NCBI RefSeq assembly: GCF_014696385.1
Contig: NZ_JACJQB010000007.1
Coordinates: 1 to 64,000, forward strand
Direction of reading: 5' to 3'
Source of the DNA: Pseudanabaena mucicola FACHB-723
GTDB taxonomy: Bacteria; Cyanobacteriota; Cyanobacteriia; Pseudanabaenales; Pseudanabaenaceae
Length of the DNA: 64,000 nt
Position 1 is the stretch's first letter, and every line of letters begins with the position of its first letter. The position numbers and the translations under genes were made by a program. Positions 1 to 64,000 of the stretch are shown piece after piece. The notes beneath the pieces were generated by a model, which saw nothing but the letters and a program-made list of their open reading frames with translations, was not told where the DNA came from and searched no databases.

Positions 1-281
1 CATTGGTTTAGAAAGATGGTAATTTTAAGCTAAAATCACCATCTTTACAGGAATAGTGTGCCCGATTTTAGGCTGATTTCATTTCTGATTCAACACTTCT
101 GGGTCTGGATAAAATAGATAAACACATAAAATAAAAACTTAAGATACAGAAATTCTATTTCTTAAGTTTTTAAGTTTACTTATCATTACATGAGAAGTAA
201 CGTATTAAATTTATTAAAAATCTACAAAACATGGCTTTTTTACAGCAAATGATTTATGAACAAGGGGCTTAAGGCCCTTGT
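1..281. other. Gene-free left edge with three inverted repeats
   Basis: No convincing reading frame is present. The stretch holds an imperfect hairpin at 12-46 (arms AAAGATGGT / ACCATCTTT, extended inward with one mismatch), an A/T-rich hairpin at 133-171 (AAAAACTTAAG / CTTAAGTTTTT) and the left arm of the large palindrome at 241-300. The first two look like transcription terminators; the gene they would serve lies outside the window or is not visible. Confidence 0.5.
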
Positions 282-300
282 TCATAAATCATTTGCTGTA
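241..300. terminator. 26-bp perfect palindrome enclosing the end of the DUF433 gene
   Basis: Arms at 241-266 and 275-300 are exact reverse complements around an 8-nt centre. The right arm contains the last codons and the stop (284-282) of the minus-strand DUF433 gene, so the last six codons and the stop lie in the stem. It can act as a terminator, although the arm is followed by only a short U-rich stretch. Confidence 0.55.
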
Positions 301-503
301 ACTTCATAGGGAACCACTGTCAAACGGCGATCGAGATTGGCAGCAAACGCAAAACAAGCCCGCATATCTGCAAGTGTTAAATCAGGAAAATCATCCAATA
401 CCTCTTCAACACTCATTCCACCGCCAAGGTAGTCAAACACATCTGATACAGCAATGCGTGCGTTAACTATTTGATTTTGATGAAGTGGCGATCGCAATTT
501 CAC
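282..503 (-). CDS. Short DUF433-family protein
   Basis: This 73-residue protein matches the DUF433 core: a helix-turn-helix-like segment (ARIAVSDVFDYLGGGMSVEE, about residues 15-34) followed by FPDLTLADMRACFAFAA, the usual second half. DUF433 proteins often act as the antitoxin or DNA-binding partner of PIN-type toxins, but no toxin gene is adjacent. It lacks the usual N-terminal segment with the GKPxIxGTR motif, so it is short or N-terminally trimmed. The start is GTG and sits directly against the hairpin that ends apcE (504-540), with no clear ribosome binding site between them, so the start is uncertain. The 3' end lies inside a 26-bp palindrome. It may be a decaying gene; expression is unproven. 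Confidence 0.6.
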   Translation of the reverse strand: MKLRSPLHQNQIVNARIAVSDVFDYLGGGMSVEEVLDDFPDLTLADMRACFAFAANLDRRLTVVPYEVTANDL

Positions 504-540
504 AAAAAAAGAGAGATAGCAAAGCCACCTCTCTTTTTTT
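504..540. terminator. Terminator hairpin after apcE
   Basis: Arms AAAAAAAGAGAG (504-515) and CTCTCTTTTTTT (529-540) are exact reverse complements. The hairpin lies 24 bases past the apcE stop on the minus strand and ends in a T run. Confidence 0.75.
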
Positions 541-563
541 AGTTATCAGCTAATCTCGAAAAT

Positions 564-3332
<2,769 letters not shown>

Positions 3333-3532
3333 TTAAAGGGTATGTAAAAAGTCGAAATAATAACTACCCAGTATAGGGTTTTCCAACTTAAATATCTAAC
3401 TCTATCTCATCAGAAAATGCTGCATTTACAGGTAATTCAACTAAAAACTAACGATAAGTTTTGTAAAGCATGGGCAAGATCAGGCTGAGCGAAAACTAAT
3501 CGATAACTTACAAAGCAGCACATCCTGATGGG

Positions 3533-5335
3533 CTAGGGGGCTAAATCGGCATTAATAATCAGATCTCTGGCAGATTTGGCATTAACAGGTCTAGAAAATA
3601 AATATCCCTGCCCAAACTCGCAATGCAACTCTTTGATCTGATCGAGTTGATCCTGTGTTTCTATGCCCTCGGCAACGGTAAATATATTGAGGCTCTTGGC
3701 TAGGGCAATGATTGCTTTAATAATTTCTGTGTTTTTGCCATTTTTGCCCATTCGCATCACAAAAGAGCGATCAATTTTGAGGTGATCGATGGGCAGACGA
3801 TGCAAATAGCTTAGGGAAGAATAACCAGTGCCAAAGTCATCAATACCTAATTGGATATGACGATCGCGTAATTGAGAAATAATTTTGCCCGCAAACTCGG
3901 CATTGCCCATAATGTCGCTTTCGGTGATCTCTAGGCGTAGCGACTTTCCACTTATGCCTGTCTCTTGCAAGATATCGTCAATCTGTTGCAGTAAGTCAAA
4001 ACTCATAAAGTGCTTGACTGAAAGATTGACATTAATAGTTAAAGAATCGGCAATACCTTCATCGTGCCAATTTTGTAACTGTTGGCAGGCTTGGCGTAAT
4101 ACAAATAGGTCGATCGGAATTACTAGCCCCGTTTCTTCGGAGATGGGAATAAATTTGCTAGGAACAATGAAACCTTTTTCGGGATGATTCCAACGCACTA
4201 GGGCTTCAAATGCCGAAATTTGATGATTGGCTAAGTTGATGATCGGTTGATAGTAAACCTCTAGCTCATGGCGGTCGATCGCGTGTCTGAGATCGGATTC
4301 AAGGCGGAAATTATGCAAGGCATGACTATGCATCGTGGGGTCAAACATCTGATAGCAAGCTTTACCATTTGCCTTAGCCCGATACATCGCTGTATCTGCA
4401 TCTCGCAAAATATGCTCAGGCTGTTTGTAGGTTTGATCGCCCATGACAATGCCAATACTGACATTAGAAAACACTTGATATTCACTAATCTGGAACGGGG
4501 GAGACAGTTCGCGCAAAATATAATTGGCAACTTTGATGGCATCACTGCTCTGTCTGGTGTCTTGCAGCAATATGGCAAATTCATCGCCTCCCAAGCGGCA
4601 AAGAGTTGTTCCTGAGGTTAGACACATCTCAATTCTTCTGGCAATCGAAACTAGTAGTTGATCGCCCACAAGATGCCCAAGAGAATCATTCACAGCCTGA
4701 AAGCGATCGCAATCTAAAAACAAAACCGCAAAGGGAGAATCAATTTGCTGATTAGATTTCTGGATTAACTGCTCCAGTTGCTTCATAAACCAAGTGCGGT
4801 TGGGCAAACCTGTCAAAACATCATGTAACGCGAGATGCAACAAACGTTCTTGAGCCTGTAGGCGCTCAGCAATCTCCTGTTCTAGTTGGGCAGTTTTTTG
4901 GCGGACACGCTCTTCGAGGCAGGCATTTAGTTGTTTGATTTCTTTTTGAGAGTCGACCAAACTAAGATGGGTTTGAATCCGCGCTAGTACCTCCTCGCGT
5001 TGGAATGGCTTTGTAATATAGTCAACCCCACCAATACTAAAAGCTTGGACTTTATCCAAGACATCATCCAAGGCGCTCAAAAAAATTACGGGGATATGGC
5101 TAGTTTTGCTATTGGATTTGAGTCGCTTACAGACTTCATAGCCATTAATATGGGGCATCATGATGTCTAGCAAGATCAGATCTGGCTGCGCGGCTTCGGC
5201 AACGGTCAGAGCCATTAGTCCATCGGTGACGCTGCGTACCTTATAGCCTTGCTCCATTAAGGTTGTCGAGAGAAACCGCAAATTATTGGGCATGTCATCG
5301 ACTATTAAAATATCGCCACTATAGTTTCTAGTCAT
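3533..5335 (-). CDS. Response regulator with GGDEF and EAL domains
   Basis: A 600-residue cytosolic cyclic-di-GMP regulator. Residues 5-125 form a receiver (VDD near the start, phospho-acceptor Asp in LILLDIMMP, and the KP pair in YITKPF). A coiled coil covers about 130-165, a GGDEF domain about 170-325 and an EAL domain about 340-590. The synthase motif is intact (RLGGDEFAIL), but the inhibitory RxxD site five residues upstream is absent (TSGT there). The EAL domain keeps EALVRW, the NVNLSV segment, EITESD, DDFGTGYSS and KIDRSFV, so it should hydrolyse c-di-GMP. Either or both activities are possible. It lies 136 bp downstream of the hybrid kinase on the same strand, which is the likely phosphate donor by position; this is inference. 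Confidence 0.9.
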   Translation of the reverse strand: MTRNYSGDILIVDDMPNNLRFLSTTLMEQGYKVRSVTDGLMALTVAEAAQPDLILLDIMMPHINGYEVCKRLKSNSKTSHIPVIFLSALDDVLDKVQAFSIGGVDYITKPFQREEVLARIQTHLSLVDSQKEIKQLNACLEERVRQKTAQLEQEIAERLQAQERLLHLALHDVLTGLPNRTWFMKQLEQLIQKSNQQIDSPFAVLFLDCDRFQAVNDSLGHLVGDQLLVSIARRIEMCLTSGTTLCRLGGDEFAILLQDTRQSSDAIKVANYILRELSPPFQISEYQVFSNVSIGIVMGDQTYKQPEHILRDADTAMYRAKANGKACYQMFDPTMHSHALHNFRLESDLRHAIDRHELEVYYQPIINLANHQISAFEALVRWNHPEKGFIVPSKFIPISEETGLVIPIDLFVLRQACQQLQNWHDEGIADSLTINVNLSVKHFMSFDLLQQIDDILQETGISGKSLRLEITESDIMGNAEFAGKIISQLRDRHIQLGIDDFGTGYSSLSYLHRLPIDHLKIDRSFVMRMGKNGKNTEIIKAIIALAKSLNIFTVAEGIETQDQLDQIKELHCEFGQGYLFSRPVNAKSARDLIINADLAP

Positions 5336-5471
5336 TACTTAGCTTCACCCATGCGGCGATTATCTTAAAAATCCTGAAAGTTTTTGAAAAATTTTACAAA
5401 GCTTTTTAAAGTACATTTTGTTAATTGCTAGGTAAATTTTCCTAAAAAAACATAACATCAATTAGAGTTGG

Positions 5472-8400
5472 TCATTTTACGAGAAATTTTTGAGTCAGCT
5501 CTATGATTTGATTGTAACAAAAATTATCAATCAGGCTGAGTAAAGACTGAATTAAAACTGTGTTGTTTGAAGGAATTTCTTTAATTAATTCATGGATCAG
5601 GTCATTGTCAGCAAGGGTGGCGGCTTGCTGAAGCTTCTGAAGCCAAATATCGGGCATTTCGGGTAAATGTATTTGTAGATTGGTGGTTAAGGTGTCTGGA
5701 TCACTGTAGTCCTGATCCATAGCATTGCGATCGCAATCGTCTTGATATACATAGGTGACTCCGAGATATTCGGCTAACTTATCGAAAATGACAGTTTCTT
5801 GGAAAGGTTTACGCACAAAGTCATCACAACCTGCCGAGAGGATGATCACTTTCTCTTCCTCTAAGGCACTTGCCGTGAGGGCAATAATTACCGTTGCTTG
5901 TCCTTGTAGGTGTGATTTGATGCGCCGAGTGGCTTCGTAACCATCCATGATGGGCATTCGCATATCCATCCAAATTAAATGTGGTTGCCATTCTTCCCAA
6001 ATTGCGATCGCAGCTAAGCCATTTTCCGCGTCTTTGACTTGAAACCCAACGGACTCCAAAAGCTTCACTAGTAAATGCCGACTTTCCCAACGATCTTCAG
6101 CCACAAGGATGCGATATTCTGGCTGATTAGGGGCAAGTCCAATGACATAGCGCTCATCAACTGTCCGCGCTGGCACTGGCACTGCCGAGATGCCCACGGG
6201 TAGATACACATCAAAACTGCTCCCTTCCTGCAATTTGCTCTGTACCGTAATCTTGCCACCCATCAACTCTGCAAATCTGCGACTAATTGCTAAGCCTAGA
6301 CCAGTTCCCTCTGCCGATAGTTTGCCGATATCTGTTTGCTCAAACGCATCAAAGATTTTTTCTAGATAATCACTGGGAATCCCTTGACCTGTATCTTTTA
6401 CACTAAATTTGAGCGCCATAAGATCTACCGATATGGTTGAGGCGGTGGCAAGCAGATCTGGATTTAAACCATGTTCCGAGATGTTCGTTAGCTCAACGGT
6501 AAGATGCACAGAGCCATGTTCAGTAAATTTGATGGCATTACTTAATAGATTGATCAGAATTTGGCGCAACTTGCCTTCATCGGTGTTAATCCATCGCGGC
6601 GTGTCTGCCGATCGCTGAAAGAGAAGTTGCAGGGATTTGTCGTCAACCTTAATGCGGAACATTTTTTCTAAGGTGTCGAGGAGGTAGTACAGGTCAAAAC
6701 TACCGATATTGAGAGTAATTTGCCCTGCTTCAATTTTGGACATATCGAGAACGTCATTGATTAGTTCTAAGAGATGATCGCCGCTGTTATGGATGATTTT
6801 TAAATAAGAGCGATGCTTGTCTTGGATGGAACTATCACGAATCATTAGTTGGGTAAAACCAAGAATCGCATTGAGGGGAGTTCGCAATTCATGGCTCATG
6901 CTGGCGAGGAATTGACCTTTGGCTTGACTTGCCGACTCCGCAATGTGTTTTGCCTGTTTGAGTTGTTGTTCAATTTGTTTACCCTTGGTGATGTCACGGG
7001 CTACCCAAATTACAGTTTCGGCATCAATGGGAGAGATGCTCGCATTCCACCAAATCAACTGATTATTTTGTGTCAAACTATATTCAAGGTTGAGGGTTTG
7101 TTGTTTCTCAATTACTTTCTGGACATTGAGAGTAATAAGCTTAGCTTGTTCTGTGGAAAATATTTCCTCTGGAAGTTTCCCAATTACTTGATCAGGCGTG
7201 AGCCATCCTAAATCCCTTCTAGTTTGCGGAATTTTGCGAACAATACCTTGGCGATCGCGCACTAAAATCACTTCATCCATGGCGGCAAATAGCGCTTTCA
7301 TTTCCGCATTGGCAATTCGTAGTCTGTCTTCCGATTGTTTATGATCGATGCCAATGGCGATCGCATTGGCGATTAAGTCAAGCATCTGGATATCGGTATC
7401 GAGATGGGACTGAGCAACCAGAAATAGAACGCCAACTCCTCTACCTTTGACGAGCAGAGGATATCCGACTAGGGAATTAATCTCATTTTCCTGTAGCCAA
7501 AGTTGATCAGCTTCACTTAAATCAGCCACAATCTGGTCGGTCAAAAGAGGCTGAAACTCGCCCTGCATAATTGCCCAAATTTTATCTGGGGATACCAAGT
7601 GGCGCAGTCTTTCACTATCTGTTGCACTATATTTGCCTGTGCTAATTTGCAACTCAATATCGGTTGCCCCTGCATTAATTGTCCAGATTTGGGCAAAGTC
7701 TACATCCAGATGTCGCCATAAAGACTCCACGAAGGATTGCAGCACGTCTTCAAGTCGGTTGAGCTGCGTCGATGCCGAGCCAATTTCTGACACCAAAATT
7801 GAAAGATGGACGCGATCGAGTAGTTCTGCTTCTACTTGTTTGCGATCGCTAATGTCAAAAATTACGCCATCGAGCCACAGTAAATCGCCTTTTTTATCAA
7901 AGAGCCCTTGACCTTTTTCGCAGAGATGACGAATATTGCTTTCCGCATCAATAATCCGATATTCCAAACTGTAGGGTTGGCAACACTCTAGACTGTCATT
8001 GATTGTGTGTTCTACATGTTGTTGATCATCTGGATGGATAATGTTGAACCAAGTCCGTTGGCAATTGTTGATAAAGTCGGACTCAGGATAGCCCGTAATT
8101 TCCTTCACAGCTCCGCCCATAAAAACGATATCCCAAGAATTGCGATCGCAGGCAGCCCGATAAACAATTCCCGACAGATTGCGTACCAAACTTTTAAACT
8201 TTGCATCTGAAGTCTGTAGCTCTGTGATGCGCTCTTGAATTCGCAATTCGAGGTTTTCATTGGCACTTGCCAAACTGGCAAAGGAATATTTCAATTGCCT
8301 CGCCATTTGATTAAACGCATGGGAAAGCTGATTTAGTTCGTCAAATTTCGCTGGGGGAATTTCACGATCGAGGTCGCCACTCGCAAGATTCTGGCTAGCG

Positions 8401-9593
8401 AGCGTTAAATTTTGCAGAGAGCGATTGATGTAGTCAGTAGTTATGATTACTAAAACGATCGCAGCAGCTAGGACTAGACATAGCAATGCCACAAAGGTTT
8501 GCTGCGTAATATTTAGTTGTTCAGTAAAGTCAGACTCAGGAACTACTACCGCAATTAGCCATTCGATGCCCCGTTCATCACGATAGGGCAGTACCTTGAG
8601 AAATATATTGCCGCTTTCGCTTGCAAATTTGATATTTTGGGCTGTGGTAATTTGCGATAGTCCCCCCAGTTCTTTTTCTAAATGTTGCACCGAGGCTCTA
8701 ATCATCGGCTGTTGAATGCTGTTAATCGCCAGTCGTTCAACCTGTTTGCGATCGCTATTATTTGCATAGGGATTGTCTAAAACAGAGCTGGCAACTAGTA
8801 GCCCCGAAGGTTCAAAAATCAGAGCCTGACCCGATTTACCGATCTGCAATTCCTTTAAAAAAACACTAATATTTGCGAGGGAAAGATCCGCTCCTAAGAC
8901 TCCAATTCTTTCGCCTTGAGCATTGAACACGGCAAGACTGGCACTAATTACTTGTTCGGGCAATGCGGAATCTTGATAAATTTCACTCCAAATTGGTTTG
9001 CGGGAATTAATGGCAGCACGATACCAAGGTCTTTGCCTCGCATCATATAGTTCTGGGCTACCTTGAGGTTTTAGCCGATTTCCCTGCTGATCGAGGCTAA
9101 AGTAATAGCGCTGTAAACCATTGATATTAACTGCCAGTGTTAAGCCCTGCAAAGGATCATTCGGGCTACTATTTAGCCGATTAATCCCAATAAATTCCCC
9201 TGTTTTTTCGCCCCCATAATAAATCCAAGAAACTTTGGGAAATCTCTGAATTTGTCGCCATAGATATTTTTCGCTCAACTGACCTTGGGGCTGTAGCGCA
9301 CCCTGTTTAATCGCATCGGCATTAATCTGATTGATTAAATGTGGAGTTTCGAGGTAAGTAGTGAGTTTTTGTTGAATGCGATCGCTAATTTCGGTTTGTA
9401 GTTGCTTCACCAAATTGGTGACCGTTTCCTGTTCACTGCGCCAAGCTAACCATATTGCTAAACCTGATATCCCGACGATCAAGGTTACAAATTGACTGAT
9501 CAGAATAAATTTGAGTGATAACTTCCGATTTTTGCCAAGAATCATTCCACCCAGCCATAGACAAATTATGTTTTTAAGTATAGCGATCGCCAT
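5472..9593 (-). CDS. Hybrid sensor histidine kinase (Cache, HAMP, PAS, GAF, PAS, kinase, receiver)
   Basis: A 1373-residue membrane sensor kinase. In order: transmembrane helix at about 27-50; extracytoplasmic double-Cache-like sensor to about 345; second transmembrane helix near 365-390; HAMP; PAS (about 475-590, preceding DISDRKQVEAEL); GAF (about 600-750); PAS (about 775-885); HisKA with the phospho-acceptor in SMSHELRTPLNAILGF; ATPase domain with GTGLGLAISRR; a receiver (phospho-acceptor Asp in LIWMDMRMPIMDGYE); and a tail of about 100 residues without a clear Hpt motif. An alternative ATG 16 codons in (9545) would give a more usual short cytoplasmic N-terminus before the first helix. It is followed by the REC-GGDEF-EAL gene and separated from the upstream efflux genes by a terminator. 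Confidence 0.9.
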   Translation of the reverse strand: MAIAILKNIICLWLGGMILGKNRKLSLKFILISQFVTLIVGISGLAIWLAWRSEQETVTNLVKQLQTEISDRIQQKLTTYLETPHLINQINADAIKQGALQPQGQLSEKYLWRQIQRFPKVSWIYYGGEKTGEFIGINRLNSSPNDPLQGLTLAVNINGLQRYYFSLDQQGNRLKPQGSPELYDARQRPWYRAAINSRKPIWSEIYQDSALPEQVISASLAVFNAQGERIGVLGADLSLANISVFLKELQIGKSGQALIFEPSGLLVASSVLDNPYANNSDRKQVERLAINSIQQPMIRASVQHLEKELGGLSQITTAQNIKFASESGNIFLKVLPYRDERGIEWLIAVVVPESDFTEQLNITQQTFVALLCLVLAAAIVLVIITTDYINRSLQNLTLASQNLASGDLDREIPPAKFDELNQLSHAFNQMARQLKYSFASLASANENLELRIQERITELQTSDAKFKSLVRNLSGIVYRAACDRNSWDIVFMGGAVKEITGYPESDFINNCQRTWFNIIHPDDQQHVEHTINDSLECCQPYSLEYRIIDAESNIRHLCEKGQGLFDKKGDLLWLDGVIFDISDRKQVEAELLDRVHLSILVSEIGSASTQLNRLEDVLQSFVESLWRHLDVDFAQIWTINAGATDIELQISTGKYSATDSERLRHLVSPDKIWAIMQGEFQPLLTDQIVADLSEADQLWLQENEINSLVGYPLLVKGRGVGVLFLVAQSHLDTDIQMLDLIANAIAIGIDHKQSEDRLRIANAEMKALFAAMDEVILVRDRQGIVRKIPQTRRDLGWLTPDQVIGKLPEEIFSTEQAKLITLNVQKVIEKQQTLNLEYSLTQNNQLIWWNASISPIDAETVIWVARDITKGKQIEQQLKQAKHIAESASQAKGQFLASMSHELRTPLNAILGFTQLMIRDSSIQDKHRSYLKIIHNSGDHLLELINDVLDMSKIEAGQITLNIGSFDLYYLLDTLEKMFRIKVDDKSLQLLFQRSADTPRWINTDEGKLRQILINLLSNAIKFTEHGSVHLTVELTNISEHGLNPDLLATASTISVDLMALKFSVKDTGQGIPSDYLEKIFDAFEQTDIGKLSAEGTGLGLAISRRFAELMGGKITVQSKLQEGSSFDVYLPVGISAVPVPARTVDERYVIGLAPNQPEYRILVAEDRWESRHLLVKLLESVGFQVKDAENGLAAIAIWEEWQPHLIWMDMRMPIMDGYEATRRIKSHLQGQATVIIALTASALEEEKVIILSAGCDDFVRKPFQETVIFDKLAEYLGVTYVYQDDCDRNAMDQDYSDPDTLTTNLQIHLPEMPDIWLQKLQQAATLADNDLIHELIKEIPSNNTVLIQSLLSLIDNFCYNQIIELTQKFLVK

Positions 9594-9632
9594 CTTTAAG
9601 CTGCTATATCAGATCAAGATACCCAATAAAAA

Positions 9633-9665
9633 AGAGAGATGCAGTGCCAAGCGCTGCATCTCTCT
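9633..9665. terminator. Terminator after the RND efflux operon
   Basis: Arms AGAGAGATGCAG (9633-9644) and CTGCATCTCTCT (9654-9665) are exact reverse complements. On the minus strand they follow the RND gene stop and end in a T run, just before the hybrid kinase start. Confidence 0.75.
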
Positions 9666-9673
9666 AAGAAAAT

Positions 9674-12600
9674 TTATGTTTTGGAGGCTTTGATCGGCAC
9701 TAACTGACTAACTTTTTTCCAGCTAAACTCATGCAAAAGTACATAGGAGCAGGGAATCAAGAATAGAGTTAGCAACGTTGCGAGGGCTAACCCAGAAAAT
9801 ATAACAATGCCCAAAGGTTGCAGAAACTCGCCGCCATCACCGCCACCAAGGGCAAGGGGAAAAGCACCCACAACCGTGGTAATTGTGGTCATCAAAATCG
9901 GGCGCAAGCGCGTGGGGGCAGCTTGGAGCATCGCCTGAATACGGCTACATCTCTGCTCTTCGCGGATTTGATTCGCCAATTCCACCAACACGATCGCATT
10001 ATTAACCACAATTCCAATCAGGAGAATTACACCAATTACTACCATTACATTAATGGAGCTACCCGTCACATACAGACCCACAATGCCGCCCGCCAAGGCA
10101 AGGGGAATTGTCAGCATGATCACTAAGGGATCGAGTAAGGAGTTGTACTGCACTGCCATCACCACGAAAACGAGGAAGGCAGCTAACACACCCAATAATC
10201 CGAAGGACTTGGAAAGATTTTCATTAGCTTCCTTGGCACTGCTTGGCAACACCGTGACCCCCTCAGGTAAATCGATAGCGGCGATCGTCTCTTCCGTCTG
10301 GCGGATGGCATCACTGAGGCTGGCACCGCGCTCAATGCTGCCAAGGAGTAAATAAACTTGACGTTGATTAATACGTTGGATTTCTCCGGGGGCAAGCCCT
10401 TCGCGGATCGTCGATACATCGGCAAGACGTACAGGACGATTATTGCTGACAAACAGAGGCACTTGCTGCAATTGGGATGAGTTTTGACGCAGAGCTGGAT
10501 CGACCTGCACACGCACATCAATCAGGCGATCGCCCCGTTGCAATTGCGTCGGCACGGAACCTGTGATTGCGGTTTGTAAGGTTGAGCCGATCGATTGAGT
10601 GGATAGTCCGAGCGCCTGTAATCTTTCCCAATCGGGGACAATTTGCACTTCAGGCTGACGAGCATCGGTGTCGGGGCGGAAGTTTGCGCCTTTAACATTT
10701 TTTTCGAGGGCGCTCAGAATTTCTGTACCCGCTTGCGCTAGCACTTCTGGATTAGTTCCCTGCAAAACTACGTCAATATCGGTTCTGGGTACGGGGGAAT
10801 TGTTGACGATGATACCGCGTACTTGTCCAGGATTGACGCGCACGCGCACCCCTGCCAGATTGAGTTTGCCAATTTCCTGATTAACTCGACTCACAAAAGC
10901 GGCAATATCAGTATTGGGCTTGAGCGTAATCGTGCTACCACTACGGAGTGGATTAGACGTGACGTTATTTCCAAAGGAGCCACCACCAATCGTCGCAAAT
11001 GAGTAGGCAGTTTCAGGCTGCTTCCTCAAAATTTCGTCCACCATTTCCATGACACGGATATTTTGGGCGAGGGTTGTACCTGCGGGAAACTGGACATTGA
11101 CGCTAGCATCACCTGTTCTGACTTGGGGAATGATTTCTTGCGGTAGTTGTTGCGCCATGACAAGACCGCCACCACCTAGTACCGCGAATATGGTGATCAC
11201 GACTAATAGTCGATAATGCACAATTCTGGCTAAAAATCTTGAATATCCAAGGGTTGCAGCGGCAAAACGATTTTCAAAACCGCGCATGAACCAAGTTTCA
11301 TTTAGACGGCTCGACCAAGGAATGGCAAGCAGTCGCGAGGCGAGCATCGGGACTACGGTAATTGCGATCGCAATCGAAGCAAGTACAGAAAAGCTGATGG
11401 TCAGAATTAGTTGATTGAAGAGCAGTGACAGAAATCCGCCCAGTAATAGGAATGGGAAAATAACGACGAGGTTGGTACTGGTGGAGGCAATTAACGCCGA
11501 TTCGATTTCGGTACTGCTGACTTGTGATTGATTGATAATTTCGGCAAACTCAGGATCACCACCTTTGCGTCTGCGGATTTTTTCCAGCCCGATGGTGATG
11601 TTTTCGAGCATGACGATTGAGTTGTCAACAACAATACCCACGCCAAGAGCCAAACCACCAAGGCTAAATAGGTTTAAGGAGAATCCAAAAATACCCATGC
11701 AGATAACGGCGGCAAGGGTAGCAAGCGGAATGGCAAGACTGATGATCAGAGTTTGGCGGAGCGAGCCGAGAAACAGAAATACAGCGATGGCAGCTAGCCC
11801 TGCACCGATAATCCCCGAAGAGGTGACGTTAGCCACTGAAGCTCTGATCAGTCGGGACTCATCAATGGTGGCAGTCAGTTCGGCATCACTGGGAATCAGA
11901 CCACTGGTTTGCAAGGCTTGAATTTTTTCTTTGACGCGATCGACCACCTCGATCGTGTTGGCATCGGGCTGTTTGGTGACCAATAGACGTACAGCAGGCT
12001 GTCCATTTAGGGTCGTAAATACCCGTTGCTCTTCAGTACCATCAATAATGTTGGCGAAATCACGCAAATAGACCTGTTGAGGCTGAGCCGTAGGACTAGC
12101 ATTGCCACTACGCACAATAAAAGATAGATTTTCTAATTCACTGACATCGCGAAACTTACCGATCGCACGGGTAAGCGGTTCAATCGAGCCATCACGGAGT
12201 CGTCCCCCAGAAATGTCAATATTGCGATCGCGAAGGGCATTGAGGACATCATTAACATTTACACCCACAGACTGGAGGCGTTGGAGGTCAAGATTAACCT
12301 GCACTTCTTCTCTCACGCCACCCACCACATCGATTCCTGCCACCCCCGGCACAATCGATAGTTCGCGAGCTAATTCCTCATCGGCAAACAGTCGCAACTC
12401 TGGCAGAGAGAGGGAAGGTGAAGTCAGGGCAAACTCATAGACAGGAAATTGAGAAGGATCGAACTTAAAGATCCGTGCATCTTCAATATCTTCTGGCAAG
12501 CGACTACGACCACGATTAAAACTGGCTACGGTGTCGTTGAGTGCTTGGTTAACATCACTGCCTGCCTCGAAAAACAAATCCACCCGCACTTGACCTTCAC

Positions 12601-12892
12601 GGGTACGCGAAAAAAGTTGATTGACTCCTTCGGTAACTGCGAGAGATTCCTCTAGGGGTTTGGTGACTTCCGTAATCGCAACTTCGGGCGTAATTCCCGG
12701 AATATTAACTTGAACACCAATACGCGGATACACAATCGATGGAAGTAAATCTACCTGCAATCGGGTGACATAGAATGCTCCCATCACAAAAATTGCGATC
12801 GTCAGCATCAATGTACCGATATGACGACGAATCGCCGTGGCACTGATGCTAAATCCTGTCGGTTTCGGGCTAGGGGAGTCGGACGCGCTCAT
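9674..12892 (-). CDS. RND-family efflux transporter (AcrB/HAE1-like inner-membrane subunit)
   Basis: At 1072 residues this has the size and symmetry of resistance-nodulation-division pumps: an N-terminal helix (about 24-45), a large periplasmic loop, helices 2-6, helix 7, a second periplasmic loop and helices 8-12. The helix-4 proton-relay motif reads GIVVDNSIVMLEN, with Asp-Asn where AcrB has Asp-Asp; many RND subfamilies share this. The start ATG is followed by a Pro/Ser-rich stretch and then the conserved GFSISATAIRRHIG lead-in. It lies 34 bp downstream of the adaptor gene, so the two form an operon. No TolC-like outer-membrane gene is in the window, so an unlinked channel is expected. The substrate cannot be read from sequence. 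Confidence 0.93.
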   Translation of the reverse strand: MSASDSPSPKPTGFSISATAIRRHIGTLMLTIAIFVMGAFYVTRLQVDLLPSIVYPRIGVQVNIPGITPEVAITEVTKPLEESLAVTEGVNQLFSRTREGQVRVDLFFEAGSDVNQALNDTVASFNRGRSRLPEDIEDARIFKFDPSQFPVYEFALTSPSLSLPELRLFADEELARELSIVPGVAGIDVVGGVREEVQVNLDLQRLQSVGVNVNDVLNALRDRNIDISGGRLRDGSIEPLTRAIGKFRDVSELENLSFIVRSGNASPTAQPQQVYLRDFANIIDGTEEQRVFTTLNGQPAVRLLVTKQPDANTIEVVDRVKEKIQALQTSGLIPSDAELTATIDESRLIRASVANVTSSGIIGAGLAAIAVFLFLGSLRQTLIISLAIPLATLAAVICMGIFGFSLNLFSLGGLALGVGIVVDNSIVMLENITIGLEKIRRRKGGDPEFAEIINQSQVSSTEIESALIASTSTNLVVIFPFLLLGGFLSLLFNQLILTISFSVLASIAIAITVVPMLASRLLAIPWSSRLNETWFMRGFENRFAAATLGYSRFLARIVHYRLLVVITIFAVLGGGGLVMAQQLPQEIIPQVRTGDASVNVQFPAGTTLAQNIRVMEMVDEILRKQPETAYSFATIGGGSFGNNVTSNPLRSGSTITLKPNTDIAAFVSRVNQEIGKLNLAGVRVRVNPGQVRGIIVNNSPVPRTDIDVVLQGTNPEVLAQAGTEILSALEKNVKGANFRPDTDARQPEVQIVPDWERLQALGLSTQSIGSTLQTAITGSVPTQLQRGDRLIDVRVQVDPALRQNSSQLQQVPLFVSNNRPVRLADVSTIREGLAPGEIQRINQRQVYLLLGSIERGASLSDAIRQTEETIAAIDLPEGVTVLPSSAKEANENLSKSFGLLGVLAAFLVFVVMAVQYNSLLDPLVIMLTIPLALAGGIVGLYVTGSSINVMVVIGVILLIGIVVNNAIVLVELANQIREEQRCSRIQAMLQAAPTRLRPILMTTITTVVGAFPLALGGGDGGEFLQPLGIVIFSGLALATLLTLFLIPCSYVLLHEFSWKKVSQLVPIKASKT

Positions 12893-12926
12893 AGATTACC
12901 TCTAGATTTTCTATCGATGAATCGGA

Positions 12927-14288
12927 TTAATTAGACTGTTCTGACAACACGCTCAGCTTTACAGAATCACCATCCTGTAACCTGCCTCCACTCCTGACTA
13001 CAATGCGATCGCCTTCTTGCAAACCAGACAGAATCGTCACTTTCCCATCACGACGATTGCCAATGGTAACTTGGCGGGCAGATACTTTGGGAGTTTTTGG
13101 GTCACCTGTAACGACAAAAACTGTGCCAGTTTTCGGTTTGCCGCGATCACTATTATTGGCACTGCTAGAACTATTAGCATTAGGTTTTGATACTGCCTTT
13201 TCTTGAGATTGCCGATTGGCATTGGCATTTTGATTGGCATTAGCCGCAGAATTTGGTCTGCCCGCAGCTTGAAGCGCTGTTTCTGCAATCACGATTTGGC
13301 GTTGCTGACTACTCGCAAACTGTACCCGTGCTAATTGACCACTACCTAGCTTATTGTCACGATTGGGAAGGACGACCTCGACGGGAATCAATCTTGCAAC
13401 AGGATCGGCTACGGGTGAAATCCTGCGTACAGTACCTTTAAAGGTTTGATTTGGGAAACTGTCAAAGCGTACATTTACAGACTGATTTAAGCGAATTTTA
13501 CTAATTTCTAATTCGGAAATTAAAACATTGACCTTAACTTGACTAAAATCACCTAATTTAACAACATCGTTCCCTGCAAATAGAAGATCCCCTGTTTCAC
13601 TGATTCGTTCCAAAACAACACCACTGATCGGCGCAAATATAGTTGTATAGGACTGCCGCTCTTGTTCTCTTAATTTAATCGCTTCTTGAGCTAAAACCCT
13701 TTGTGAGCTTGCGCCGACGGTTTGCTGTTGCAGAGCCACCTGTTGTTCTGCCGATCGCAAAGATTGTTCGGCTGACCTTGCACGAGTAACGGCTGTTTCT
13801 GAGGTTTGAGAAGATACTGCACCTTCTTTAGCCAATTGGGTGAAGCGGTTCGCGTCAGCCTGTGCTTGTTGATATTCCAATCGCGCTCTTTCCACTTGGG
13901 CACGAGCATTGCCTACAGCGGCACTCGCCTGTGATACTTCCGCTTCTCTTGCCGCAACTTCTGCTTCTGCCTGTAACACAGTTGCCGAAAGAACAGCATC
14001 ATCCAATTGGGCGATTGCTTGTCCACTTGCCACCAAATCACCAACATCTACACTCAAATCAAGTAAACGCCCTTCCAAACGAGACTTTACTGATACTTCG
14101 CGAATTGGTGCGGTTGTACCTGTATATTCTGTTTCAGATTGGAGAGAATCAAATTTGACGATCGCTACATCTACTGCTGTAGATGGCTTTTGACTCTGAG
14201 TCTGGGCTTGGGTCGCATCCTTGGCAGCACAACCGACAGTTCCAACTGACAGTCCTGCGATCGCCACTAACATCCAAATAGCTTTCAT
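12927..14288 (-). CDS. RND periplasmic adaptor (membrane fusion protein, AcrA/HlyD-like)
   Basis: This 453-residue protein bridges the RND pump and an outer-membrane channel. It begins with a signal sequence ending in GTVGC, a weak lipobox, so lipidation is possible. A biotinyl-lipoyl half-motif (VKSRLEGRLLDLSVDVGDLV), a long Ala/Gln/Glu-rich coiled-coil hairpin (about 95-205), the second lipoyl half (YTTIFAPISGVVLERISETG) and the beta-barrel follow. An Asn/Ala/Ser-rich low-complexity stretch (about 345-390) interrupts the membrane-proximal region, which is unusual for the family. It is first in the operon; the promoter must lie in the 124 bp before the divergent peptidase gene. Confidence 0.9.
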   Translation of the reverse strand: MKAIWMLVAIAGLSVGTVGCAAKDATQAQTQSQKPSTAVDVAIVKFDSLQSETEYTGTTAPIREVSVKSRLEGRLLDLSVDVGDLVASGQAIAQLDDAVLSATVLQAEAEVAAREAEVSQASAAVGNARAQVERARLEYQQAQADANRFTQLAKEGAVSSQTSETAVTRARSAEQSLRSAEQQVALQQQTVGASSQRVLAQEAIKLREQERQSYTTIFAPISGVVLERISETGDLLFAGNDVVKLGDFSQVKVNVLISELEISKIRLNQSVNVRFDSFPNQTFKGTVRRISPVADPVARLIPVEVVLPNRDNKLGSGQLARVQFASSQQRQIVIAETALQAAGRPNSAANANQNANANRQSQEKAVSKPNANSSSSANNSDRGKPKTGTVFVVTGDPKTPKVSARQVTIGNRRDGKVTILSGLQEGDRIVVRSGGRLQDGDSVKLSVLSEQSN

Positions 14289-14412
14289 AGGTGTGAGGGC
14301 AAATGTTGAATTTCCTAAAGTTATTCTAAGTGATGTTAATTCATTTTGTGTAGATTTATTGAGATAATTCTCTTGATTGGCAAATCTGGATGATTAGAGT
14401 TAGCTGATCAAT

Positions 14413-15309
14413 TTGAACAATGAAACATATGCCAATATAGATTCTGAACAGTTAATCTATACTTCTGTGATTCCCGCAAATGTCTCGGCAATTATTTTCT
14501 CAATTGTGATTAGTGCGATCGCAATTGGTATTTTGTGCTACCCGATATTTGTGAAGTGGCGGCGAGATCTGCTTAAACAAGAGAAGTTCCCAAATCATTG
14601 GCTGCATATTATCGAAAGTAATGTTCCTATTTATCAAAATTTAACTACTGAGCAGCAACGGGAATTGCGCGGACATGTACAGGTATTTCTGAAAGAGAAA
14701 CAACTGATTGGTTGTTTGGGATTGCAAATTACGGAAGAGATTAGAGTAACCATTGCGGCAATGGCTTGTCTGTTGTTGTTTTGCGATCGCAAAACCTATT
14801 TCCCAAATTTAAAATCAATTCTCGTTTATCCCCATGCCTATATCGTCAATGAAACAGTGATGAATGATCGCTATATAGTCGAAGAGCGTCGCGTGGCAAG
14901 GTTAGGAGAGTCATGGTCAAAGGATCAATTAATTCTTTCTTGGGAACAGGTAAAACAGGATAGCCTCAATTGGGAAGATGGACATAATGTAGTGCTGCAT
15001 GAGTTTGCCCATCAACTCGATCAGGAGGATGGAGAGGCGGAAGGAGTGCCAATTTTGCCGAGATCGCTAGACTATGCGGTATGGTCAAAGGTAATGACGG
15101 CGGAGTTTTTGCAATTTTGCGATCGCATCGCGAAAGGGAACAGAACCGTAATGGATAGTTATGGAGCGACGAATCCTGCGGAGTTTTTTGCGGTGGCAAC
15201 AGAGACATTTTTTGAGAAACCTCATCAGTTAAATCAAAAACATCAAGATCTCTATGAACTCCTGCAAAGGTACTATCGGCTTGATCCTCGACAATGGAAG
15301 AGATCGTGA
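14413..15309 (+). CDS. MtfA-like zinc peptidase (M90 family)
   Basis: The 298-residue protein carries the zinc-peptidase motif HEFAH (in VVLHEFAHQLDQEDGEAEG) and the C-terminal ATETFFEKPHQL...YELLQRYY pattern of E. coli MtfA. MtfA is an aminopeptidase linked to the glucose regulator Mlc; the cyanobacterial role is unknown. Unlike E. coli MtfA it starts with a transmembrane helix (about 22-45), so the catalytic part is probably membrane-anchored. The start is TTG; a GTG about 30 codons later would remove most of the helix, so I keep the TTG. Divergent from the efflux operon. A C-rich repeat begins four bases after the stop. Confidence 0.85.
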   Translation: MNNETYANIDSEQLIYTSVIPANVSAIIFSIVISAIAIGILCYPIFVKWRRDLLKQEKFPNHWLHIIESNVPIYQNLTTEQQRELRGHVQVFLKEKQLIGCLGLQITEEIRVTIAAMACLLLFCDRKTYFPNLKSILVYPHAYIVNETVMNDRYIVEERRVARLGESWSKDQLILSWEQVKQDSLNWEDGHNVVLHEFAHQLDQEDGEAEGVPILPRSLDYAVWSKVMTAEFLQFCDRIAKGNRTVMDSYGATNPAEFFAVATETFFEKPHQLNQKHQDLYELLQRYYRLDPRQWKRS

Positions 15310-15312
15310 TGT

Positions 15313-15411
15313 CCTCATCCCCCGTCCCTTCTCCATAGGGGAGAAAGGGCGAAAAAAACTTGTTGAGAGTTTTATTCCCCTCTCCCTAAGGGAGAGGGAC
15401 TAGGGATGAGG
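15313..15411. repeat. C-rich two-hairpin repeat, copy 1
   Basis: An outer imperfect inverted repeat (CCTCATCCC... at 15313 and ...GGGATGAGG ending 15411) encloses two inner hairpins of the CTCCxxAGGGGAG kind. It resembles the repeat at 17005-17102 in composition and architecture. It starts four bases past the MtfA-like stop and may also terminate transcription. Confidence 0.6.
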
Positions 15412-15443
15412 GTCTTAGAGTTTTTGTGTAATGCAAGCTATTT

Positions 15444-15462
15444 ATGCTGAGCTACTTATTGT
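15444..15462. repeat. Single end of the TAAGTAGCT repeat family
   Basis: On the minus strand this reads AATAAGTAGCTCAGCATAAA, matching the ends of the elements at 26863-26966 and 32369-32473. No partner end is visible nearby, so it looks like a solo end. Confidence 0.5.
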
Positions 15463-15498
15463 AAAATCAAGCAGAAAAATATAGACCTCATCGCAATA

Positions 15499-16599
15499 TT
15501 GGCTCTACCAAATTCTCGAATTAAAGTATTTTGCCTAACCATCGCCACACTCGCGTCCATCGTGGCAATTACTGCCACATATCTTGAACGCGATGCAATT
15601 GCCTATGCTGGCGTAGTTCTGACTGGGGTAATTATTCTCCCAATTATCTTGCCGCCATTGCTAACTGCGATCGCAAAATCTCCACTTGGTAAACGGTGGG
15701 ACATTACGATTGCCAGTATTCTCGGCAGTGCTGCCATATTGATACTTGCCCATATCACGGGATTTGACGCGGATTTTGCCCGATGGTTTGATAGCCTCAA
15801 GTGGGAAGCTTTGGGGGCAGTTGGACAAATTTTAATTGCGATTTTGGCGGTGTGGGTGGCATGGCGACAAAATGAAATTTCCGAAAGTTTGACAGGTCAG
15901 CAGAATGTCATCACCCAACAGCAAACCATTGATTCCTATTTCCAAGGTATTTCTGATCTAGTTCTTGATCCTCAAGGTCAATTGGAAGACTGGCCGCTAG
16001 AAAGAGCAATTGCCCAAGCGAGAACTGCGGCTCTGCTTGGTGGTTGCGATGCTGATGGTAGAGCGAAAATTATTCGCTTTCTATCGAGTGCGAATCTGTT
16101 AACACCTCTCAAACGTGATGGTCTATTGGGTCGTCCGATTCTGGATGGAACGGGTGGTTATGTGGTTGATCTGGCGAATGGAGTGCGCGTTGTCAATTTA
16201 GGAATGATGTTGGCAGGGCGAGAGATTGTTAATACGGATCTTCGTAATGCCGATTTGAGTGGTGCAAATTTGATTAAGACTAATTTTGCCAACTGTGACC
16301 TCACAGGGGCAAATCTGGTGGGGGCAGTCCTAGTCAAAGCAAATTTGCGCGGTACAGATCTCAGCCGCATTAAACTCTTCTATGGTGATATCGCTACGGC
16401 AACTCCTCGCGATCGCAATCATTTACCAAACTTTGAGACTGGAGAGTATACGGGTGCAGTGGTAGAAGATGCGGACTTTAGTAAGGCAACCGACCTGTCC
16501 GAAGAAGCGCGCCAGTATCTATGTGCATGGTGTGGCAAAAAATCTCGTAAAACTATTACTGGAGGCTGCGACGATGTACCGAATCGATTGGGAAGATAA
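15499..16599 (+). CDS. Membrane protein with pentapeptide repeats
   Basis: The 366-residue protein has four hydrophobic segments in the first 125 residues (about 8-24, 33-56, 70-88, 106-124), a soluble middle of about 110 residues and a pentapeptide-repeat block at about 235-290 (units such as TDLRNADLSGANLIKTNF and CDLTGANLVGAVL). Such repeats fold as a right-handed beta helix; the function varies and cannot be told from sequence. The C-terminus has a CAWCGKK...GGC cysteine cluster that could bind metal. The start is TTG. Similar membrane-plus-pentapeptide proteins occur widely in cyanobacteria. The next gene begins near or inside its 3' end, so the two are likely co-transcribed. Confidence 0.75.
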   Translation: MALPNSRIKVFCLTIATLASIVAITATYLERDAIAYAGVVLTGVIILPIILPPLLTAIAKSPLGKRWDITIASILGSAAILILAHITGFDADFARWFDSLKWEALGAVGQILIAILAVWVAWRQNEISESLTGQQNVITQQQTIDSYFQGISDLVLDPQGQLEDWPLERAIAQARTAALLGGCDADGRAKIIRFLSSANLLTPLKRDGLLGRPILDGTGGYVVDLANGVRVVNLGMMLAGREIVNTDLRNADLSGANLIKTNFANCDLTGANLVGAVLVKANLRGTDLSRIKLFYGDIATATPRDRNHLPNFETGEYTGAVVEDADFSKATDLSEEARQYLCAWCGKKSRKTITGGCDDVPNRLGR

Positions 16600-16627
16600 A
16601 ATTACGGTTTCACAAGGCGAAACCGTC

Positions 16628-16978
16628 ATGAATATTAAACATCGGGGCAACAATCGCAAAATTGCGATCGCAGTTTTAGTTAGCCTCCAGCTCTCATTCA
16701 TGGGGCTGTTGCCGATGCTCAGCAATGCCGAAACTGAGAATCTACAGGTTGAGGAGGATGTGCCTGAAGAAGTGTTGCGGACAGAAATCTATACCGATGC
16801 ACGCTCTCCCATTGATGGCAAACGCCTCACTGCCGCCGAATATGTGGAGCTAATGGAAAATTTGCGATCGCTAGACAATATCCCCCCTGAAGATTTGGTA
16901 TCACCACAAGTTCGCGAAGTTATTAATTTACTTAAATTGCGTAAATTCCTACGGCAAATTATTCCTTTTATTCCTTAA
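16628..16978 (+). CDS. Small secreted conserved cyanobacterial protein
   Basis: From the ATG at 16628 the 116-residue product has a typical signal peptide (basic MNIKHRGNNRK, hydrophobic core, cleavage after LSNA). A mature part of about 85 residues contains EEVLRTEIYTDARSPIDGK and a hydrophobic/basic C-terminus ending RQIIPFIP. I recognise this as a recurrent small periplasmic protein of cyanobacteria with no known function. An in-frame ATG at 16574 has a good GGAGG eight bases upstream and would add 18 residues before the signal peptide, overlapping the upstream gene by 26 bases; that start is a real alternative. Confidence 0.7.
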   Translation: MNIKHRGNNRKIAIAVLVSLQLSFMGLLPMLSNAETENLQVEEDVPEEVLRTEIYTDARSPIDGKRLTAAEYVELMENLRSLDNIPPEDLVSPQVREVINLLKLRKFLRQIIPFIP

Positions 16979-17004
16979 CTGATGTTATGTAGAAGTTTCC
17001 AAGT

Positions 17005-17102
17005 CCCTCACCCCTCGCCCCTTTCCCAAAGGGCGAGGGGTGAGGGACTTTTCTGAATTTTGCTCCCCCTCTCCTCTCTGGGAGAGGGGGCTGGAGGGTG
17101 AG
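17005..17102. repeat. C-rich two-hairpin repeat, copy 2
   Basis: One hairpin at about 17005-17046 (CCCTCACCCCTCGCCC / GGGCGAGGGGTGAGGG) and a second around CCCCCTCTC / GAGAGGGGG sit inside an outer imperfect inverted repeat (CTCACCCC... / ...GGGTGAG). The layout is like 15313-15411. It separates the small secreted gene from the convergent CheB/CheR fusion and could terminate both. Confidence 0.6.
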
Positions 17103-17117
17103 AATTCTACCTAGCTT

Positions 17118-20100
17118 TTATGATGGCGGAAATAATCCAATTGCTTCTGTTGAGGGCATGAGCAGAGCTGCTTCTTTTTGAACATTTAAATCCAACTCAA
17201 AACTAAATGTACTGCCAACTCCAATCTGACTAACAACCTTAATTTCATTGCCCATTTGTTGAACGAGACTCTGACTAATTGCCAAACCTAAACCCGCACC
17301 ATGGGGCTTCATATTGGCTTTGCATACCTGCTCAAAGGGCAGAAATATTTTGCTCATCTCCGCAGGAGCAATCCCTGCACCTGTATCTGCGATCGCAAAT
17401 TTAATTAGCCGCCTAGATCTTTCCGATAGACTAACCGAAAAGGTAATTTCGCCAGCTTCAGTAAACTTAATCGCATTGCCGAGCAGATTAAGCAGAACTT
17501 GTCTCAATCGTTTCTCATCTACATAGATAATTTCAGGTAAATCTGCTGCAAATTGAGTTGTCAAGGTCAGATTTTTCTGGCTAGCCTTGAGCGACACCAT
17601 TCCCACCGTAATCTCCAAAAACTCAGATAAGGCGACAATGCTTGACTCTAGTTCGATCTTGTTGGCTTCGATTTTGGAGATGTCAAGCAAATCTTCAATT
17701 AGTGCCAACAGATGCTGACTGGACTGAGTAATACAGTCTAGATATTCCTGAGCATTCCCATCAAAAGTGGGATTATCTTGCAGAATTTGCGTGAAGCCCA
17801 TAATGACATTGAGGGGATTGCGTAATTCATGACTCATATTCCTCAAAAAAGCACTCTTCGCTTGATTGGCAGCCTCGTAGGCAAGCATGGTTTCTGATAG
17901 CCTGCGGTTTTTGGTAACCAACTGCTGTTTTTGGAGATTGCGTTCCGTAATATCTTCGATCGCAATCAAAATCATTTTACCAACATTCCCCTGATCAATT
18001 GGACAGGCATTGAGCAGCATAGTCCGCCTGCCCAAATTGGTAAAGTCCTGTGTCACCTCATAGTCCTGTACCGAAAGGTCTAACAACAAAATCTCATCTA
18101 ATAGCGATCGCAATTTCGGTATATTCCAATCGCCATTTCCTAGCGAAAAAATAGAACGCTGTTCGGTTTGGTGCGGATGAACTTGGAAGACTTGATAAAA
18201 AGAGCGATTGGCCGTAATCACCTGTAGCTCTGCATTTAGTACCACCAAGGGCTGGCGTAAAGTCTCGATAATTGCCGTCGCATAATTCCGTGACGCTTCT
18301 AATTCAAGGGTGTTCCGTTTTATCAGATTAATATCAATCAGACTAATTACGACTCCATCAATGTGATTATCCGTAGTACGATAGGGACGAATTCTCAAAC
18401 TGAACCAATTGCCAGAATGGTTCTGCACATCTTGCTCATAGGGAATGAGTGTATCAATTACAGAAATTACTAAGTCTCGAATATGGATGACATTGAGGTT
18501 CGTTTGAATATCACTGAAGGGTCGCCCGACATCACTAGAGATTAAATTAAACTCTTGTTCTGCCATCGGTGTAAATCGTCTAATTCGTAAATCTCCTGAC
18601 AGCATCAAAATTGGAATATTCACACTGCTGAGCAGATTTTGCATATCATTATTGATATGGTGCAACTGAATATTACGATTGCGTAATTCATCATTAATCG
18701 TACTTAATTCTTCATTCGTAGCTTGAATTTCTTCCTTCGCAGTTTCTAATTCTTCATTAGCACTTTGTAATTCTTCATTACTCGATAAAATCTCTTCCCC
18801 AGCTATTTTTAGATCTTGATTATTCGCCTCTTGCGTTTCAATAATCGCTCGCAAATATTCCTTGGTTTTCTCCAATTCATGGGTTAGGCTTGCTATTTCT
18901 ATATCCGCAACATTGTTTTTATCTTTGCGAGACTTGACTGCTGGGCTAGCAGGGGCTGGCGCTAGCAAAATCGGCATAGGACGACTCTCAAATAGCACTA
19001 GAAAATACTGCTCAGCATTGGCTTTCAAGGGAATTACATCCAACTTCACAAGCATATTTTGTGATAACTCAATACCATCTTTAGTGATTGGCAAATCTTG
19101 CTCCTTGGCACTGTAGATTGCCGATCGCAATTCGAGGCGTAGCTCTAAACGTGCCATCTTGAGTAGATTCAGACTAGCTTTGCCGGGAGATGGCTCTAAG
19201 TAAGGGCTGGTCTTGCCCCGAAACTGTAAAATCTCTAGGTCAGCATTAATCATCACCCCCGCAGGTGCATAGCGACTTAGCACGACCTGATCAGCTAGCT
19301 GTTCTAAATTGATTTCCACAGGTGCTTCGCTACGCTTTACTAAATTAGCTGGTTCATTAGTATAGGAGCTTTTTAGAAAGTTAAAACTCATCCGTGATGG
19401 TGTAATTTTGCTCTTATAAATACGACTTTTCTTGTCTGCGATCGCAAATAAATCCCCTGAATTGCCAATCCCCTCAGCACTTCCCAACATCAAAAATCCA
19501 CTAGTATTCAGTGCATAATGGAAGATAGGCATTACCTTTTTTTGAAGAATTGGTTCCAGATAAATCAACATATTGCGGCAACTGATCAGATCCAGTCGGG
19601 AAAATGGCGGATCACTCGTCAAGTTTTGTCGCGCAAACACACACAAATCTCTCACTAATTTTCCGATTTGGTAACCACCTTCGACGGGTATAAAAAAGCG
19701 GCGCAACCTTTCTGGAGATATATCAATTAGCGCATTTTGAGCATAAATTCCTGCCCTAGCCTTTGCGATCGCAATTTCACTAATATCCGTTGCAAAAATT
19801 TGAATTGGATTTTTAATCGGTCGGTCGTCAAAAAACTCTAATAAACTAATTGCCATTGAATATACTTCTTCACCCGTAGCGCAACCAACAACCCAAACTC
19901 GAATGGCTACATCGGCAGACTTATTTTGACAAATCGCAGGAAATACTAGTTGTTGAAGAGATTTAAAAGAATCTGGTTCACGAAAGAAACTAGTTACATT
20001 AATGAGGATGTCATTGTAGAGTTTTTCAATTTCATGGGGATGCTCTTGTAAATACATAGCATAGGCTTCTACCTGCGTTAGATTTAGTAACCCCATTCTT

Positions 20101-20930
20101 CGCAAAATTCTACGTCTAATTGTCCCCTTTTTGTAATAGCTAAAATCTGTCCCCATGACTTTTTGCAATAGCCCAAATATGACTTGTAAACTATCGGCAC
20201 TATCAGCAAATGCTAATTCAATTTGATCAGTCGATTCATAAAGAGTTATCGCAGTATTAGTTTCCTCAACATCCTCAATATTTGTACTTTTGTTCATACT
20301 AATATTGACCAACTCTGCGGCAATCTCTACAGGCGGCAGCACAAAATCAACATAGCCCGATGCGATCGCAATCATCGGCATTGTCGGATATTCGGCAGAT
20401 TTAAGCTCCTGTGCGAAGGTAATCCCCCCCAAGGCCTTAATCGTTCCTAGACCAACTGTGCCATCTTCATTATTGCCCGATAAGATAACTGCAATCGCTC
20501 GGTGTCCACAATCAGCGGCAAGGGAGCTAAAAAACCCATCAATAACCATATATTTGCCCCTAACTCGCCGTCGGGGTTCCAGTCTCAATACCCCCTGCTC
20601 CAAAGTCATCAGTGTATTTGGGGGAATTATATATACTGAATTTGGTTCAATTTTCACACCCTCAACTGCTTGATTGACAGGCATCGCAGTTGTGTTACTC
20701 AGAATTTCACTCAGTTGGCTATCATGCTGGGGCGCTAAATGCTGAATCAGCACAAAACCCATTCCTGTATCGATAGGCAAAGCGCGTAATATCTGTGTAA
20801 ACACCTCTAATCCCCCCGCTGATGCACCAATTGCGACGATGGGAAATTTGCTTGCTAAATTTTGCTTGGAAGTTACTATTGAGTCAGAGAAACTTGATTT
20901 CTTGAAATTCGATTCTGGCTCAGAAACCAT
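17118..20930 (-). CDS. CheB-CheR fusion with PAS domains and histidine kinase
   Basis: A 1270-residue single-chain signalling protein. An N-terminal CheB-type methylesterase (about 30-210) shows the nucleophile segment AIGASAGGLEVF, the LIQHL His and SGNNEDGTVGL. CheR follows: an N-terminal helical part (MGTDFSYYKKGTIRRRILRRM) and a methyltransferase domain (VVGCATGEEVYSMAI). A long coiled coil (the SNEELQSANEELET pattern), two PAS-like regions, HisKA (SHELRNPLNVIMGF) and an ATPase domain (GAGLGLAIS) complete it. No CheB receiver domain and no C-terminal receiver are present. The ATG at 20930 is chosen; the frame opens upstream only through a TTG at 20978 and weakly coding sequence. No chemoreceptor, CheA or CheW gene is nearby. 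Confidence 0.88.
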   Translation of the reverse strand: MVSEPESNFKKSSFSDSIVTSKQNLASKFPIVAIGASAGGLEVFTQILRALPIDTGMGFVLIQHLAPQHDSQLSEILSNTTAMPVNQAVEGVKIEPNSVYIIPPNTLMTLEQGVLRLEPRRRVRGKYMVIDGFFSSLAADCGHRAIAVILSGNNEDGTVGLGTIKALGGITFAQELKSAEYPTMPMIAIASGYVDFVLPPVEIAAELVNISMNKSTNIEDVEETNTAITLYESTDQIELAFADSADSLQVIFGLLQKVMGTDFSYYKKGTIRRRILRRMGLLNLTQVEAYAMYLQEHPHEIEKLYNDILINVTSFFREPDSFKSLQQLVFPAICQNKSADVAIRVWVVGCATGEEVYSMAISLLEFFDDRPIKNPIQIFATDISEIAIAKARAGIYAQNALIDISPERLRRFFIPVEGGYQIGKLVRDLCVFARQNLTSDPPFSRLDLISCRNMLIYLEPILQKKVMPIFHYALNTSGFLMLGSAEGIGNSGDLFAIADKKSRIYKSKITPSRMSFNFLKSSYTNEPANLVKRSEAPVEINLEQLADQVVLSRYAPAGVMINADLEILQFRGKTSPYLEPSPGKASLNLLKMARLELRLELRSAIYSAKEQDLPITKDGIELSQNMLVKLDVIPLKANAEQYFLVLFESRPMPILLAPAPASPAVKSRKDKNNVADIEIASLTHELEKTKEYLRAIIETQEANNQDLKIAGEEILSSNEELQSANEELETAKEEIQATNEELSTINDELRNRNIQLHHINNDMQNLLSSVNIPILMLSGDLRIRRFTPMAEQEFNLISSDVGRPFSDIQTNLNVIHIRDLVISVIDTLIPYEQDVQNHSGNWFSLRIRPYRTTDNHIDGVVISLIDINLIKRNTLELEASRNYATAIIETLRQPLVVLNAELQVITANRSFYQVFQVHPHQTEQRSIFSLGNGDWNIPKLRSLLDEILLLDLSVQDYEVTQDFTNLGRRTMLLNACPIDQGNVGKMILIAIEDITERNLQKQQLVTKNRRLSETMLAYEAANQAKSAFLRNMSHELRNPLNVIMGFTQILQDNPTFDGNAQEYLDCITQSSQHLLALIEDLLDISKIEANKIELESSIVALSEFLEITVGMVSLKASQKNLTLTTQFAADLPEIIYVDEKRLRQVLLNLLGNAIKFTEAGEITFSVSLSERSRRLIKFAIADTGAGIAPAEMSKIFLPFEQVCKANMKPHGAGLGLAISQSLVQQMGNEIKVVSQIGVGSTFSFELDLNVQKEAALLMPSTEAIGLFPPS

Positions 20931-21111
20931 TAACTTCTCTTTGTTAACTGATCCTCCCAATACTAACAGACAAAACAAAAAAGAAAAGGGGTGTTATCCA
21001 CTTTTTAGTCTCATTAAAACAGGAGGAAACAATTTATTTATTTATTGTGTCTTTATAGTTGTTTGCAAATCAAACAAATCATTCAAATCAATCAAATTCC
21101 AAGATTAAACT

Positions 21112-21492
21112 ATGAAAATTCAATCTGCTTTAATAGGGATAATTTCGACCATCGCCACATTAGGTAGTATTGCTGCCCCCGTTCATGCTGATGTTCAGAC
21201 CCGCAACGCCTTTTGCATGTACTTTGCCAATGGTTCTACCCAACCAGACTACGCCATGCCCTGCAAGGTCTCCTCTGATGTTGAAGTTTTTGATGCCGAA
21301 ATTCTGTGGCAAGATGGTGTGCGTCAATCGTTTCGCAATTATGATGGTGTGGCTTTTACCTATAGAGATGAGCGTGGCGGTCGTGTCTTTAAAAAGCTAG
21401 GACTCTACGAGCCAAGTGGCAGATTTGAGACAGTGAGCGATCGCGCTTATCAAATGGAAAATGGCATGGTTTATATATGGTGGAGAAGATAA
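21112..21492 (+). CDS. Small secreted protein of unknown function
   Basis: A 126-residue protein with a clear signal peptide (MKIQSALIGIISTIATLGS, cleavage near PVHA-DV). The mature part has two cysteines (NAFCMYFANG, AMPCKVSSD) spaced for one disulfide, then an aromatic-rich stretch ending VYIWWRR. I do not recognise a family. It is divergent from the CheB/CheR gene and followed about 100 bp later by a terminator shared with the convergent J-domain gene. Confidence 0.65.
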   Translation: MKIQSALIGIISTIATLGSIAAPVHADVQTRNAFCMYFANGSTQPDYAMPCKVSSDVEVFDAEILWQDGVRQSFRNYDGVAFTYRDERGGRVFKKLGLYEPSGRFETVSDRAYQMENGMVYIWWRR

Positions 21493-21590
21493 AATATAGC
21501 CATTTCACATTCCTAGATCCAGAGCCATCGAAAAAGTCGTAGATCAATTTGTAGATACAAAAACATGCTAGTAAAAATCTCTCACAAGAA

Positions 21591-21621
21591 ATGACAAAGC
21601 CTACGAGTTAGGTTTTGTCAT
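21591..21621. terminator. Terminator between the secreted gene and the J-domain gene
   Basis: Arms ATGACAAAGCCT (21591-21602) and AGGTTTTGTCAT (21610-21621) pair with one mismatch and are followed by TTTTT on the plus strand. It lies about 100 bp past the plus-strand stop and 10 bp past the minus-strand stop, so it can serve both. Confidence 0.65.
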
Positions 21622-21631
21622 TTTTCTATAA

Positions 21632-22288
21632 TTATCTATTTTTAAGATTTTGAACCCTTTCTAAATCACGCTTCACCTCAAAAATCAGTTCGCGATTTTT
21701 CGGATCAGTATTTAAAGCTTTATTGAGATAGATTTCTGCCTCACGGAGTTTACCCACCAAAATTAATTCGCTACTCCAGCGATGGTAAGTAACTGCTTGC
21801 CAGTGAATTACCTCTGGAGAGTTGGGAAATCTCTCACTCATTCCTTCAACAACTGCGATCGCAACCACATATTTTTTTTGCTTCAGTAATTCCTGCACGC
21901 GCCGCAGCATATCTAATTTCAGCCTTAACTCTGGGTCGCTATTAATCGGATCAACACGATTACTGACCTGCTTCACCTCGATTTTAATTTTAGGATGGGG
22001 CTGAGGATTAGCAACAGGAGGTCTAGGGGCTGGCGGTGCAGATTGCGATCGCACTGGTTCCGCAACCTTATTTTTAGTAAATAGCTCCTTACTCAAATCC
22101 TGCGTATCCGCATCCTTAAGCATCTTGTAAGCTTCCTGCACTAATCGAAATTTGTCCGTTGTGGCAGGATCATTCTGGTTAACATCAGGGTGATATTTTC
22201 GCGCCAAACGACGATAAGCCACCTTAATATCATCTAAGGTCGCATTGCGCGGAACGCCTAAAAGTCGATAGCATTCAGATAAGTGCAT
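21632..22288 (-). CDS. J-domain (DnaJ-like) protein
   Basis: The 218-residue protein starts with a J domain (residues 3-65: ECYRLLGVPRNATLDDIKVAYRRLARKYHPDVN) with the HPD tripeptide needed to stimulate DnaK ATPase. There is no G/F-rich or zinc-finger region, so it is a type III J protein. After a Pro/Ala-rich linker (about 85-115) the C-terminal 100 residues are helical and TPR-like (YRRWSSELILVGKLREAEIYLNKAL). The ATG at 22288 is preferred over an upstream TTG at 22309. The specific DnaK partner or client cannot be told. Confidence 0.85.
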   Translation of the reverse strand: MHLSECYRLLGVPRNATLDDIKVAYRRLARKYHPDVNQNDPATTDKFRLVQEAYKMLKDADTQDLSKELFTKNKVAEPVRSQSAPPAPRPPVANPQPHPKIKIEVKQVSNRVDPINSDPELRLKLDMLRRVQELLKQKKYVVAIAVVEGMSERFPNSPEVIHWQAVTYHRWSSELILVGKLREAEIYLNKALNTDPKNRELIFEVKRDLERVQNLKNR

Positions 22289-22330
22289 GAAATAAGATTT
22301 GACTCTCAACAGTCAATAAAAACTTAGCTA

Positions 22331-22495
22331 CTATGGCTTTTTCCGAATTGAGTATTTTCCTGTACCCGTGATCGGCGAGCCTTTATTACCATCAACTAAC
22401 TTCGTATACTTATTCAACGCATCCTCCTTGGTCGCATGTTCAGAAATAACATGTACCTTGCGACTTCCTGTTAACTCAAGGACAACTTGATACAT
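22331..22495 (-). CDS. Conserved-looking 54-residue protein
   Basis: The product begins MYQVVLELTGSRKVHVISEH and ends KYSIRKKP. It looks coding: a short hydrophobic strand, a charged helix (ATKEDALNKYTKLV) and a basic tail, with a composition close to the neighbours. The ATG follows purine-rich sequence. I do not recognise a named family. It lies 42 bp upstream of the J-domain gene on the same strand and may be co-transcribed with it. Confidence 0.6.
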   Translation of the reverse strand: MYQVVLELTGSRKVHVISEHATKEDALNKYTKLVDGNKGSPITGTGKYSIRKKP

Positions 22496-22543
22496 AAGTA
22501 AATGATGGCGAAGACTTAAAACTGTAGGAAATATTTTAGCAAA

Positions 22544-22639
22544 TATACTCCGTTCCCACTCGAGAAATAGCTGTACGCGGCACAGCCACGCACAGCTATT
22601 TCTTGGTTTTATAGGTTTATTTCTGGGGTGGAGAGTATA
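22544..22639. repeat. Small inverted-repeat element with TATACTC ends
   Basis: The ends read TATACTCCGTTCCCAC and, on the other strand, TATACTCTCCACCCC. Inside is a hairpin with 12-bp exact arms AGAAATAGCTGT (22563-22574) and ACAGCTATTTCT (22592-22603). It has the size and form of a MITE or intergenic palindromic unit; no other copy is seen in the window. Confidence 0.5.
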
Positions 22640-22645
22640 CCTAAT

Positions 22646-22680
22646 AAAGCAAAAGAGGCGCGTTGCGCCCCTTTTACTTT
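22646..22680. terminator. Terminator after typA
   Basis: A hairpin with a GC-rich core (GGCGC / GCGCC) and A/T flanks (AAAG...CTTT) lies 18 bp past the typA stop on the minus strand. Confidence 0.75.
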
Positions 22681-22697
22681 GTAGAATTTGCTAGAAC

Positions 22698-24494
22698 TTA
22701 ACGCTTAGCAGCGAATTTCTTCGTCAATTTGCGTAACCGAATCGATTCAGGAGTGACCTCTAGAATTTCGTCAGGGCCAATGTATTCCAACGCCCGCTCA
22801 AGACTCATCTCGATCGGGGCTTGCAACTGCACAATGTCATCAGCACCAGCAGCACGCATGTTGGTGAGCTGCTTACTCTTACATACGTTTAGCTCCATGT
22901 CTTGAGGACGATTGTTCTCCCCAATGATCATGCCCTTATAAACCTTGGTGCCGGGTTTAATAAAGAACACACCACGATCTTCTGCGTTCTTCAGTGAGAA
23001 TTCAGTAGCCACACCTTCCTCAAAAGAGATCAGTACACCGTTACGACGGGCGCTAATTTCGCCAGCCGCAGGACGGTAATCGAGGAAGCTGTGATTCATG
23101 ATCCCAGCACCACGGGTTGCCCGCATGAAGTCGCCACGGAAGCCAATCAAGCCGCGTGCAGGGACAACAAATTCTAACTGAGAACGTCCAGTCGCCGACA
23201 TTTGCATATCGATCATTTCGGCTCGACGCTGACCAAGACGCTCAATACAACCACCAACGGCTTCTTCAGGAACATCAAGGACTAGAGCCTCGTATGGTTC
23301 GCATTTTTGACCGTTGATTTCGCGGTAAATAACTTGAGGCTGAGTTACTTGGAACTCATAGCCTTCACGACGCATGGTTTCAATCAAAATCCCTAAGTGC
23401 AGTTCACCACGTCCAGCTACGGCAAAGCGATCAGGGGACTCAGGATCTTCCGTAACGCGCAAAGCAACGTTAGTTTCTAGTTCACGCAATAGGCGATCGC
23501 GGACTTGACGAGTTGTAACTAGCTTGCCTTCTTGACCAACAAAGGGTGAGTCATTGACGCAAAAAGTCATCTGCAAAGTGGGTTCATCCACTTTAATCAT
23601 TGGCAAAGCTTGAGGCTCATTGGGGCAGGTAATCGTTTCACCGATGTTTGCGGTGGCAAAACCTGAGATTGCAACAATGTTACCTGCGGATGAAGTTTGC
23701 ATCTCAACCCGCTTCAAACCATCAAATCCCAAAAGCTTGGTGATTTTGCCTTTGGTGAGTGAGCCATCTTCAGAGATCAGAGCAGCCTGTTGTCCAGAGG
23801 TAATTGTACCGTTGTGGATTTTACCAATCACAATCCGACCAAGATACTCAGAATAGTCAAGGGTAGTAACTTGCAACTGCAATGGCTTTTCAGGATCGCC
23901 AACGGGTGGCGAAACGTGATGCAAGATTGCTTCAAACAAAGGCTTCATATCTTTGCCTTCGTCTTCAAGCTTTTCCTTGGCAAAGCCGCCCATGCCTGAA
24001 GCAAATAGATAAGGGAAGTCGCACTGGTCATCATCAGCACCCAGTTCAAGGAACAGATCGAGAACTTTGCTTACAGCAACGTGGGGATCAGCAAATTCGC
24101 GATCGATTTTGTTAATAACTACTAGAGGACGCAAACCCTTTTCTAGCGCTTTTTTCAACACAAAGCGAGTCTGGGGCATTGGGCCTTCGTTAGCATCAAC
24201 GATCAGCAAACAACCCTCAACCATGCCAAGTACACGCTCAACCTCGCCACCAAAGTCTGCGTGTCCAGGAGTATCAACAATATTGATTAGCGTGTCTTTG
24301 TAGCGGACGGCAGTATTTTTTGAAAGGATGGTAATGCCGCGCTCACGCTCTAGGTCGTTGGAGTCCATTACGCATTCGACAAGGGCTTCACCTTCGCGAA
24401 AAGCGCCTGACTGTCTGAGGAGTGCGTCAACTAGAGTGGTTTTGCCGTGATCGACGTGGGCGATGATGGCAACGTTACGAATGGGAAGAGACAT
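22698..24494 (-). CDS. typA: Ribosome-associated GTPase TypA/BipA
   Basis: TypA is a translational GTPase of the EF-G family that binds 70S ribosomes and supports growth under stress and 50S assembly. The G domain shows [12 protein letters not shown] (P-loop), RGITILSKN (switch I), [12 protein letters not shown] (G3) and VINKIDR (G4). It is followed by the beta-barrel domain 2, EF-G-like domains III and V, and the TypA C-terminal domain. At 598 residues it is full length. The ATG is directly followed by the conserved N-terminus [17 protein letters not shown]. Monocistronic by appearance, bounded by terminators at both ends. Confidence 0.97.
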
Positions 24495-24600
24495 GGGTGA
24501 TGTATCGAGTTGATCGAAAAACTTATTATTTCTTTATCTATTATGCGTGAGTTTGTCAAAAAACTTTGTATTTCTCAATGCCTATACCAATCATCACCCT

Positions 24601-24637
24601 AAAAAGCCAGACAATACTAAGTATTGTCTGGCTTTTT
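24601..24637. terminator. Terminator after rseP
   Basis: Perfect 18-bp arms AAAAAGCCAGACAATACT and AGTATTGTCTGGCTTTTT around a single base. It lies downstream of rseP on the minus strand and upstream of typA; T runs are present in both directions. Confidence 0.8.
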
Positions 24638-24698
24638 TATACAGAGCTTTGCAAAGACCAGAAGGGAATGGCAGGGCTTTATACCGCCACTCCCAAAA

Positions 24699-25787
24699 CT
24701 AGAGAGGACTAAGCCCACTTTGTTGCAGCAGGTTAAAGGAGTCTTTAAAAATCATGACGACTCCTAGCCCCAACAAAATTACTAGGCCACCTTGCATAAC
24801 ATTATTTTGTAATTCTTCGGGCAATGGTTTGCCGCCGCGCAATGCTTCGATCATTAAAAATATCAGTTGTCCGCCATCAAGAGCGGGCAAAGGCAAGATA
24901 TTGATAATCGCTAGATTGATACTGATAATCGCCGTGAAGTCAAACAAAGCCGCCGCATCTGACTTGACTAGCTCAGAGCCCATTGCCACGATTGCAACTG
25001 GCCCCGATAGCTGCGAAGCCGTAGTTTGAAAATTTGTAGCCAATTGTTTTAAACCTTGGGCAGTCATTACCACTAGACGCTCAAAACTTTGGGTCGCATT
25101 ATCAAAGGCTTCGGCTAAATTGTGAACAGCCCGACGGTGGGGCTTACCTGTGAAATCAAGTCTCACTCCAATTTTGCCCTTACCAGCTTCACCAACAGGC
25201 AAAATTGGTACTTGTAGTAGTTGATCATCACGCATCACTTGTAAGTCGATACTTTGTTGGGCATTTTTGGCGATTAAAGATTGAAATCGATCAAGGGTGG
25301 TCAGACTTGTATCAAATTTTGTGCCATTAGCTGACAAGACAATATCGCCAGATCTTAATCCTGCTAATGCCGCAGGAGCATTTGGCTCAAGAATTTTGGT
25401 AATTCTAACTCCCGGCTGATCGACCGTGCCGATGCCAACGCTGAGGGTCATGACTAATAAGACTAAGTACGCGAATACAAAGTTAGCAATTACACCCGCA
25501 CTGATGACGATGGCTCGATCCATGATCGGGCGATTTTTCATCAAATTAGGATCATCAGAAGGAATATCACTTTCTTCATCGTCATCGGGGAAGCCGACGT
25601 AACCACCAAGGGGAATTGCCCGCAGTGCATATTCTGTCTGCTCACCTTGATACTTCCATAGGACTGGACCAAACCCAATCGAAAATCGATTGACATAAAT
25701 ACCCTGCAAACGGGCTGCCATAAAGTGACCGAGTTCATGCACCAAAATCAGAATTGCAAGAACGGCAATAGCAGGCAATGCGGACAT
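24699..25787 (-). CDS. rseP: Site-2 intramembrane metalloprotease (RseP/S2P family)
   Basis: A 362-residue inner-membrane zinc protease that cleaves membrane-bound regulators such as anti-sigma factors. The first helix carries HELGH (VLAILILVHELGHFMAARL), one PDZ domain lies at about 130-215 (ILEPNAPAALAGLRSGDIV), and the last membrane region has NILPLPALDGGQLIF with the third zinc ligand. The PDZ domain is single, as in most cyanobacterial and Gram-positive forms. The ATG at 25787 is chosen because the frame opens upstream only by TTG and would add 15 atypical residues. The substrate is not known from context. Confidence 0.93.
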   Translation of the reverse strand: MSALPAIAVLAILILVHELGHFMAARLQGIYVNRFSIGFGPVLWKYQGEQTEYALRAIPLGGYVGFPDDDEESDIPSDDPNLMKNRPIMDRAIVISAGVIANFVFAYLVLLVMTLSVGIGTVDQPGVRITKILEPNAPAALAGLRSGDIVLSANGTKFDTSLTTLDRFQSLIAKNAQQSIDLQVMRDDQLLQVPILPVGEAGKGKIGVRLDFTGKPHRRAVHNLAEAFDNATQSFERLVVMTAQGLKQLATNFQTTASQLSGPVAIVAMGSELVKSDAAALFDFTAIISINLAIINILPLPALDGGQLIFLMIEALRGGKPLPEELQNNVMQGGLVILLGLGVVMIFKDSFNLLQQSGLSPL

Positions 25788-26090
25788 AGGCTTCGCTCTA
25801 AAAAACTTAGATATTTCAAATTTGAGAGGCAATACATCAAGAATTGCTTAGTTTGCGATCCTAGCATAAGCAAAATGCTTATTGGCGGAGTTAATTGTCT
25901 GACAGCTATTGACAAGTAAACACTTTGCACTGCTAGACCAAAACAACATCAGACGCTATGGATATCAAGGTTGTTTGTTTGTTGATGATTGGCATCACAA
26001 AAAAGTTATGTTAAGATTAATGTATATAAGTTATAAATTATTGCAATCTTTTAAGTTTTGTTAACCAACTAATAATCACTGTGCGCTGAC
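25788..26090. other. Divergent promoter region between rseP and doxX
   Basis: No gene is seen in these 303 bp. The right half is very A/T-rich (26005-26060) and includes TATATAAG-like tracts that could hold the doxX promoter. No clear operator was recognised. Confidence 0.4.
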
Positions 26091-26615
26091 ATGAACAACA
26101 CAACTCGCATCGCTGCCTCGGTCGGTCGTCTACTACTCGGTTCAGATTCTGCGCCAGTCTCCCTTACCCAAGCTTCACTACTTTTACTCAGAGTTGTCCT
26201 TGGCACAGCCATGATCCACAACGGGCTGGACAAATTGGCAGATATTCCTGGCTTTGCCGAAGCCTATGTTGAGGCGATTGGGCTACCATTTCCCATATTT
26301 TTTGCATACCTTGCTGCCCTCACTGAAACCCTCGCATCACCTTTACTGATTTTGGGCTTGCTAACTCGACCAGCCGCTTTGGGATTATTCTCGACAATGG
26401 TAGTTGCTAACTATCATCACATCTTAATTGGCGGATTTTCGATACCTTCCATCGAGTTATCGTCGATTTACGCTGTGTGTTTTGCGTTCTTCACTGTTTA
26501 CGGTGGTGGCAAGTATGCGATTGACACATTAATTGCTAATGCTCTATCAAAGTTTTTGACCCCAGCAGCGCAATCTGAAGTTCCAACGCCAGTTACCACA
26601 ACATCCAACAATTAA
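26091..26615 (+). CDS. DoxX-family membrane protein
   Basis: The 174-residue protein has the four-helix DoxX layout, with ASLLLLRVVLGTAMIHNGLDKL at the first helix, FFAYLAALTETLASPLLILGLLTRPAAL and a third/fourth helix pair ending in a hydrophilic Pro/Thr tail. DoxX proteins are small membrane oxidoreductase-associated proteins with roles in redox or sulfur stress; the exact function here is open. The start is ATG. A repeat end of the TAAGTAGCT family overlaps the stop codon, and a terminator hairpin follows. Confidence 0.85.
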   Translation: MNNTTRIAASVGRLLLGSDSAPVSLTQASLLLLRVVLGTAMIHNGLDKLADIPGFAEAYVEAIGLPFPIFFAYLAALTETLASPLLILGLLTRPAALGLFSTMVVANYHHILIGGFSIPSIELSSIYAVCFAFFTVYGGGKYAIDTLIANALSKFLTPAAQSEVPTPVTTTSNN

Positions 26616-26633
26616 GCTTAGCTACTTATAGAA
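26613..26633. repeat. Single end of the TAAGTAGCT repeat at the doxX stop
   Basis: On the minus strand it reads TATAAGTAGCTAAGCTTAA, matching the ends of other family members. It overlaps the doxX stop codon. Confidence 0.5.
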
Positions 26634-26647
26634 GAAAGCATATAGCT

Positions 26648-26691
26648 ATAAGAAAAACGAGGATAAATTTAACATACCTCGTTTTTCTTAT
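26648..26691. terminator. Terminator after doxX
   Basis: Perfect 15-bp arms ATAAGAAAAACGAGG (26648-26662) and CCTCGTTTTTCTTAT (26677-26691), with the T-rich arm distal on the plus strand. Confidence 0.7.
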
Positions 26692-26862
26692 GTGACAAGT
26701 CTTTGAAGGTCATTAATGTTAATTTGAGCAGATACTTATAGTTGCAAAGAAAAAGATTTTTAGTATTCTCTGAAAATGGTAGCCTAAGATACTTTTAAGT
26801 TACAAATATCCTATTGGAAATAACGATACAGTAAAGCTTTGCACTGATTACAATTTCAAAAG

Positions 26863-26966
26863 TAAGTGGCTAAGCCTAATTAAAACCCATAGCTAAAACC
26901 TGAGACGCACGCTGCGCGTGCACCACAGGTTTTAGAGTTTTATATTTAATTGCACCTAGCTACTTA
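26863..26966. repeat. Complete small inverted-repeat element of the TAAGTAGCT family
   Basis: The left end TAAGTGGCTAAGCCTAATTA and the right end (minus strand) TAAGTAGCTAGGTGCAATTA are inverted relatives about 104 bp apart. Between them is a hairpin-rich centre containing AAAACCTG...CAGGTTTT and CACGCTGCGCGTG. It has no coding capacity. Size and form suggest a MITE or REP-like unit. Confidence 0.65.
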
Positions 26967-27186
26967 TAGTAATTAATGCTCAATTGCGATCGCAAATCGA
27001 TAGGCTAACGTAAATATTTTCAAGAATAGTAACTAATTGAAGATGACTACGCTAGAATATGAGCGGATGATTATTTCTTGATCGCATGTTTGTTTTCAGT
27101 ATTGACAGTTGTTTTCTGTTTCATCTTGACAGGCTTCTTTCCGAAATATCTATCTCTACACATATCTGATTGTTGAACCAAGTATT

Positions 27187-27495
27187 ATGTCTATTTATGT
27201 TGGTAACCTCTCTTATGAGGTTACAGAAGATGATTTGAAAGCCGTATTTGCAGAATATGGCAAAATCACTCGTGTTCATTTGCCCATCGACCGTGAATCT
27301 GGTCGTCCACGCGGCTTTGCTTTTGTCGAAATGACTGCTGAAACAGAAGAAGATGCAGCCATCGAAGCATTAGACGAAGCAGAATGGATGGGTCGTTCAC
27401 TAAAGGTGAATAAGGCTAAGCCTCGTGAAAGCTCTGACTCCTTTGGTGGTGGCAGAGGCGGCTTTAAGGGTGGCGGCGGCGGTCGTCGTTACTAA
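27187..27495 (+). CDS. rbp: RRM-type RNA-binding protein with glycine-rich tail
   Basis: The 102-residue protein is a single RNA recognition motif (residues 2-80) with RNP2 IYVGNL and RNP1 RGFAFVEM, then a Gly/Arg-rich tail (GGGRGGFKGGGGGRRY). This is the cyanobacterial Rbp family, single-RRM proteins often induced by cold and able to bind single-stranded RNA; some anchor photosystem mRNAs near the thylakoid. Forms with the Gly-rich tail are usually the cold-regulated ones, and the long leader before the gene fits post-transcriptional control, but that is inference. The start ATG is unambiguous. A terminator shared with the convergent ferredoxin gene follows. Confidence 0.93.
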   Translation: MSIYVGNLSYEVTEDDLKAVFAEYGKITRVHLPIDRESGRPRGFAFVEMTAETEEDAAIEALDEAEWMGRSLKVNKAKPRESSDSFGGGRGGFKGGGGGRRY

Positions 27496-27497
27496 TC

Positions 27498-27538
27498 CAT
27501 AAAAAAGGAGGGGTGCTTAGCACCCCTCCTTTTTTATG
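27498..27538. terminator. Bidirectional terminator between rbp and the ferredoxin gene
   Basis: Arms of 19 bp (27498-27516 and 27520-27538; core GGAGGGGTGC / GCACCCCTCC) are exact reverse complements with A and T runs outside. It can stop transcription from both convergent genes. Confidence 0.85.
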
Positions 27539-27548
27539 ATATGAATTG

Positions 27549-27944
27549 CTATTGAGCGTTGATGGCTCTTCGCAGAGATGCACCATCACCAATGATGCCT
27601 AGATTTTGAATAATTTGATGTTTTCGAGCATCTTCAAGTTTGTTGAGGTCGTTGTAATTAACCCAAGCAATACAATCCACGGGGCAGGTGTCAATTGCTT
27701 CTTGGACTAGCTCTTCCTCGTCACCATCTTGGGCAATTACACGCGCCCGACCATATTCCTCTTCTAGAAAGAATGTGCCACGGGCAACATGGGCGCAGTG
27801 TCCACAACCAATACAGACAGTTTCATCAACAAATACAGCATTTTGACGCAGGTCGCCACCTAGTTCGGGTTCAAAACCATTGCGATCGCAAAAGTCTGAC
27901 TCAAAGCTAGTGGGTGTTGCTGTATGTGCTTGCAAATTATCCAT
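27549..27944 (-). CDS. Bacterial-type ferredoxin of the ycf35 operon
   Basis: The 131-residue protein has CIGCGHC (about residue 48 onward) and, further on, CPVDC, a ligand set for one cubane or 3Fe-4S cluster as in monocluster ferredoxins. A 35-residue N-terminal extension and a 35-residue C-terminal tail flank this core. The ATG at 27944 overlaps the end of ycf35 by eight bases (ATGGATAA), implying translational coupling. This DUF2997, Ycf35, ferredoxin order is recurrent in cyanobacteria as I recall it. It probably passes electrons to or from the Ycf35 pair; the process is unknown. Confidence 0.88.
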   Translation of the reverse strand: MDNLQAHTATPTSFESDFCDRNGFEPELGGDLRQNAVFVDETVCIGCGHCAHVARGTFFLEEEYGRARVIAQDGDEEELVQEAIDTCPVDCIAWVNYNDLNKLEDARKHQIIQNLGIIGDGASLRRAINAQ

Positions 27945-28323
27945 TCCAACGCTGAAGCACGAGACGGACTGAGCCATCTTCATAGACTTGTTTTTCGGAG
28001 AGGGTAAAACCTTGCTGACTTGATTCACCCATCACTGTTGCGATCGCATACTGCTGCGTCACCTTTCTCAAAAAGCTTTCTACAGTCCAAGGTTGTTGCC
28101 AAAACTGCATATCAGCAACTAGGGCATATTCAGAACCATTCCACTGAAAACCGACATCGTAACCATTGTCTTGGGTAATTACCACTTCCGCCGAGGTGGT
28201 TGTGCCTTCATGTCCACGCATGGGGGCATCACCAGACTTCCATTTAACACCTAAATCAGTGAGCGCTTTTTGCAAAGGTTCTAGGCTACGGATTTGAGTT
28301 TTGATTTGGCTAAAATGTGACAT
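27937..28323 (-). CDS. ycf35: Ycf35 (DUF1257)
   Basis: This 128-residue protein matches the Ycf35/DUF1257 family, found in cyanobacteria and some algal plastids and still without an assigned function. Markers are the start MSHFSQIKTQIRSLEPLQKAL, the GYDVGFQWNG segment and the middle region QFWQQPWTVESFL. It lies between the DUF2997 gene (109 bp upstream) and the ferredoxin gene, which it overlaps by eight bases. No catalytic motif is evident. Confidence 0.9.
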   Translation of the reverse strand: MSHFSQIKTQIRSLEPLQKALTDLGVKWKSGDAPMRGHEGTTTSAEVVITQDNGYDVGFQWNGSEYALVADMQFWQQPWTVESFLRKVTQQYAIATVMGESSQQGFTLSEKQVYEDGSVRLVLQRWNG

Positions 28324-28432
28324 AGGGTTTATCCTGACTACGATCTAAACGGCTAATGGGCAAAAAACTTATATTGCTTTTTAATTGGTTTTTATATTAA
28401 ATCTGGGAAAACTTGGGAGTTTCTATGTTTAT

Positions 28433-28666
28433 TTACCATTGGCTAAAGCTAGAAGCGTCTATGTCTGAAACTTGGTCAAATTGCGTAGCCGACTGGGATG
28501 TAAACTGCTGCTGAGCAAAGTTTTCGGATGTCAACTCGCGATGGGCGACTATTCCTAATTTTGCTTCGATCGCAGCCGTAACCTCAGCACAACTAGAACC
28601 GACTATGCCCGTCACGCGCTCTTCGACTCGACCATCTGGGTAAATAATAAATTCCAGAGTTTCCAT
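28433..28666 (-). CDS. DUF2997-family protein
   Basis: The 77-residue protein has the DUF2997 pattern METLEFIIYPDGRVEERVTG followed by the CAEVTAAIEAKLG helix. DUF2997 genes recur beside ycf35. A Ser/Gln-rich tail of about 25 residues is added after the domain. It is the first gene of the DUF2997-ycf35-ferredoxin operon. The function is unknown; a strand-rich fold binding Ycf35 is a guess. Confidence 0.82.
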   Translation of the reverse strand: METLEFIIYPDGRVEERVTGIVGSSCAEVTAAIEAKLGIVAHRELTSENFAQQQFTSQSATQFDQVSDIDASSFSQW

Positions 28667-28882
28667 GCTGGTTCTAGCTATTGAATTAATAGACAGTTTG
28701 ACGCAAAGTTCCTCTAAACGTCAAGAAGCTAACCTTGGAAAACCAAAAGGCTTTTTAGATGTATGTAATAGAGCGATCGCAATACTTAGCAAGGATTTTC
28801 AGCTTTTTGATAACTTATTAAATTTAGTTTAAGTTCTTTGACCTTACCTAAATTACGCGAAGACACTCCTTAAGGCATAGGG

Positions 28883-28925
28883 CTAATAAAAAAGGCTCTT
28901 GCTAAGCAAGAGCCTTTTTTATTAG
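28883..28925. terminator. Terminator after ssrA
   Basis: Arms with core AAAAAAGGCTCTTGCT / AGCAAGAGCCTTTTTT extend outward to CTAAT / ATTAG. It begins six bases past the tmRNA 3' end on the minus strand. Confidence 0.85.
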
Positions 28926-28930
28926 GTTAA

Positions 28931-29317
28931 TGGAATCGGGCAGAGTCGAACTGCCGTCCGCACTAGCGCCTAACCTCCCAGTCATTCACAGGTTTATCCG
29001 ATTTGATCCTCACGGAGGGAATTGCTATTTATCTCTAGCAACGAAAGATGCACTGATAAAGTCTTGAGCGCTTAGCCTATCAGAGAAAGCTAAACACAGC
29101 ATCCGTTGGGGGTTGGAGTGACGTATTTAACGGAGTCATACATCACACCTCGAAACCGAAATTTGGTTCTTAGGCAGCTACAGGAGCGGCTTTACGAGAA
29201 AAAGATACAATGTTGTTCGCATGTACTTGTTTGCGCCATTGATTTACGAGAGATAGCACGCTCTCGACCTGCATCAAGGGATAGCTTCTACTAACACGTC
29301 GAAACCCTTACGATCCC
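28931..29317 (-). ncRNA. ssrA: Transfer-messenger RNA (tmRNA)
   Basis: tmRNA rescues stalled ribosomes and tags nascent chains for proteolysis. The 5' end GGGATCG (29317) pairs with the 3' CGATTCC (28938-28932; one G-U pair) as the acceptor stem; GGCAGTTCGACTCTGCC near the 3' end is the T arm. The tag frame runs from 29220 to the stop at 29170 and encodes ANNIVSFSRKAAPVAA, which shares ANNIVSF with other cyanobacterial tags. The 3' CCA is not encoded, so it must be added. The molecule is contiguous, not permuted into two pieces. A terminator follows immediately. Confidence 0.95.
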
Positions 29318-29443
29318 AATTGCTTTAACTTCGGAATAAGCCTATAAGCAACCTATTTATTGAGGTTGATATTTACTTTATCTTTAGTCAACTTCATCAT
29401 AGCTCACAAAGCTAGCAGTTGGGGAGAATTGCTTTAAATAAAA

Positions 29444-29463
29444 ATTGTATTAAATGATACAAT
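29444..29463. promoter_or_regulatory. Possible operator upstream of a secreted-protein gene
   Basis: ATTGTAT-N6-ATACAAT is a perfect 7-bp inverted repeat ending 33 bp before the ATG at 29497, next to a TATGTATAT stretch that could be a -10 element. Its geometry suits a dimeric repressor; the regulator is unknown. Confidence 0.35.
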
Positions 29464-29496
29464 TATGTATATACCTGTATGGGCATGGAGGTAAAT

Positions 29497-30012
29497 ATGA
29501 AACCTCGCATATCCTCTGCTTTTATCGTGCTAACTGCGATCGCAACTAGCTTTATGTTTAGTGAATCCGCAGGCGCACAATGTGATCACTATATTGGTCA
29601 ATCTGTGGGTGGACAATCAGTTGTTGTTGATAGTTGTTCAATTTCTAGAGCTAGCTATCGTAGTGTCGATTTTGTCTATTATCTCGGCGGTGAACGGGTT
29701 GATAGTCAAGCTAATTGTGAAGATATGACATGGACGACTTTTCCTGAGCGACAAGTACATCGTCCTCGTTCACAAGCAACAGTAAAGATGCTCGATTACG
29801 TTTGTAATTACAACTCTCTACCTGATAATTCCACGAGTTCAGCCTATGTCTTTGCACCTCCATCAAATGTGAGGGTTGCCCCTAATGGCGATGTCCTGTG
29901 TGTGGTGAGGTCGCCAATGGCAATTAATACCTATGGTGCGATCGGTAATTGGTACTACACCGATGCCTGTGGATCGATGGGAGTGATTCACGATAGTCAA
30001 TTGCGCTTTTAG
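29497..30012 (+). CDS. Secreted Cys-containing protein of unknown function
   Basis: From the ATG at 29497, preceded by GGAGG with good spacing, the 171-residue product has a signal peptide (MKPRISSAFIVLTAIATSF, cleavage near AGA-QC). The mature part has six cysteines, enough for disulfides, and a final segment with VAPNGDVLCVVR and a SH3-like ending (NWYYTDACGSMGVIHDSQL) such as occurs in small periplasmic proteins. I do not recognise a family. It is monocistronic, downstream of ssrA on the opposite strand. An upstream in-frame ATG at 29479 has no comparable ribosome binding site. Confidence 0.7.
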   Translation: MKPRISSAFIVLTAIATSFMFSESAGAQCDHYIGQSVGGQSVVVDSCSISRASYRSVDFVYYLGGERVDSQANCEDMTWTTFPERQVHRPRSQATVKMLDYVCNYNSLPDNSTSSAYVFAPPSNVRVAPNGDVLCVVRSPMAINTYGAIGNWYYTDACGSMGVIHDSQLRF

Positions 30013-30095
30013 AGGTAGACTGCAAAACTTCTTGCAAACTATAAGTTTCGGTTACAAGGCACAATAATTTTTTAAACCAATTTTCAACCAAGAAA

Positions 30096-30120
30096 AGCGA
30101 TCGCAAAAATTGCGATCGCT
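30096..30120. terminator. Hairpin built from two HIP1 octamers
   Basis: AGCGATCGCAA and TTGCGATCGCT are exact inverted copies around AAA. A short T-containing tract follows on the plus strand. It sits about 85 bp past the secreted-protein stop and may terminate that gene. Confidence 0.45.
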
Positions 30121-30225
30121 CTCTTGTTTCTTAGCATATACTTTTATCTATGAAAACCAAAGAATAGATTGACTTAATGCAATCTTAGACATAATCTATA
30201 TGATCGATAGAAAAAACTATTCACA

Positions 30226-31905
30226 ATGGCGATAACTAATAAAATTCGTTTTGATAACCTGCGTGGCGACATGTTTGGCGGTCTAACCGCAGCGATCGTC
30301 TCATTGCCCCTCGCGCTTGCCTTCGGAGTTGCCTCTGGAGCAGGACCAATCGCGGGGTTGTATGGTGCAGTCTGTGTTGGCTTCTTTGCGGCTTTATTCG
30401 GTGGTACCCCCACCCTCATTTCTGAACCCACTGGCCCAATGACCGTAGTCATGACCACAATTGTGGCTAGCTTGGTTGCCAAAAATCCTGAAAATGGCTT
30501 GGCAATGGCTTTTACCGTAGTCATGATTGCGGGACTATGCCAAATTGTATTTGGTTATTTCAAACTGGGCAAATACATTACCCTGATGCCCTACAGCGTC
30601 ATTTCTGGCTTTATGTCAGGGATTGGCGTAATTTTGGTGATTTTACAAATTGCCCCATTTTTAGGGCAGGCTCCACCTAAAAATGGCGTTTTAGGGACTT
30701 TCTTATCTATTCCTGATTTAATTTCTAAAGCAGCCTCTCCCGATAATCTGCCTGAAGTAATTCTGAGTGTAGTCACCCTCGCAATTATTTTCTTAACTCC
30801 TAAAAAAATCAAGAAAGTAGTTCCACCACAATTAATTGCTTTAATTGTCGGTACGGTCATCTCAGTAACTGTCTTTAAGGATGTAACTGGTATTCGTAGA
30901 ATTAGTGATGTTGGACCAATTCCTGTTGGATTGCCTCAGTTCCGTTTCCCATTCTTTGGTCCGAACGAAATCACTATCATGCTAGTTGATGGCTTCATGC
31001 TAGGCATTCTCGGATGTATTGATACTCTGCTAACCGCAGTAGTTGCCGATAGTATCACCCGTACTGAGCATAAATCTGACAAAGAATTAATCGGTCAAGG
31101 TATTGCCAATATTGTTTCAGGAATCTGCGGCGGTCTCCCTGGTGCGGGTGCAACTATGGGAACGGTGGTGAATATTCAGACTGGGGCAACTTCCGCTCTT
31201 TCTGGTTTGACCCGTGCGTTGGTGTTACTAGTTGTTGTTCTTGGAGCAGCTAAATATACCGAGCCAATCCCCATGGCTGTTCTTGCAGGTATTGCCCTCA
31301 AGGTTGGGCTGGATATTCTTGATTGGAGTTTCTTGAAGCGTTCGCACAAAATTTCGGTCAAAGGCTCTTTGATCATGTACGGTGTATTGCTGCTGACTGT
31401 ATTTGTGGACTTGATTGTTGCGGTTGGTATTGGCGTATTTATTGCCAATATTCTCACGATTGAACGCTTGAGTGAATTGCAATCCACAGAAGTCAAATTA
31501 ATTTCCGATGCCGATGATGATGCTCGTTTGACCCAAGAGCAGAAGGATTTGCTCGACAAAGCTGGTGGTCGAGTCTTGCTGTTTTATCTCAGTGGCTCCA
31601 TGATTTTTGGTCTATCCAAGGCGATTGCCCGTGAACACAATGCCATGGGAGAAGCCGATGTCTTGGTTATGGATCTCACCGATGTACCTTCGATGGGCGT
31701 AACTGCTTCCCTTGCGATCGAAAATGCGATTCGTGATGCCCATGACAAGGGATTGGAGGTCTATGTAGTTGGAGCCAGTCCGAAGGTGTCGAAGCGTTTA
31801 GAAAAGCTTGGTATTTTTGAGTTGATTTCGGTCGCGCATGTCGGTAGCGATCGCACGGAAGCTCTTCGCAATGCTGTGGAACTGGTTCATAGTAAATCTG
31901 CATAG
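30226..31905 (+). CDS. bicA: SulP-type sodium-dependent bicarbonate transporter BicA
   Basis: BicA imports bicarbonate with sodium at the plasma membrane as part of the CO2-concentrating mechanism. The 559-residue protein follows the known BicA pattern closely: N-terminus MAITNKIRFDNLRGDMFGGL, the LPLALAFGVASGAGP helix, FGGTPTLISEPTGPMTVVMT, GFMSGIGVILVILQ and the SulP TRTEHKSDKELIGQG motif. It has 14 membrane spans and then a C-terminal STAS domain from about 440 (VLLFYLSGSMIFGL). The ATG is clear. A strong terminator follows, so it is probably transcribed apart from sbtA, 646 bp downstream. Confidence 0.95.
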   Translation: MAITNKIRFDNLRGDMFGGLTAAIVSLPLALAFGVASGAGPIAGLYGAVCVGFFAALFGGTPTLISEPTGPMTVVMTTIVASLVAKNPENGLAMAFTVVMIAGLCQIVFGYFKLGKYITLMPYSVISGFMSGIGVILVILQIAPFLGQAPPKNGVLGTFLSIPDLISKAASPDNLPEVILSVVTLAIIFLTPKKIKKVVPPQLIALIVGTVISVTVFKDVTGIRRISDVGPIPVGLPQFRFPFFGPNEITIMLVDGFMLGILGCIDTLLTAVVADSITRTEHKSDKELIGQGIANIVSGICGGLPGAGATMGTVVNIQTGATSALSGLTRALVLLVVVLGAAKYTEPIPMAVLAGIALKVGLDILDWSFLKRSHKISVKGSLIMYGVLLLTVFVDLIVAVGIGVFIANILTIERLSELQSTEVKLISDADDDARLTQEQKDLLDKAGGRVLLFYLSGSMIFGLSKAIAREHNAMGEADVLVMDLTDVPSMGVTASLAIENAIRDAHDKGLEVYVVGASPKVSKRLEKLGIFELISVAHVGSDRTEALRNAVELVHSKSA

Positions 31906-31930
31906 TAAGTAGTTAGACAAAATAAAAATC
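31906..31930. repeat. TAAGTAGCT-family repeat end directly after the bicA stop
   Basis: TAAGTAGTTAGACAAAATAA begins at the base after the bicA stop codon and matches the left ends of the elements at 26863 and 32369. The right end is not recognised. Confidence 0.45.
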
Positions 31931-31982
31931 TAAAAACCATGAAGCTGCGCCCCGAAAGAGCGCAGCTTCATGGTTTTTAGAT
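31928..31982. terminator. Terminator after bicA
   Basis: 23-bp perfect arms (31928-31950 and 31960-31982; core CCATGAAGCTGCGC / GCGCAGCTTCATGG) with flanks TCTAAAAACC / GGTTTTTAGA. The same flanks occur in the hairpin after petN. Confidence 0.8.
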
Positions 31983-32123
31983 CGAAATTTACTATTCCAA
32001 CCAAATAATCATAGAGAAAAATCTATGCAAATTAGGATTTATTCCTTGGGTAGTCAATGGATTAATTTACTTAGATTAGCGTAAAGTTAAAAATGTCCAA
32101 ATAATTTAACAATTACAATTTAC

Positions 32124-32210
32124 AGTTTGGTCTTTCAAAGATTAAGAAATTTCAATCTTCACTAATTTAGGACAGTGCAACAATACTTTCCTAAGTTGAA
32201 GACCAAACCT
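32124..32210. promoter_or_regulatory. Nested inverted repeats upstream of sbtA, possible three-way-junction RNA
   Basis: The outer arms GTTTGGTCTTTCAA (32125-32138) and TTGAAGACCAAAC (32196-32208) pair with a one-base bulge. Inside are two hairpins: AAGATT / AATCTT (32138-32159) and TTAGGA / TCCTAA (32167-32194), the latter with a 16-nt loop. The set folds as a helix with two branches. It may be a leader RNA, a small RNA or a remnant of a mobile repeat. Confidence 0.4.
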
Positions 32211-32368
32211 AGCGATATTTTCTGAACTGACAAATAGTGCAATACCTTTTTAGTTCAGGGCTTCTATCTTGATCGCGATCGCCATTTATGTGAAGACAAA
32301 TTGAAACATAGGAATTGAAGGGTAGCGCAAACCATCGTTTTCTAGTTTTGAATTCTAATAATCATGAT

Positions 32369-32473
32369 TAAGTAGCTAGGCAAAAGAAAAATTAAATCTC
32401 AAAAAGCTATAGTGCAGGTTGCTCTTACGCTATGGCATTCTGGGCTTTTGATTTAATTATGCTCATCTACTTA
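32369..32473. repeat. Complete small inverted-repeat element of the TAAGTAGCT family
   Basis: The left end TAAGTAGCTAGGCAAAAGAA and the right end (minus strand) GTAAGTAGATGAGCATAATT are inverted relatives. Subterminal ATTAAATC / GATTTAAT and CTATAG...CTATGG arms continue the palindrome. It sits 79 bp before sbtA. Confidence 0.65.
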
Positions 32474-32551
32474 CAGCGATAAATCCTTTAAAAAAGAATT
32501 CAGTTTATCTATTGCAATAATTCTCGTCAGAGTACACAAAAGGAGGTATTC

Positions 32552-33679
32552 ATGGATTTCTTGTCCATTTTTTTAACAGACTTTGTTAAACAGTTACAAT
32601 CCCCAACCCTCGGTTTTTTGATTGGTGGAATGATCATTGCTGCGCTTGGTAGTGAGTTAGTAATTCCAGAGTCAATTTGTTCGATTATTGTCTTCATGCT
32701 ACTCACCAAAATCGGTCTGACTGGTGGCATTGCGATCCGTAATTCCAACCTAACAGAGATGGTCTTGCCCATAATATTTGCGGTGATCGTGGGGATTGTG
32801 ATTGTATTCATCGCCCGCTATACATTGGCTAAGTTGCCCAAGGTCAAGACCGTGGACGCGATCGCCACGGGTGGTTTGTTTGGCGCGGTGAGTGGTTCCA
32901 CCATGGCGGCGGCTCTGACCCTCCTCGAAGAAGATAAAATTCCCTACGAAGCATGGGCGGGTGCGCTCTACCCTTTCATGGATATTCCTGCCCTCGTAAC
33001 AGCGATCGTGGTGGCAAATATCTATCTCAACAAAAAGAAGAAAAATGTTACTGCTTCTGTTTCTACACAGGAAGCTCTAATTAAGCAACCCGTGGCGGCA
33101 GGCGATTATCCCGATCAGCAGGACTACCCCACCAGCCGACAGGAGTATCTTAGCCAGAAAGGTGATGCCGATAATCGGGTCAAGATATGGCCAATTATTA
33201 AGGAAAGTCTCCAAGGTCCAGCCCTGTCAGCGATGCTGTTAGGTCTTGCTTTAGGAATATTCACCAGACCCGAAAGTGTCTATAAAGGCTTCTATGATCC
33301 TGCTTTTCGTGGATTGCTTTCAATCTTAATGTTGGTCATGGGGATGGAAGCTTGGTCAAGGATTGGCGAATTGCGGAAGGTCGCGCAATGGTATGTTGTC
33401 TATAGTATTATCGGTCCGTTTTTGCATGGTTTGATTGCTTTCGGTCTTGGCATGATTGCTCACTACACCATGAACTTCAGCTTGGGCGGTGTCGTGATCT
33501 TGGCTGTCATTGCCTCCTCTAGCTCAGACATTTCTGGCCCTCCCACCTTGCGAGCAGGGATTCCATCTGCTAATCCTTCCGCTTATATCGGTGCATCTAC
33601 AGCCATCGGTACGCCAGTGGCAATCGGTATATGTATACCTTTCTTTATCGGTCTAGCCCAAGCGATCGGTGGCAGATAA
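32552..33679 (+). CDS. sbtA: Sodium-dependent bicarbonate symporter SbtA
   Basis: SbtA is the high-affinity sodium/bicarbonate symporter induced at low CO2. The 375-residue protein matches the family from its start (MDFLSIFLTDFVKQLQSPTL) through the two five-helix inverted repeats. The first half has IGLTGGIAIRNSNL and GGLFGAVSGSTMAAAL, the second IASSSSDISGPPTLRAGIP. A cytosolic loop of about 60 residues (about 167-220) with a Pro/Asp/Gln-rich stretch separates them. AGGAGG precedes the ATG by five bases. The sbtB gene follows 107 bp later on the same strand. Confidence 0.96.
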   Translation: MDFLSIFLTDFVKQLQSPTLGFLIGGMIIAALGSELVIPESICSIIVFMLLTKIGLTGGIAIRNSNLTEMVLPIIFAVIVGIVIVFIARYTLAKLPKVKTVDAIATGGLFGAVSGSTMAAALTLLEEDKIPYEAWAGALYPFMDIPALVTAIVVANIYLNKKKKNVTASVSTQEALIKQPVAAGDYPDQQDYPTSRQEYLSQKGDADNRVKIWPIIKESLQGPALSAMLLGLALGIFTRPESVYKGFYDPAFRGLLSILMLVMGMEAWSRIGELRKVAQWYVVYSIIGPFLHGLIAFGLGMIAHYTMNFSLGGVVILAVIASSSSDISGPPTLRAGIPSANPSAYIGASTAIGTPVAIGICIPFFIGLAQAIGGR

Positions 33680-33759
33680 GTCCAGACGTAGCTCGGTCTG
33701 TCGGTGACACCTTAATCGGGCAGACCAGTTAGTTTAAATTTATATATTTTTTAGTTTGA

Positions 33760-34119
<360 letters not shown>

Positions 34120-34164
34120 ATCGAACGGATTTATTTGCAGCCTGTCAAAATAATTTGAACAGGC

Positions 34165-34184
34165 AAGGGGCTGAAGCCCCTTTT
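34165..34184. terminator. Terminator after sbtB
   Basis: AAGGGGCTGAAGCCCCTTTTT is a compact GC hairpin with a T run, 45 bp past the sbtB stop. Confidence 0.75.
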
Positions 34185-34365
34185 TAAAGCGACTAAAATT
34201 TTTCAAGATGAGCAACTTATTACTACAAGATGCCTGACGCATCTTCCGATTGTTATCCCATATTCTTCAAAATGTAACTAGTCGTACTAGAGACATATCA
34301 CCTAAACCGTAATAATGTGCAGTCTAGGTTTCTTGGATCATCCCTACATAAAAGGACAATAGCCT

Positions 34366-35763
34366 ATGTTTTCGATCACTGCGATCGCCCATCACCTATC
34401 TGGATTGAATATCCCACAACCGCTATTGGCAACTGCTGAGTCGGAAAATGCGCCGATTATTCTTTCAGGGGTATTACTTACCCTAGTGATTATTTATCTC
34501 GCGAGCAAAGTCGGCAGTGAAATCGCCAAACGCTTGGACTTGCCCCCTGTATTGGGCGAACTAGTTGCAGGTGTGCTTGTTGGTGTATCTGCCCTGCGCT
34601 TAGTGATTTTCCCTGAAGGTGGATTTACCGCATCGGATTCTTTGATCATGTCAGGGTTGCAGTTATTAAATAACTTGTCCCCTGAGTCAGTAAATAGCAT
34701 ATTTGCTCAACAAAGCGAAGTTATCTCGGTACTCGCTGAGATAGGCGTAATTATTCTCCTGTTTGAAATTGGCTTAGAGTCAGATATTCGTCAACTCAAG
34801 GAAGTGGGTATTCAAGCTTTTGTAGTTGCTTTTATCGGGGTGACGGCTCCCTTTGCCGCAGGCACAATTGGACTGATGTACTTCTTCCATGTTGCAGCAA
34901 TTCCTGCCATTTTTGCGGGTGCTGCACTCACTGCGACTAGTATTGGCATTACTTCCAAGGTTCTTGCGGAAATTGGGCAACTAAAGTCAAAGGAAGGACA
35001 GATTATTGTTGGTGCAGCCGTAATCGATGACGTACTAGGAATTATTGTTTTGGCAGTGGTTGCTAGCTTGGCGAAAACAGGTGAAGTTGATATTACCAAC
35101 GTGGCAATTTTGCTAGTTAGTGCGATCGCATTTCTGTTTGGTTCTATTCTATTGGGTGGCATTTTCAACAAAACCTTTGTAGCAATAGTTTCTAAACTCA
35201 AAACTCGCGGCAACATTGTGATTCCTGCCTTTATCTTTGCCTTCGCAATGGCATTTATCGGCAATGCAATCCATTTAGAAGCGATCTTAGGAGCCTTTGC
35301 CGCAGGGTTAGTGCTGGATGAAACTGATGCTCGCAATGAGTTAGATGAATTAATTAAGCCGATTGCGGATTTATTAGTACCGATTTTCTTTGTAACTGTG
35401 GGTGCTAGAGCTGATCTCAGTGTGCTGAACCCAATGATTCCTGAAAATCGCAGTGGACTACTGATTGCCGTATTTCTGCTGGTAGTTGCAATTTTAGGCA
35501 AGGTGATCACGGGCTGGGTGGTCTTTGGTATACCGAATATCAACCGCTTAGCAATTGGTGTGGGCATGGTTCCCCGTGGCGAAGTCGGTCTAGTATTTGC
35601 GGGAATTGGCACTGCTAGCGGTGCGATCGATAAACCTTTAGAAGTGGCGATTATTATCATGGTGATCATGACCACGTTCCTTGCACCTCCATTTTTACGC
35701 ATTGCCTTTGGCAAAACTGATGAACCGCCAGCAAGTGGGGAATTAGCCAACACGCAAGCATAA
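34366..35763 (+). CDS. CPA2-type cation/proton antiporter
   Basis: A 465-residue membrane protein of the CPA2 (KefB/NapA/NhaS-like) group with about 12 or 13 helices. Family signs are the ELVAGVLVG segment, ILLFEIGLESD, GAALTATSIGITSKVL and the acidic ion-binding motif VIDDVLGIIVLAV; the later GAFAAGLVLDET and PIFFVTVGARADL also fit. The N-terminus has a hydrophobic segment (residues 25-45) after a possible signal. No TrkA-N domain is attached. Its position directly after sbtAB and bicA suggests sodium extrusion to support bicarbonate symport, but K+/H+ exchange cannot be excluded. The stop codon lies in a 31-bp palindrome. Confidence 0.88.
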   Translation: MFSITAIAHHLSGLNIPQPLLATAESENAPIILSGVLLTLVIIYLASKVGSEIAKRLDLPPVLGELVAGVLVGVSALRLVIFPEGGFTASDSLIMSGLQLLNNLSPESVNSIFAQQSEVISVLAEIGVIILLFEIGLESDIRQLKEVGIQAFVVAFIGVTAPFAAGTIGLMYFFHVAAIPAIFAGAALTATSIGITSKVLAEIGQLKSKEGQIIVGAAVIDDVLGIIVLAVVASLAKTGEVDITNVAILLVSAIAFLFGSILLGGIFNKTFVAIVSKLKTRGNIVIPAFIFAFAMAFIGNAIHLEAILGAFAAGLVLDETDARNELDELIKPIADLLVPIFFVTVGARADLSVLNPMIPENRSGLLIAVFLLVVAILGKVITGWVVFGIPNINRLAIGVGMVPRGEVGLVFAGIGTASGAIDKPLEVAIIIMVIMTTFLAPPFLRIAFGKTDEPPASGELANTQA

Positions 35764-35821
35764 AAAAACATAAAAAGAAAAGCGACTCATTGAGTCGCTT
35801 TTCTTTTTATGTTTTTTATGC
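35758..35821. terminator. 31-bp palindrome starting at the antiporter stop
   Basis: Arms 35758-35789 and 35791-35821 are reverse complements except for one extra A. The core is GCGACTCA / TGAGTCGC with A/T flanks. The antiporter stop TAA (35761-35763) lies inside the left arm. Confidence 0.75.
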
Positions 35822-35825
35822 TCAC

Positions 35826-35864
35826 AAAGCTAGTGCCGTCCATACATCGGACGGCACTAGCTTT
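35826..35864. terminator. Terminator of the DUF255 gene
   Basis: 16-bp perfect arms AAAGCTAGTGCCGTCC and GGACGGCACTAGCTTT around ATACATC. On the minus strand it directly follows the DUF255 stop. Confidence 0.7.
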
Positions 35865-37894
35865 TATGTGACCCTAGTCATACTCCTCAATAATTGTCGA
35901 TCGCACATTTCTTGATCGGTGGCAGGCTCTAGACAGGCAAGCCCCTGACAAATCATGGCGATCGCATTAGGATTAGGCAAATTTGCATCAATCTTGAGGG
36001 ATGCCGTGGGCAAATATCGACAACTGAACTGGTGATAACGCTCAGCACTTGTCCTTACCAATGTATGGTTACGAAACCAGTCAAAGGCAACTAACAGACT
36101 CGGACATGCCACAGGACTATTGGCAATCACATGTCCAAAACGTTTAAGAGCGAGTTCAGCACGATCGAGATATTCTAATTTTTCGGTCAGACTGGCAATC
36201 CTGACTAAATTTGCGATCGCAATACCATTGGCGGAAGGTGTAGCATTATCTTGATAGTTGCGTTCCCGCAATAACAGATATTGGCTAGTCTCACTCGTAG
36301 TATTGAAATAGCCACCTGACAGGGCATCCCAAAAATCACGATCAAATTCTGCTTGGATCGCAATTGCCTGTTGTAGATAAAAATCTGCTTTTTCGGGAAT
36401 TGCTTGATGGAGATCCAGCAGAGCCTTAATTAAAAGAGCATAGTCTTCTGATTGGGCAGAAATTGCGGCTTGACCTTCATAATTAATTCTTTGTAAATGC
36501 CCTTCAATCCACTGATGGTCGAGAATAAACTGGGCAGCATTAACTGCCAATTCCTTGTAAATTGGCTTTTGGAAAGCACGATAGGCTGTAGCTAAACCCG
36601 AAATCATCAGCGCATTCCAAGCCGTAATTGCCTTTGTATCAGTCACAGGTGGAACTCGCCCTTCCCAATCAATTTCCCGAATATCGGCTTGACTCCGCGC
36701 CACAGGAAAAGCATCGGTTGGTCGCGAATATTCCCCATAGCGGCGACGAAATAATTTAGTTAAACAAGATTCTACGGCAGAAGACAGTTCACCGCGATTT
36801 TTACGTTGCAAGACATTAGATTCTTCAAAATTTCCATTCGCTGAAATTGTGAATTCCTGAGTTAATAAATCCAACTCCGACGGACTAAAAATCTTCTTTA
36901 ATTCGGCATAACTCCAGACCCAAAACTTACCTTCTCGTCCTTCGCTGTCAGCATCCTGAGAAGCATAAAAGCATCCTTCCTGTGCCAGCATTTCGCGCTG
37001 TAGCCAATTTGCCGTCTGTTCACAGGATCTAGCGATCGCAGGTTCTTGCAGCCCTGACATCCAGATATTCGCCAGATATTCCATGATCAAGCCATTGTCA
37101 TAGAGCATCTTCTCAAAGTGAGGCACTGTCCAAGTATGATCGACCGTATAGCGATGCCAGCCCCCTGCGACATGGTCAAAAATGCCACCCAAAGCTAAAT
37201 CCAAACCTCTCTGTTCTGCTTTCGGTTTCACAAAAGCATTTGCATCAAATCTACTGGCTCTCAATACAAAATTAGCGTAAGGAATCATCGGAAAACAAGT
37301 TCCATAATCACGATTAGTGACCACTTCTGCACATTTATTAATTCCATTGGCTAAGGCTTCATCACTAATAATTGGCACAGGAGTTAGTTTATTAACCTGA
37401 TGTAAATTGCGAACTATTTGCTCCTTATAATCTTGAATATCCTGATTGCGATCGTAATAAATTTCGCGAATTGATTGCAACACCCGCAGAAAACCCGGCC
37501 GCCCATAGCGTGGCTCAATCGGAAAATATGTTCCTCCATAAAAGGGAACTAAATCATCGGGTGCTAAAAATAAATTTAATGGCCAGCCGCCATTCTCTCC
37601 CATGATCTGCACCGCCTGCATATAGATACTATCGAGGTCAGGACGCTCCTCGCGATCAACTTTAATTGCCACAAAACGCTCGTTCATATAGTCGGCAATT
37701 ACCGTATCCGAGAAAGCCTCATGCTCCATTACCGTACACCAATGGCAGCTAGAGTAACCTATTGATAAAAATATTGGTTTATTCTCAACTCTAGCTTTCT
37801 CTAAAGCTTCATCACCCCAAGGATACCAATCGATTGGGTTGTCAGCATGTTTGCGGAGGTAGAGACTGGGCGATTGAGCGAGACGATTGGGCAT
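35864..37894 (-). CDS. Thioredoxin-domain protein of the DUF255 (SPATA20/YyaL) family
   Basis: The 676-residue protein has an N-terminal thioredoxin-like DUF255 domain (residues 1-160): [20 protein letters not shown], then the redox-type motif CHWC in [16 protein letters not shown]. The remaining 500 residues form an (alpha/alpha)-barrel like N-acylglucosamine epimerases and glycosidases. Family members are widespread and uncharacterised; a redox-linked or sugar-related function has been guessed. Length is normal for the family. It is divergent from the FIST operon. Convergent with the antiporter gene, with two hairpins between. Confidence 0.92.
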
Positions 37895-38118
37895 GAGATC
37901 TAGTTGGGCTAAAGCTAATCAAAAAATTGATATAAACAGTCTAACTCTTTGTCTTGCAACTCAAATCATGCCTTGATTTAAATTTCATCACAAAGCGCTG
38001 TAAAATGTAGTCTGGGTGGATAAAATCATTGCGATCGCAGTTGAAATTCGATATTTTTCTCGTTAATTTCTCCTTTGGTTTTCCTGTTGATTTCCCTGTT
38101 GATTTCCAAGTGGGTGAT

Positions 38119-39261
38119 ATGTTCAAAGTAGGTGTTGGTCATAGCAACGATCCCAACAGTTTAGAAGCTATTAATGAAACCTTAGAACAATGTATTCGCG
38201 ATCTGGATGGATTAGTTCCACAGGCAGGAATTTTATTTACAGCCATCGACTTCGACCATGCCCTCATTCTGCAAAGAATTCATGAAACATTTCCTCATAT
38301 TGAACTCATCGGAGGAACTACTGATGGCGAAGTATCTTCGGTTTTAGAGTTTCAACAGGATTCATTGACTTTAATGCTCTTTTGTTCCGACGAAGTCGAA
38401 ATCCGTGCATCCGTAGGAAAGAACATCTCCCAAAATCCCGTTGAAATATCACGGCAGTCCATTGTCACGACTAAACAACAACTGACTCTGCCGATTAAGT
38501 TCTGCATTGCCCTCACGGAAAGCCTCACCACCAGCACTGTTTCTGTTTTACAGGGCATAGAATTAGGCTTGGGTAATATTCCTATCTTTGGTGGAGCCAC
38601 CGCCGACCAATGGCAATATCAACGCACGTATCAATTTTACAAAACTGAAGTTCTCAGCGATGCAGTTGTAACTTTGCTATTCGCAGGAAATATTACCTTC
38701 TCCTATGGGACAGCTAGTGGCTGGCGACCAATCGGTAAACGCAGTAACATCACAAAGGTTGACAAAAATATCATCTACGAAATTGATAACAAGCCTGCTT
38801 TAGATTTTTATCATTACTATCTCAATATTAACGAGCCAGATGCAGTCTATCCATTGGCCGTCTTCCCTCCCAATGAAACTACCTTCTTTCTGCGGGGAGC
38901 CATTGCCTATGACAAGAATATTGGCAGCATCACCATGTCAGGCGATTTACCGCCAAACTCAATTGTCCAGATTACAGATACTTCCATTGAAGATGTAATT
39001 GAAGCATCCAAAACCTCATTTTTAAAAGCAAAAATCAGCTATGAAGGTGCATCCCCTCAAGCTGCCATATTTTTCTCCTGTGCTTGGCGAAGAATGATTT
39101 TAGGAACAAAAGCGAATGAGGAATATAAGGCAATTGCTAGTCTATTCCCGATATTCACTAGCTGTGGATTTTATACCTATGGCGAGATTGCGCCCCTCAG
39201 CGCCAATGGAAAACCCTTCTTTCACAACACAACCTTTGTAACTTTACTAATAGGCAATTAA
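38119..39261 (+). CDS. FIST-domain sensory protein
   Basis: The 380-residue soluble protein has the FIST N-terminal domain (residues 10-200: IELIGGTTDGEVSS is the characteristic middle motif) and FIST C-terminal domain (about 210-360, ending in FTSCGFYTYGEIAP). FIST domains are ligand-sensing modules, thought to bind small molecules such as amino acids. The frame opens further upstream (38029) but that part is repetitive and not conserved-looking, so the ATG at 38119 with AAGTGGGTG before it is chosen. It is first in a three-gene operon with a kinase nine bases downstream and a response regulator. Confidence 0.88.
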   Translation: MFKVGVGHSNDPNSLEAINETLEQCIRDLDGLVPQAGILFTAIDFDHALILQRIHETFPHIELIGGTTDGEVSSVLEFQQDSLTLMLFCSDEVEIRASVGKNISQNPVEISRQSIVTTKQQLTLPIKFCIALTESLTTSTVSVLQGIELGLGNIPIFGGATADQWQYQRTYQFYKTEVLSDAVVTLLFAGNITFSYGTASGWRPIGKRSNITKVDKNIIYEIDNKPALDFYHYYLNINEPDAVYPLAVFPPNETTFFLRGAIAYDKNIGSITMSGDLPPNSIVQITDTSIEDVIEASKTSFLKAKISYEGASPQAAIFFSCAWRRMILGTKANEEYKAIASLFPIFTSCGFYTYGEIAPLSANGKPFFHNTTFVTLLIGN

Positions 39262-39270
39262 TAAAGCAAT

Positions 39271-40257
39271 ATGGAATGTGAAAACTACATCTCCAAAATC
39301 AAACAATTGGAGAAAGAGAATCGAATTCTCCAAAAGAAGTTAGAGCGCTCAGAAATCGATCGAGCCAAGCTCGAAAATACAAATCGCAACAAAGAAAGCC
39401 TCCTCAAACAAGTAATTTGTGGGTTGCAAGAGTATCAAGTCATTCTGGAGAAAAAAAGTGATGACCTAGAGACTACGTTAAAGGATCTATCCCTCACGCA
39501 ACATCAATTAGTGGAAGTCAAAAAGATGGCAGCACTAGGTGCGTTAGTTGCTGGCGTTGCCCATGAAATTAATACGCCTGTAGGTACAAGCATTACACTT
39601 GCTTCCACCTTAGCTGATGCGACTCATTCACTGCTCAAATTAGTCGCATCAGGCAATCTTAAAAAATCATCATTAAGTCGCTATTTAGAAATTGCGTCAG
39701 AAGTCAGCAGTTTGATTTTGAGCAATTTAAGACGTGCAGGAGAGTTAGTACATAGTTTCAAGCAGGTTGCCGTTGATCAATCTAGTTCTGAAAAAAGAGA
39801 TTTTAAAGTTAAAGAATATATAGAAGAAGTAATTTTAAGTATTTCACCACAGTTAAAATATAGCCTATGCAAAGTATTTATCACAGGTAATGATTTAACT
39901 CATATATATAGCTATCCAGGAGCTTTAGCTCAGGTAATCACAAACCTTGTGAATAATTCTATAACCCATGCTTATTTGCCAAACAAGACGGGGGATATTA
40001 ATATTGATATACAACAAAATGGAGAGCAAGTAATTATTCAATATAGTGATGATGGTATTGGCATTGACCAACAAATATTTGACAGAATATTTGAGCCATT
40101 TTTTACTACTGCCCGTGAAAAAGGAGGAACAGGGCTAGGTCTACATATTACTTATAATTTAGTAACTCAAAAGCTTCAGGGCAGCATTAAATGTGAAAGT
40201 GAAGTAAATAAAGGCACAATATTTATACTAACTTTACCCAGTTCTATTACCTCATAA
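39271..40257 (+). CDS. Soluble sensor histidine kinase paired with FIST protein
   Basis: A 328-residue cytosolic kinase. Residues 1-85 are a charged coiled coil with no sensor domain. The dimerisation/phospho-acceptor helix has AALGALVAGVAHEINTPVG with the H-E-I-N variant of the H box, and the ATPase domain follows (about 215-325: NLVNNSITHAY, DDGIGID, GGTGLGLHITYNL). It lies between the FIST gene (9-bp gap) and a REC-GGDEF gene (35-bp gap), so the FIST protein probably supplies the missing sensory input; that is inference. Confidence 0.9.
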   Translation: MECENYISKIKQLEKENRILQKKLERSEIDRAKLENTNRNKESLLKQVICGLQEYQVILEKKSDDLETTLKDLSLTQHQLVEVKKMAALGALVAGVAHEINTPVGTSITLASTLADATHSLLKLVASGNLKKSSLSRYLEIASEVSSLILSNLRRAGELVHSFKQVAVDQSSSEKRDFKVKEYIEEVILSISPQLKYSLCKVFITGNDLTHIYSYPGALAQVITNLVNNSITHAYLPNKTGDINIDIQQNGEQVIIQYSDDGIGIDQQIFDRIFEPFFTTAREKGGTGLGLHITYNLVTQKLQGSIKCESEVNKGTIFILTLPSSITS

Positions 40258-40292
40258 ATTCAGATTCTAATATGCACAAATATACATAAGCT

Positions 40293-41519
40293 ATGTTGCC
40301 TTTATACAACAGAGAGGACTCACCACAGGATAGACAGAGCAACATTTTGACATCGGATGTAGACGATGATGACATCCTGTTCAGTGATGAAGACTCTCAG
40401 GATTTACAAAGTTCTCTAAATTTAGAGAATTATCAAGTAGGGCAAAATCACACCATATGGAAAGTCATAATTGCGGATGATGAACCAGATGTACATAGGG
40501 CAACGCATCTCGCATTAAATAATCTGGTATTTGATGGCAAACCTGTTGTTTTTATTTCCGCCTATTCGGGAGAAGAATGCAAAAAATTACTTGCCTATGC
40601 CCATACCGATGCGGCAGTAATTTTGTTAGATGTAGTCATGGAAAAGCATGATACAGGACTGAAATTAGTCAAATATATTCGTGAAGAATTAAATAATCAT
40701 CAGATTCGGATTATTCTCCGCACGGGGCATCCTGGGGAAGCTCCTGAAGAGTCGGTTATTCTCAATTATGATATTAATGATTACAAGCTAAAAGTAGAAC
40801 TAACTCGTCAGCATTTATTTATAACTTTACTTTCATCTCTAAGAGCCTATCGAGATATTTCTACTATAGAAAGACAAAAGCTGAAGTTAGCACAAACCTT
40901 AGAAAATCTACAGGCTACCCAGCTTCAATTGGAAGAATATGCTTACACCTTAGAAAAAAAGATTGCAGAGCGTACTTCTGCCTTAGAGACTGCAAATCGT
41001 CAACTTCAGCGTTTAGCGAACATAGACGGATTAACACAGGTCGCGAACCGTCTTTGCTTTGATAAGTATTGGTTACAGCAATGGAAATTGTTAGAAAAAT
41101 CACAACAATTTTTGTCATTGATCATTATGGATGTTGATTATTTTAAAAATTACAATGACTATTACGGACACCAAGCAGGAGATCAATGCCTCCGACAAGT
41201 TGCTCAGGGTATTAGCAAAGTTGTGATGCGACCTCAAGACTTGGTGGCACGTTATGGGGGGGAAGAATTTGTAGTGGTACTGCCCCATACACCCCTTGAC
41301 GGAGCAAATAGTGTTGCTGAGGCAATCATGGCTGTGATTGCCTCACTTAATCTTATCCATACGAAATCGACAGTAAGCGATCGCATTACCCTAAGTATTG
41401 GTATATCTTGCGTCATTCCCCAACCCGACATAAATTCTGATATTCCTATTTTTCTGGCAGATCAAGCGCTATACCGAGCCAAGCAAGAGGGCCGCAATCG
41501 TATAGTTTTAGCTAGATAG
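40293..41519 (+). CDS. Response-regulator diguanylate cyclase
   Basis: The 408-residue protein has an acidic N-terminal tail (1-50), a receiver of the DUF3369-associated type (IIADDEPDVHRATHLAL; phospho-acceptor in VILLDVVME; RTGHPGEAPEESVI), a coiled coil (about 190-240) and a GGDEF domain (about 245-405). The active-site motif is GGEEF (ARYGGEEFVVVLPHT) and the inhibitory site RPQD sits five residues upstream, so it should make c-di-GMP under product control. It completes the FIST-kinase-regulator operon and ends six bases from the convergent CHASE2 cyclase, with no terminator between. Confidence 0.92.
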   Translation: MLPLYNREDSPQDRQSNILTSDVDDDDILFSDEDSQDLQSSLNLENYQVGQNHTIWKVIIADDEPDVHRATHLALNNLVFDGKPVVFISAYSGEECKKLLAYAHTDAAVILLDVVMEKHDTGLKLVKYIREELNNHQIRIILRTGHPGEAPEESVILNYDINDYKLKVELTRQHLFITLLSSLRAYRDISTIERQKLKLAQTLENLQATQLQLEEYAYTLEKKIAERTSALETANRQLQRLANIDGLTQVANRLCFDKYWLQQWKLLEKSQQFLSLIIMDVDYFKNYNDYYGHQAGDQCLRQVAQGISKVVMRPQDLVARYGGEEFVVVLPHTPLDGANSVAEAIMAVIASLNLIHTKSTVSDRITLSIGISCVIPQPDINSDIPIFLADQALYRAKQEGRNRIVLAR

Positions 41520-41525
41520 AGGGGC

Positions 41526-43850
41526 TTAATTGGTGGACGGTTTCATTTGAGCATCGATCCATGCTTGGAGGTGGCTCGGTACGGTAGTGAAATGGATATG
41601 AATTTTTTGATGATATTGCGATCGCAATATCATCTGCTCATCAACATCTAAAAGCTCATCCTGTTCAGACATAGCTTGATTAAGTTGCTGATACTGCTGA
41701 TATTTTAAAACCTTGGCATAGATTTCCCCTTCGATTTCTGAGCCTTGACCTTGGTCATAAACTTGAAGATGGAGTTTGAGATTAGTTAAGATCGGCATAG
41801 GCTGATCAGCTAATATTTCCGCACCATAAGGTGATAATTGCCGCAATTCTCCAACAAATATTTCTGTACCGAGATGTTTCTCTTCTAAAATACGATAGGT
41901 GACGGGAATGGGAACTGATAACATTTGCAAAGACTCATGAAGGGATGGAAGTTGCAGATTATAGCTTCCCGCAATTCCACAAATGTCATAGATAGCAATT
42001 GGCTGGGATACACCTTTAGGTTCTACTTCCATTGAGCCATTAACCTTGGCAATTTCCTTTACTTCTACATAGGTGTTTTCCGAAATTAAGATCTGACCAC
42101 CAACGGTATAGGATTCGATGCGTGCTGTGAGATTGACGTGATTCCCCACAACCGCATATTTAGCGCGAGATTGCGAGCCGATATTACCTGCAACCACTTC
42201 GCCTGTATTAATGCCGATGCCCATGGCGATGCTGGGCAGTTGCATCTGCCTCAGTTTTTCATTAACTTCTCGCATTGCCAGTTGCATGGCAATCGCACTT
42301 GCCACTGCCCTTGCCGCATCATCTTCACGATAAATAGGCGCACCAAACAGCACTAAAATCGCATCTCCAATAAATTCATCAATCGTGCCTTGATAAGTTG
42401 AGATCGCATCCGTCATTGTTCCTAAAAACACGTTGAGGATTTCGACAACCTGTTCAGGGGGAATCTTTTCGGAAATAGTCGAAAAGCCACGCAGATCGCA
42501 CATCAGAATCGTGACTTTGCGGCGATCACCACCTAGCTTCAATCCTTCAGGGGTTTCTAAAAGGCTTTTGACCACTGCATCAGTCAAGTAACGACTAAAG
42601 TAAGTCCGAATTTTGGCGGCGGTAATGGCTAAATAGCTAGTGACAATCAGTCCTCCCCCAAAAAATGCAACTACCGCAGGCACAAAGGGCAACCACCAAC
42701 CGTAGCTAAAGGCGACAAAGCAAGCTCCAAATAAGGCGGCGGTGAAAATTAAGACACTTAGCGATCGCAAAAACAGGAGGGCAAAGTCGCGCTCTTTACC
42801 AGTAACGTTGCGCCATTGCCAGACTAAGATCGAACCCGTCAAAGACCAGCCAAAAATCCATAGCCATTCCCAATACTCTTGCCATGCGCGAATTTCCGCA
42901 CGACCATCGAGCGTGCCACTGAGAATATGGCTCACAATCTGGGCATGAACTTCCACCCCCGATGTAAAGATGCGCGTACTGCCAATCCCACTATCAAGGG
43001 GAGTGAAGAACCAATCGCGCAAACTTACCGCCGTCACCCCAATCATCACCACCCGATCACGCATTAAATCGGAGGGTATTTTGCCCTCTAGTACATCTGC
43101 CATGCGTACAGACTGAAAACCTCGCTGCGATCGACGGTAGTTGATGATAAACTGATGTCCCCCTGTATCAAGATGACCATAGCCACCATAACTTTCGGTT
43201 AACTTTTCTGGATTCAGAGCCGCCTCAAAGGGAACTACTGATTCTCCGTCTAAATAGAGCAAAGCTAATTGCAGTCCGAAGCTCAGGGAAACATTGCCAT
43301 TAGGTAATTGCAAAGACAACAAACCTCGGCGGATTCTGCCATCGGCATCAAGGGGAAGGTTGATTGCGCCGATCTGTTGTAATGCGGCTAGGGCAGGAGG
43401 GGGACTAATATCGGAGCTAGATATCGCAAAATTGGAATCTACTAAATCCGCTTTTTTAGTGATTCCAATTAAGTTTGGTGTGGTTTTAAACAGTTGCTCT
43501 AGCTGCTTGTATCCATTACCCACAGGCTTGTCCCTTGCAAGGTCTAGACCAATTGCCCTTGGTTGTTGTTGACGTACTTTATCCAGCAATTTGGTTAACA
43601 GGGCATCGTCAATTGGCCAAGCATATTGGCGTACATCAGCTTCATCAATACCAATAATCACAATGCGATTATCTTCAGGTTCAGTCCCGCGCCACCGAAA
43701 AAACTGATCGAGCATGGCTAACTCAAATGGTTCTAGCGCACCAACTAGGCGTAATCCGATCGCAAGTAGGGAAATTGTTGGGGCTGCGATCGCAATTCCA
43801 CGCCATTTCCAGAGGACGTTTTTTAACCAAGGTTTGATCGCCATGTTCAC
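41526..43850 (-). CDS. CHASE2-domain class III nucleotide cyclase
   Basis: A 774-residue membrane protein: a first helix (about 20-37), an extracytoplasmic CHASE2 sensor (about 40-330, with IVIIGIDEADVRQY), three helices (about 345-425) and a class III cyclase domain (about 445-625). Both metal-binding aspartates are present (MCDLRGFS and FIGDAILVLF). At the purine-selecting positions it has Glu (GTIDEFIGD) instead of the Lys of adenylate cyclases and Asn (VVGNHVNL) instead of Asp, so ATP selectivity is doubtful. A C-terminal 130 residues include RQLSPYGAEIL, similar to the PilZ DxSxxG core, but a PilZ RxxxR is not clear. The start GTG at 43850 or ATG at 43844 is possible. A DUF928 gene lies 8 bp upstream. 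Confidence 0.88.
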   Translation of the reverse strand: MNMAIKPWLKNVLWKWRGIAIAAPTISLLAIGLRLVGALEPFELAMLDQFFRWRGTEPEDNRIVIIGIDEADVRQYAWPIDDALLTKLLDKVRQQQPRAIGLDLARDKPVGNGYKQLEQLFKTTPNLIGITKKADLVDSNFAISSSDISPPPALAALQQIGAINLPLDADGRIRRGLLSLQLPNGNVSLSFGLQLALLYLDGESVVPFEAALNPEKLTESYGGYGHLDTGGHQFIINYRRSQRGFQSVRMADVLEGKIPSDLMRDRVVMIGVTAVSLRDWFFTPLDSGIGSTRIFTSGVEVHAQIVSHILSGTLDGRAEIRAWQEYWEWLWIFGWSLTGSILVWQWRNVTGKERDFALLFLRSLSVLIFTAALFGACFVAFSYGWWLPFVPAVVAFFGGGLIVTSYLAITAAKIRTYFSRYLTDAVVKSLLETPEGLKLGGDRRKVTILMCDLRGFSTISEKIPPEQVVEILNVFLGTMTDAISTYQGTIDEFIGDAILVLFGAPIYREDDAARAVASAIAMQLAMREVNEKLRQMQLPSIAMGIGINTGEVVAGNIGSQSRAKYAVVGNHVNLTARIESYTVGGQILISENTYVEVKEIAKVNGSMEVEPKGVSQPIAIYDICGIAGSYNLQLPSLHESLQMLSVPIPVTYRILEEKHLGTEIFVGELRQLSPYGAEILADQPMPILTNLKLHLQVYDQGQGSEIEGEIYAKVLKYQQYQQLNQAMSEQDELLDVDEQMILRSQYHQKIHIHFTTVPSHLQAWIDAQMKPSTN

Positions 43851-43858
43851 CGTATTGA

Positions 43859-44698
43859 TTAGTAATACCTTGGGACGGTCAGGGGAGATGAACTAGGCTT
43901 AGACTCAGGCTTAGGAGCTGGTTTCGTAATACTTGTAAAAGGTAAAGAAATCACTCGATCTAGCTTGGTAGACTGCAATAAAGAAGTCCATTCATTGCTG
44001 ATATCAGGTTCTACTTGCTTTAGCTGCAAAGCATCAGCTAAAGTTTGCACAGTTTCAAACCAAACTCCTTCTTGAGCCAATAAAGCAGCCCGATCTACAG
44101 GACTAGATAATTTAGGAAGTTGCAGGATTAACTTAGGTGTAGGCGCAATCCGACGGATTGAACCACTCACAACATTCGAGTCCACAAAATCAGCAACCTT
44201 AAACTCCCAAATATAATTCTTATTGAGTTCTAATGCAGGTGCATCATCGGGCAGCTTAAAGGCAATTACGCCAGCCCGATCGACTTTAACGGGAAATGAT
44301 GAAACACGATATATCCGCTTACCCTTGCCCAAGTTCGGATCAGTCTCAAACAGGCTGAAGTAACCTAGGCCATCAATTTGCGGAACTAGGAAATACATGG
44401 TGGGACGCTTAGCAATAGTCTGAGGAACGGGTGCGACTTTTGCATCTAGATCAGGTACTAATCCAATCAGGCAACGACCATCTTCACATCCTGCGCTACG
44501 GGTAGCTCCGGGGACAGATACTCTGGGTGCGCCGACGTTGCTAGGAGGGACATAGCGCACTTTCCGTGACTGAGCCTGAGATGAGGGGGCAAAGAGTGTA
44601 AGGGGCAAGACCACTGTACTGGCGACTAGACAAGAACAAGCGGCTGCGAGTAAAGATTTTTTGGTAATTGTTTGAGTAATCAGTTTTGGAGCAAACAT
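43859..44698 (-). CDS. DUF928-family secreted protein
   Basis: The 279-residue protein has a signal peptide (LLAAACSCLVASTVVLPLTL, cleavage near SSQA-QS), a RKVRYVPPSNVGAPRV lead-in, GATRSAGC, and LPKLSSPVDRAALLAQEGVWFE, the pattern of the cyanobacterial DUF928 family. Function is unknown. It is upstream of the CHASE2 cyclase with 8 bp between stop and start, so they are co-transcribed, and a periplasmic DUF928 protein could act on the periplasmic CHASE2 domain. From memory, DUF928 genes do neighbour CHASE2 genes in other cyanobacteria. A HIP1 site lies just before the ATG. Confidence 0.87.
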   Translation of the reverse strand: MFAPKLITQTITKKSLLAAACSCLVASTVVLPLTLFAPSSQAQSRKVRYVPPSNVGAPRVSVPGATRSAGCEDGRCLIGLVPDLDAKVAPVPQTIAKRPTMYFLVPQIDGLGYFSLFETDPNLGKGKRIYRVSSFPVKVDRAGVIAFKLPDDAPALELNKNYIWEFKVADFVDSNVVSGSIRRIAPTPKLILQLPKLSSPVDRAALLAQEGVWFETVQTLADALQLKQVEPDISNEWTSLLQSTKLDRVISLPFTSITKPAPKPESKPSSSPLTVPRYY

Positions 44699-44901
44699 AA
44701 TGCGATCGCCTCAAATCGGGAAAGTAAAGTAATGTCTTTATGATCGCTGAAACTTGATGGCTAGACTATGACTAACATCACAGTTTCTAGTGATTGAGAT
44801 ATCTAATTAAGTAGAATCTAATCACTGAGAAAAAGTTGCTTGCTGCATAAATTGTTATGATTTCTCATAGCCTGTAGGCTCTGTGCCGCAGTAAAGCGTA
44901 T

Positions 44902-44907
44902 TATAAT
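44902..44907 (+). promoter_or_regulatory. Likely -10 element of petN
   Basis: TATAAT inside GTATTATAATACTTAC, 35 bp upstream of the petN ATG. A matching -35 is not obvious. Confidence 0.5.
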
Positions 44908-44941
44908 ACTTACAAAAATTTAGAAAAATCGTTACAAAACT

Positions 44942-45031
44942 ATGGATATTCTGTCTTTGGGCTGGTTCGGCCTTCTCGGTATGTTTACACTTTCAATCGC
45001 ATTTGTTGTTTGGGGTCGTAACGGTTTATAA
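44942..45031 (+). CDS. petN: Cytochrome b6f complex subunit VIII (PetN)
   Basis: The 29-residue one-helix subunit of the cytochrome b6f complex begins [16 protein letters not shown] and ends [12 protein letters not shown], matching the near-universal PetN ends MDIL.LGW and VVWGRNG. The usual Trp of the FTWS segment is Leu here. PetN is required for a stable dimer and for linear electron transport in the thylakoid. A TATAAT lies 35 bp upstream and a terminator 46 bp downstream, so it is monocistronic. Confidence 0.95.
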
Positions 45032-45076
45032 AGATTGACCTGATATCTATAAAAATTCATCAATAAATTAAAAATC

Positions 45077-45127
45077 ATCTAAAAACCATAAGGGGACTCA
45101 CAGGGCAGTTCCTTTATGGTTTTTAGA
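45077..45127. terminator. Terminator after petN
   Basis: Arms from ATCTAAAAACCATAAGGGGA and the facing TTCCTTTATGGTTTTTAGAT pair with G-U tolerance and end in T-rich sequence. The outer TCTAAAAACC / GGTTTTTAGA is shared with the bicA terminator. Confidence 0.7.
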
Positions 45128-45260
45128 TTCAACAGCCAAAAATCGAAGAGGAGCATTGTTTAGAGCCGTTTACGCCCTACCCAACACTCCCAAAATCATT
45201 GCTTTGCATCACTACAAAATTTAATCATAAATTTAGAAACAATCTAAGACCGAGGGCTTT

Positions 45261-45389
45261 ATGTCAGACGTGATTTTATTGAATACCTTTTTCTGGGCAG
45301 CAGTTGTCCTGCTAGTGATCACCACTGGCGGTATTGGCTACCTCACTTATTTAGAATGGCAAGATCGTCGTCGTCGTGGAAAAAGTTAA
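45261..45389 (+). CDS. 42-residue single-helix membrane protein
   Basis: The protein starts [20 protein letters not shown] and ends [11 protein letters not shown]: one transmembrane helix (about 8-30) and an Arg-rich cytoplasmic tail. The [13 protein letters not shown] tail is of a kind I associate with small thylakoid subunits of NDH-1 (NdhP/NdhQ type), but I cannot confirm this from memory. An AGGGC-rich leader precedes the ATG. Its last 47 bases overlap the 3' end of the convergent ribBA gene; four CGT codons for Arg face the Asp-Asp-Asp-Asp run of RibBA. Confidence 0.75.
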
Positions 45390-47046
45390 ACCACTCATAA
45401 ATGCGATCGCAAAGCCAAGGGGTATGCCAAGCCAGTCCTAAATTCACAGTCTCCGCAAATCCTTCGGGCATATTCACATCATCCGTTGCCACGCAGAACT
45501 TAAAGTTACTGACCTGTTGCCACTGCTTTAAGTGCTTAAACAGGCGGACAATTGATTGACGATAGGGATGGTTAGGCTGGGTATACCATTCCGCATCAGT
45601 TTCGTTAGCATGGTCATAGCCAACATGGATGATTGTGATCTGCTTTGCCTCCACACTAGCATCAGACAGCGATATCTCCTCATCGGTATCCGCATTAGCA
45701 AACAAATTTGCCCAACCCGATGATGACTCTTCCTGCATCAGCAGATCATTAGTTGATAAAAACTCGCGCAATTGATCGAGCCACTCAGTCGATTTCTGCT
45801 CTTGCCAACAAATACCAAGGGTAATCAGCTTTGTTTTTAACAATAGATGTCCGAGTTTGTTTGCCTTGGTGTCGAGATAGCGGAGATTATGCTCATTAGT
45901 TTCAATCAGCAGTGGTAACCGCCCCACAATTTCAATGTCAAATCCCTTTAAACCTGCAAGTTTACGGGGATTATTGGTAATCAGACGCATTTTTTTGATG
46001 CCGAGATCATGCAAAATTTGCGCTCCCACACCATAGGTACGCAGATCTGCTCCAAAACCTAGTTTTTCGTTCGCCTCAACCGTATCAAGACCGCCATCCT
46101 GTAGACAATAGGCTTTGATTTTATTAATCAGACCAATGCCACGTCCCTCTTGACGCAGATACACTACAACGCCACAGGTTGCAAATTCGATCATTTTTAA
46201 GGCACTTTGCAACTGCCCGCGACAATCGCAACGCAGCGAACCAAGGGCATCCCCCGTTAGACATTCTGAATGCACCCGCACCAAGACTTCATGGTTAGCA
46301 AAATCTTGGAGATCGCCTTTGACGATCGCCAGATGCTCGGTGTTGTCAAGGGTATTGCGATAGGCATAGACGCGAAAATCACCAAATAGTGATGGCAAAT
46401 TTGCGATCGCTTCTCGTTTCACAAAGCGATCATGTTCAAGGCGATAGCTAATTAGATCGGCGATGCTGATTAATTTCAATCCATGTAGCTTGGCATATTC
46501 AATCAATTCTGGCAGCCTTGCCATCGAGCCATCATCATTCTGGATTTCGCAAATCACCCCTGCGGGATATAGTCCCGACATTTGCGCTAGATCTACCGCC
46601 GCCTCTGTATGTCCTGCACGCTTGAGTACGCCCCCATCCTTTGCCCGCAGTGGGAAAATATGCCCCGGACGACGTAAATCATCGGGCAGTGTTTGTGGAT
46701 TAATAGCTGCTTGAATAGTTCTGGAGCGATCTTCAGCAGAAATACCTGTTGATGTACCTTCTACGGCATCAATGCTGACGGTAAAAGCAGTTTGCTGGCT
46801 ATCGGTATTGCGATCAACCATCAAAGGTAGATTTAAGCGATCAAGTCGTTCACCTGTCATGGCTAGACAGATCAGACCTCTTGCTTTTACAGCCATAAAA
46901 TTCACCATCTCTGGTGTGGCAAATTGGGCTGCACCGATGAGATCACCTTCGTTTTCACGGTTTTCATCATCGACAACGACAATGAGACGACCAGATTTGA
47001 GGTCGTTAAGGGCATCGGGAATGGAGTCAAATTGAAACTTAGTCAA
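45343..47046 (-). CDS. ribBA: Bifunctional riboflavin enzyme RibBA
   Basis: It combines 3,4-dihydroxy-2-butanone-4-phosphate synthase (RibB, about 1-200: [26 protein letters not shown]) and GTP cyclohydrolase II (RibA, about 205-400; zinc ligands in [18 protein letters not shown], catalytic region [14 protein letters not shown]), the two entry steps of riboflavin synthesis. A C-terminal extension of about 160 residues follows and ends [13 protein letters not shown]; cyanobacterial RibBA proteins commonly have such a tail. At 567 residues it is normal length. A 21-bp perfect palindrome lies 62 bp upstream of the ATG, in its leader. Confidence 0.95.
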
Positions 47047-47107
47047 GGCTTACAGTGATTGCTTTTGGCTATTTATTTACATCATATCGCAATCGCCACA
47101 GCCCTTG

Positions 47108-47158
47108 ATCAAAAAGAGAGAGTTGGAGCGCTTTGTTCTCCAACTCTCTCTTTTTGAT
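47108..47158. terminator. 21-bp perfect palindrome in the ribBA/SLH divergent region
   Basis: Arms 47108-47128 and 47138-47158 (core GAGAGAGTTGGAG / CTCCAACTCTCTC with A/T runs) are exact. The position, between two divergent genes, is unusual for a terminator; it may be an attenuator in the ribBA leader or end an unseen transcript. Confidence 0.5.
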
Positions 47159-47336
47159 GGCTATAGCAAGGCAAGAGTTAGGAAGTACCGCCACTCGTTT
47201 TTTTGGCTTACGTCTTAAGCAAAGCAAGTTTTGCTACATATATGATCATATGAGCATTCGGAAATATTTGGGAACATTCTCATTATTAGCCCGTCTGGAT
47301 GGCAATAGGCATAAATGTGGGAGAAACATAATTTAT

Positions 47337-48566
47337 ATGACGAATCAAACTAAACGGTCTGGCACTGCCCTCTTGGTTGCTGCAAGTTTTATTGGTAGCT
47401 CTGTATTACCTCTAATCGGTGCAACCTCAGCATTCGCTCAGACTACGTTTAATGATGTACCTACAGGCTATTGGGCGCAAACTTTCATTCAAGAGTTGGC
47501 AACCAGAGACATTATTAAAGGCTTTCCTGATGGGGGATTTCGTCCAAATGATCCAGTAACGAGAGCACAATTTGCTGCGATGCTTAGCAAAGCTGTTAAC
47601 AAAGCCCCAATCCGTGGTGGAGTTAGTTTTGTTGATGTGGCTTCCAACTATTGGGCTGCGCCTGCAATTCAGAATGCATACATTACAGGATTTCTGTCTG
47701 GCTATCCCGGCAACGTGTTTGAGCCTAACCAAAATATTCCTCGCGTACAGGTTTTAGTTTCTCTGGCGAATGGTCTAAATTACGCCCCTAGCCAATCACC
47801 TGAAGCAGTTTTACAAACCTATGCCGATGCTTCGGGCATCCCCAATTATGCGCGCAACAGTGTTGCCGCCGCAACGGAAAACCGTTTGGTGGTTAATTAT
47901 CCCAACGTCCAGTTTCTAAATCCTAACCAAACTGCGACTAGGGCGGAAGTAGCAGCATTTATCTACCAGTCTTTAGTCAGATCTGGACAGGCAAATGCGA
48001 TCGCATCGCCTTACATCGTTGGTCAAACCACCACTACGCCTCCAGTTCAAAATCAAGTCAGAATTCCTGCTGGTAACACCATTGCCGTACAGTATTCCAA
48101 AGACAAGATTTTGCTAGGACCAGATGAGAAAGTTCCCCTCACCTTGAGCGTTGCCCAAAATATTGCCAATTCCCAAGGCACGATTTTGATTCCTGCTGGT
48201 ACTCAGGTTGTTGGTGAGTTGCGAACCGTAAATGGTGGTGCTCAATTCTTTGCAAGCGAACTTGTATTTGCGAATGGACAGAGAAGAGCAATCAGTGCGA
48301 CTTCTAAGGTGGTCACCACTACTGAGCGCGTTGATAGAGGCGTAAGCACTGGCAAGATTGTCCAAAATGCTGCCCTTGGTGCTGCCGCCGCCGCCGCTAT
48401 TGCCGCCGTCACAGGGGATCGCGCCTTGGCTACCGAAGAAATTTTAGGTGGTGCTGGTATTGGTGCATTACTAGGTTTATTCCTCGGTCGTGATAGTGTC
48501 ACACTCGCTTCTGTGAATCCTAATACCGATCTGGCGATTACTTTAAATTCTGATTTACTCCTGTAA
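47337..48566 (+). CDS. S-layer-homology (SLH) domain protein
   Basis: From the ATG at 47337 the 409-residue protein has a signal peptide (hydrophobic core ALLVAASFIGSSVLPL, cleavage near AFA-QT) and three SLH repeats (about 33-80, 95-145, 160-205; first repeat TFNDVPTGYWA...TRAQFAAML). The rest is a beta-rich region and a C-terminal Ala/Gly-rich segment (AALGAAAAAAIAAVTG ... ILGGAGIGALLGLFLG) like a glycine zipper. SLH domains anchor proteins to peptidoglycan or secondary wall polymer; this one lacks a porin barrel. The frame is open upstream to 47133, but that part has no signal peptide and is not used. A terminator follows. Confidence 0.85.
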   Translation: MTNQTKRSGTALLVAASFIGSSVLPLIGATSAFAQTTFNDVPTGYWAQTFIQELATRDIIKGFPDGGFRPNDPVTRAQFAAMLSKAVNKAPIRGGVSFVDVASNYWAAPAIQNAYITGFLSGYPGNVFEPNQNIPRVQVLVSLANGLNYAPSQSPEAVLQTYADASGIPNYARNSVAAATENRLVVNYPNVQFLNPNQTATRAEVAAFIYQSLVRSGQANAIASPYIVGQTTTTPPVQNQVRIPAGNTIAVQYSKDKILLGPDEKVPLTLSVAQNIANSQGTILIPAGTQVVGELRTVNGGAQFFASELVFANGQRRAISATSKVVTTTERVDRGVSTGKIVQNAALGAAAAAAIAAVTGDRALATEEILGGAGIGALLGLFLGRDSVTLASVNPNTDLAITLNSDLLL

Positions 48567-48585
48567 TCTCAGAGTTTAGCTATTA

Positions 48586-48629
48586 AAAAAAGCAGCACTA
48601 CTTCTAATCGAGAATAGAGCTGCTTTTTT
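48586..48629. terminator. Terminator after the SLH gene
   Basis: Arms AAAAAAGCAGC and GCTGCTTTTTT (48586-48596, 48619-48629), ending in a T run. Confidence 0.7.
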
Positions 48630-48684
48630 GCAATTTTTCGCTGTAGGGTCTTTACGACATTTTATCGAATTTCAACATCAATCT

Positions 48685-49317
48685 ATGGAAGACCGCACTG
48701 ACATATTGCGCCAGTTTATGCAGTTAGCTAATATATCGAGCTTTCAAAATCTGAGTGATTACTCAGGGGTATCACGTCGCGCTATTGATACACTTCGCAA
48801 GGGCAATGCGACTAATCTCAAGTATGCTGATTTAGCAAAATTAGCCGAAGTCTTAAAAATTGAAGTTAAGGAATTGATTGCGAAATTCATTGATAATCGC
48901 AATGACGCAGAAGCTTGTGATGCCATGATTCTGACTTTGCGAGAAGAATATCAGATATTGCAGCAAAAAATGGAGCAACAGAAACTCGAATTGCGATCGC
49001 AATTTGAGCGAGAAACCCTCCAGCAATTGGAGTCTTTAATTTTGCAGTTACCATCGGCGACCTATGCGGCAAAGCAGAACCCTAATATGTCAGCCCAAAA
49101 TATTCTGCCTTTACTACATCCTATCGATGCACTTTTACAAAGGTGGGGAATCACAGTAATCGGAGCGGTGGGAATGGAAGTTAGGTACGATCCGCAACGG
49201 CATCAGTTGATTGAAGGAAGTGATCTAGAAGTGGGTGATTTAGCAATTGTGCGTTATGTTGGGTATATGCAAGGTGACAAGTTGTTATATCGAGCTAGGG
49301 TTGCGATCGCAAATTAA
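48685..49317 (+). CDS. HTH protein with GrpE-like C-terminal domain
   Basis: The 210-residue protein begins with a helix-turn-helix of the XRE/lambda-repressor type (about 3-60: LANISSFQNLSDYSGVSRRAIDTLRKG). A long coiled coil (about 75-130, QQKMEQQKLELRSQFERETL) leads to a domain (about 145-205) with the GrpE beta-domain pattern: DPQRHQLIEG...LEVGDLAIVRYVGYMQGDKLLYRARV. GrpE is the DnaK nucleotide-exchange factor; here the HTH replaces its usual N-terminal part. The ATG at 48685 is preferred to an upstream frame opening at 48628. It is 17 bp upstream of the MGS-lipid kinase gene, so they are likely co-transcribed. Confidence 0.75.
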   Translation: MEDRTDILRQFMQLANISSFQNLSDYSGVSRRAIDTLRKGNATNLKYADLAKLAEVLKIEVKELIAKFIDNRNDAEACDAMILTLREEYQILQQKMEQQKLELRSQFERETLQQLESLILQLPSATYAAKQNPNMSAQNILPLLHPIDALLQRWGITVIGAVGMEVRYDPQRHQLIEGSDLEVGDLAIVRYVGYMQGDKLLYRARVAIAN

Positions 49318-49334
49318 CCAATCATCAATCAATC

Positions 49335-50684
49335 ATGCCCACCTCGATTGCCTTCATTGCCCATGACACCCAAAAAGCGGACATAGTTGCCCTTGCCCAA
49401 AAGCACCAAGTCACGTTGTCTCGCTATGCAGTCATGGCAACAGAAAATACGGGGAAACAAATTCAAGCCGCAACTGGTGTGCATATCGATTTATTGCGAT
49501 CGCAACGTGATGGGGGCGACATTGAAATTGCCGCAAAGGTAATCGCAGGGGAAGTGGCAGCAGTGATTTGGCTCTTTGATGCCGATCATGCTCAATTGAT
49601 CTCGTCCAATTTGCTGAATTTGTTGCGAATTTGCAAAATCGATAACACGCCTCTGGCAACCAACCTTGCTACAGCAAACGTAGTCCTGCAATCACTGGGT
49701 AAAAGTCGCATCGCCCATCTGATCTTTAATCCAGTAGCAGGACAGGGCAATCCTGACTGGGATCTAGCCATGATTCGCCAAATTTTAGAGCCGCAGATTC
49801 AGCTCAAGGTCATTTTCACCAAGCCTGATTTGAGTCCAACCGAGCAAGCCAAAATTGCGATCGCCACAATTCAAGAGGGAAACACCACATCTCCTGACAC
49901 TGATTTTATAATCGCCTCTGGTGGTGATGGTACGATTTCCGCAGTTGCTAACGCCTTGATTGGCACAGGCATTCCCCTTGGTATTATCCCCAGAGGTACT
50001 GCCAATGCTTTCTCTGTTGCTTTAGGGATTCCCACAGGACTCAAGCCCGCCTGCGAAAACATCCTGACAGGCAATACTTGCATTGTCGATGCAGCTCGTT
50101 GTAATGACTTCCCGATGATCTTATTGACGGGCATTGGCTTTGAGGCAGAAACCGTCGAACGCGCCAATCGAGATATGAAAAATCTCTTTGGAGTGTTAGC
50201 TTATCTCTTAGCAGGAGCGCAACAGCTTTTAGAACAAAAGCTGTTTGCGGTTGAAGTGGAAATTGATGGCTCGGTCACTCAATTTCAATGTGGAGCTATG
50301 ACGATCGCAAATGCTGCGCCGCCAACCTCGGTACTTGCCCAAGGCTTAGGAGAAGTCATTCCCAACGATGGTTTACTTGATGTCACGATTGCTATTTCTA
50401 AAAATGAGAGTCTTAATCTTTCTGACCGTCTATTAGCGATTGATGTCATCGGCAAATTATTTACTTCAGCATTGGTGAAAACCCCAATTGAGAATGAAGT
50501 CCTAGTTTGTTTTAGAACCAATAAAATCAAGGTGACGGCAACCCCACCGCAAAAAGTAGTAGTAGATGGCGAAATAATTGGCACAACTCCAGTGGAAGTA
50601 GTATGTATTCCTGATGGATTGACACTATTTGCGCCATTGGGTAGCAATATCACACCTGTGAGGAAAACTACCGAATTGCATTAA
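49335..50684 (+). CDS. Fusion of methylglyoxal-synthase-like and diacylglycerol/lipid-kinase domains
   Basis: Residues 1-125 resemble methylglyoxal synthase (SIAFIAHDTQKAD, ENTGKQIQAATGVHI, the RDGGDIEIAAK equivalent of the catalytic GGDQQVG, and NTPLATNLATANVVLQSL). The PHD segment after the active-site loop is altered (FDADHAQ), so activity is uncertain. Residues 130-449 form a diacylglycerol-kinase catalytic domain (YegS/BmrU type) with HLIFNPVAGQGN, IIASGGDGTISAVANAL and PLGIIPRGTANAF. Such fusions occur in cyanobacteria; the joint function (methylglyoxal sensing with lipid phosphorylation?) is not known. Co-transcribed with the HTH/GrpE-like gene. A repeat end begins just after the stop. 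Confidence 0.87.
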   Translation: MPTSIAFIAHDTQKADIVALAQKHQVTLSRYAVMATENTGKQIQAATGVHIDLLRSQRDGGDIEIAAKVIAGEVAAVIWLFDADHAQLISSNLLNLLRICKIDNTPLATNLATANVVLQSLGKSRIAHLIFNPVAGQGNPDWDLAMIRQILEPQIQLKVIFTKPDLSPTEQAKIAIATIQEGNTTSPDTDFIIASGGDGTISAVANALIGTGIPLGIIPRGTANAFSVALGIPTGLKPACENILTGNTCIVDAARCNDFPMILLTGIGFEAETVERANRDMKNLFGVLAYLLAGAQQLLEQKLFAVEVEIDGSVTQFQCGAMTIANAAPPTSVLAQGLGEVIPNDGLLDVTIAISKNESLNLSDRLLAIDVIGKLFTSALVKTPIENEVLVCFRTNKIKVTATPPQKVVVDGEIIGTTPVEVVCIPDGLTLFAPLGSNITPVRKTTELH

Positions 50685-50685
50685 G

Positions 50686-50709
50686 TAAGTAGCTCGGCAT
50701 AGTTATAAA
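50686..50709. repeat. TAAGTAGCT-family repeat end directly after the stop
   Basis: TAAGTAGCTCGGCATAGTTA begins two bases past the lipid-kinase stop. It matches the left ends at 26863, 31906 and 32369. The right end is not found. Confidence 0.45.
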
Positions 50710-50711
50710 TC

Positions 50712-50748
50712 AAACCCAGATTGCTGTGCGGCACAGCAATCTGGGTTT
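50712..50748. terminator. Terminator after the lipid-kinase fusion gene
   Basis: 18-bp perfect arms AAACCCAGATTGCTGTGC and GCACAGCAATCTGGGTTT around one base, followed by TT. Confidence 0.75.
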
Positions 50749-50851
50749 TTAAGTTCAAAGGGCTTTTGAGAGCGCTGCAAAGCTCCGTAGTATAAGTTTT
50801 AGAAATTGATAGAATAATCGCAATGTACTCATAGTTAGGGACATCAGTTTT

Positions 50852-51409
50852 ATGGCAGCTCAACTACTGACACGCAAATTTACAACAGAGCAATATCACC
50901 TGATGTATGAGGCGGGAGTCTTTGCCGAGGGCGATCGCCTTGAATTAATTAATGGAGAAATTACAGAAATGTCGCCAATTGGTAAAAAGCACGCAGTTTG
51001 TGTAACCCGTCTGAATGAGCTATTTTTTCGTCATTTATTGGGCAAAGTCCAAATTTGGTCACAAAATCCGATTCTTTTAAACAATGGTTCCGAGCCACAG
51101 CCTGATCTCGCCATCCTGAAACGTCGTGAGGACTTCTATGAAAGTTCTTTACCAACACCTGCGGATATTTTGCTAATCATTGAGGTTGCTGATAGCACGA
51201 TCTCTTACGATCGCGAAGTTAAAATGCCCCTTTACGCAGCCGCAGGGATTCCTGAGATGTGGTTATTCGATTTGAATAGCAAGATGATCGAGGGCTATTC
51301 GCAACCATCGACAATAGGATATAAACGGATGCAGCGTTACGAGCAGAATGATACATTTTCGATGATTGCCTTTCCTGACGTGACTTTTGCATGGCAGGAA
51401 GTGTTTTGA
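50852..51409 (+). CDS. Uma2-family (DUF820) nuclease-like protein
   Basis: The 185-residue protein has the Uma2 PD-(D/E)XK core: a first strand (GDRLELINGEITEMSPIG), QPDLAIL (catalytic Asp), IIEVADSTISYDREVKMPLYAAAGI (Glu and Lys) and MWLFDL. These genes are abundant in cyanobacterial genomes. Nuclease activity is inferred from fold only, and their role is not known. It is 5 bp from the convergent REase gene end. A second family member from a different subgroup is at 53603. Confidence 0.88.
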   Translation: MAAQLLTRKFTTEQYHLMYEAGVFAEGDRLELINGEITEMSPIGKKHAVCVTRLNELFFRHLLGKVQIWSQNPILLNNGSEPQPDLAILKRREDFYESSLPTPADILLIIEVADSTISYDREVKMPLYAAAGIPEMWLFDLNSKMIEGYSQPSTIGYKRMQRYEQNDTFSMIAFPDVTFAWQEVF

Positions 51410-51414
51410 TTTGT

Positions 51415-51834
51415 TTAAAGTTTCCCTGTATTTGCCTTGGCAATAAACCTTTCAAGGGTAACAATTTCAACGCGATCGCCGTAAAGTAAATACTTCTGTA
51501 AACCACCTGAAGTGTAAAGATTCCGTAAAGTCCATCCATCACCACCCAGAACTAAGTAAGCTTTTTGACATTGCGGATTCTGTTGCAGCGCATCAAGCAA
51601 GCAAATCACCTCAAAAGGGACTTTCTGCTCTGCTGTTCCATTTACTTGCTGCCACTTTAAGGAAATTAAGTAGGAGCTATCCTCTTTAATAGCAACGGCA
51701 TCTACTTTATGTTTTCGTCCCCCTGGTCTTGTGCCAATAACTTTTTGAAGCTCGTATTCATATTTCCCCATTCTTAAAGAAGGCAAAATCATATTTTCTA
51801 GTACAGCCCCAGTGGAAGTGTTACGTGCGCTCAT
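51415..51834 (-). CDS. Small PD-(D/E)XK endonuclease paired with a Dam-like methylase
   Basis: The 139-residue protein has a minimal nuclease core: Glu13 (VLEN), Asp45 (KHKVDAVAI), Ser58-Leu-Lys60 (YLISLKWQ) and a helix with FEVICLLDAL, then an AYLVLGGDGWT strand. In this family the usual D/E of the (D/E)XK is Ser, which is seen in some restriction enzymes. It starts two bases after the methylase stop, so the pair forms an operon and is most simply a type II restriction-modification system. The recognition sequence cannot be read from the protein. The small size is notable. Confidence 0.7.
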   Translation of the reverse strand: MSARNTSTGAVLENMILPSLRMGKYEYELQKVIGTRPGGRKHKVDAVAIKEDSSYLISLKWQQVNGTAEQKVPFEVICLLDALQQNPQCQKAYLVLGGDGWTLRNLYTSGGLQKYLLYGDRVEIVTLERFIAKANTGKL

Positions 51835-51836
51835 AA

Positions 51837-52700
51837 TTAACTAAATCCTTTAAAAGCAATTATTTCTTGTGCAGGTTGACGATCGCCATTACAGCTAATT
51901 CTGCGTGGAGCGTCATAAAATTTTATCTCAAATCCTAAATTTCTATATAACTCAACAATACGAACTGTTGCCTGATTAGAGGCAATCACTGGACATTTTT
52001 GTTTAGCTAGCCACTTAGCCAGACGAACTTGATCTTGCCATTCAAATCCATTTTGAGAATACTGTCGAAACTCCACATCATATGGGGGGTCGGCATAAAT
52101 TAGATCTTTCTTTTTGATTTTTAATGATTCAAAATCTCCACAGGTAAACTGCCACGGAGACATAACAGATTGGTAAACAGAAAAATTTGGATTATAGTTA
52201 ACAGTCTTATATCTTCCAAAAGGAACGTTAAATCCTCCTTTTTGGTTAAATCTACATAGACCGTTATAACCAGTACGGTTCAGATAGTAAAAGAGTTGTG
52301 CAGCTTTATTACTATCAGCTTCACCATTTTGAATCAATCGATTAAACTCATTACGCTGTGCATAGTAAAATTCCCGATTGTACTTGGCTTCAATATCAAA
52401 ATTTAAGCCTCGTTGTAACCACTTATAGAAATTCACCACATGGGGATTGATATCATTTAGTAAAGCTTCTTCTGGCTGTAAACCTAGAGCAATTGCTAAT
52501 CCGCCACAAAATGGCTCTACCAAACGGCGATCGCTATATTTTTGCCAAGTATGCTGCAAATGGGGTACAAGCCAACGCTTACCACCAGCCCATTTTAAGG
52601 GAGGCGTAAGGCGTTCTGGCTTTGCGGTTGAGCTAGTAGTATTTGCCACTTGTTTTGCCAAGGGAGTCATGAGCAGAGACGAACATTGAGACGATGGCAT
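51837..52700 (-). CDS. Dam-family (D12 class) DNA adenine methyltransferase
   Basis: The 287-residue enzyme transfers methyl from AdoMet to adenine N6. Motif I-like LKWAGGKRWLVPHL begins at about 35, VEPFCGGLAIAL follows, YLNRTGYNGLCRFNQKGGFNVPFGRY is the Dam/D12 family signature, and DPPY (LIYADPPYDVEF) is the catalytic motif. Members include GATC methylases such as Dam and DpnM, so a GATC target is possible; the HIP1 octamer in this genome contains GATC. An N-terminal stretch of about 35 residues is Ser/Thr-rich. The REase gene follows two bases downstream. Confidence 0.9.
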   Translation of the reverse strand: MPSSQCSSLLMTPLAKQVANTTSSTAKPERLTPPLKWAGGKRWLVPHLQHTWQKYSDRRLVEPFCGGLAIALGLQPEEALLNDINPHVVNFYKWLQRGLNFDIEAKYNREFYYAQRNEFNRLIQNGEADSNKAAQLFYYLNRTGYNGLCRFNQKGGFNVPFGRYKTVNYNPNFSVYQSVMSPWQFTCGDFESLKIKKKDLIYADPPYDVEFRQYSQNGFEWQDQVRLAKWLAKQKCPVIASNQATVRIVELYRNLGFEIKFYDAPRRISCNGDRQPAQEIIAFKGFS

Positions 52701-52739
52701 GGCGACAAGGGAAATTAATGCTTACTCAATCTAGTACCA

Positions 52740-53456
52740 CTAGGCAGCAACTAGCAAGCCTGCACTAGATTGTTTCGGTAAAACATCGACAACATCAATT
52801 TTGGCACAGTAGGCAATATCTTCAGCACAATCTAGCTTTAGCAGCCGTTTACCGTGACTAGCTTGATAAAACAGCTCCTCAACCTCACCCTTCCAAGCTT
52901 TGTATAAAGTTGCGGCGGCGACAGCTTCATCATTACCAAAATCAGCTTCATCCTCAAGACTTGCGGCGATCGCTCCTGCACAGGTGGTATCTTCAAGGGA
53001 ATAGCTACCCTCCCAGCCAGAACCCACAATCCAAACCGTTTCAGGCTTAGTTTCACGTAAATACTTCAAAACTGAGCCAAGATTAATCATCGCGCAAGCT
53101 AAAACACTCTTCGCATTTTGGATTTTCTGTAGCGATCGCGTGCCATTGGTGGTACTCATAAAAATCCGCTTGCCCTTCACCACTTCAGGCGTAAAGTCAA
53201 AGGGAGAATTTCCTAAGTCACATCCTTCTACGGTTTTACCGCCACGCTCACCCACTCTAATTCTTAACTCGGCTGGATGCAACTCACTCACACGCATTAA
53301 TTCATCGAGATCGGAAAACACCTGAACTCCCTCGGCTCCTGCCGCTAAAGCTGTGGCGATTGTCGTGGTTGCTCGCAAAATATCGACAGCGATCGCGCAG
53401 TCTGGATTTCCTTCAGCAGGAACCAACTCAGGCGTGTGATAGACAAATATTTTCAT
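52740..53456 (-). CDS. comB: 2-phosphosulfolactate phosphatase family protein (ComB-like)
   Basis: The 238-residue protein matches the ComB phosphatase: [40 protein letters not shown] and [13 protein letters not shown] are conserved segments. ComB removes phosphate from 2-phosphosulfolactate in coenzyme M synthesis in archaea; cyanobacteria lack coenzyme M, so the true substrate is uncertain. The length is normal. It lies upstream of the methylase on the same strand with 39 bp between, and divergent from a Uma2 gene. Confidence 0.88.
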
Positions 53457-53529
53457 TTACAAATCTAATGATTGAGTCTTCTTATATAAATTAAACTCTA
53501 TGATTGCTTGTTTTGCAAGATTTACGAAG

Positions 53530-53549
53530 CAAGGGACTTAATCCCCTTG
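53530..53549. repeat. Short inverted repeat before the second Uma2 gene
   Basis: CAAGGGACTTAATCCCCTTG resembles the centre of the 241-300 palindrome (CAAGGGGCTTAAGGCCCTTG) and may be a related intergenic unit. Confidence 0.35.
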
Positions 53550-53602
53550 TTTATGCTCACTGTACAATAGAACTGTTGTCTTGAAAGCTAGAGTACAACT
53601 CC

Positions 53603-54169
53603 ATGATTGCTACCACTGCACGTCGCTACAGTCTTGATGAATATCGTGCGATCGCTGAAACCTCTGAGGAAAAATGTGAATATCATGATGGAGAAATTAT
53701 TACAATGACTGGTGGAACTGCCACACATAGCCGTATTAGTCGGAATGTTGTTAATTTTTTGGATAACAATCTAGAAGATACTAACTTTGAAGCCTTCAAC
53801 AGCGACTTGCGAATATGGATTCCTAAATACCGTTGTGGAGTTTATCCAGATGCAATGGTTGTTGATAGTCAATTGCAGTTTCATGATGGGCGCGAAGATG
53901 AAATTTTAAATCCATTATTAATTATCGAAGTGCTTTCTCCATCAACTCAGAAATATGATCGAACTGATAAGTTTGAGATGTATCGATCTATTCCTAGCCT
54001 TTGTGAATATCTTTTGATTAGACAGGATAGACCATTTGTTGAGCGATACACCAAGCAATTAAATGGATGGTTATTCAGTGATTTTAATGGTTTAGAAGAT
54101 TCTATTTCGCTAGAATCTATCAAAATCGAATTAGCAATGACTAAAATTTATCGCGGAATTATATTTTAA
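53603..54169 (+). CDS. Uma2-family nuclease-like protein, second copy
   Basis: The 188-residue protein has the Uma2 pattern EEKCEYHDGEIITMTGGTATHSRISRN, YPDAMVVDSQLQF (catalytic Asp) and LLIIEVLSPSTQKYDRTDKFEMYRSI. Sequence is quite different from the copy at 50852 (TATHSRI subgroup), so the two are not a recent duplication. The gene is 14 bp upstream of the FTR1 gene on the same strand and could be read through. Function is unknown beyond the fold. Confidence 0.88.
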   Translation: MIATTARRYSLDEYRAIAETSEEKCEYHDGEIITMTGGTATHSRISRNVVNFLDNNLEDTNFEAFNSDLRIWIPKYRCGVYPDAMVVDSQLQFHDGREDEILNPLLIIEVLSPSTQKYDRTDKFEMYRSIPSLCEYLLIRQDRPFVERYTKQLNGWLFSDFNGLEDSISLESIKIELAMTKIYRGIIF

Positions 54170-54183
54170 AAGAGAACTTATTT

Positions 54184-55095
54184 ATGGATTTTAGTGCTGC
54201 ATTGCCAATTTTTGCGATTACTTTGCGGGAGGGCGTAGAAGCTGCCCTTGTGGTGGGAATTGTGATGGCGTATCTCAAAAAAGCCGATCGCAGTTTTTTG
54301 TATCCTTGGGTGTTTGGGGGCATTGTTACAGGGATTTTGGCAAGCGTGGCAGTGGGGATCTTGCTCAATTGGTTCTTCCAGCAAGTGGAAAACACAGAGC
54401 CAATGCAAGCCGCTTTTTATGGGCAGTTGTGGCAAGGAGTTTTGGGCATTACCGCCATTGCCATGTTGAGTTGGATGTTGGTCTGGATGACAGAAAATGC
54501 CAAAGCGCTGAAGGGAGAAATCGAAGGGCAAATTGGTAATGCGATCGCAAATTCTCAGAATGCAGGTTGGGCAGTATTTACACTGATCTTGATTGCAGTA
54601 TTACGAGAGGGTTTTGAAGTTGTAATTTTTATCTCCGCGAAACTGCAAACAGGGATGATCCCGATTATAGGAGCGATTTCAGGTTTAGTCAGTGCCGTTG
54701 CGATCGGAATTGCCCTCTTTCAATTTGGGATTCGCATTAATCTCAAAGTATTCTTTCAAGCCATGGGCATCTTTTTATTACTAATCGTTGCAGGGCTAGT
54801 CATTAGTGCAATCGGGCATCTGGATCGCGCTATAACTGCCTATGCCGAACTCTCTCAAGCTTCTATTTGCCTTCCATCTGGTGACCAATTACATTCTTGC
54901 CTATTGGGTAATCTCGTTTGGGATGTACATGATCGCTTCCCAGACGATCAATTTCCTGCAATCTTGCTCAAGGCGATGTTTGGTTTTCGGGATCGGCTCT
55001 TTCTTGGACAAGCAATCGCCTATTTCGCATTTCTAACTTCTGCGGGTTTTCTGTATTTTCAGAGCCTTATCAAAAAGACAACTCCTACAGCATAA
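54184..55095 (+). CDS. FTR1-family iron permease
   Basis: The 303-residue membrane protein has seven predicted helices and the paired iron-translocation motifs REGVE (LREGVEAALVVGIV, about residue 13) and REGFE (LREGFEVVIFI, about residue 140), as in fungal Ftr1 and bacterial EfeU. EfeO and EfeB partner genes are not adjacent. It ends in TTPTA-stop inside a 25-bp perfect palindrome that also supplies the last codons of the convergent CHAD gene. Confidence 0.92.
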   Translation: MDFSAALPIFAITLREGVEAALVVGIVMAYLKKADRSFLYPWVFGGIVTGILASVAVGILLNWFFQQVENTEPMQAAFYGQLWQGVLGITAIAMLSWMLVWMTENAKALKGEIEGQIGNAIANSQNAGWAVFTLILIAVLREGFEVVIFISAKLQTGMIPIIGAISGLVSAVAIGIALFQFGIRINLKVFFQAMGIFLLLIVAGLVISAIGHLDRAITAYAELSQASICLPSGDQLHSCLLGNLVWDVHDRFPDDQFPAILLKAMFGFRDRLFLGQAIAYFAFLTSAGFLYFQSLIKKTTPTA

Positions 55096-55130
55096 GCGAA
55101 GCAAAGCTTCGCTTATGCTGTAGGAGTTGT
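55078..55130. terminator. 25-bp perfect palindrome joining the FTR1 and CHAD gene ends
   Basis: Arms 55078-55102 and 55106-55130 are exact reverse complements around AAA. Read from either strand the arm encodes ACA-ACT-CCT-ACA-GCA-TAA, so FTR1 and CHAD proteins both end in TTPTA. No long T run follows, but the stem is strong. Confidence 0.8.
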
Positions 55131-56081
55131 TAAGAGCGATCGCAGTGATTTACGAAAATCTAGGGATAGGTAATGCTCTTGGAAAGGTTGCCATTTCTGC
55201 CAAAAAATTTGCGTATCCTGTTGGATGATTTGATCGATGGTGGGTAATACCTGCGCTAAATCTACCGTGAATAATGCTCTGAGAAAATCGCTCAGGAAAG
55301 TATTGTCTTGCAATTGTCCAAGGACTTCTTGCATATTCCTAAATTCATCAATCCTTTGCTTATACTCATCTTCGTAAAAGGTGTCAAAAAACTCAGCCTG
55401 ATAGCGAACTCCTTTAATTTGCTTACGGAGATCATGTAATTCATCACCAAATCTTCTTAATTGGTAATTTAGTTCTTCAGTGTTCTCGAGCGGGATTAAT
55501 GAAAGTCTGCCTGATTGCATCGTTGTACCAACTAGCCAGCCTGAATGCAGAAAAAGCTGACAAATCAATGGAAGTAGTAAATCTGGCAGTATTTCTGAAA
55601 CTGAGACACTACCCATAGTTGTGTAGTCAGGATGGACGAGCCAATCTTGGATTAGAAGTTTGCAATTTTGATAGCGATCGCCTTTGAGAATCTGTTTTAA
55701 CTTCACAAAGCTATGGCTGCGTTGTTTGCCTAAGTGCTGCATCACCTTCTCAAACTTGGGTTGTTCTGCCTTTGTTAGTATTGACTGATAGCGCTCAGAC
55801 ATTACCTTTTGTAGCACATCAAGATCCCGCGTTTTTCCTAAGCCCTTGGCAATTTTTCCAATCGCTTCACTAATTCCATCAGGAAGAATCACAACATTAC
55901 TAAATACACGCATAGCTGTGCGTAGTCGTCGCATTCCGACTCGCATTTGGTGCAGCGCTTCAGGATCTTTATCTTTAAAAACAGCCTTTTCTTGATCAAT
56001 TACCTTTTGGAAGTTTTGGCGAATCACCTGATGGGCATAGTCGCTAAGTGCGATCGCAATTTCCAACTGATCTTCTTGCAT
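55113..56081 (-). CDS. CHAD-domain protein
   Basis: The 322-residue cytosolic protein is a single CHAD domain (about 10-290): His-rich helices with HQMRVGMRRLRTAMRVF near residue 45 and DELHDLRKQIKGVRYQAEFF near 220. CHAD domains bind polyphosphate through conserved His and basic residues and occur beside polyphosphate enzymes; no such enzyme is adjacent. The last residues TTPTA derive from the palindrome shared with FTR1 and may not be original to the family. Confidence 0.9.
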   Translation of the reverse strand: MQEDQLEIAIALSDYAHQVIRQNFQKVIDQEKAVFKDKDPEALHQMRVGMRRLRTAMRVFSNVVILPDGISEAIGKIAKGLGKTRDLDVLQKVMSERYQSILTKAEQPKFEKVMQHLGKQRSHSFVKLKQILKGDRYQNCKLLIQDWLVHPDYTTMGSVSVSEILPDLLLPLICQLFLHSGWLVGTTMQSGRLSLIPLENTEELNYQLRRFGDELHDLRKQIKGVRYQAEFFDTFYEDEYKQRIDEFRNMQEVLGQLQDNTFLSDFLRALFTVDLAQVLPTIDQIIQQDTQIFWQKWQPFQEHYLSLDFRKSLRSLLTTPTA

Positions 56082-56204
56082 AATTCACCTTAACTGATGG
56101 TTTGCCTTGCCAACGCGATAATTTTTAAGAATCTCAACGTTTTACAGCGATCGTAGCCTACTTGAGCTTTACTCAAGATATAGCAAATTTTTAAAGATCT
56201 CGAT

Positions 56205-57038
56205 ATGTTTCAACAAGTTTTATTGGCTGTGGATGGTTCGGGAAGATCACGAGAAATGATGAATATGCTACTAGCCCTGCCTAGTATGCAAAACCTTCAA
56301 ATTAACGTGCTGCATGTCATCCCCAACTCAACTAACTCAGAGGCGATTACAGAATATCGTCTGGCTGGAGAAAAAATCGTCGAAAGAGAAGTAAAAAGTT
56401 TGCGCTTGGCTGCGGGCAATACCACTGTCTCGATGCTCAAAGAGGGTGAACCAAAAGATATTGTATGCAGAGTGGCGGAAGAGCTAAAGCCTGACTTGAT
56501 GATCATGGGTTCCCGTGGCATGGGACGTTTGCAAGCAATTTTGGCAAACTCAGTCAGTCAATATGTTTTTCAATTGGCTGACGCGCCAATGTTGCTAATC
56601 AAGGATGACGTATACATCAAGACAATCCGTAGTGTGATGGTTTCCGTCGATGGCTCGGCATCCGCAAATAATTGCCTTGATTTGGCGATTAAGTTAGTGA
56701 GCGGTGCTAAGGATGTGGAAATCTTCTTGGCAAGAGTAGTCAAACGTCAGGACGAAAATACTACCAGCACCGATCCTGTCCTTGCGGAAGCAACGGCAAA
56801 ACTCAAACGGATGAATATTCCATCACGTACTTTTATCGGTTCAGGTGACATCGGTAAAGCCATCTGTAAACTTGCCGATGAATCAAATACGAGTCTGTTG
56901 ATGATCGGTTCACCCGATCGCCGCCCTTCGATCGCCCGCAGTTTGCCCGATCTTGATCGTCTATTAGGTTCGTCAGTATCCGACTATGTGCGCGTCAATG
57001 CCACAGTCCCCGTACTGCTAACTCGTACCATTGAATAA
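56205..57038 (+). CDS. Tandem universal stress protein (two UspA domains)
   Basis: The 277-residue protein has two UspA domains, 1-140 and about 145-277. The first shows VLLAVDGSG at the start and GSRGMGRLQAILANSVSQYV near its end, the second VMVSVDGSA and a weaker GSPDRRPS...LLGSSVSDYV. The G-2X-G-9X-G(S/T) nucleotide motif is nearly intact in the first copy (Asn for the last Gly). Usp proteins support survival under stress, with ATP binding in many. It is monocistronic, followed by a compact terminator. Confidence 0.9.
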   Translation: MFQQVLLAVDGSGRSREMMNMLLALPSMQNLQINVLHVIPNSTNSEAITEYRLAGEKIVEREVKSLRLAAGNTTVSMLKEGEPKDIVCRVAEELKPDLMIMGSRGMGRLQAILANSVSQYVFQLADAPMLLIKDDVYIKTIRSVMVSVDGSASANNCLDLAIKLVSGAKDVEIFLARVVKRQDENTTSTDPVLAEATAKLKRMNIPSRTFIGSGDIGKAICKLADESNTSLLMIGSPDRRPSIARSLPDLDRLLGSSVSDYVRVNATVPVLLTRTIE

Positions 57039-57040
57039 AC

Positions 57041-57067
57041 AAAAGGGGCACAATGCGCCCCTTTTTT
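57041..57067. terminator. Bidirectional terminator between the usp and ABC genes
   Basis: AAAAGGGGC / GCCCCTTTT arms (57041-57049, 57057-57065) with a T run on the plus strand. It lies at the ends of both convergent genes. Confidence 0.75.
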
Positions 57068-57069
57068 TC

Positions 57070-57834
57070 CTAAGAACCCAAATATGCTTCTAAAACCTTG
57101 GGATCACGTTGAATTTCATCGGGTGAGCCATCGGCAAGATTATGACCTTCGGCTAACACCCAAACGCGATCGCATAACGACATTATTACGTCCATATTGT
57201 GTTCAATAATCAAAAAGCTCAAACCTTCTTGATTCCATTGATGGATGTAACCGCAAATCTCCTCAATCAAAGCAGGATTTACTCCCGCCGCAGGTTCATC
57301 TAACAAAATTAATTTAGGATCGGTCATCAGCGCCCGAGCAATTTCTAGCAATTTGCGCTGACCGCCCGACAATGAGCCAGCAAAGTCATCCGCCATCCTA
57401 ATCAAACCCACGGAGTCAAGAATATGTCTTGCCTTCTCACGGTTTTCACGTTCTTGCGCTGCTATTTGATGACCAAGAAACCAAGTATTCCAAAATTTTT
57501 CACCCATCTGTCCCTGTGCGGCAAGCAGCATATTGTCTAATACTGACAGGCGAGACAGCACACGCGGCACTTGAAAGGTGCGAACCATACCTAAGCGCGA
57601 AATTTTGTGGGGTGGTTTGCCTTGGATTGGCAGTCCATCAAATTGCACTGTGCCGCGATCGGGCTTGAGGAAGTTAGAGAGCAATCCAAAAAATGTGGTT
57701 TTTCCTGCTCCATTGGGGCCAATCAAACCCGTAATGCTCCCAGCAGGGACTTCGATCTGGGCATTTTGCACGGCATGTATACCGCCAAAGGATTTACAGA
57801 TATTTTCGGCTTTAAGGATTGGGGCGCTCGGCAT
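57070..57834 (-). CDS. ABC transporter ATP-binding protein (LivG/NatA-like)
   Basis: The 254-residue protein has Walker A GLIGPNGAGKTTFFG, Q loop VRTFQVPRVL, signature LSGGQRKLLEIARALM, Walker B LILLDEPAAGVNP and a switch His (IIEHNMDV). The long helical insert after the Q loop and the C-terminal DPKVLEAYLG are typical of LivG-type subunits of branched-chain or neutral amino-acid transporters. In cyanobacteria the N-I system keeps its genes scattered, which fits an ATPase with no permease neighbours. The exact substrate is inferred. Confidence 0.9.
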   Translation of the reverse strand: MPSAPILKAENICKSFGGIHAVQNAQIEVPAGSITGLIGPNGAGKTTFFGLLSNFLKPDRGTVQFDGLPIQGKPPHKISRLGMVRTFQVPRVLSRLSVLDNMLLAAQGQMGEKFWNTWFLGHQIAAQERENREKARHILDSVGLIRMADDFAGSLSGGQRKLLEIARALMTDPKLILLDEPAAGVNPALIEEICGYIHQWNQEGLSFLIIEHNMDVIMSLCDRVWVLAEGHNLADGSPDEIQRDPKVLEAYLGS

Positions 57835-57927
57835 AGGTTTGGTTAGTTAGCAGTTGACAATAATCTGATGAATTAGGTCGTTTATCAACGACACCTCTGG
57901 TTTAATCTTGATAATGAAATGTGAGTT

Positions 57928-58182
57928 TCATTCTTCAATTAAATCTCTCTCGGTGACTTTACCAGATTTAACTGATTGAATTGAGCCAAGAAGATGTTTT
58001 GCGTTAACAGGATTGGATAGCAAATATAAGGTTTCTTTCCAAGCAGAAAATTCGTCTAGCGAAATTAAAATAGCCTTGTTGTCTTTGTCGTTACAAAGAA
58101 TTGTTGGTTGCACATTGTCAATCACGCGATCGATCAAGCCATCTAAATCATGACTTGCTTGTTGAGTCGTCATTGCATCCAT
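57928..58182 (-). CDS. Orphan Phd/YefM-type antitoxin
   Basis: The 84-residue protein has the Phd/YefM pattern: MDAMTTQQASHDLDGLIDRV, DNVQPTILCNDKDNKAILI and SLDEFSAWKETLYLL, which binds DNA through its N-terminus and a toxin through its C-terminus. No YoeB, Doc or other toxin gene is next to it: downstream is only 93 bp before the ABC ATPase gene. It may be a solitary repressor or the surviving half of a lost pair. Confidence 0.83.
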   Translation of the reverse strand: MDAMTTQQASHDLDGLIDRVIDNVQPTILCNDKDNKAILISLDEFSAWKETLYLLSNPVNAKHLLGSIQSVKSGKVTERDLIEE

Positions 58183-58227
58183 TTTTTTCTCATTACTTAA
58201 TGATTAGCTAGATAGATTATTCCCTTA

Positions 58228-60210
58228 TTAAACTGTCACTGCTTCGGCGAGAGTTGCGATCGCAATATCATCATTGATAGGCAAATCACAACGATCTTGG
58301 TAAACACTCAGATCAAACCAGAAAGTTGTTCCCACACCAACCTCGCTCTTGATATGAACATTGCTATGATGCTTCTCCACAATATTTCGCACAATTGACA
58401 GACCCAAGCCCGTACCTTCAAGCGTATGGACTTTATCCTCAACTCGATAGAAACGGTCAAAAATGCGATCGCAATCTTCCGCAGGAATACCATGCCCAGT
58501 ATCCTCGACCTCAACCCTGACATAGTTAATCACCCGATGGGGCTGCGTAGTGCTTTGGTCTTGCCAAGGATAGACCCGAATCGTCACCTTACCACCTGAT
58601 TCGGTAAACTTGAGGGCATTCCCCACCAAATTCGATAAAACCTGCAAGATCAAATCATAATTACCCCAAATTCTTTCTAAATCTGGCGTAATTTCATAAT
58701 TCAGTTCAATACCCTTTGATGAAGCATTGAGCCTGTAAGTGCGTACCGTCTGTTCCACCGTTTCCGATAGATCAATTGCCGAGAAATGATATTGACGACC
58801 CGACTCCAATCTGGATAAATCTAAAACATCATTCACCAAACGAGTTAAGCGATCGGTTTCACTATTAGCAGTACCGAGAAATTCCTTCTTCTGCTCATCA
58901 CTTAGCTCATCACCATATTCATGCAAAGTCTCAATAAAGGACTTGATATTAAATAAAGGCGTGCGTAACTCATGACTAACATTACTAATAAACCGACTTT
59001 GCGCCGCATTTAGCTCCACCTCACGGGTGATGTCCTGAATCGTAATCGCAATTCCTTTAATCGCATTACTAGAACTCAACACACTGGTAATCCAAATCCG
59101 AAACGCATGGGCAAGCACCGCATCACCCTTTTCCCCCGATGCCATAATCCGAAACTCACCACCCTCGCGCTCACCTGTGGCAATTTGCATCAGCGAGCGC
59201 CCCAAATCCGCACTAAGTCTTTCTGGCAAAATATTCAGAATACTTTTACCCTGCCAAATATTTTTACTGAGATCCTGATCCCAACCCATAATCTTGATTG
59301 CTGCAGGATTTGCCAACACAATCTTCATATCTGAGTCCAACAGCAAAGCTCCATCGGCGATCGTGGAGATCAGCGTTTCCAGTTTTGCTTTCTCTGCGGT
59401 TAACTCCTCAATATTTTGCTCCTCATAACTTTTGAGGCGCTGCGCCATCTCATTAAAGCTACGAATTAATTCGCCTAACTCCCCGCCAAAGGGTAAATCA
59501 ATCCGTTGCTTGAAATTACCACTCGCAATATTTTGTACCCCTGCCACCAATTCTCGCAATGGACGAGTAATGGTCACTGAATTTGAGGCAGCACCCAAAA
59601 TCACCATCGCCCAGATCGAGACAAATACCGCCGTCGTTACATCTAGGGTCAAGCTCGATGAAGCTACCGCCGTGGGGTTAGGATTGATCCCGATCGCAAT
59701 AATCCCCAAAGCCTTACCATCATGCTGTAAATTCACAAATATATCAGTTACCTCACCTTGCGGCGTAATATGCTGACGTACCAAGGGACGATCAGGACGC
59801 ATTAAAGGATCTTCTGGTAACTGAATCCGCCGCCTAATACTCAGAGAGTTTTGGACTTCATTGGAGGTAAACGGAATCCCATAAAATATTTCACCATCGG
59901 GATCAGCATAAAGAATGTAGCGAATACTAGAGCTACTGTCGTAAAACTCCCGCGATAAACGAGTTACTTCCTCTAGGTCATTCTTCGCGACTAGAGGAGC
60001 CACATTTGCCGCTAGCAACAAGCCCAAATCTTTACCAAAGCGCGTATCATTGAGCCGCGCATCCATCTGAATATCGTTGACCGCCCAAAAAGTGACAGCA
60101 CTCATTAGCAAAGATACTAACAACGTAATTAGCGCCATCAGCTTCGTTTGCAGCGAAAATTCTGTCCACCAGCGTCGCGGCGTATTGTAAATTTGTAGCA
60201 AAAAGTTCAT
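58228..60210 (-). CDS. nblS: Sensor histidine kinase NblS (Hik33, Ycf26)
   Basis: NblS controls high-light, cold and nutrient-stress gene expression with RpaB in cyanobacteria. The 660-residue protein has helix 1 (about 27-48), a periplasmic part, helix 2 (about 193-212), HAMP (about 213-265), a PAS domain (about 280-390), HisKA (FISNVSHELRTPLFNIKSF) and an ATPase domain with VGNALKFTESGGKVTI and GTGLGLSIVRNIVEKH. The size and the N-terminus (MNFLLQIYNTPRRWWTEFSL) fit the Hik33 family. It is divergent from the 60292 gene. Confidence 0.93.
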   Translation of the reverse strand: MNFLLQIYNTPRRWWTEFSLQTKLMALITLLVSLLMSAVTFWAVNDIQMDARLNDTRFGKDLGLLLAANVAPLVAKNDLEEVTRLSREFYDSSSSIRYILYADPDGEIFYGIPFTSNEVQNSLSIRRRIQLPEDPLMRPDRPLVRQHITPQGEVTDIFVNLQHDGKALGIIAIGINPNPTAVASSSLTLDVTTAVFVSIWAMVILGAASNSVTITRPLRELVAGVQNIASGNFKQRIDLPFGGELGELIRSFNEMAQRLKSYEEQNIEELTAEKAKLETLISTIADGALLLDSDMKIVLANPAAIKIMGWDQDLSKNIWQGKSILNILPERLSADLGRSLMQIATGEREGGEFRIMASGEKGDAVLAHAFRIWITSVLSSSNAIKGIAITIQDITREVELNAAQSRFISNVSHELRTPLFNIKSFIETLHEYGDELSDEQKKEFLGTANSETDRLTRLVNDVLDLSRLESGRQYHFSAIDLSETVEQTVRTYRLNASSKGIELNYEITPDLERIWGNYDLILQVLSNLVGNALKFTESGGKVTIRVYPWQDQSTTQPHRVINYVRVEVEDTGHGIPAEDCDRIFDRFYRVEDKVHTLEGTGLGLSIVRNIVEKHHSNVHIKSEVGVGTTFWFDLSVYQDRCDLPINDDIAIATLAEAVTV

Positions 60211-60291
60211 CTTTTTGTAGGCATTTGGTTGGAATTTGTATGGTTTTTCGTTTAATATGTGCGAGCGAACCGCAAGGATGAGGATCTCAAG

Positions 60292-61788
60292 ATGGATGAG
60301 GCTAGCATTATCAAGGCACTAAGGGCAGACCTTCAAGACTATAAGATAAAAACCCAAGTCCGCCGTAAAGAATCTCAATTACATGTGCTGGTCACCAGAA
60401 ATGATGGTGATGATCTTGATTATGCTGCTATCTATAATATTGTGAAAAACCGTATCGCTAATCTATCAATTGAGGGTGTAGATAGTTTAACGGTATATGG
60501 CAAGCTAACTGGAGCAAATCATCCTGAGTGGCAAAAGAAATCTGCGATCGCAAAACCCCTGCCACTGATTGAACTAGATCTCGATGAATTGGACGAGACT
60601 AGTCCTATTGCCATTGATAGCGCTCCTCCACACCAAGAGCATACCCAAACCGATTCTACGATGCAGGAGTCGCAAATATCTAATGAGCTAAAAGATTTTA
60701 AGACTAGCCTTGAGGACGATCTTAAATCTTTAGTTGATAATGATGATTCCAATAATACATTTGAGGATTTGCATGATCTAGACAATCTCAATTTACCCAT
60801 GTTGGGCAAAGTGCCATTTAGTGAACTTGAACCCGATACCTTTAACTTAGACAGCTCACGGCCAAAAGCTCCAAACAATTTGTCGGACGATTACTTATCC
60901 GATAGCCCAACCTTAGCAGCACCACTGCCAATGCCCCTTCCTCCCGTGCCAACCCGCAAAATTTTGCCAGAGGTTCATAACAGCAACACCAAACTAATCA
61001 AGACAAAAATCAAGCCTAATTACAAAAAACCGCTGGTGCTAGGAGCTTTTATTGCCACACTCGTCGGTGTTTTAGGAGCCTGTGGATGGGTAGTCTGGGA
61101 TCGTTTCAATCAACAAAATTATTTAGCAGATGCTCGCAATCTTGACCACGAAAAAATTGATATTCCAGCAATTACCAATCTAGAAACGTTAACTACCAAA
61201 CGCAATCAAATTCAAGGCATAGTTTCACAATTAGAAAGTATTTCCAATAATCCCATTTCTCTATATTCAGAAGCCCAATCTGAGTTAAACAGTCTGCGTC
61301 CAAAACTAGCGGAACTGGATCGCAAAGTTGCGGCTGAACAACTAGCCAATAAAAATCTAGAGCTGGCTAAAAGCAATACCTTAGAAGCAGCTAAATCTAC
61401 ACAGCAACCACCCCATAGCTCCAAAATTTGGCTCGCCGCCCAAGAAAAACGCCAACAAGCTTTGACATTGTTAGGAGAAATTCCTGCTGACTCGCTTCTA
61501 TATGCTGACGCGCAAAGTCGGCTCAAGCTTTACCGCAATGAATTGATCCAAATTAACCGATGGTTAGATATTCAAAAAAGAGCAGAGTCCGCCGCCAATA
61601 GCATTAGCCCTAATACCGTTAAGCAACTTCAACAACTCAAATCGACTACTGAAAAGCCAGCTTTTATAAATCAATGTCGCCCTCTGATCCAGTCACAGAT
61701 CTTGAGCGGTGACTCACAGCGGACTGGTTTAACAACTCCTAACCTCACCAGCTACCTATGTGCTTATTTCTGGGATCTACAGCAATAA
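60292..61788 (+). CDS. Conserved cyanobacterial membrane protein of unknown function
   Basis: The 498-residue protein has an N-terminal alpha/beta domain (about 1-85: MDEASIIKALRADLQDYKIK, LHVLVTRNDGDDLDYAAIYN, VDSLTVYGKLTG), an acidic low-complexity linker (about 100-235), one transmembrane helix (about 246-268, LVLGAFIATLVGVLGACGWV) and a helical C-terminal half rich in Gln, Ala and Lys. I recognise the N-terminal module as recurrent in cyanobacteria without a known function. The ATG at 60292 is preferred to an upstream ATT/TTG opening at 60259. Its stop is in a 16-bp palindrome. Confidence 0.8.
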   Translation: MDEASIIKALRADLQDYKIKTQVRRKESQLHVLVTRNDGDDLDYAAIYNIVKNRIANLSIEGVDSLTVYGKLTGANHPEWQKKSAIAKPLPLIELDLDELDETSPIAIDSAPPHQEHTQTDSTMQESQISNELKDFKTSLEDDLKSLVDNDDSNNTFEDLHDLDNLNLPMLGKVPFSELEPDTFNLDSSRPKAPNNLSDDYLSDSPTLAAPLPMPLPPVPTRKILPEVHNSNTKLIKTKIKPNYKKPLVLGAFIATLVGVLGACGWVVWDRFNQQNYLADARNLDHEKIDIPAITNLETLTTKRNQIQGIVSQLESISNNPISLYSEAQSELNSLRPKLAELDRKVAAEQLANKNLELAKSNTLEAAKSTQQPPHSSKIWLAAQEKRQQALTLLGEIPADSLLYADAQSRLKLYRNELIQINRWLDIQKRAESAANSISPNTVKQLQQLKSTTEKPAFINQCRPLIQSQILSGDSQRTGLTTPNLTSYLCAYFWDLQQ

Positions 61789-61823
61789 AAGTGGTGCACG
61801 CTGTACATGCACCACTTTTATTG
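61783..61823. terminator. Palindrome including the stop of the 60292 gene
   Basis: 16-bp perfect arms CAATAAAAGTGGTGCA and TGCACCACTTTTATTG around CGCTGTACA. The last sense codon and stop (CAA TAA, 61783-61788) lie in the left arm. Confidence 0.75.
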
Positions 61824-61867
61824 TTATACAATTTTTACAAATTTTACACCTTGATATAGCTATCTAG

Positions 61868-62602
61868 ATGACTTATTCCCTGCGGATCGTGGATATGAAT
61901 GAGAACGATCGCCCTCGCGAGCGATTGCTAAGTCAAGGCGTGCGAAGTCTATCGAATGCAGAACTAATTGCAATTTTGCTCGGCACAGGACAAGGTGCAG
62001 GAAAGCTCTCAGCAGTGGGGTTAGGGCAGCTAATTTTACAAACAATTGGCAAAGATCGAACTGGTGATCCCGTGGCATCTTTGCAAAATATCTCTGCACA
62101 GGAGCTGATGCAAATTGAGGGAGTTGGACCTGCTAAAGCCACAGCAATCTTGGCGGCGATCGAGTTAGGTAAACGGGCGCTATACGCCAAGCCACCAGAT
62201 TTGACAGAAGTAACCGATCCATCAATTGCTGCTACTGCTCTTAGTCAAGACTTGATGTGGCAACCACAGGAGCGGTTAGCAGTGGTAATGCTTGATAATA
62301 AGAATCGGATTATCGGTCAACGGATTATCACAATTGGAACGGCGACAGAGACCCTTGCCCATCCTCGCGATATCTTTCGGGAAGTTTTAAAAAGTGGTGC
62401 TGTGCGTCTCATCGTCGCGCACAACCATCCATCGGGAAATACGAACCCTAGCCCTGAAGACATTACATTGACTCGCCAGTTACTAGAAGCCGCCAGAATG
62501 TTAAATCTTCCCCTCCTTGATCATTTAATTTTAGGGAATGGAACGTTTTCTAGTCTTCGCGAAACTTCAACATTATGGCAAGAAATTCCTCAAGCAGAAT
62601 AA
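61868..62602 (+). CDS. radC: RadC-family JAMM protein
   Basis: The 244-residue protein has a helix-hairpin-helix region (about 20-110: [42 protein letters not shown]) and a MPN/JAMM metalloenzyme-like domain with HNHPSG...D ([18 protein letters not shown]). Annotated historically as DNA repair protein RadC, but the actual function is unsettled. The full JAMM metal set (Glu, HxH, Asp) appears kept. The stop codon is the first three bases of the palindrome at 62600-62642, which also ends the convergent Spy-like gene. Confidence 0.93.
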
Positions 62603-62642
62603 AAGTTGAAGCCGTCCGCGTAGCGGACGGCTTCAACTTTTA
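62600..62642. terminator. 20-bp perfect palindrome ending radC and the Spy-like gene
   Basis: Arms 62600-62619 and 62623-62642 are exact reverse complements (core GAAGCCGTCCGC / GCGGACGGCTTC). The first three bases are the radC stop TAA and the last three are the stop of the minus-strand gene. Confidence 0.8.
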
Positions 62643-63104
62643 GGATTTACCTTGACGCATCATGCCACGACGGTCTTGACGCTGTTGTTTCATTTGTTCT
62701 AGTTGTTGCTTCTGCTCAGGTGTGAGGATGTTTTGCATCTGTTGTTTATTGTCTTCAGCAATTGCTTTCATCTGTTGTTTTTGCGCGTCCGTCAGATTCA
62801 AATTTTTCCAGACCCCTTTACGATCTCCAGACTGACGAGCCTGCTCGATCATTGAGCGTTGAGCATCAGTCAAAACGCTTTGTTTACGAGTTTGGGCATT
62901 CTCACGAAGAGTTTTGATTTGAGCTTTTTGAGCTTCTGTCAAATTCAGTTGCTTCCAGCCATAGCCGTTGCCCTTACGGGATTTACGATTTTCAGTGTTG
63001 TTTTGGTTTTGAGCTTGGGCAGCAACTAAGTTGGGGATTGCCACTGCACCGATGGTGACGGTTACACAGGCGATCGCCAGCAATTTTTTGATATTACGAA
63101 GCAT
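62640..63104 (-). CDS. Spy/CpxP-like periplasmic protein with LTxxQ repeats
   Basis: The 154-residue protein has a signal peptide (cleavage near NLVAAQA), then three helical repeats with the LTEAQK / LTDAQR / LTDAQKQQMKAI / LTPEQKQQLEQM pattern of Spy and CpxP, periplasmic chaperone-like proteins induced by envelope stress. It is very rich in Gln, Lys and Arg and ends RRGMMRQGKS. Cyanobacterial members of this kind are common and uncharacterised. The gene is convergent with radC and its stop is in the shared palindrome. No two-component partner is adjacent. Confidence 0.87.
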   Translation of the reverse strand: MLRNIKKLLAIACVTVTIGAVAIPNLVAAQAQNQNNTENRKSRKGNGYGWKQLNLTEAQKAQIKTLRENAQTRKQSVLTDAQRSMIEQARQSGDRKGVWKNLNLTDAQKQQMKAIAEDNKQQMQNILTPEQKQQLEQMKQQRQDRRGMMRQGKS

Positions 63105-63266
63105 TGAAGTTTCTCCTTTGGTCGATATCTGATCTTAGAGATCTGAATTATCTGTACGAGGGTTTTGACAGATCGCCTCAGCAAAAGGTTCAAAATTATT
63201 TTTTCTGGCTAGCAAGTTGCGGCGCGAAGCATCGCAACTCATCTTCTGTTTTTATAACAAGCTAGT

Positions 63267-63710
63267 TCAGCCTGTGCAGCTTTTTAAAATCACCCCAATC
63301 ACGATGCCTAGACCTCCAAAACGGACGATTTGCCAAAAGGGTTCTCGAAAACTGCTCCAAGAGAGTAACCGACTTTCCAGATCGGCTTCAATTTGCTCTA
63401 GTTGCTCCGTCAGTGCTTGCAATTGCTTGAGTAACTCCTCTTTTTGAGGATGAGAGGGTGATGGTTGATGATGGGCGGGAACCTTACTGGTTCTGGAGCT
63501 ACGGCGAGCTTTGATGTTAGGTTGACGATGCAGCCGATCGCTAGAAATTTCTTGAATTTGCGATCGCACTTGTTCCTCTTGCGATCGCAATTCATCACGT
63601 TTGTGGGAATCACGGCGCACCTGCACAAATCGTTCTTCAATTTCTACTAAGAGATCTTTAGTTTCTTGAAGTTGTACTTCTATGTCACTCCAATCGGCAA
63701 TATCTGTCAC
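63267..63710 (-). CDS. Coiled-coil protein with C-terminal membrane anchor
   Basis: The 147-residue protein has a Glu/Arg-rich coiled coil (about 10-55), a basic Ser/His linker (about 65-90), a second coiled coil (KEELLKQLQALTEQLEQIEADL) and a C-terminal hydrophobic helix (VRFGGLGIVIGVILKSCTG) suited to a tail anchor. No family is recognised. It is 58 bp downstream of the truncated last gene on the same strand, so they are probably co-transcribed. Confidence 0.65.
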   Translation of the reverse strand: MTDIADWSDIEVQLQETKDLLVEIEERFVQVRRDSHKRDELRSQEEQVRSQIQEISSDRLHRQPNIKARRSSRTSKVPAHHQPSPSHPQKEELLKQLQALTEQLEQIEADLESRLLSWSSFREPFWQIVRFGGLGIVIGVILKSCTG

Positions 63711-63768
63711 AGCGTCAATACTTGAATAGTGTTAATGATGTAAATGTTGTATGTAAATGGGCTAAGCG

Positions 63769-64000
63769 TTAAGAATTGGGAGGCACAAATTCCTTGAGCC
63801 TCGTCGGTAAATTTTGACGCATCCAATCTTTGACTTGAGGAAACTGAATCGCCGCTAAGCCACTACCCAAAATCAAGGCAACGAGAATTAAGACGATAAT
63901 AAAAGTGCTATTGGTCTGCTTCGTGATCACAAATTCTGTCTTTGCCGAATTGATATCGTTAAGAGCATCATCATTGGAAGTTTCTTCGGAAACTGGTGAG
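63769..64000 (-). CDS. C-terminal part of a single-helix membrane protein (5' end outside the window)
   Basis: An open frame runs from the window edge to the stop at 63769, giving 76 residues. It has a short acidic/Ser-rich part (SPVSEETSNDDALNDINSAK), one transmembrane helix (FIIVLILVALILGSGLAAI) and a basic tail ending RLKEFVPPNS. No family is recognised. It lies upstream of the 63267 gene on the minus strand. The N-terminus and start are not visible. Confidence 0.6.
   Translation of the reverse strand, partial: SPVSEETSNDDALNDINSAKTEFVITKQTNSTFIIVLILVALILGSGLAAIQFPQVKDWMRQNLPTRLKEFVPPNS

Follow-up and report, generated by a model that had tools for sequence, protein, structure and literature searches.

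The accessible parts of several papers describe the systems that come closest to the one reported here. Template switching between the arms of inverted repeats has been described in Saccharomyces cerevisiae (Abraham and Hazkani-Covo 2021, PMC8604942), and template switching has also been proposed to create and to maintain RNA hairpins (Monttinen and Loytynoja 2022, PMC8794818). Perfect inverted repeats in coding sequence are reported for the mitochondria of Nematomorpha (PMC6649704), and an excess of palindromes for many prokaryotes (PMC4060949); the HIP1 repeat (PMC4390886) is unrelated to gene-end palindromes. Pseudanabaena is mentioned neither in the accessible portion of a survey of bacterial inverted repeats (PMC10434271) nor in that of a study of cyanobacterial termination (PMC13289151). 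Among the open-access matches listed, as far as their accessible text goes, none describes gene-end palindromes of the present kind or convergent genes that share C-terminal codons.

Here, we analyze a palindrome that joins the ends of two convergent genes, for an FTR1-family iron permease and a CHAD-domain protein, in a 64,000-nucleotide stretch of Pseudanabaena mucicola FACHB-723 (the whole stretch is named the window). An earlier note on this DNA had proposed that the end of one gene was copied in inverted form onto the other. This mechanism appears right in kind and is partly supported by our analysis, the main result of which is the occurrence, across the sampled members of the genus, of perfect gene-end palindromes that bear marks of inverted copying.

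The palindrome shared by the FTR1 and CHAD gene ends

The 25-bp perfect palindrome at 55078-55130, which the earlier note had described as common to two convergent gene ends, was confirmed in its coordinates, its arms and the endings that it gives to both genes. Briefly, the two 25-nt arms are 100% complementary around the AAA spacer, and the two stops lie on opposite sides of the palindrome centre, each 9 nt away from it. Both genes end in ACA ACT CCT ACA GCA TAA, and the identity of the arms spans synonymous positions, both stops and 7 non-coding bases per side. Within the window, the arm sequence (up to 3 mismatches) is found at these two arms only, with 0 occurrences expected from 100 shuffles. 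The 19-nt apex occurs once in the genome when up to 1 mismatch is allowed, and a 601-bp query around the palindrome matches only itself and its own reverse. The 26 genus genomes searched yielded no complete second copy, the best foreign match covering 25 of 65 bases, and a megablast search of the palindrome against E. coli was without a match. Since first-order Markov copies of the 133-kb contig yielded 0 perfect hairpins with an arm of at least 15 in 3 runs, and copies of four other Pseudanabaena samples likewise yielded 0, the palindrome is not a product of chance. With DNA energies, the single strand is predicted to fold into the full 25-bp hairpin (z -14.9 relative to shuffles), and with RNA parameters the same stem is predicted for both transcripts. 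The arms are without an outer A-run; the CHAD transcript reaches a CTTTTT past the stem, the T-run of a canonical terminator being present on this strand only, and a terminator-like site is called at the hairpin on the CHAD strand and not on the FTR1 strand.

Table 1. Features of the FTR1/CHAD junction and related palindromes of the window.
Feature	Position	Strand	Details
FTR1-family iron permease gene	54184-55095	+	PF03239, E 4.3e-52; ends LIKKTTPTA-stop
CHAD-domain protein gene	55113-56081	-	PF05235, E 2.1e-49; ends SLLTTPTA-stop
Left arm	55078-55102	+	last 5 sense codons and stop of FTR1 (55078-55095), then GCGAAGC
Loop AAA	55103-55105		3 nt (TTT on the opposite strand), in a GC-NNN-GC apex
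Right arm	55106-55130	-	last 5 sense codons and stop of CHAD (55113-55130, read on -)
CTTTTT	55072-55077	-	just beyond the palindrome on the CHAD transcript; terminator-like call
Palindrome, 20-bp arms, loop GTA	62600-62642		between convergent RadC-like and LTXXQ-motif genes
Palindrome, 27-bp arms	35763-35817		begins with the final base of a Na/H exchanger gene's stop codon
Palindrome, 16-bp arms, loop 7	35826-35864		ends with the final base of a convergent DUF255 gene's stop codon
Palindrome, 20-bp arms	27498-27538		between convergent ORFs, 2 and 10 nt beyond their stops
Palindrome, 21-bp arms	28883-28925		2 nt downstream of the tmRNA gene (28928-29317, -)

The closest named match of the FTR1 protein, at 89% identity, comes from Pseudanabaena sp. 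FACHB-1998. Of the 19 matches with at least 81% identity, 15 are titled Pseudanabaena, and for this reason the genus sampled here is taken to be Pseudanabaena. A plasmid search with FTR1 returned relatives below 60% identity only, and nothing on the junction. A D12-class adenine methyltransferase (51837-52700, -) and a Uma2-family putative endonuclease (53603-54169, +) are encoded upstream of FTR1.

We compared the endings with those of 25 other FTR1 proteins of the genus, one per genome (L025-L049), and of 15 other CHAD proteins (L005-L014 and L016-L020), of which two share a genome. L015, the twin of L014, was set aside together with L021-L023, which are fragments or weak matches. The TTPTA ending was found in 0 of the 25 FTR1 proteins and in 0 of the 15 CHAD proteins. 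The common C-terminus is thus due to the palindrome and not to ancestry, as the earlier note had held, and the 40 genus orthologues do not show two families that both end natively in TTPTA. Parts of the ending are present outside the window. The CHAD proteins across the genus carry SLRSLLTTP or a variant of it, Thr-Thr-Pro being native there, and Thr-Pro stands at about the same place in two (L026 and L027) of the three best-scoring FTR1 relatives, with the codons ACT CCT as in the window. In the 10 other CHAD genes with T/S/-T-P at this place, the second Thr codon is ACA, and by its sequence the extra ACA codon of the shared ending looks CHAD-like. The terminus GCA TAA is present in members of both families. 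With Thr-Pro on both sides and these mixed codon signals, no one-way donor can be named. The comparison of orthologues suggested by the earlier note thus returned Thr-Pro as native in CHAD but also in two close FTR1 proteins, and the proposed inverted copy of one gene's end gains support from such copying at other loci of the genus while losing its nameable donor. Judged from the sequences, two already similar ends may equally well have been homogenized into one palindrome.

The native Thr-Pro of CHAD and of two of the three best-scoring FTR1 relatives would also give some footing to the view that both proteins evolved the same ending independently. However, the identity of the DNA through synonymous positions, both stops and the 7 non-coding bases, together with the full ending in 0 of 40 orthologues, makes such a coincidence barely credible, and for the full 25-bp arm it is excluded by the DNA-level identity.

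A CHAD match is present in 16 of the 26 genus genomes. In 0 of the 15 other CHAD-bearing genomes does CHAD lie beside FTR1, although contig ends could hide the adjacency in drafts; a look for the second arm in sister genomes, as the earlier note had suggested, thus meets genomes in which the junction as a whole is missing. The two matches are more than 1 million bases apart on the same contig in three genomes (G007, G015 and G022) and lie on separate contigs in the remaining CHAD-bearing genomes; in one of these, G011, 33 nt separate the CHAD gene from the end of a contig. The sampled genomes yielded no intermediate of the FTR1/CHAD junction. The FTR1 and CHAD ends of some sister genomes bear other palindromes of the same build, and those of others bear none.

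Perfect palindromes at gene ends across Pseudanabaena

Perfect palindromes are expected to decay by point mutation, and Pseudanabaena has many perfect ones at gene ends. Counting perfect palindromes with an arm of at least 15 and a loop of at most 8, we found 260 in ten Pseudanabaena samples that total 1.033 Mb (11-58 per 100 kb) and 11 in 1.1 Mb of controls. The control counts are 4 in 400 kb from three other genera of the family, 7 in 600 kb from 15 other cyanobacteria (the G075 sample is 60% N, 24 kb of 40 kb), and 0 in 100 kb of E. coli K-12. An enlarged Pseudanabaena set contains 491 in 1.833 Mb, and the window's own genome 96 in 533 kb; by extrapolation, there are hundreds per Pseudanabaena genome. 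The samples include two pairs of related genomes (G006/G007 and G022/G015), whose counts are therefore not independent.

The quality of the assemblies bears on these numbers. When k is shorter than the palindrome, the two loop orientations are equivalent in a de Bruijn graph and arm mismatches resemble bubbles. By this general reasoning, a short-k assembler might have perfected the arms or picked the loop orientation randomly, and the window's genome is indeed a draft of 94 contigs and G006 one of 160, whereas the control genomes are all in 1-7 contigs, with no drafts represented among them. Such an artefact is nevertheless very unlikely to account for the palindromes: five Pseudanabaena genomes in 1-9 contigs (G007, G022, G015, G005 and G025) show 21-30 per 100 kb, as many as the window draft or more, and between G022 and G015 (1 and 8 contigs) loop flips occur in palindromes of just 33-37 nt.

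The palindromes share a common build. The loop has 3 nt in 161 of the 260 palindromes and 1 nt in 54, where a 1-nt loop is a triplet with complementary ends that is read as 1. The apex is GC-NNN-GC in 177 of the 260. The central triplets of the 236 odd-length palindromes are GAA/TTC (60), AAA/TTT (54), TAA/TTA (31), GTA/TAC (27), AAT/ATT (21) and rarer ones. The average arm runs from A-rich on the outside to GC-rich at the apex. The heptamer GCGAAGC forms an extraordinarily stable DNA mini-hairpin. The class of stable DNA mini-hairpins is described in the accessible part of PMC10527192.

The distribution along the genomes was analyzed with ORFs called by a crude longest-ORF rule, which brings some errors into the positions relative to stops. 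Per kb, convergent intergenic regions contain 3.04 palindrome centres, tandem ones 1.55 and divergent ones 0.85, and ORFs contain 0.02. A centre lies within 60 nt downstream of 273 of 1491 ORF 3' ends and within 60 nt upstream of 43 of 1491 ORF 5' ends. Of 254 convergent ORF pairs that lie close together, with at most 400 nt between them, 111 contain a palindrome. Among these 254 pairs, 7 palindromes (arm of at least 12) enter both ORFs, one of which (G002, -50) looks like a miscalled ORF; sense codons are shared by FTR1/CHAD alone, and the other six share just the stop. FTR1/CHAD is an extreme case of a process common in Pseudanabaena. The word "unusual", which the earlier note had applied to the locus, holds for the shared sense codons but not for the palindrome, the kind being common in the genus.

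The window itself contains 10 perfect hairpins (arm of at least 12, loop of at most 8), 6 of which lie within 30 nt of an ORF stop (Table 1). The outermost 3 nt at each end of the palindrome at 62600-62642 are the two stop codons of the flanking genes. Two distinct perfect palindromes adjoin each other at 35763-35864, between the convergent Na/H exchanger and DUF255 genes. The palindrome at 28883-28925 indicates that the class follows an RNA gene too; a search of the whole window with Rfam at gathering thresholds returned the tmRNA only. Another perfect repeat of the window (240-301) has 27-bp arms and an 8-nt loop, lies 262 nt past an ORF stop and is not of the triloop type.

Some of the palindromes are repeated: for 52 of the 260, the inner 10-nt arm is found again in another palindrome of that sample. 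The arm GGTAGATGTGGTGCGGGC recurs four times in 200 kb of the G007 sample (L077-L086), and its copies make up a small dispersed family in which the arms are intact. In addition, an imperfect inverted repeat of about 100 bp, with TTACAGCA...TGCTGTAA ends around a CAAGAAAATTTTTAAAAGCGTTGC core, occurs in dispersed form in the G015 sample (L107-L116 joined) at about 11655 and about 111203, that is, two copies in 200 kb, and in the G022 sample (L097-L106 joined) at about 183942. We therefore considered whether a dispersed REP- or MITE-like palindromic repeat was inserted at the junction and gave both genes new C-termini, a view to which the shared inner arms and the two copies of the 100-bp repeat in the G015 sample lend something. 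Against it, the FTR1/CHAD palindrome is single in its genome and without a full copy in the 26 genus genomes, 0 of the 15 palindromes of its contig have the inner 10-nt arm in common with any other there, and its outer arm is not foreign, since Thr-Thr-Pro is native to CHAD. Insertion of such a repeat is improbable here, and a mobile-element origin of this single-copy palindrome was rejected.

Footprints of inverted copying between related genomes

The mismatch spectrum of the palindromes was obtained for 18-bp arms with a loop of 3. In Pseudanabaena, 163 such sites are perfect, versus 67, 73, 79 and 72 with 1, 2, 3 and 4 mismatches; the controls hold 3 perfect sites and 1, 0, 8 and 13 with 1-4 mismatches. 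By this spectrum, the perfect arms represent a preferred state rather than the tail of a decay curve.

The loops were compared between the genomes of each related pair. Between G006 and G007, 19 loops could be scored in flanks that are 99.3% identical; 14 are the same, 4 are reverse-complemented and 1 is otherwise different. The flips include GTT/AAC and TTT/AAA, and at the TTT/AAA locus the two arms also differ in length by 1 nt between the genomes, each arm mirroring the other, in addition to the loop flip. Two of the four flips are single-base and ambiguous, as a plain transversion would give the same result. At the FTR1 end of this pair (L048/L049), the loop is flipped between TTC and GAA. 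For the more distant pair, 19 aligned loops taken from G022 to G015 comprise 8 same, 4 flipped and 7 other, and 19 taken from G015 to G022 comprise 8 same, 5 flipped and 6 other.

The arms bear mirrored changes as well. From G022 to G015, 10 of 428 arm pairs differ by mirrored changes and 18 by solitary ones, versus about 0.4 mirrored changes expected by chance at 5.3% divergence; from G015 to G022, 12 of 441 are mirrored and 18 solitary. The near-identical pair shows 1 mirrored change in 487 arm pairs and 3 solitary ones from G006 to G007, and 1 in 485 and 4 solitary in reverse. At one locus the conversion of an arm can be followed in detail. G022 carries a 24-bp perfect core inside a longer imperfect repeat, and G015 has perfect arms of 50 bp there; the left flank in G015 has been changed into an exact complement of the right one, together with a loop flip, and the right flank departs from its G022 counterpart at a few bases beside the core.

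Such changes reach into genes. In G006 and G007, the last 17 nt of a gene ending in VLAPLR-stop are mirrored downstream, and the orthologues in G015 and G022 end in VLAPLK-stop and VLSPLR-stop, with other palindromes. A perfect palindrome extends 11 nt into a G015 gene ending in ATPID-stop, and the G022 orthologue (96.9% identical) ends in ATPIE-stop, with no perfect hairpin of at least 10 bp at that place. A matched G015 orthologue was available for 39 of 59 G022 palindromes under looser and for 32 of 59 under stricter matching. A perfect hairpin with an arm of at least 10 was absent from the orthologous site in 13 of 32 cases from G022 to G015 and in 11 of 37 from G015 to G022, which indicates a fast turnover of the palindromes. 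Collectively, the marks of template switching found in the genus are arm homogenization (at one locus), intact inversion of the spacer, and mirrored changes above chance.

We also asked at which level, DNA or RNA, the arms are kept alike. In palindromes that lie beside a single gene end and have 1-2 mismatches, read on the sense strand, we counted 51 G-U, 47 A-C and 51 other mismatches, which is no G-U excess (p 0.76), though transcription of both strands may blunt this test. The orientation of the loop relative to the gene is balanced for GAA (17) and TTC (12) and for AAA (16) and TTT (16), and not for GTA (8) and TAC (2). The lack of a G-U excess and the balance of the main loops suggest homogenization at the DNA level. 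These results bear on an alternative in which selection on RNA acts alone, the palindromes being terminators or mRNA-stabilizing stems whose perfection is maintained through ordinary compensatory substitutions. Their position at 3' ends, their A-rich outer and GC-rich inner arms as in two-way terminators, their strong predicted RNA stems and the excess of solitary over mirrored arm changes all agree with such selection, as does the statement, in the accessible part of PMC13289151, that cyanobacteria are without Rho. However, zero mismatches are the commonest state among low-mismatch sites, G-U pairs are not in excess (with the reservation made above), in some cases a loop is reverse-complemented as a whole, and orientation is balanced for the two main loops. 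Triloops, furthermore, dominate where stable RNA tetraloops might be expected, and few such palindromes occur in the other cyanobacteria sampled. Selection on RNA alone is therefore an unlikely explanation, and selection may still decide where palindromes persist.

For the two nuclease proteins covered by the search, SbcD and the ExoVII large subunit XseA, loss was rejected as the cause, as both are present across the genus. All 38 family genomes have a match to SbcD (TIGR00619), which is above the cut-off in 37, and 26 of 26 genus genomes have one to XseA (TIGR00237). Of the 12 family genomes outside Pseudanabaena, 3 have xseA; the other 9, some of which are incomplete, had no match.

A candidate mechanism and its relation to known systems

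We consider it probable that copying templated by the hairpin, that is, template switching, creates gene-end palindromes and makes them perfect again, and that it did so between FTR1 and CHAD. A hairpin would form at a convergent gene end, DNA synthesis or repair would switch template onto the opposite arm, and one arm would be rewritten as the exact reverse complement of the other. This would produce perfect arms, flipping loops and arms able to extend outward into coding sequence; where the arms cross both stops of a convergent pair, both genes would end in the same codons. For FTR1/CHAD itself, we infer template switching from the footprints found elsewhere in the genus. Once transcribed, the hairpin would probably also end or protect both mRNAs, and a putative second role of the gene-end palindromes is probably that of two-way terminators. 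A wider proposal, which we offer tentatively and regard as rather doubtful, is that Pseudanabaena has a strongly raised level of inverted copying at gene ends, which would write and refresh perfect GC-NNN-GC palindromes that act as two-way terminators without Rho and would rewrite C-termini, some of them shared. The raised copying would stem from an altered replication or repair activity, perhaps one coupled to transcription termination.

The FTR1/CHAD junction shows how unrelated proteins can gain one ending without common ancestry. Pseudanabaena may serve as a natural system for measuring hairpin-templated mutation, and it is useful for asking how a Rho-less bacterium defines its transcript ends and for testing whether a neighbour rewrites the C-termini of proteins.

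Among known elements, intrinsic terminators, which are often bidirectional, resemble the average palindrome in position and in its A-rich, GC-rich and T-rich layout, and the A-rich outer and GC-rich inner arms match the layout of a two-way intrinsic terminator. In contrast, perfect arms of at least 15 bp, a GC-NNN-GC apex and loop flipping are no part of the definition of an intrinsic terminator. Minute inversions in chloroplast DNA hairpins, reportedly described by Kelchner and Wendel in 1996, are similar in that loops flip in non-coding stem-loops of the cyanobacterial lineage, but they belong to plastids and are not known to be tied to arm conversion or to shared codons.

The yeast case, in the accessible text of PMC8604942, shares with Pseudanabaena the homogenization of arms, the intact inversion of spacers (including TTC to GAA), changed codons and recurrence in inverted repeats that are perfect. 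The yeast spacer inversions described there lie within single genes and have arms of 10-16 bp, whereas the arms in Pseudanabaena reach 35 bp (with one of 50) in the ten samples, are found mostly at gene ends, and in one case join two proteins. The RNA hairpins of PMC8794818, as far as its accessible text goes, are alike in having perfect stems from one event, stem extension and loop inversion. They concern microRNA and rRNA, and there loop inversion with compensatory changes is very rare and inverted loops typically have 4 nt; in Pseudanabaena, triloops prevail, and loop flips, at 4 of 19, are not rare. The palindromes of Nematomorpha, according to the accessible part of PMC6649704, resemble FTR1/CHAD in that both arms are coding, but those repeats are embedded within protein-coding genes, whereas the FTR1/CHAD arms are the ends of two convergent genes. 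In conclusion, each step of the copying is known from elsewhere, and what appears new is the density of palindromes at gene ends in one genus and the sharing of codons by two proteins in this way.
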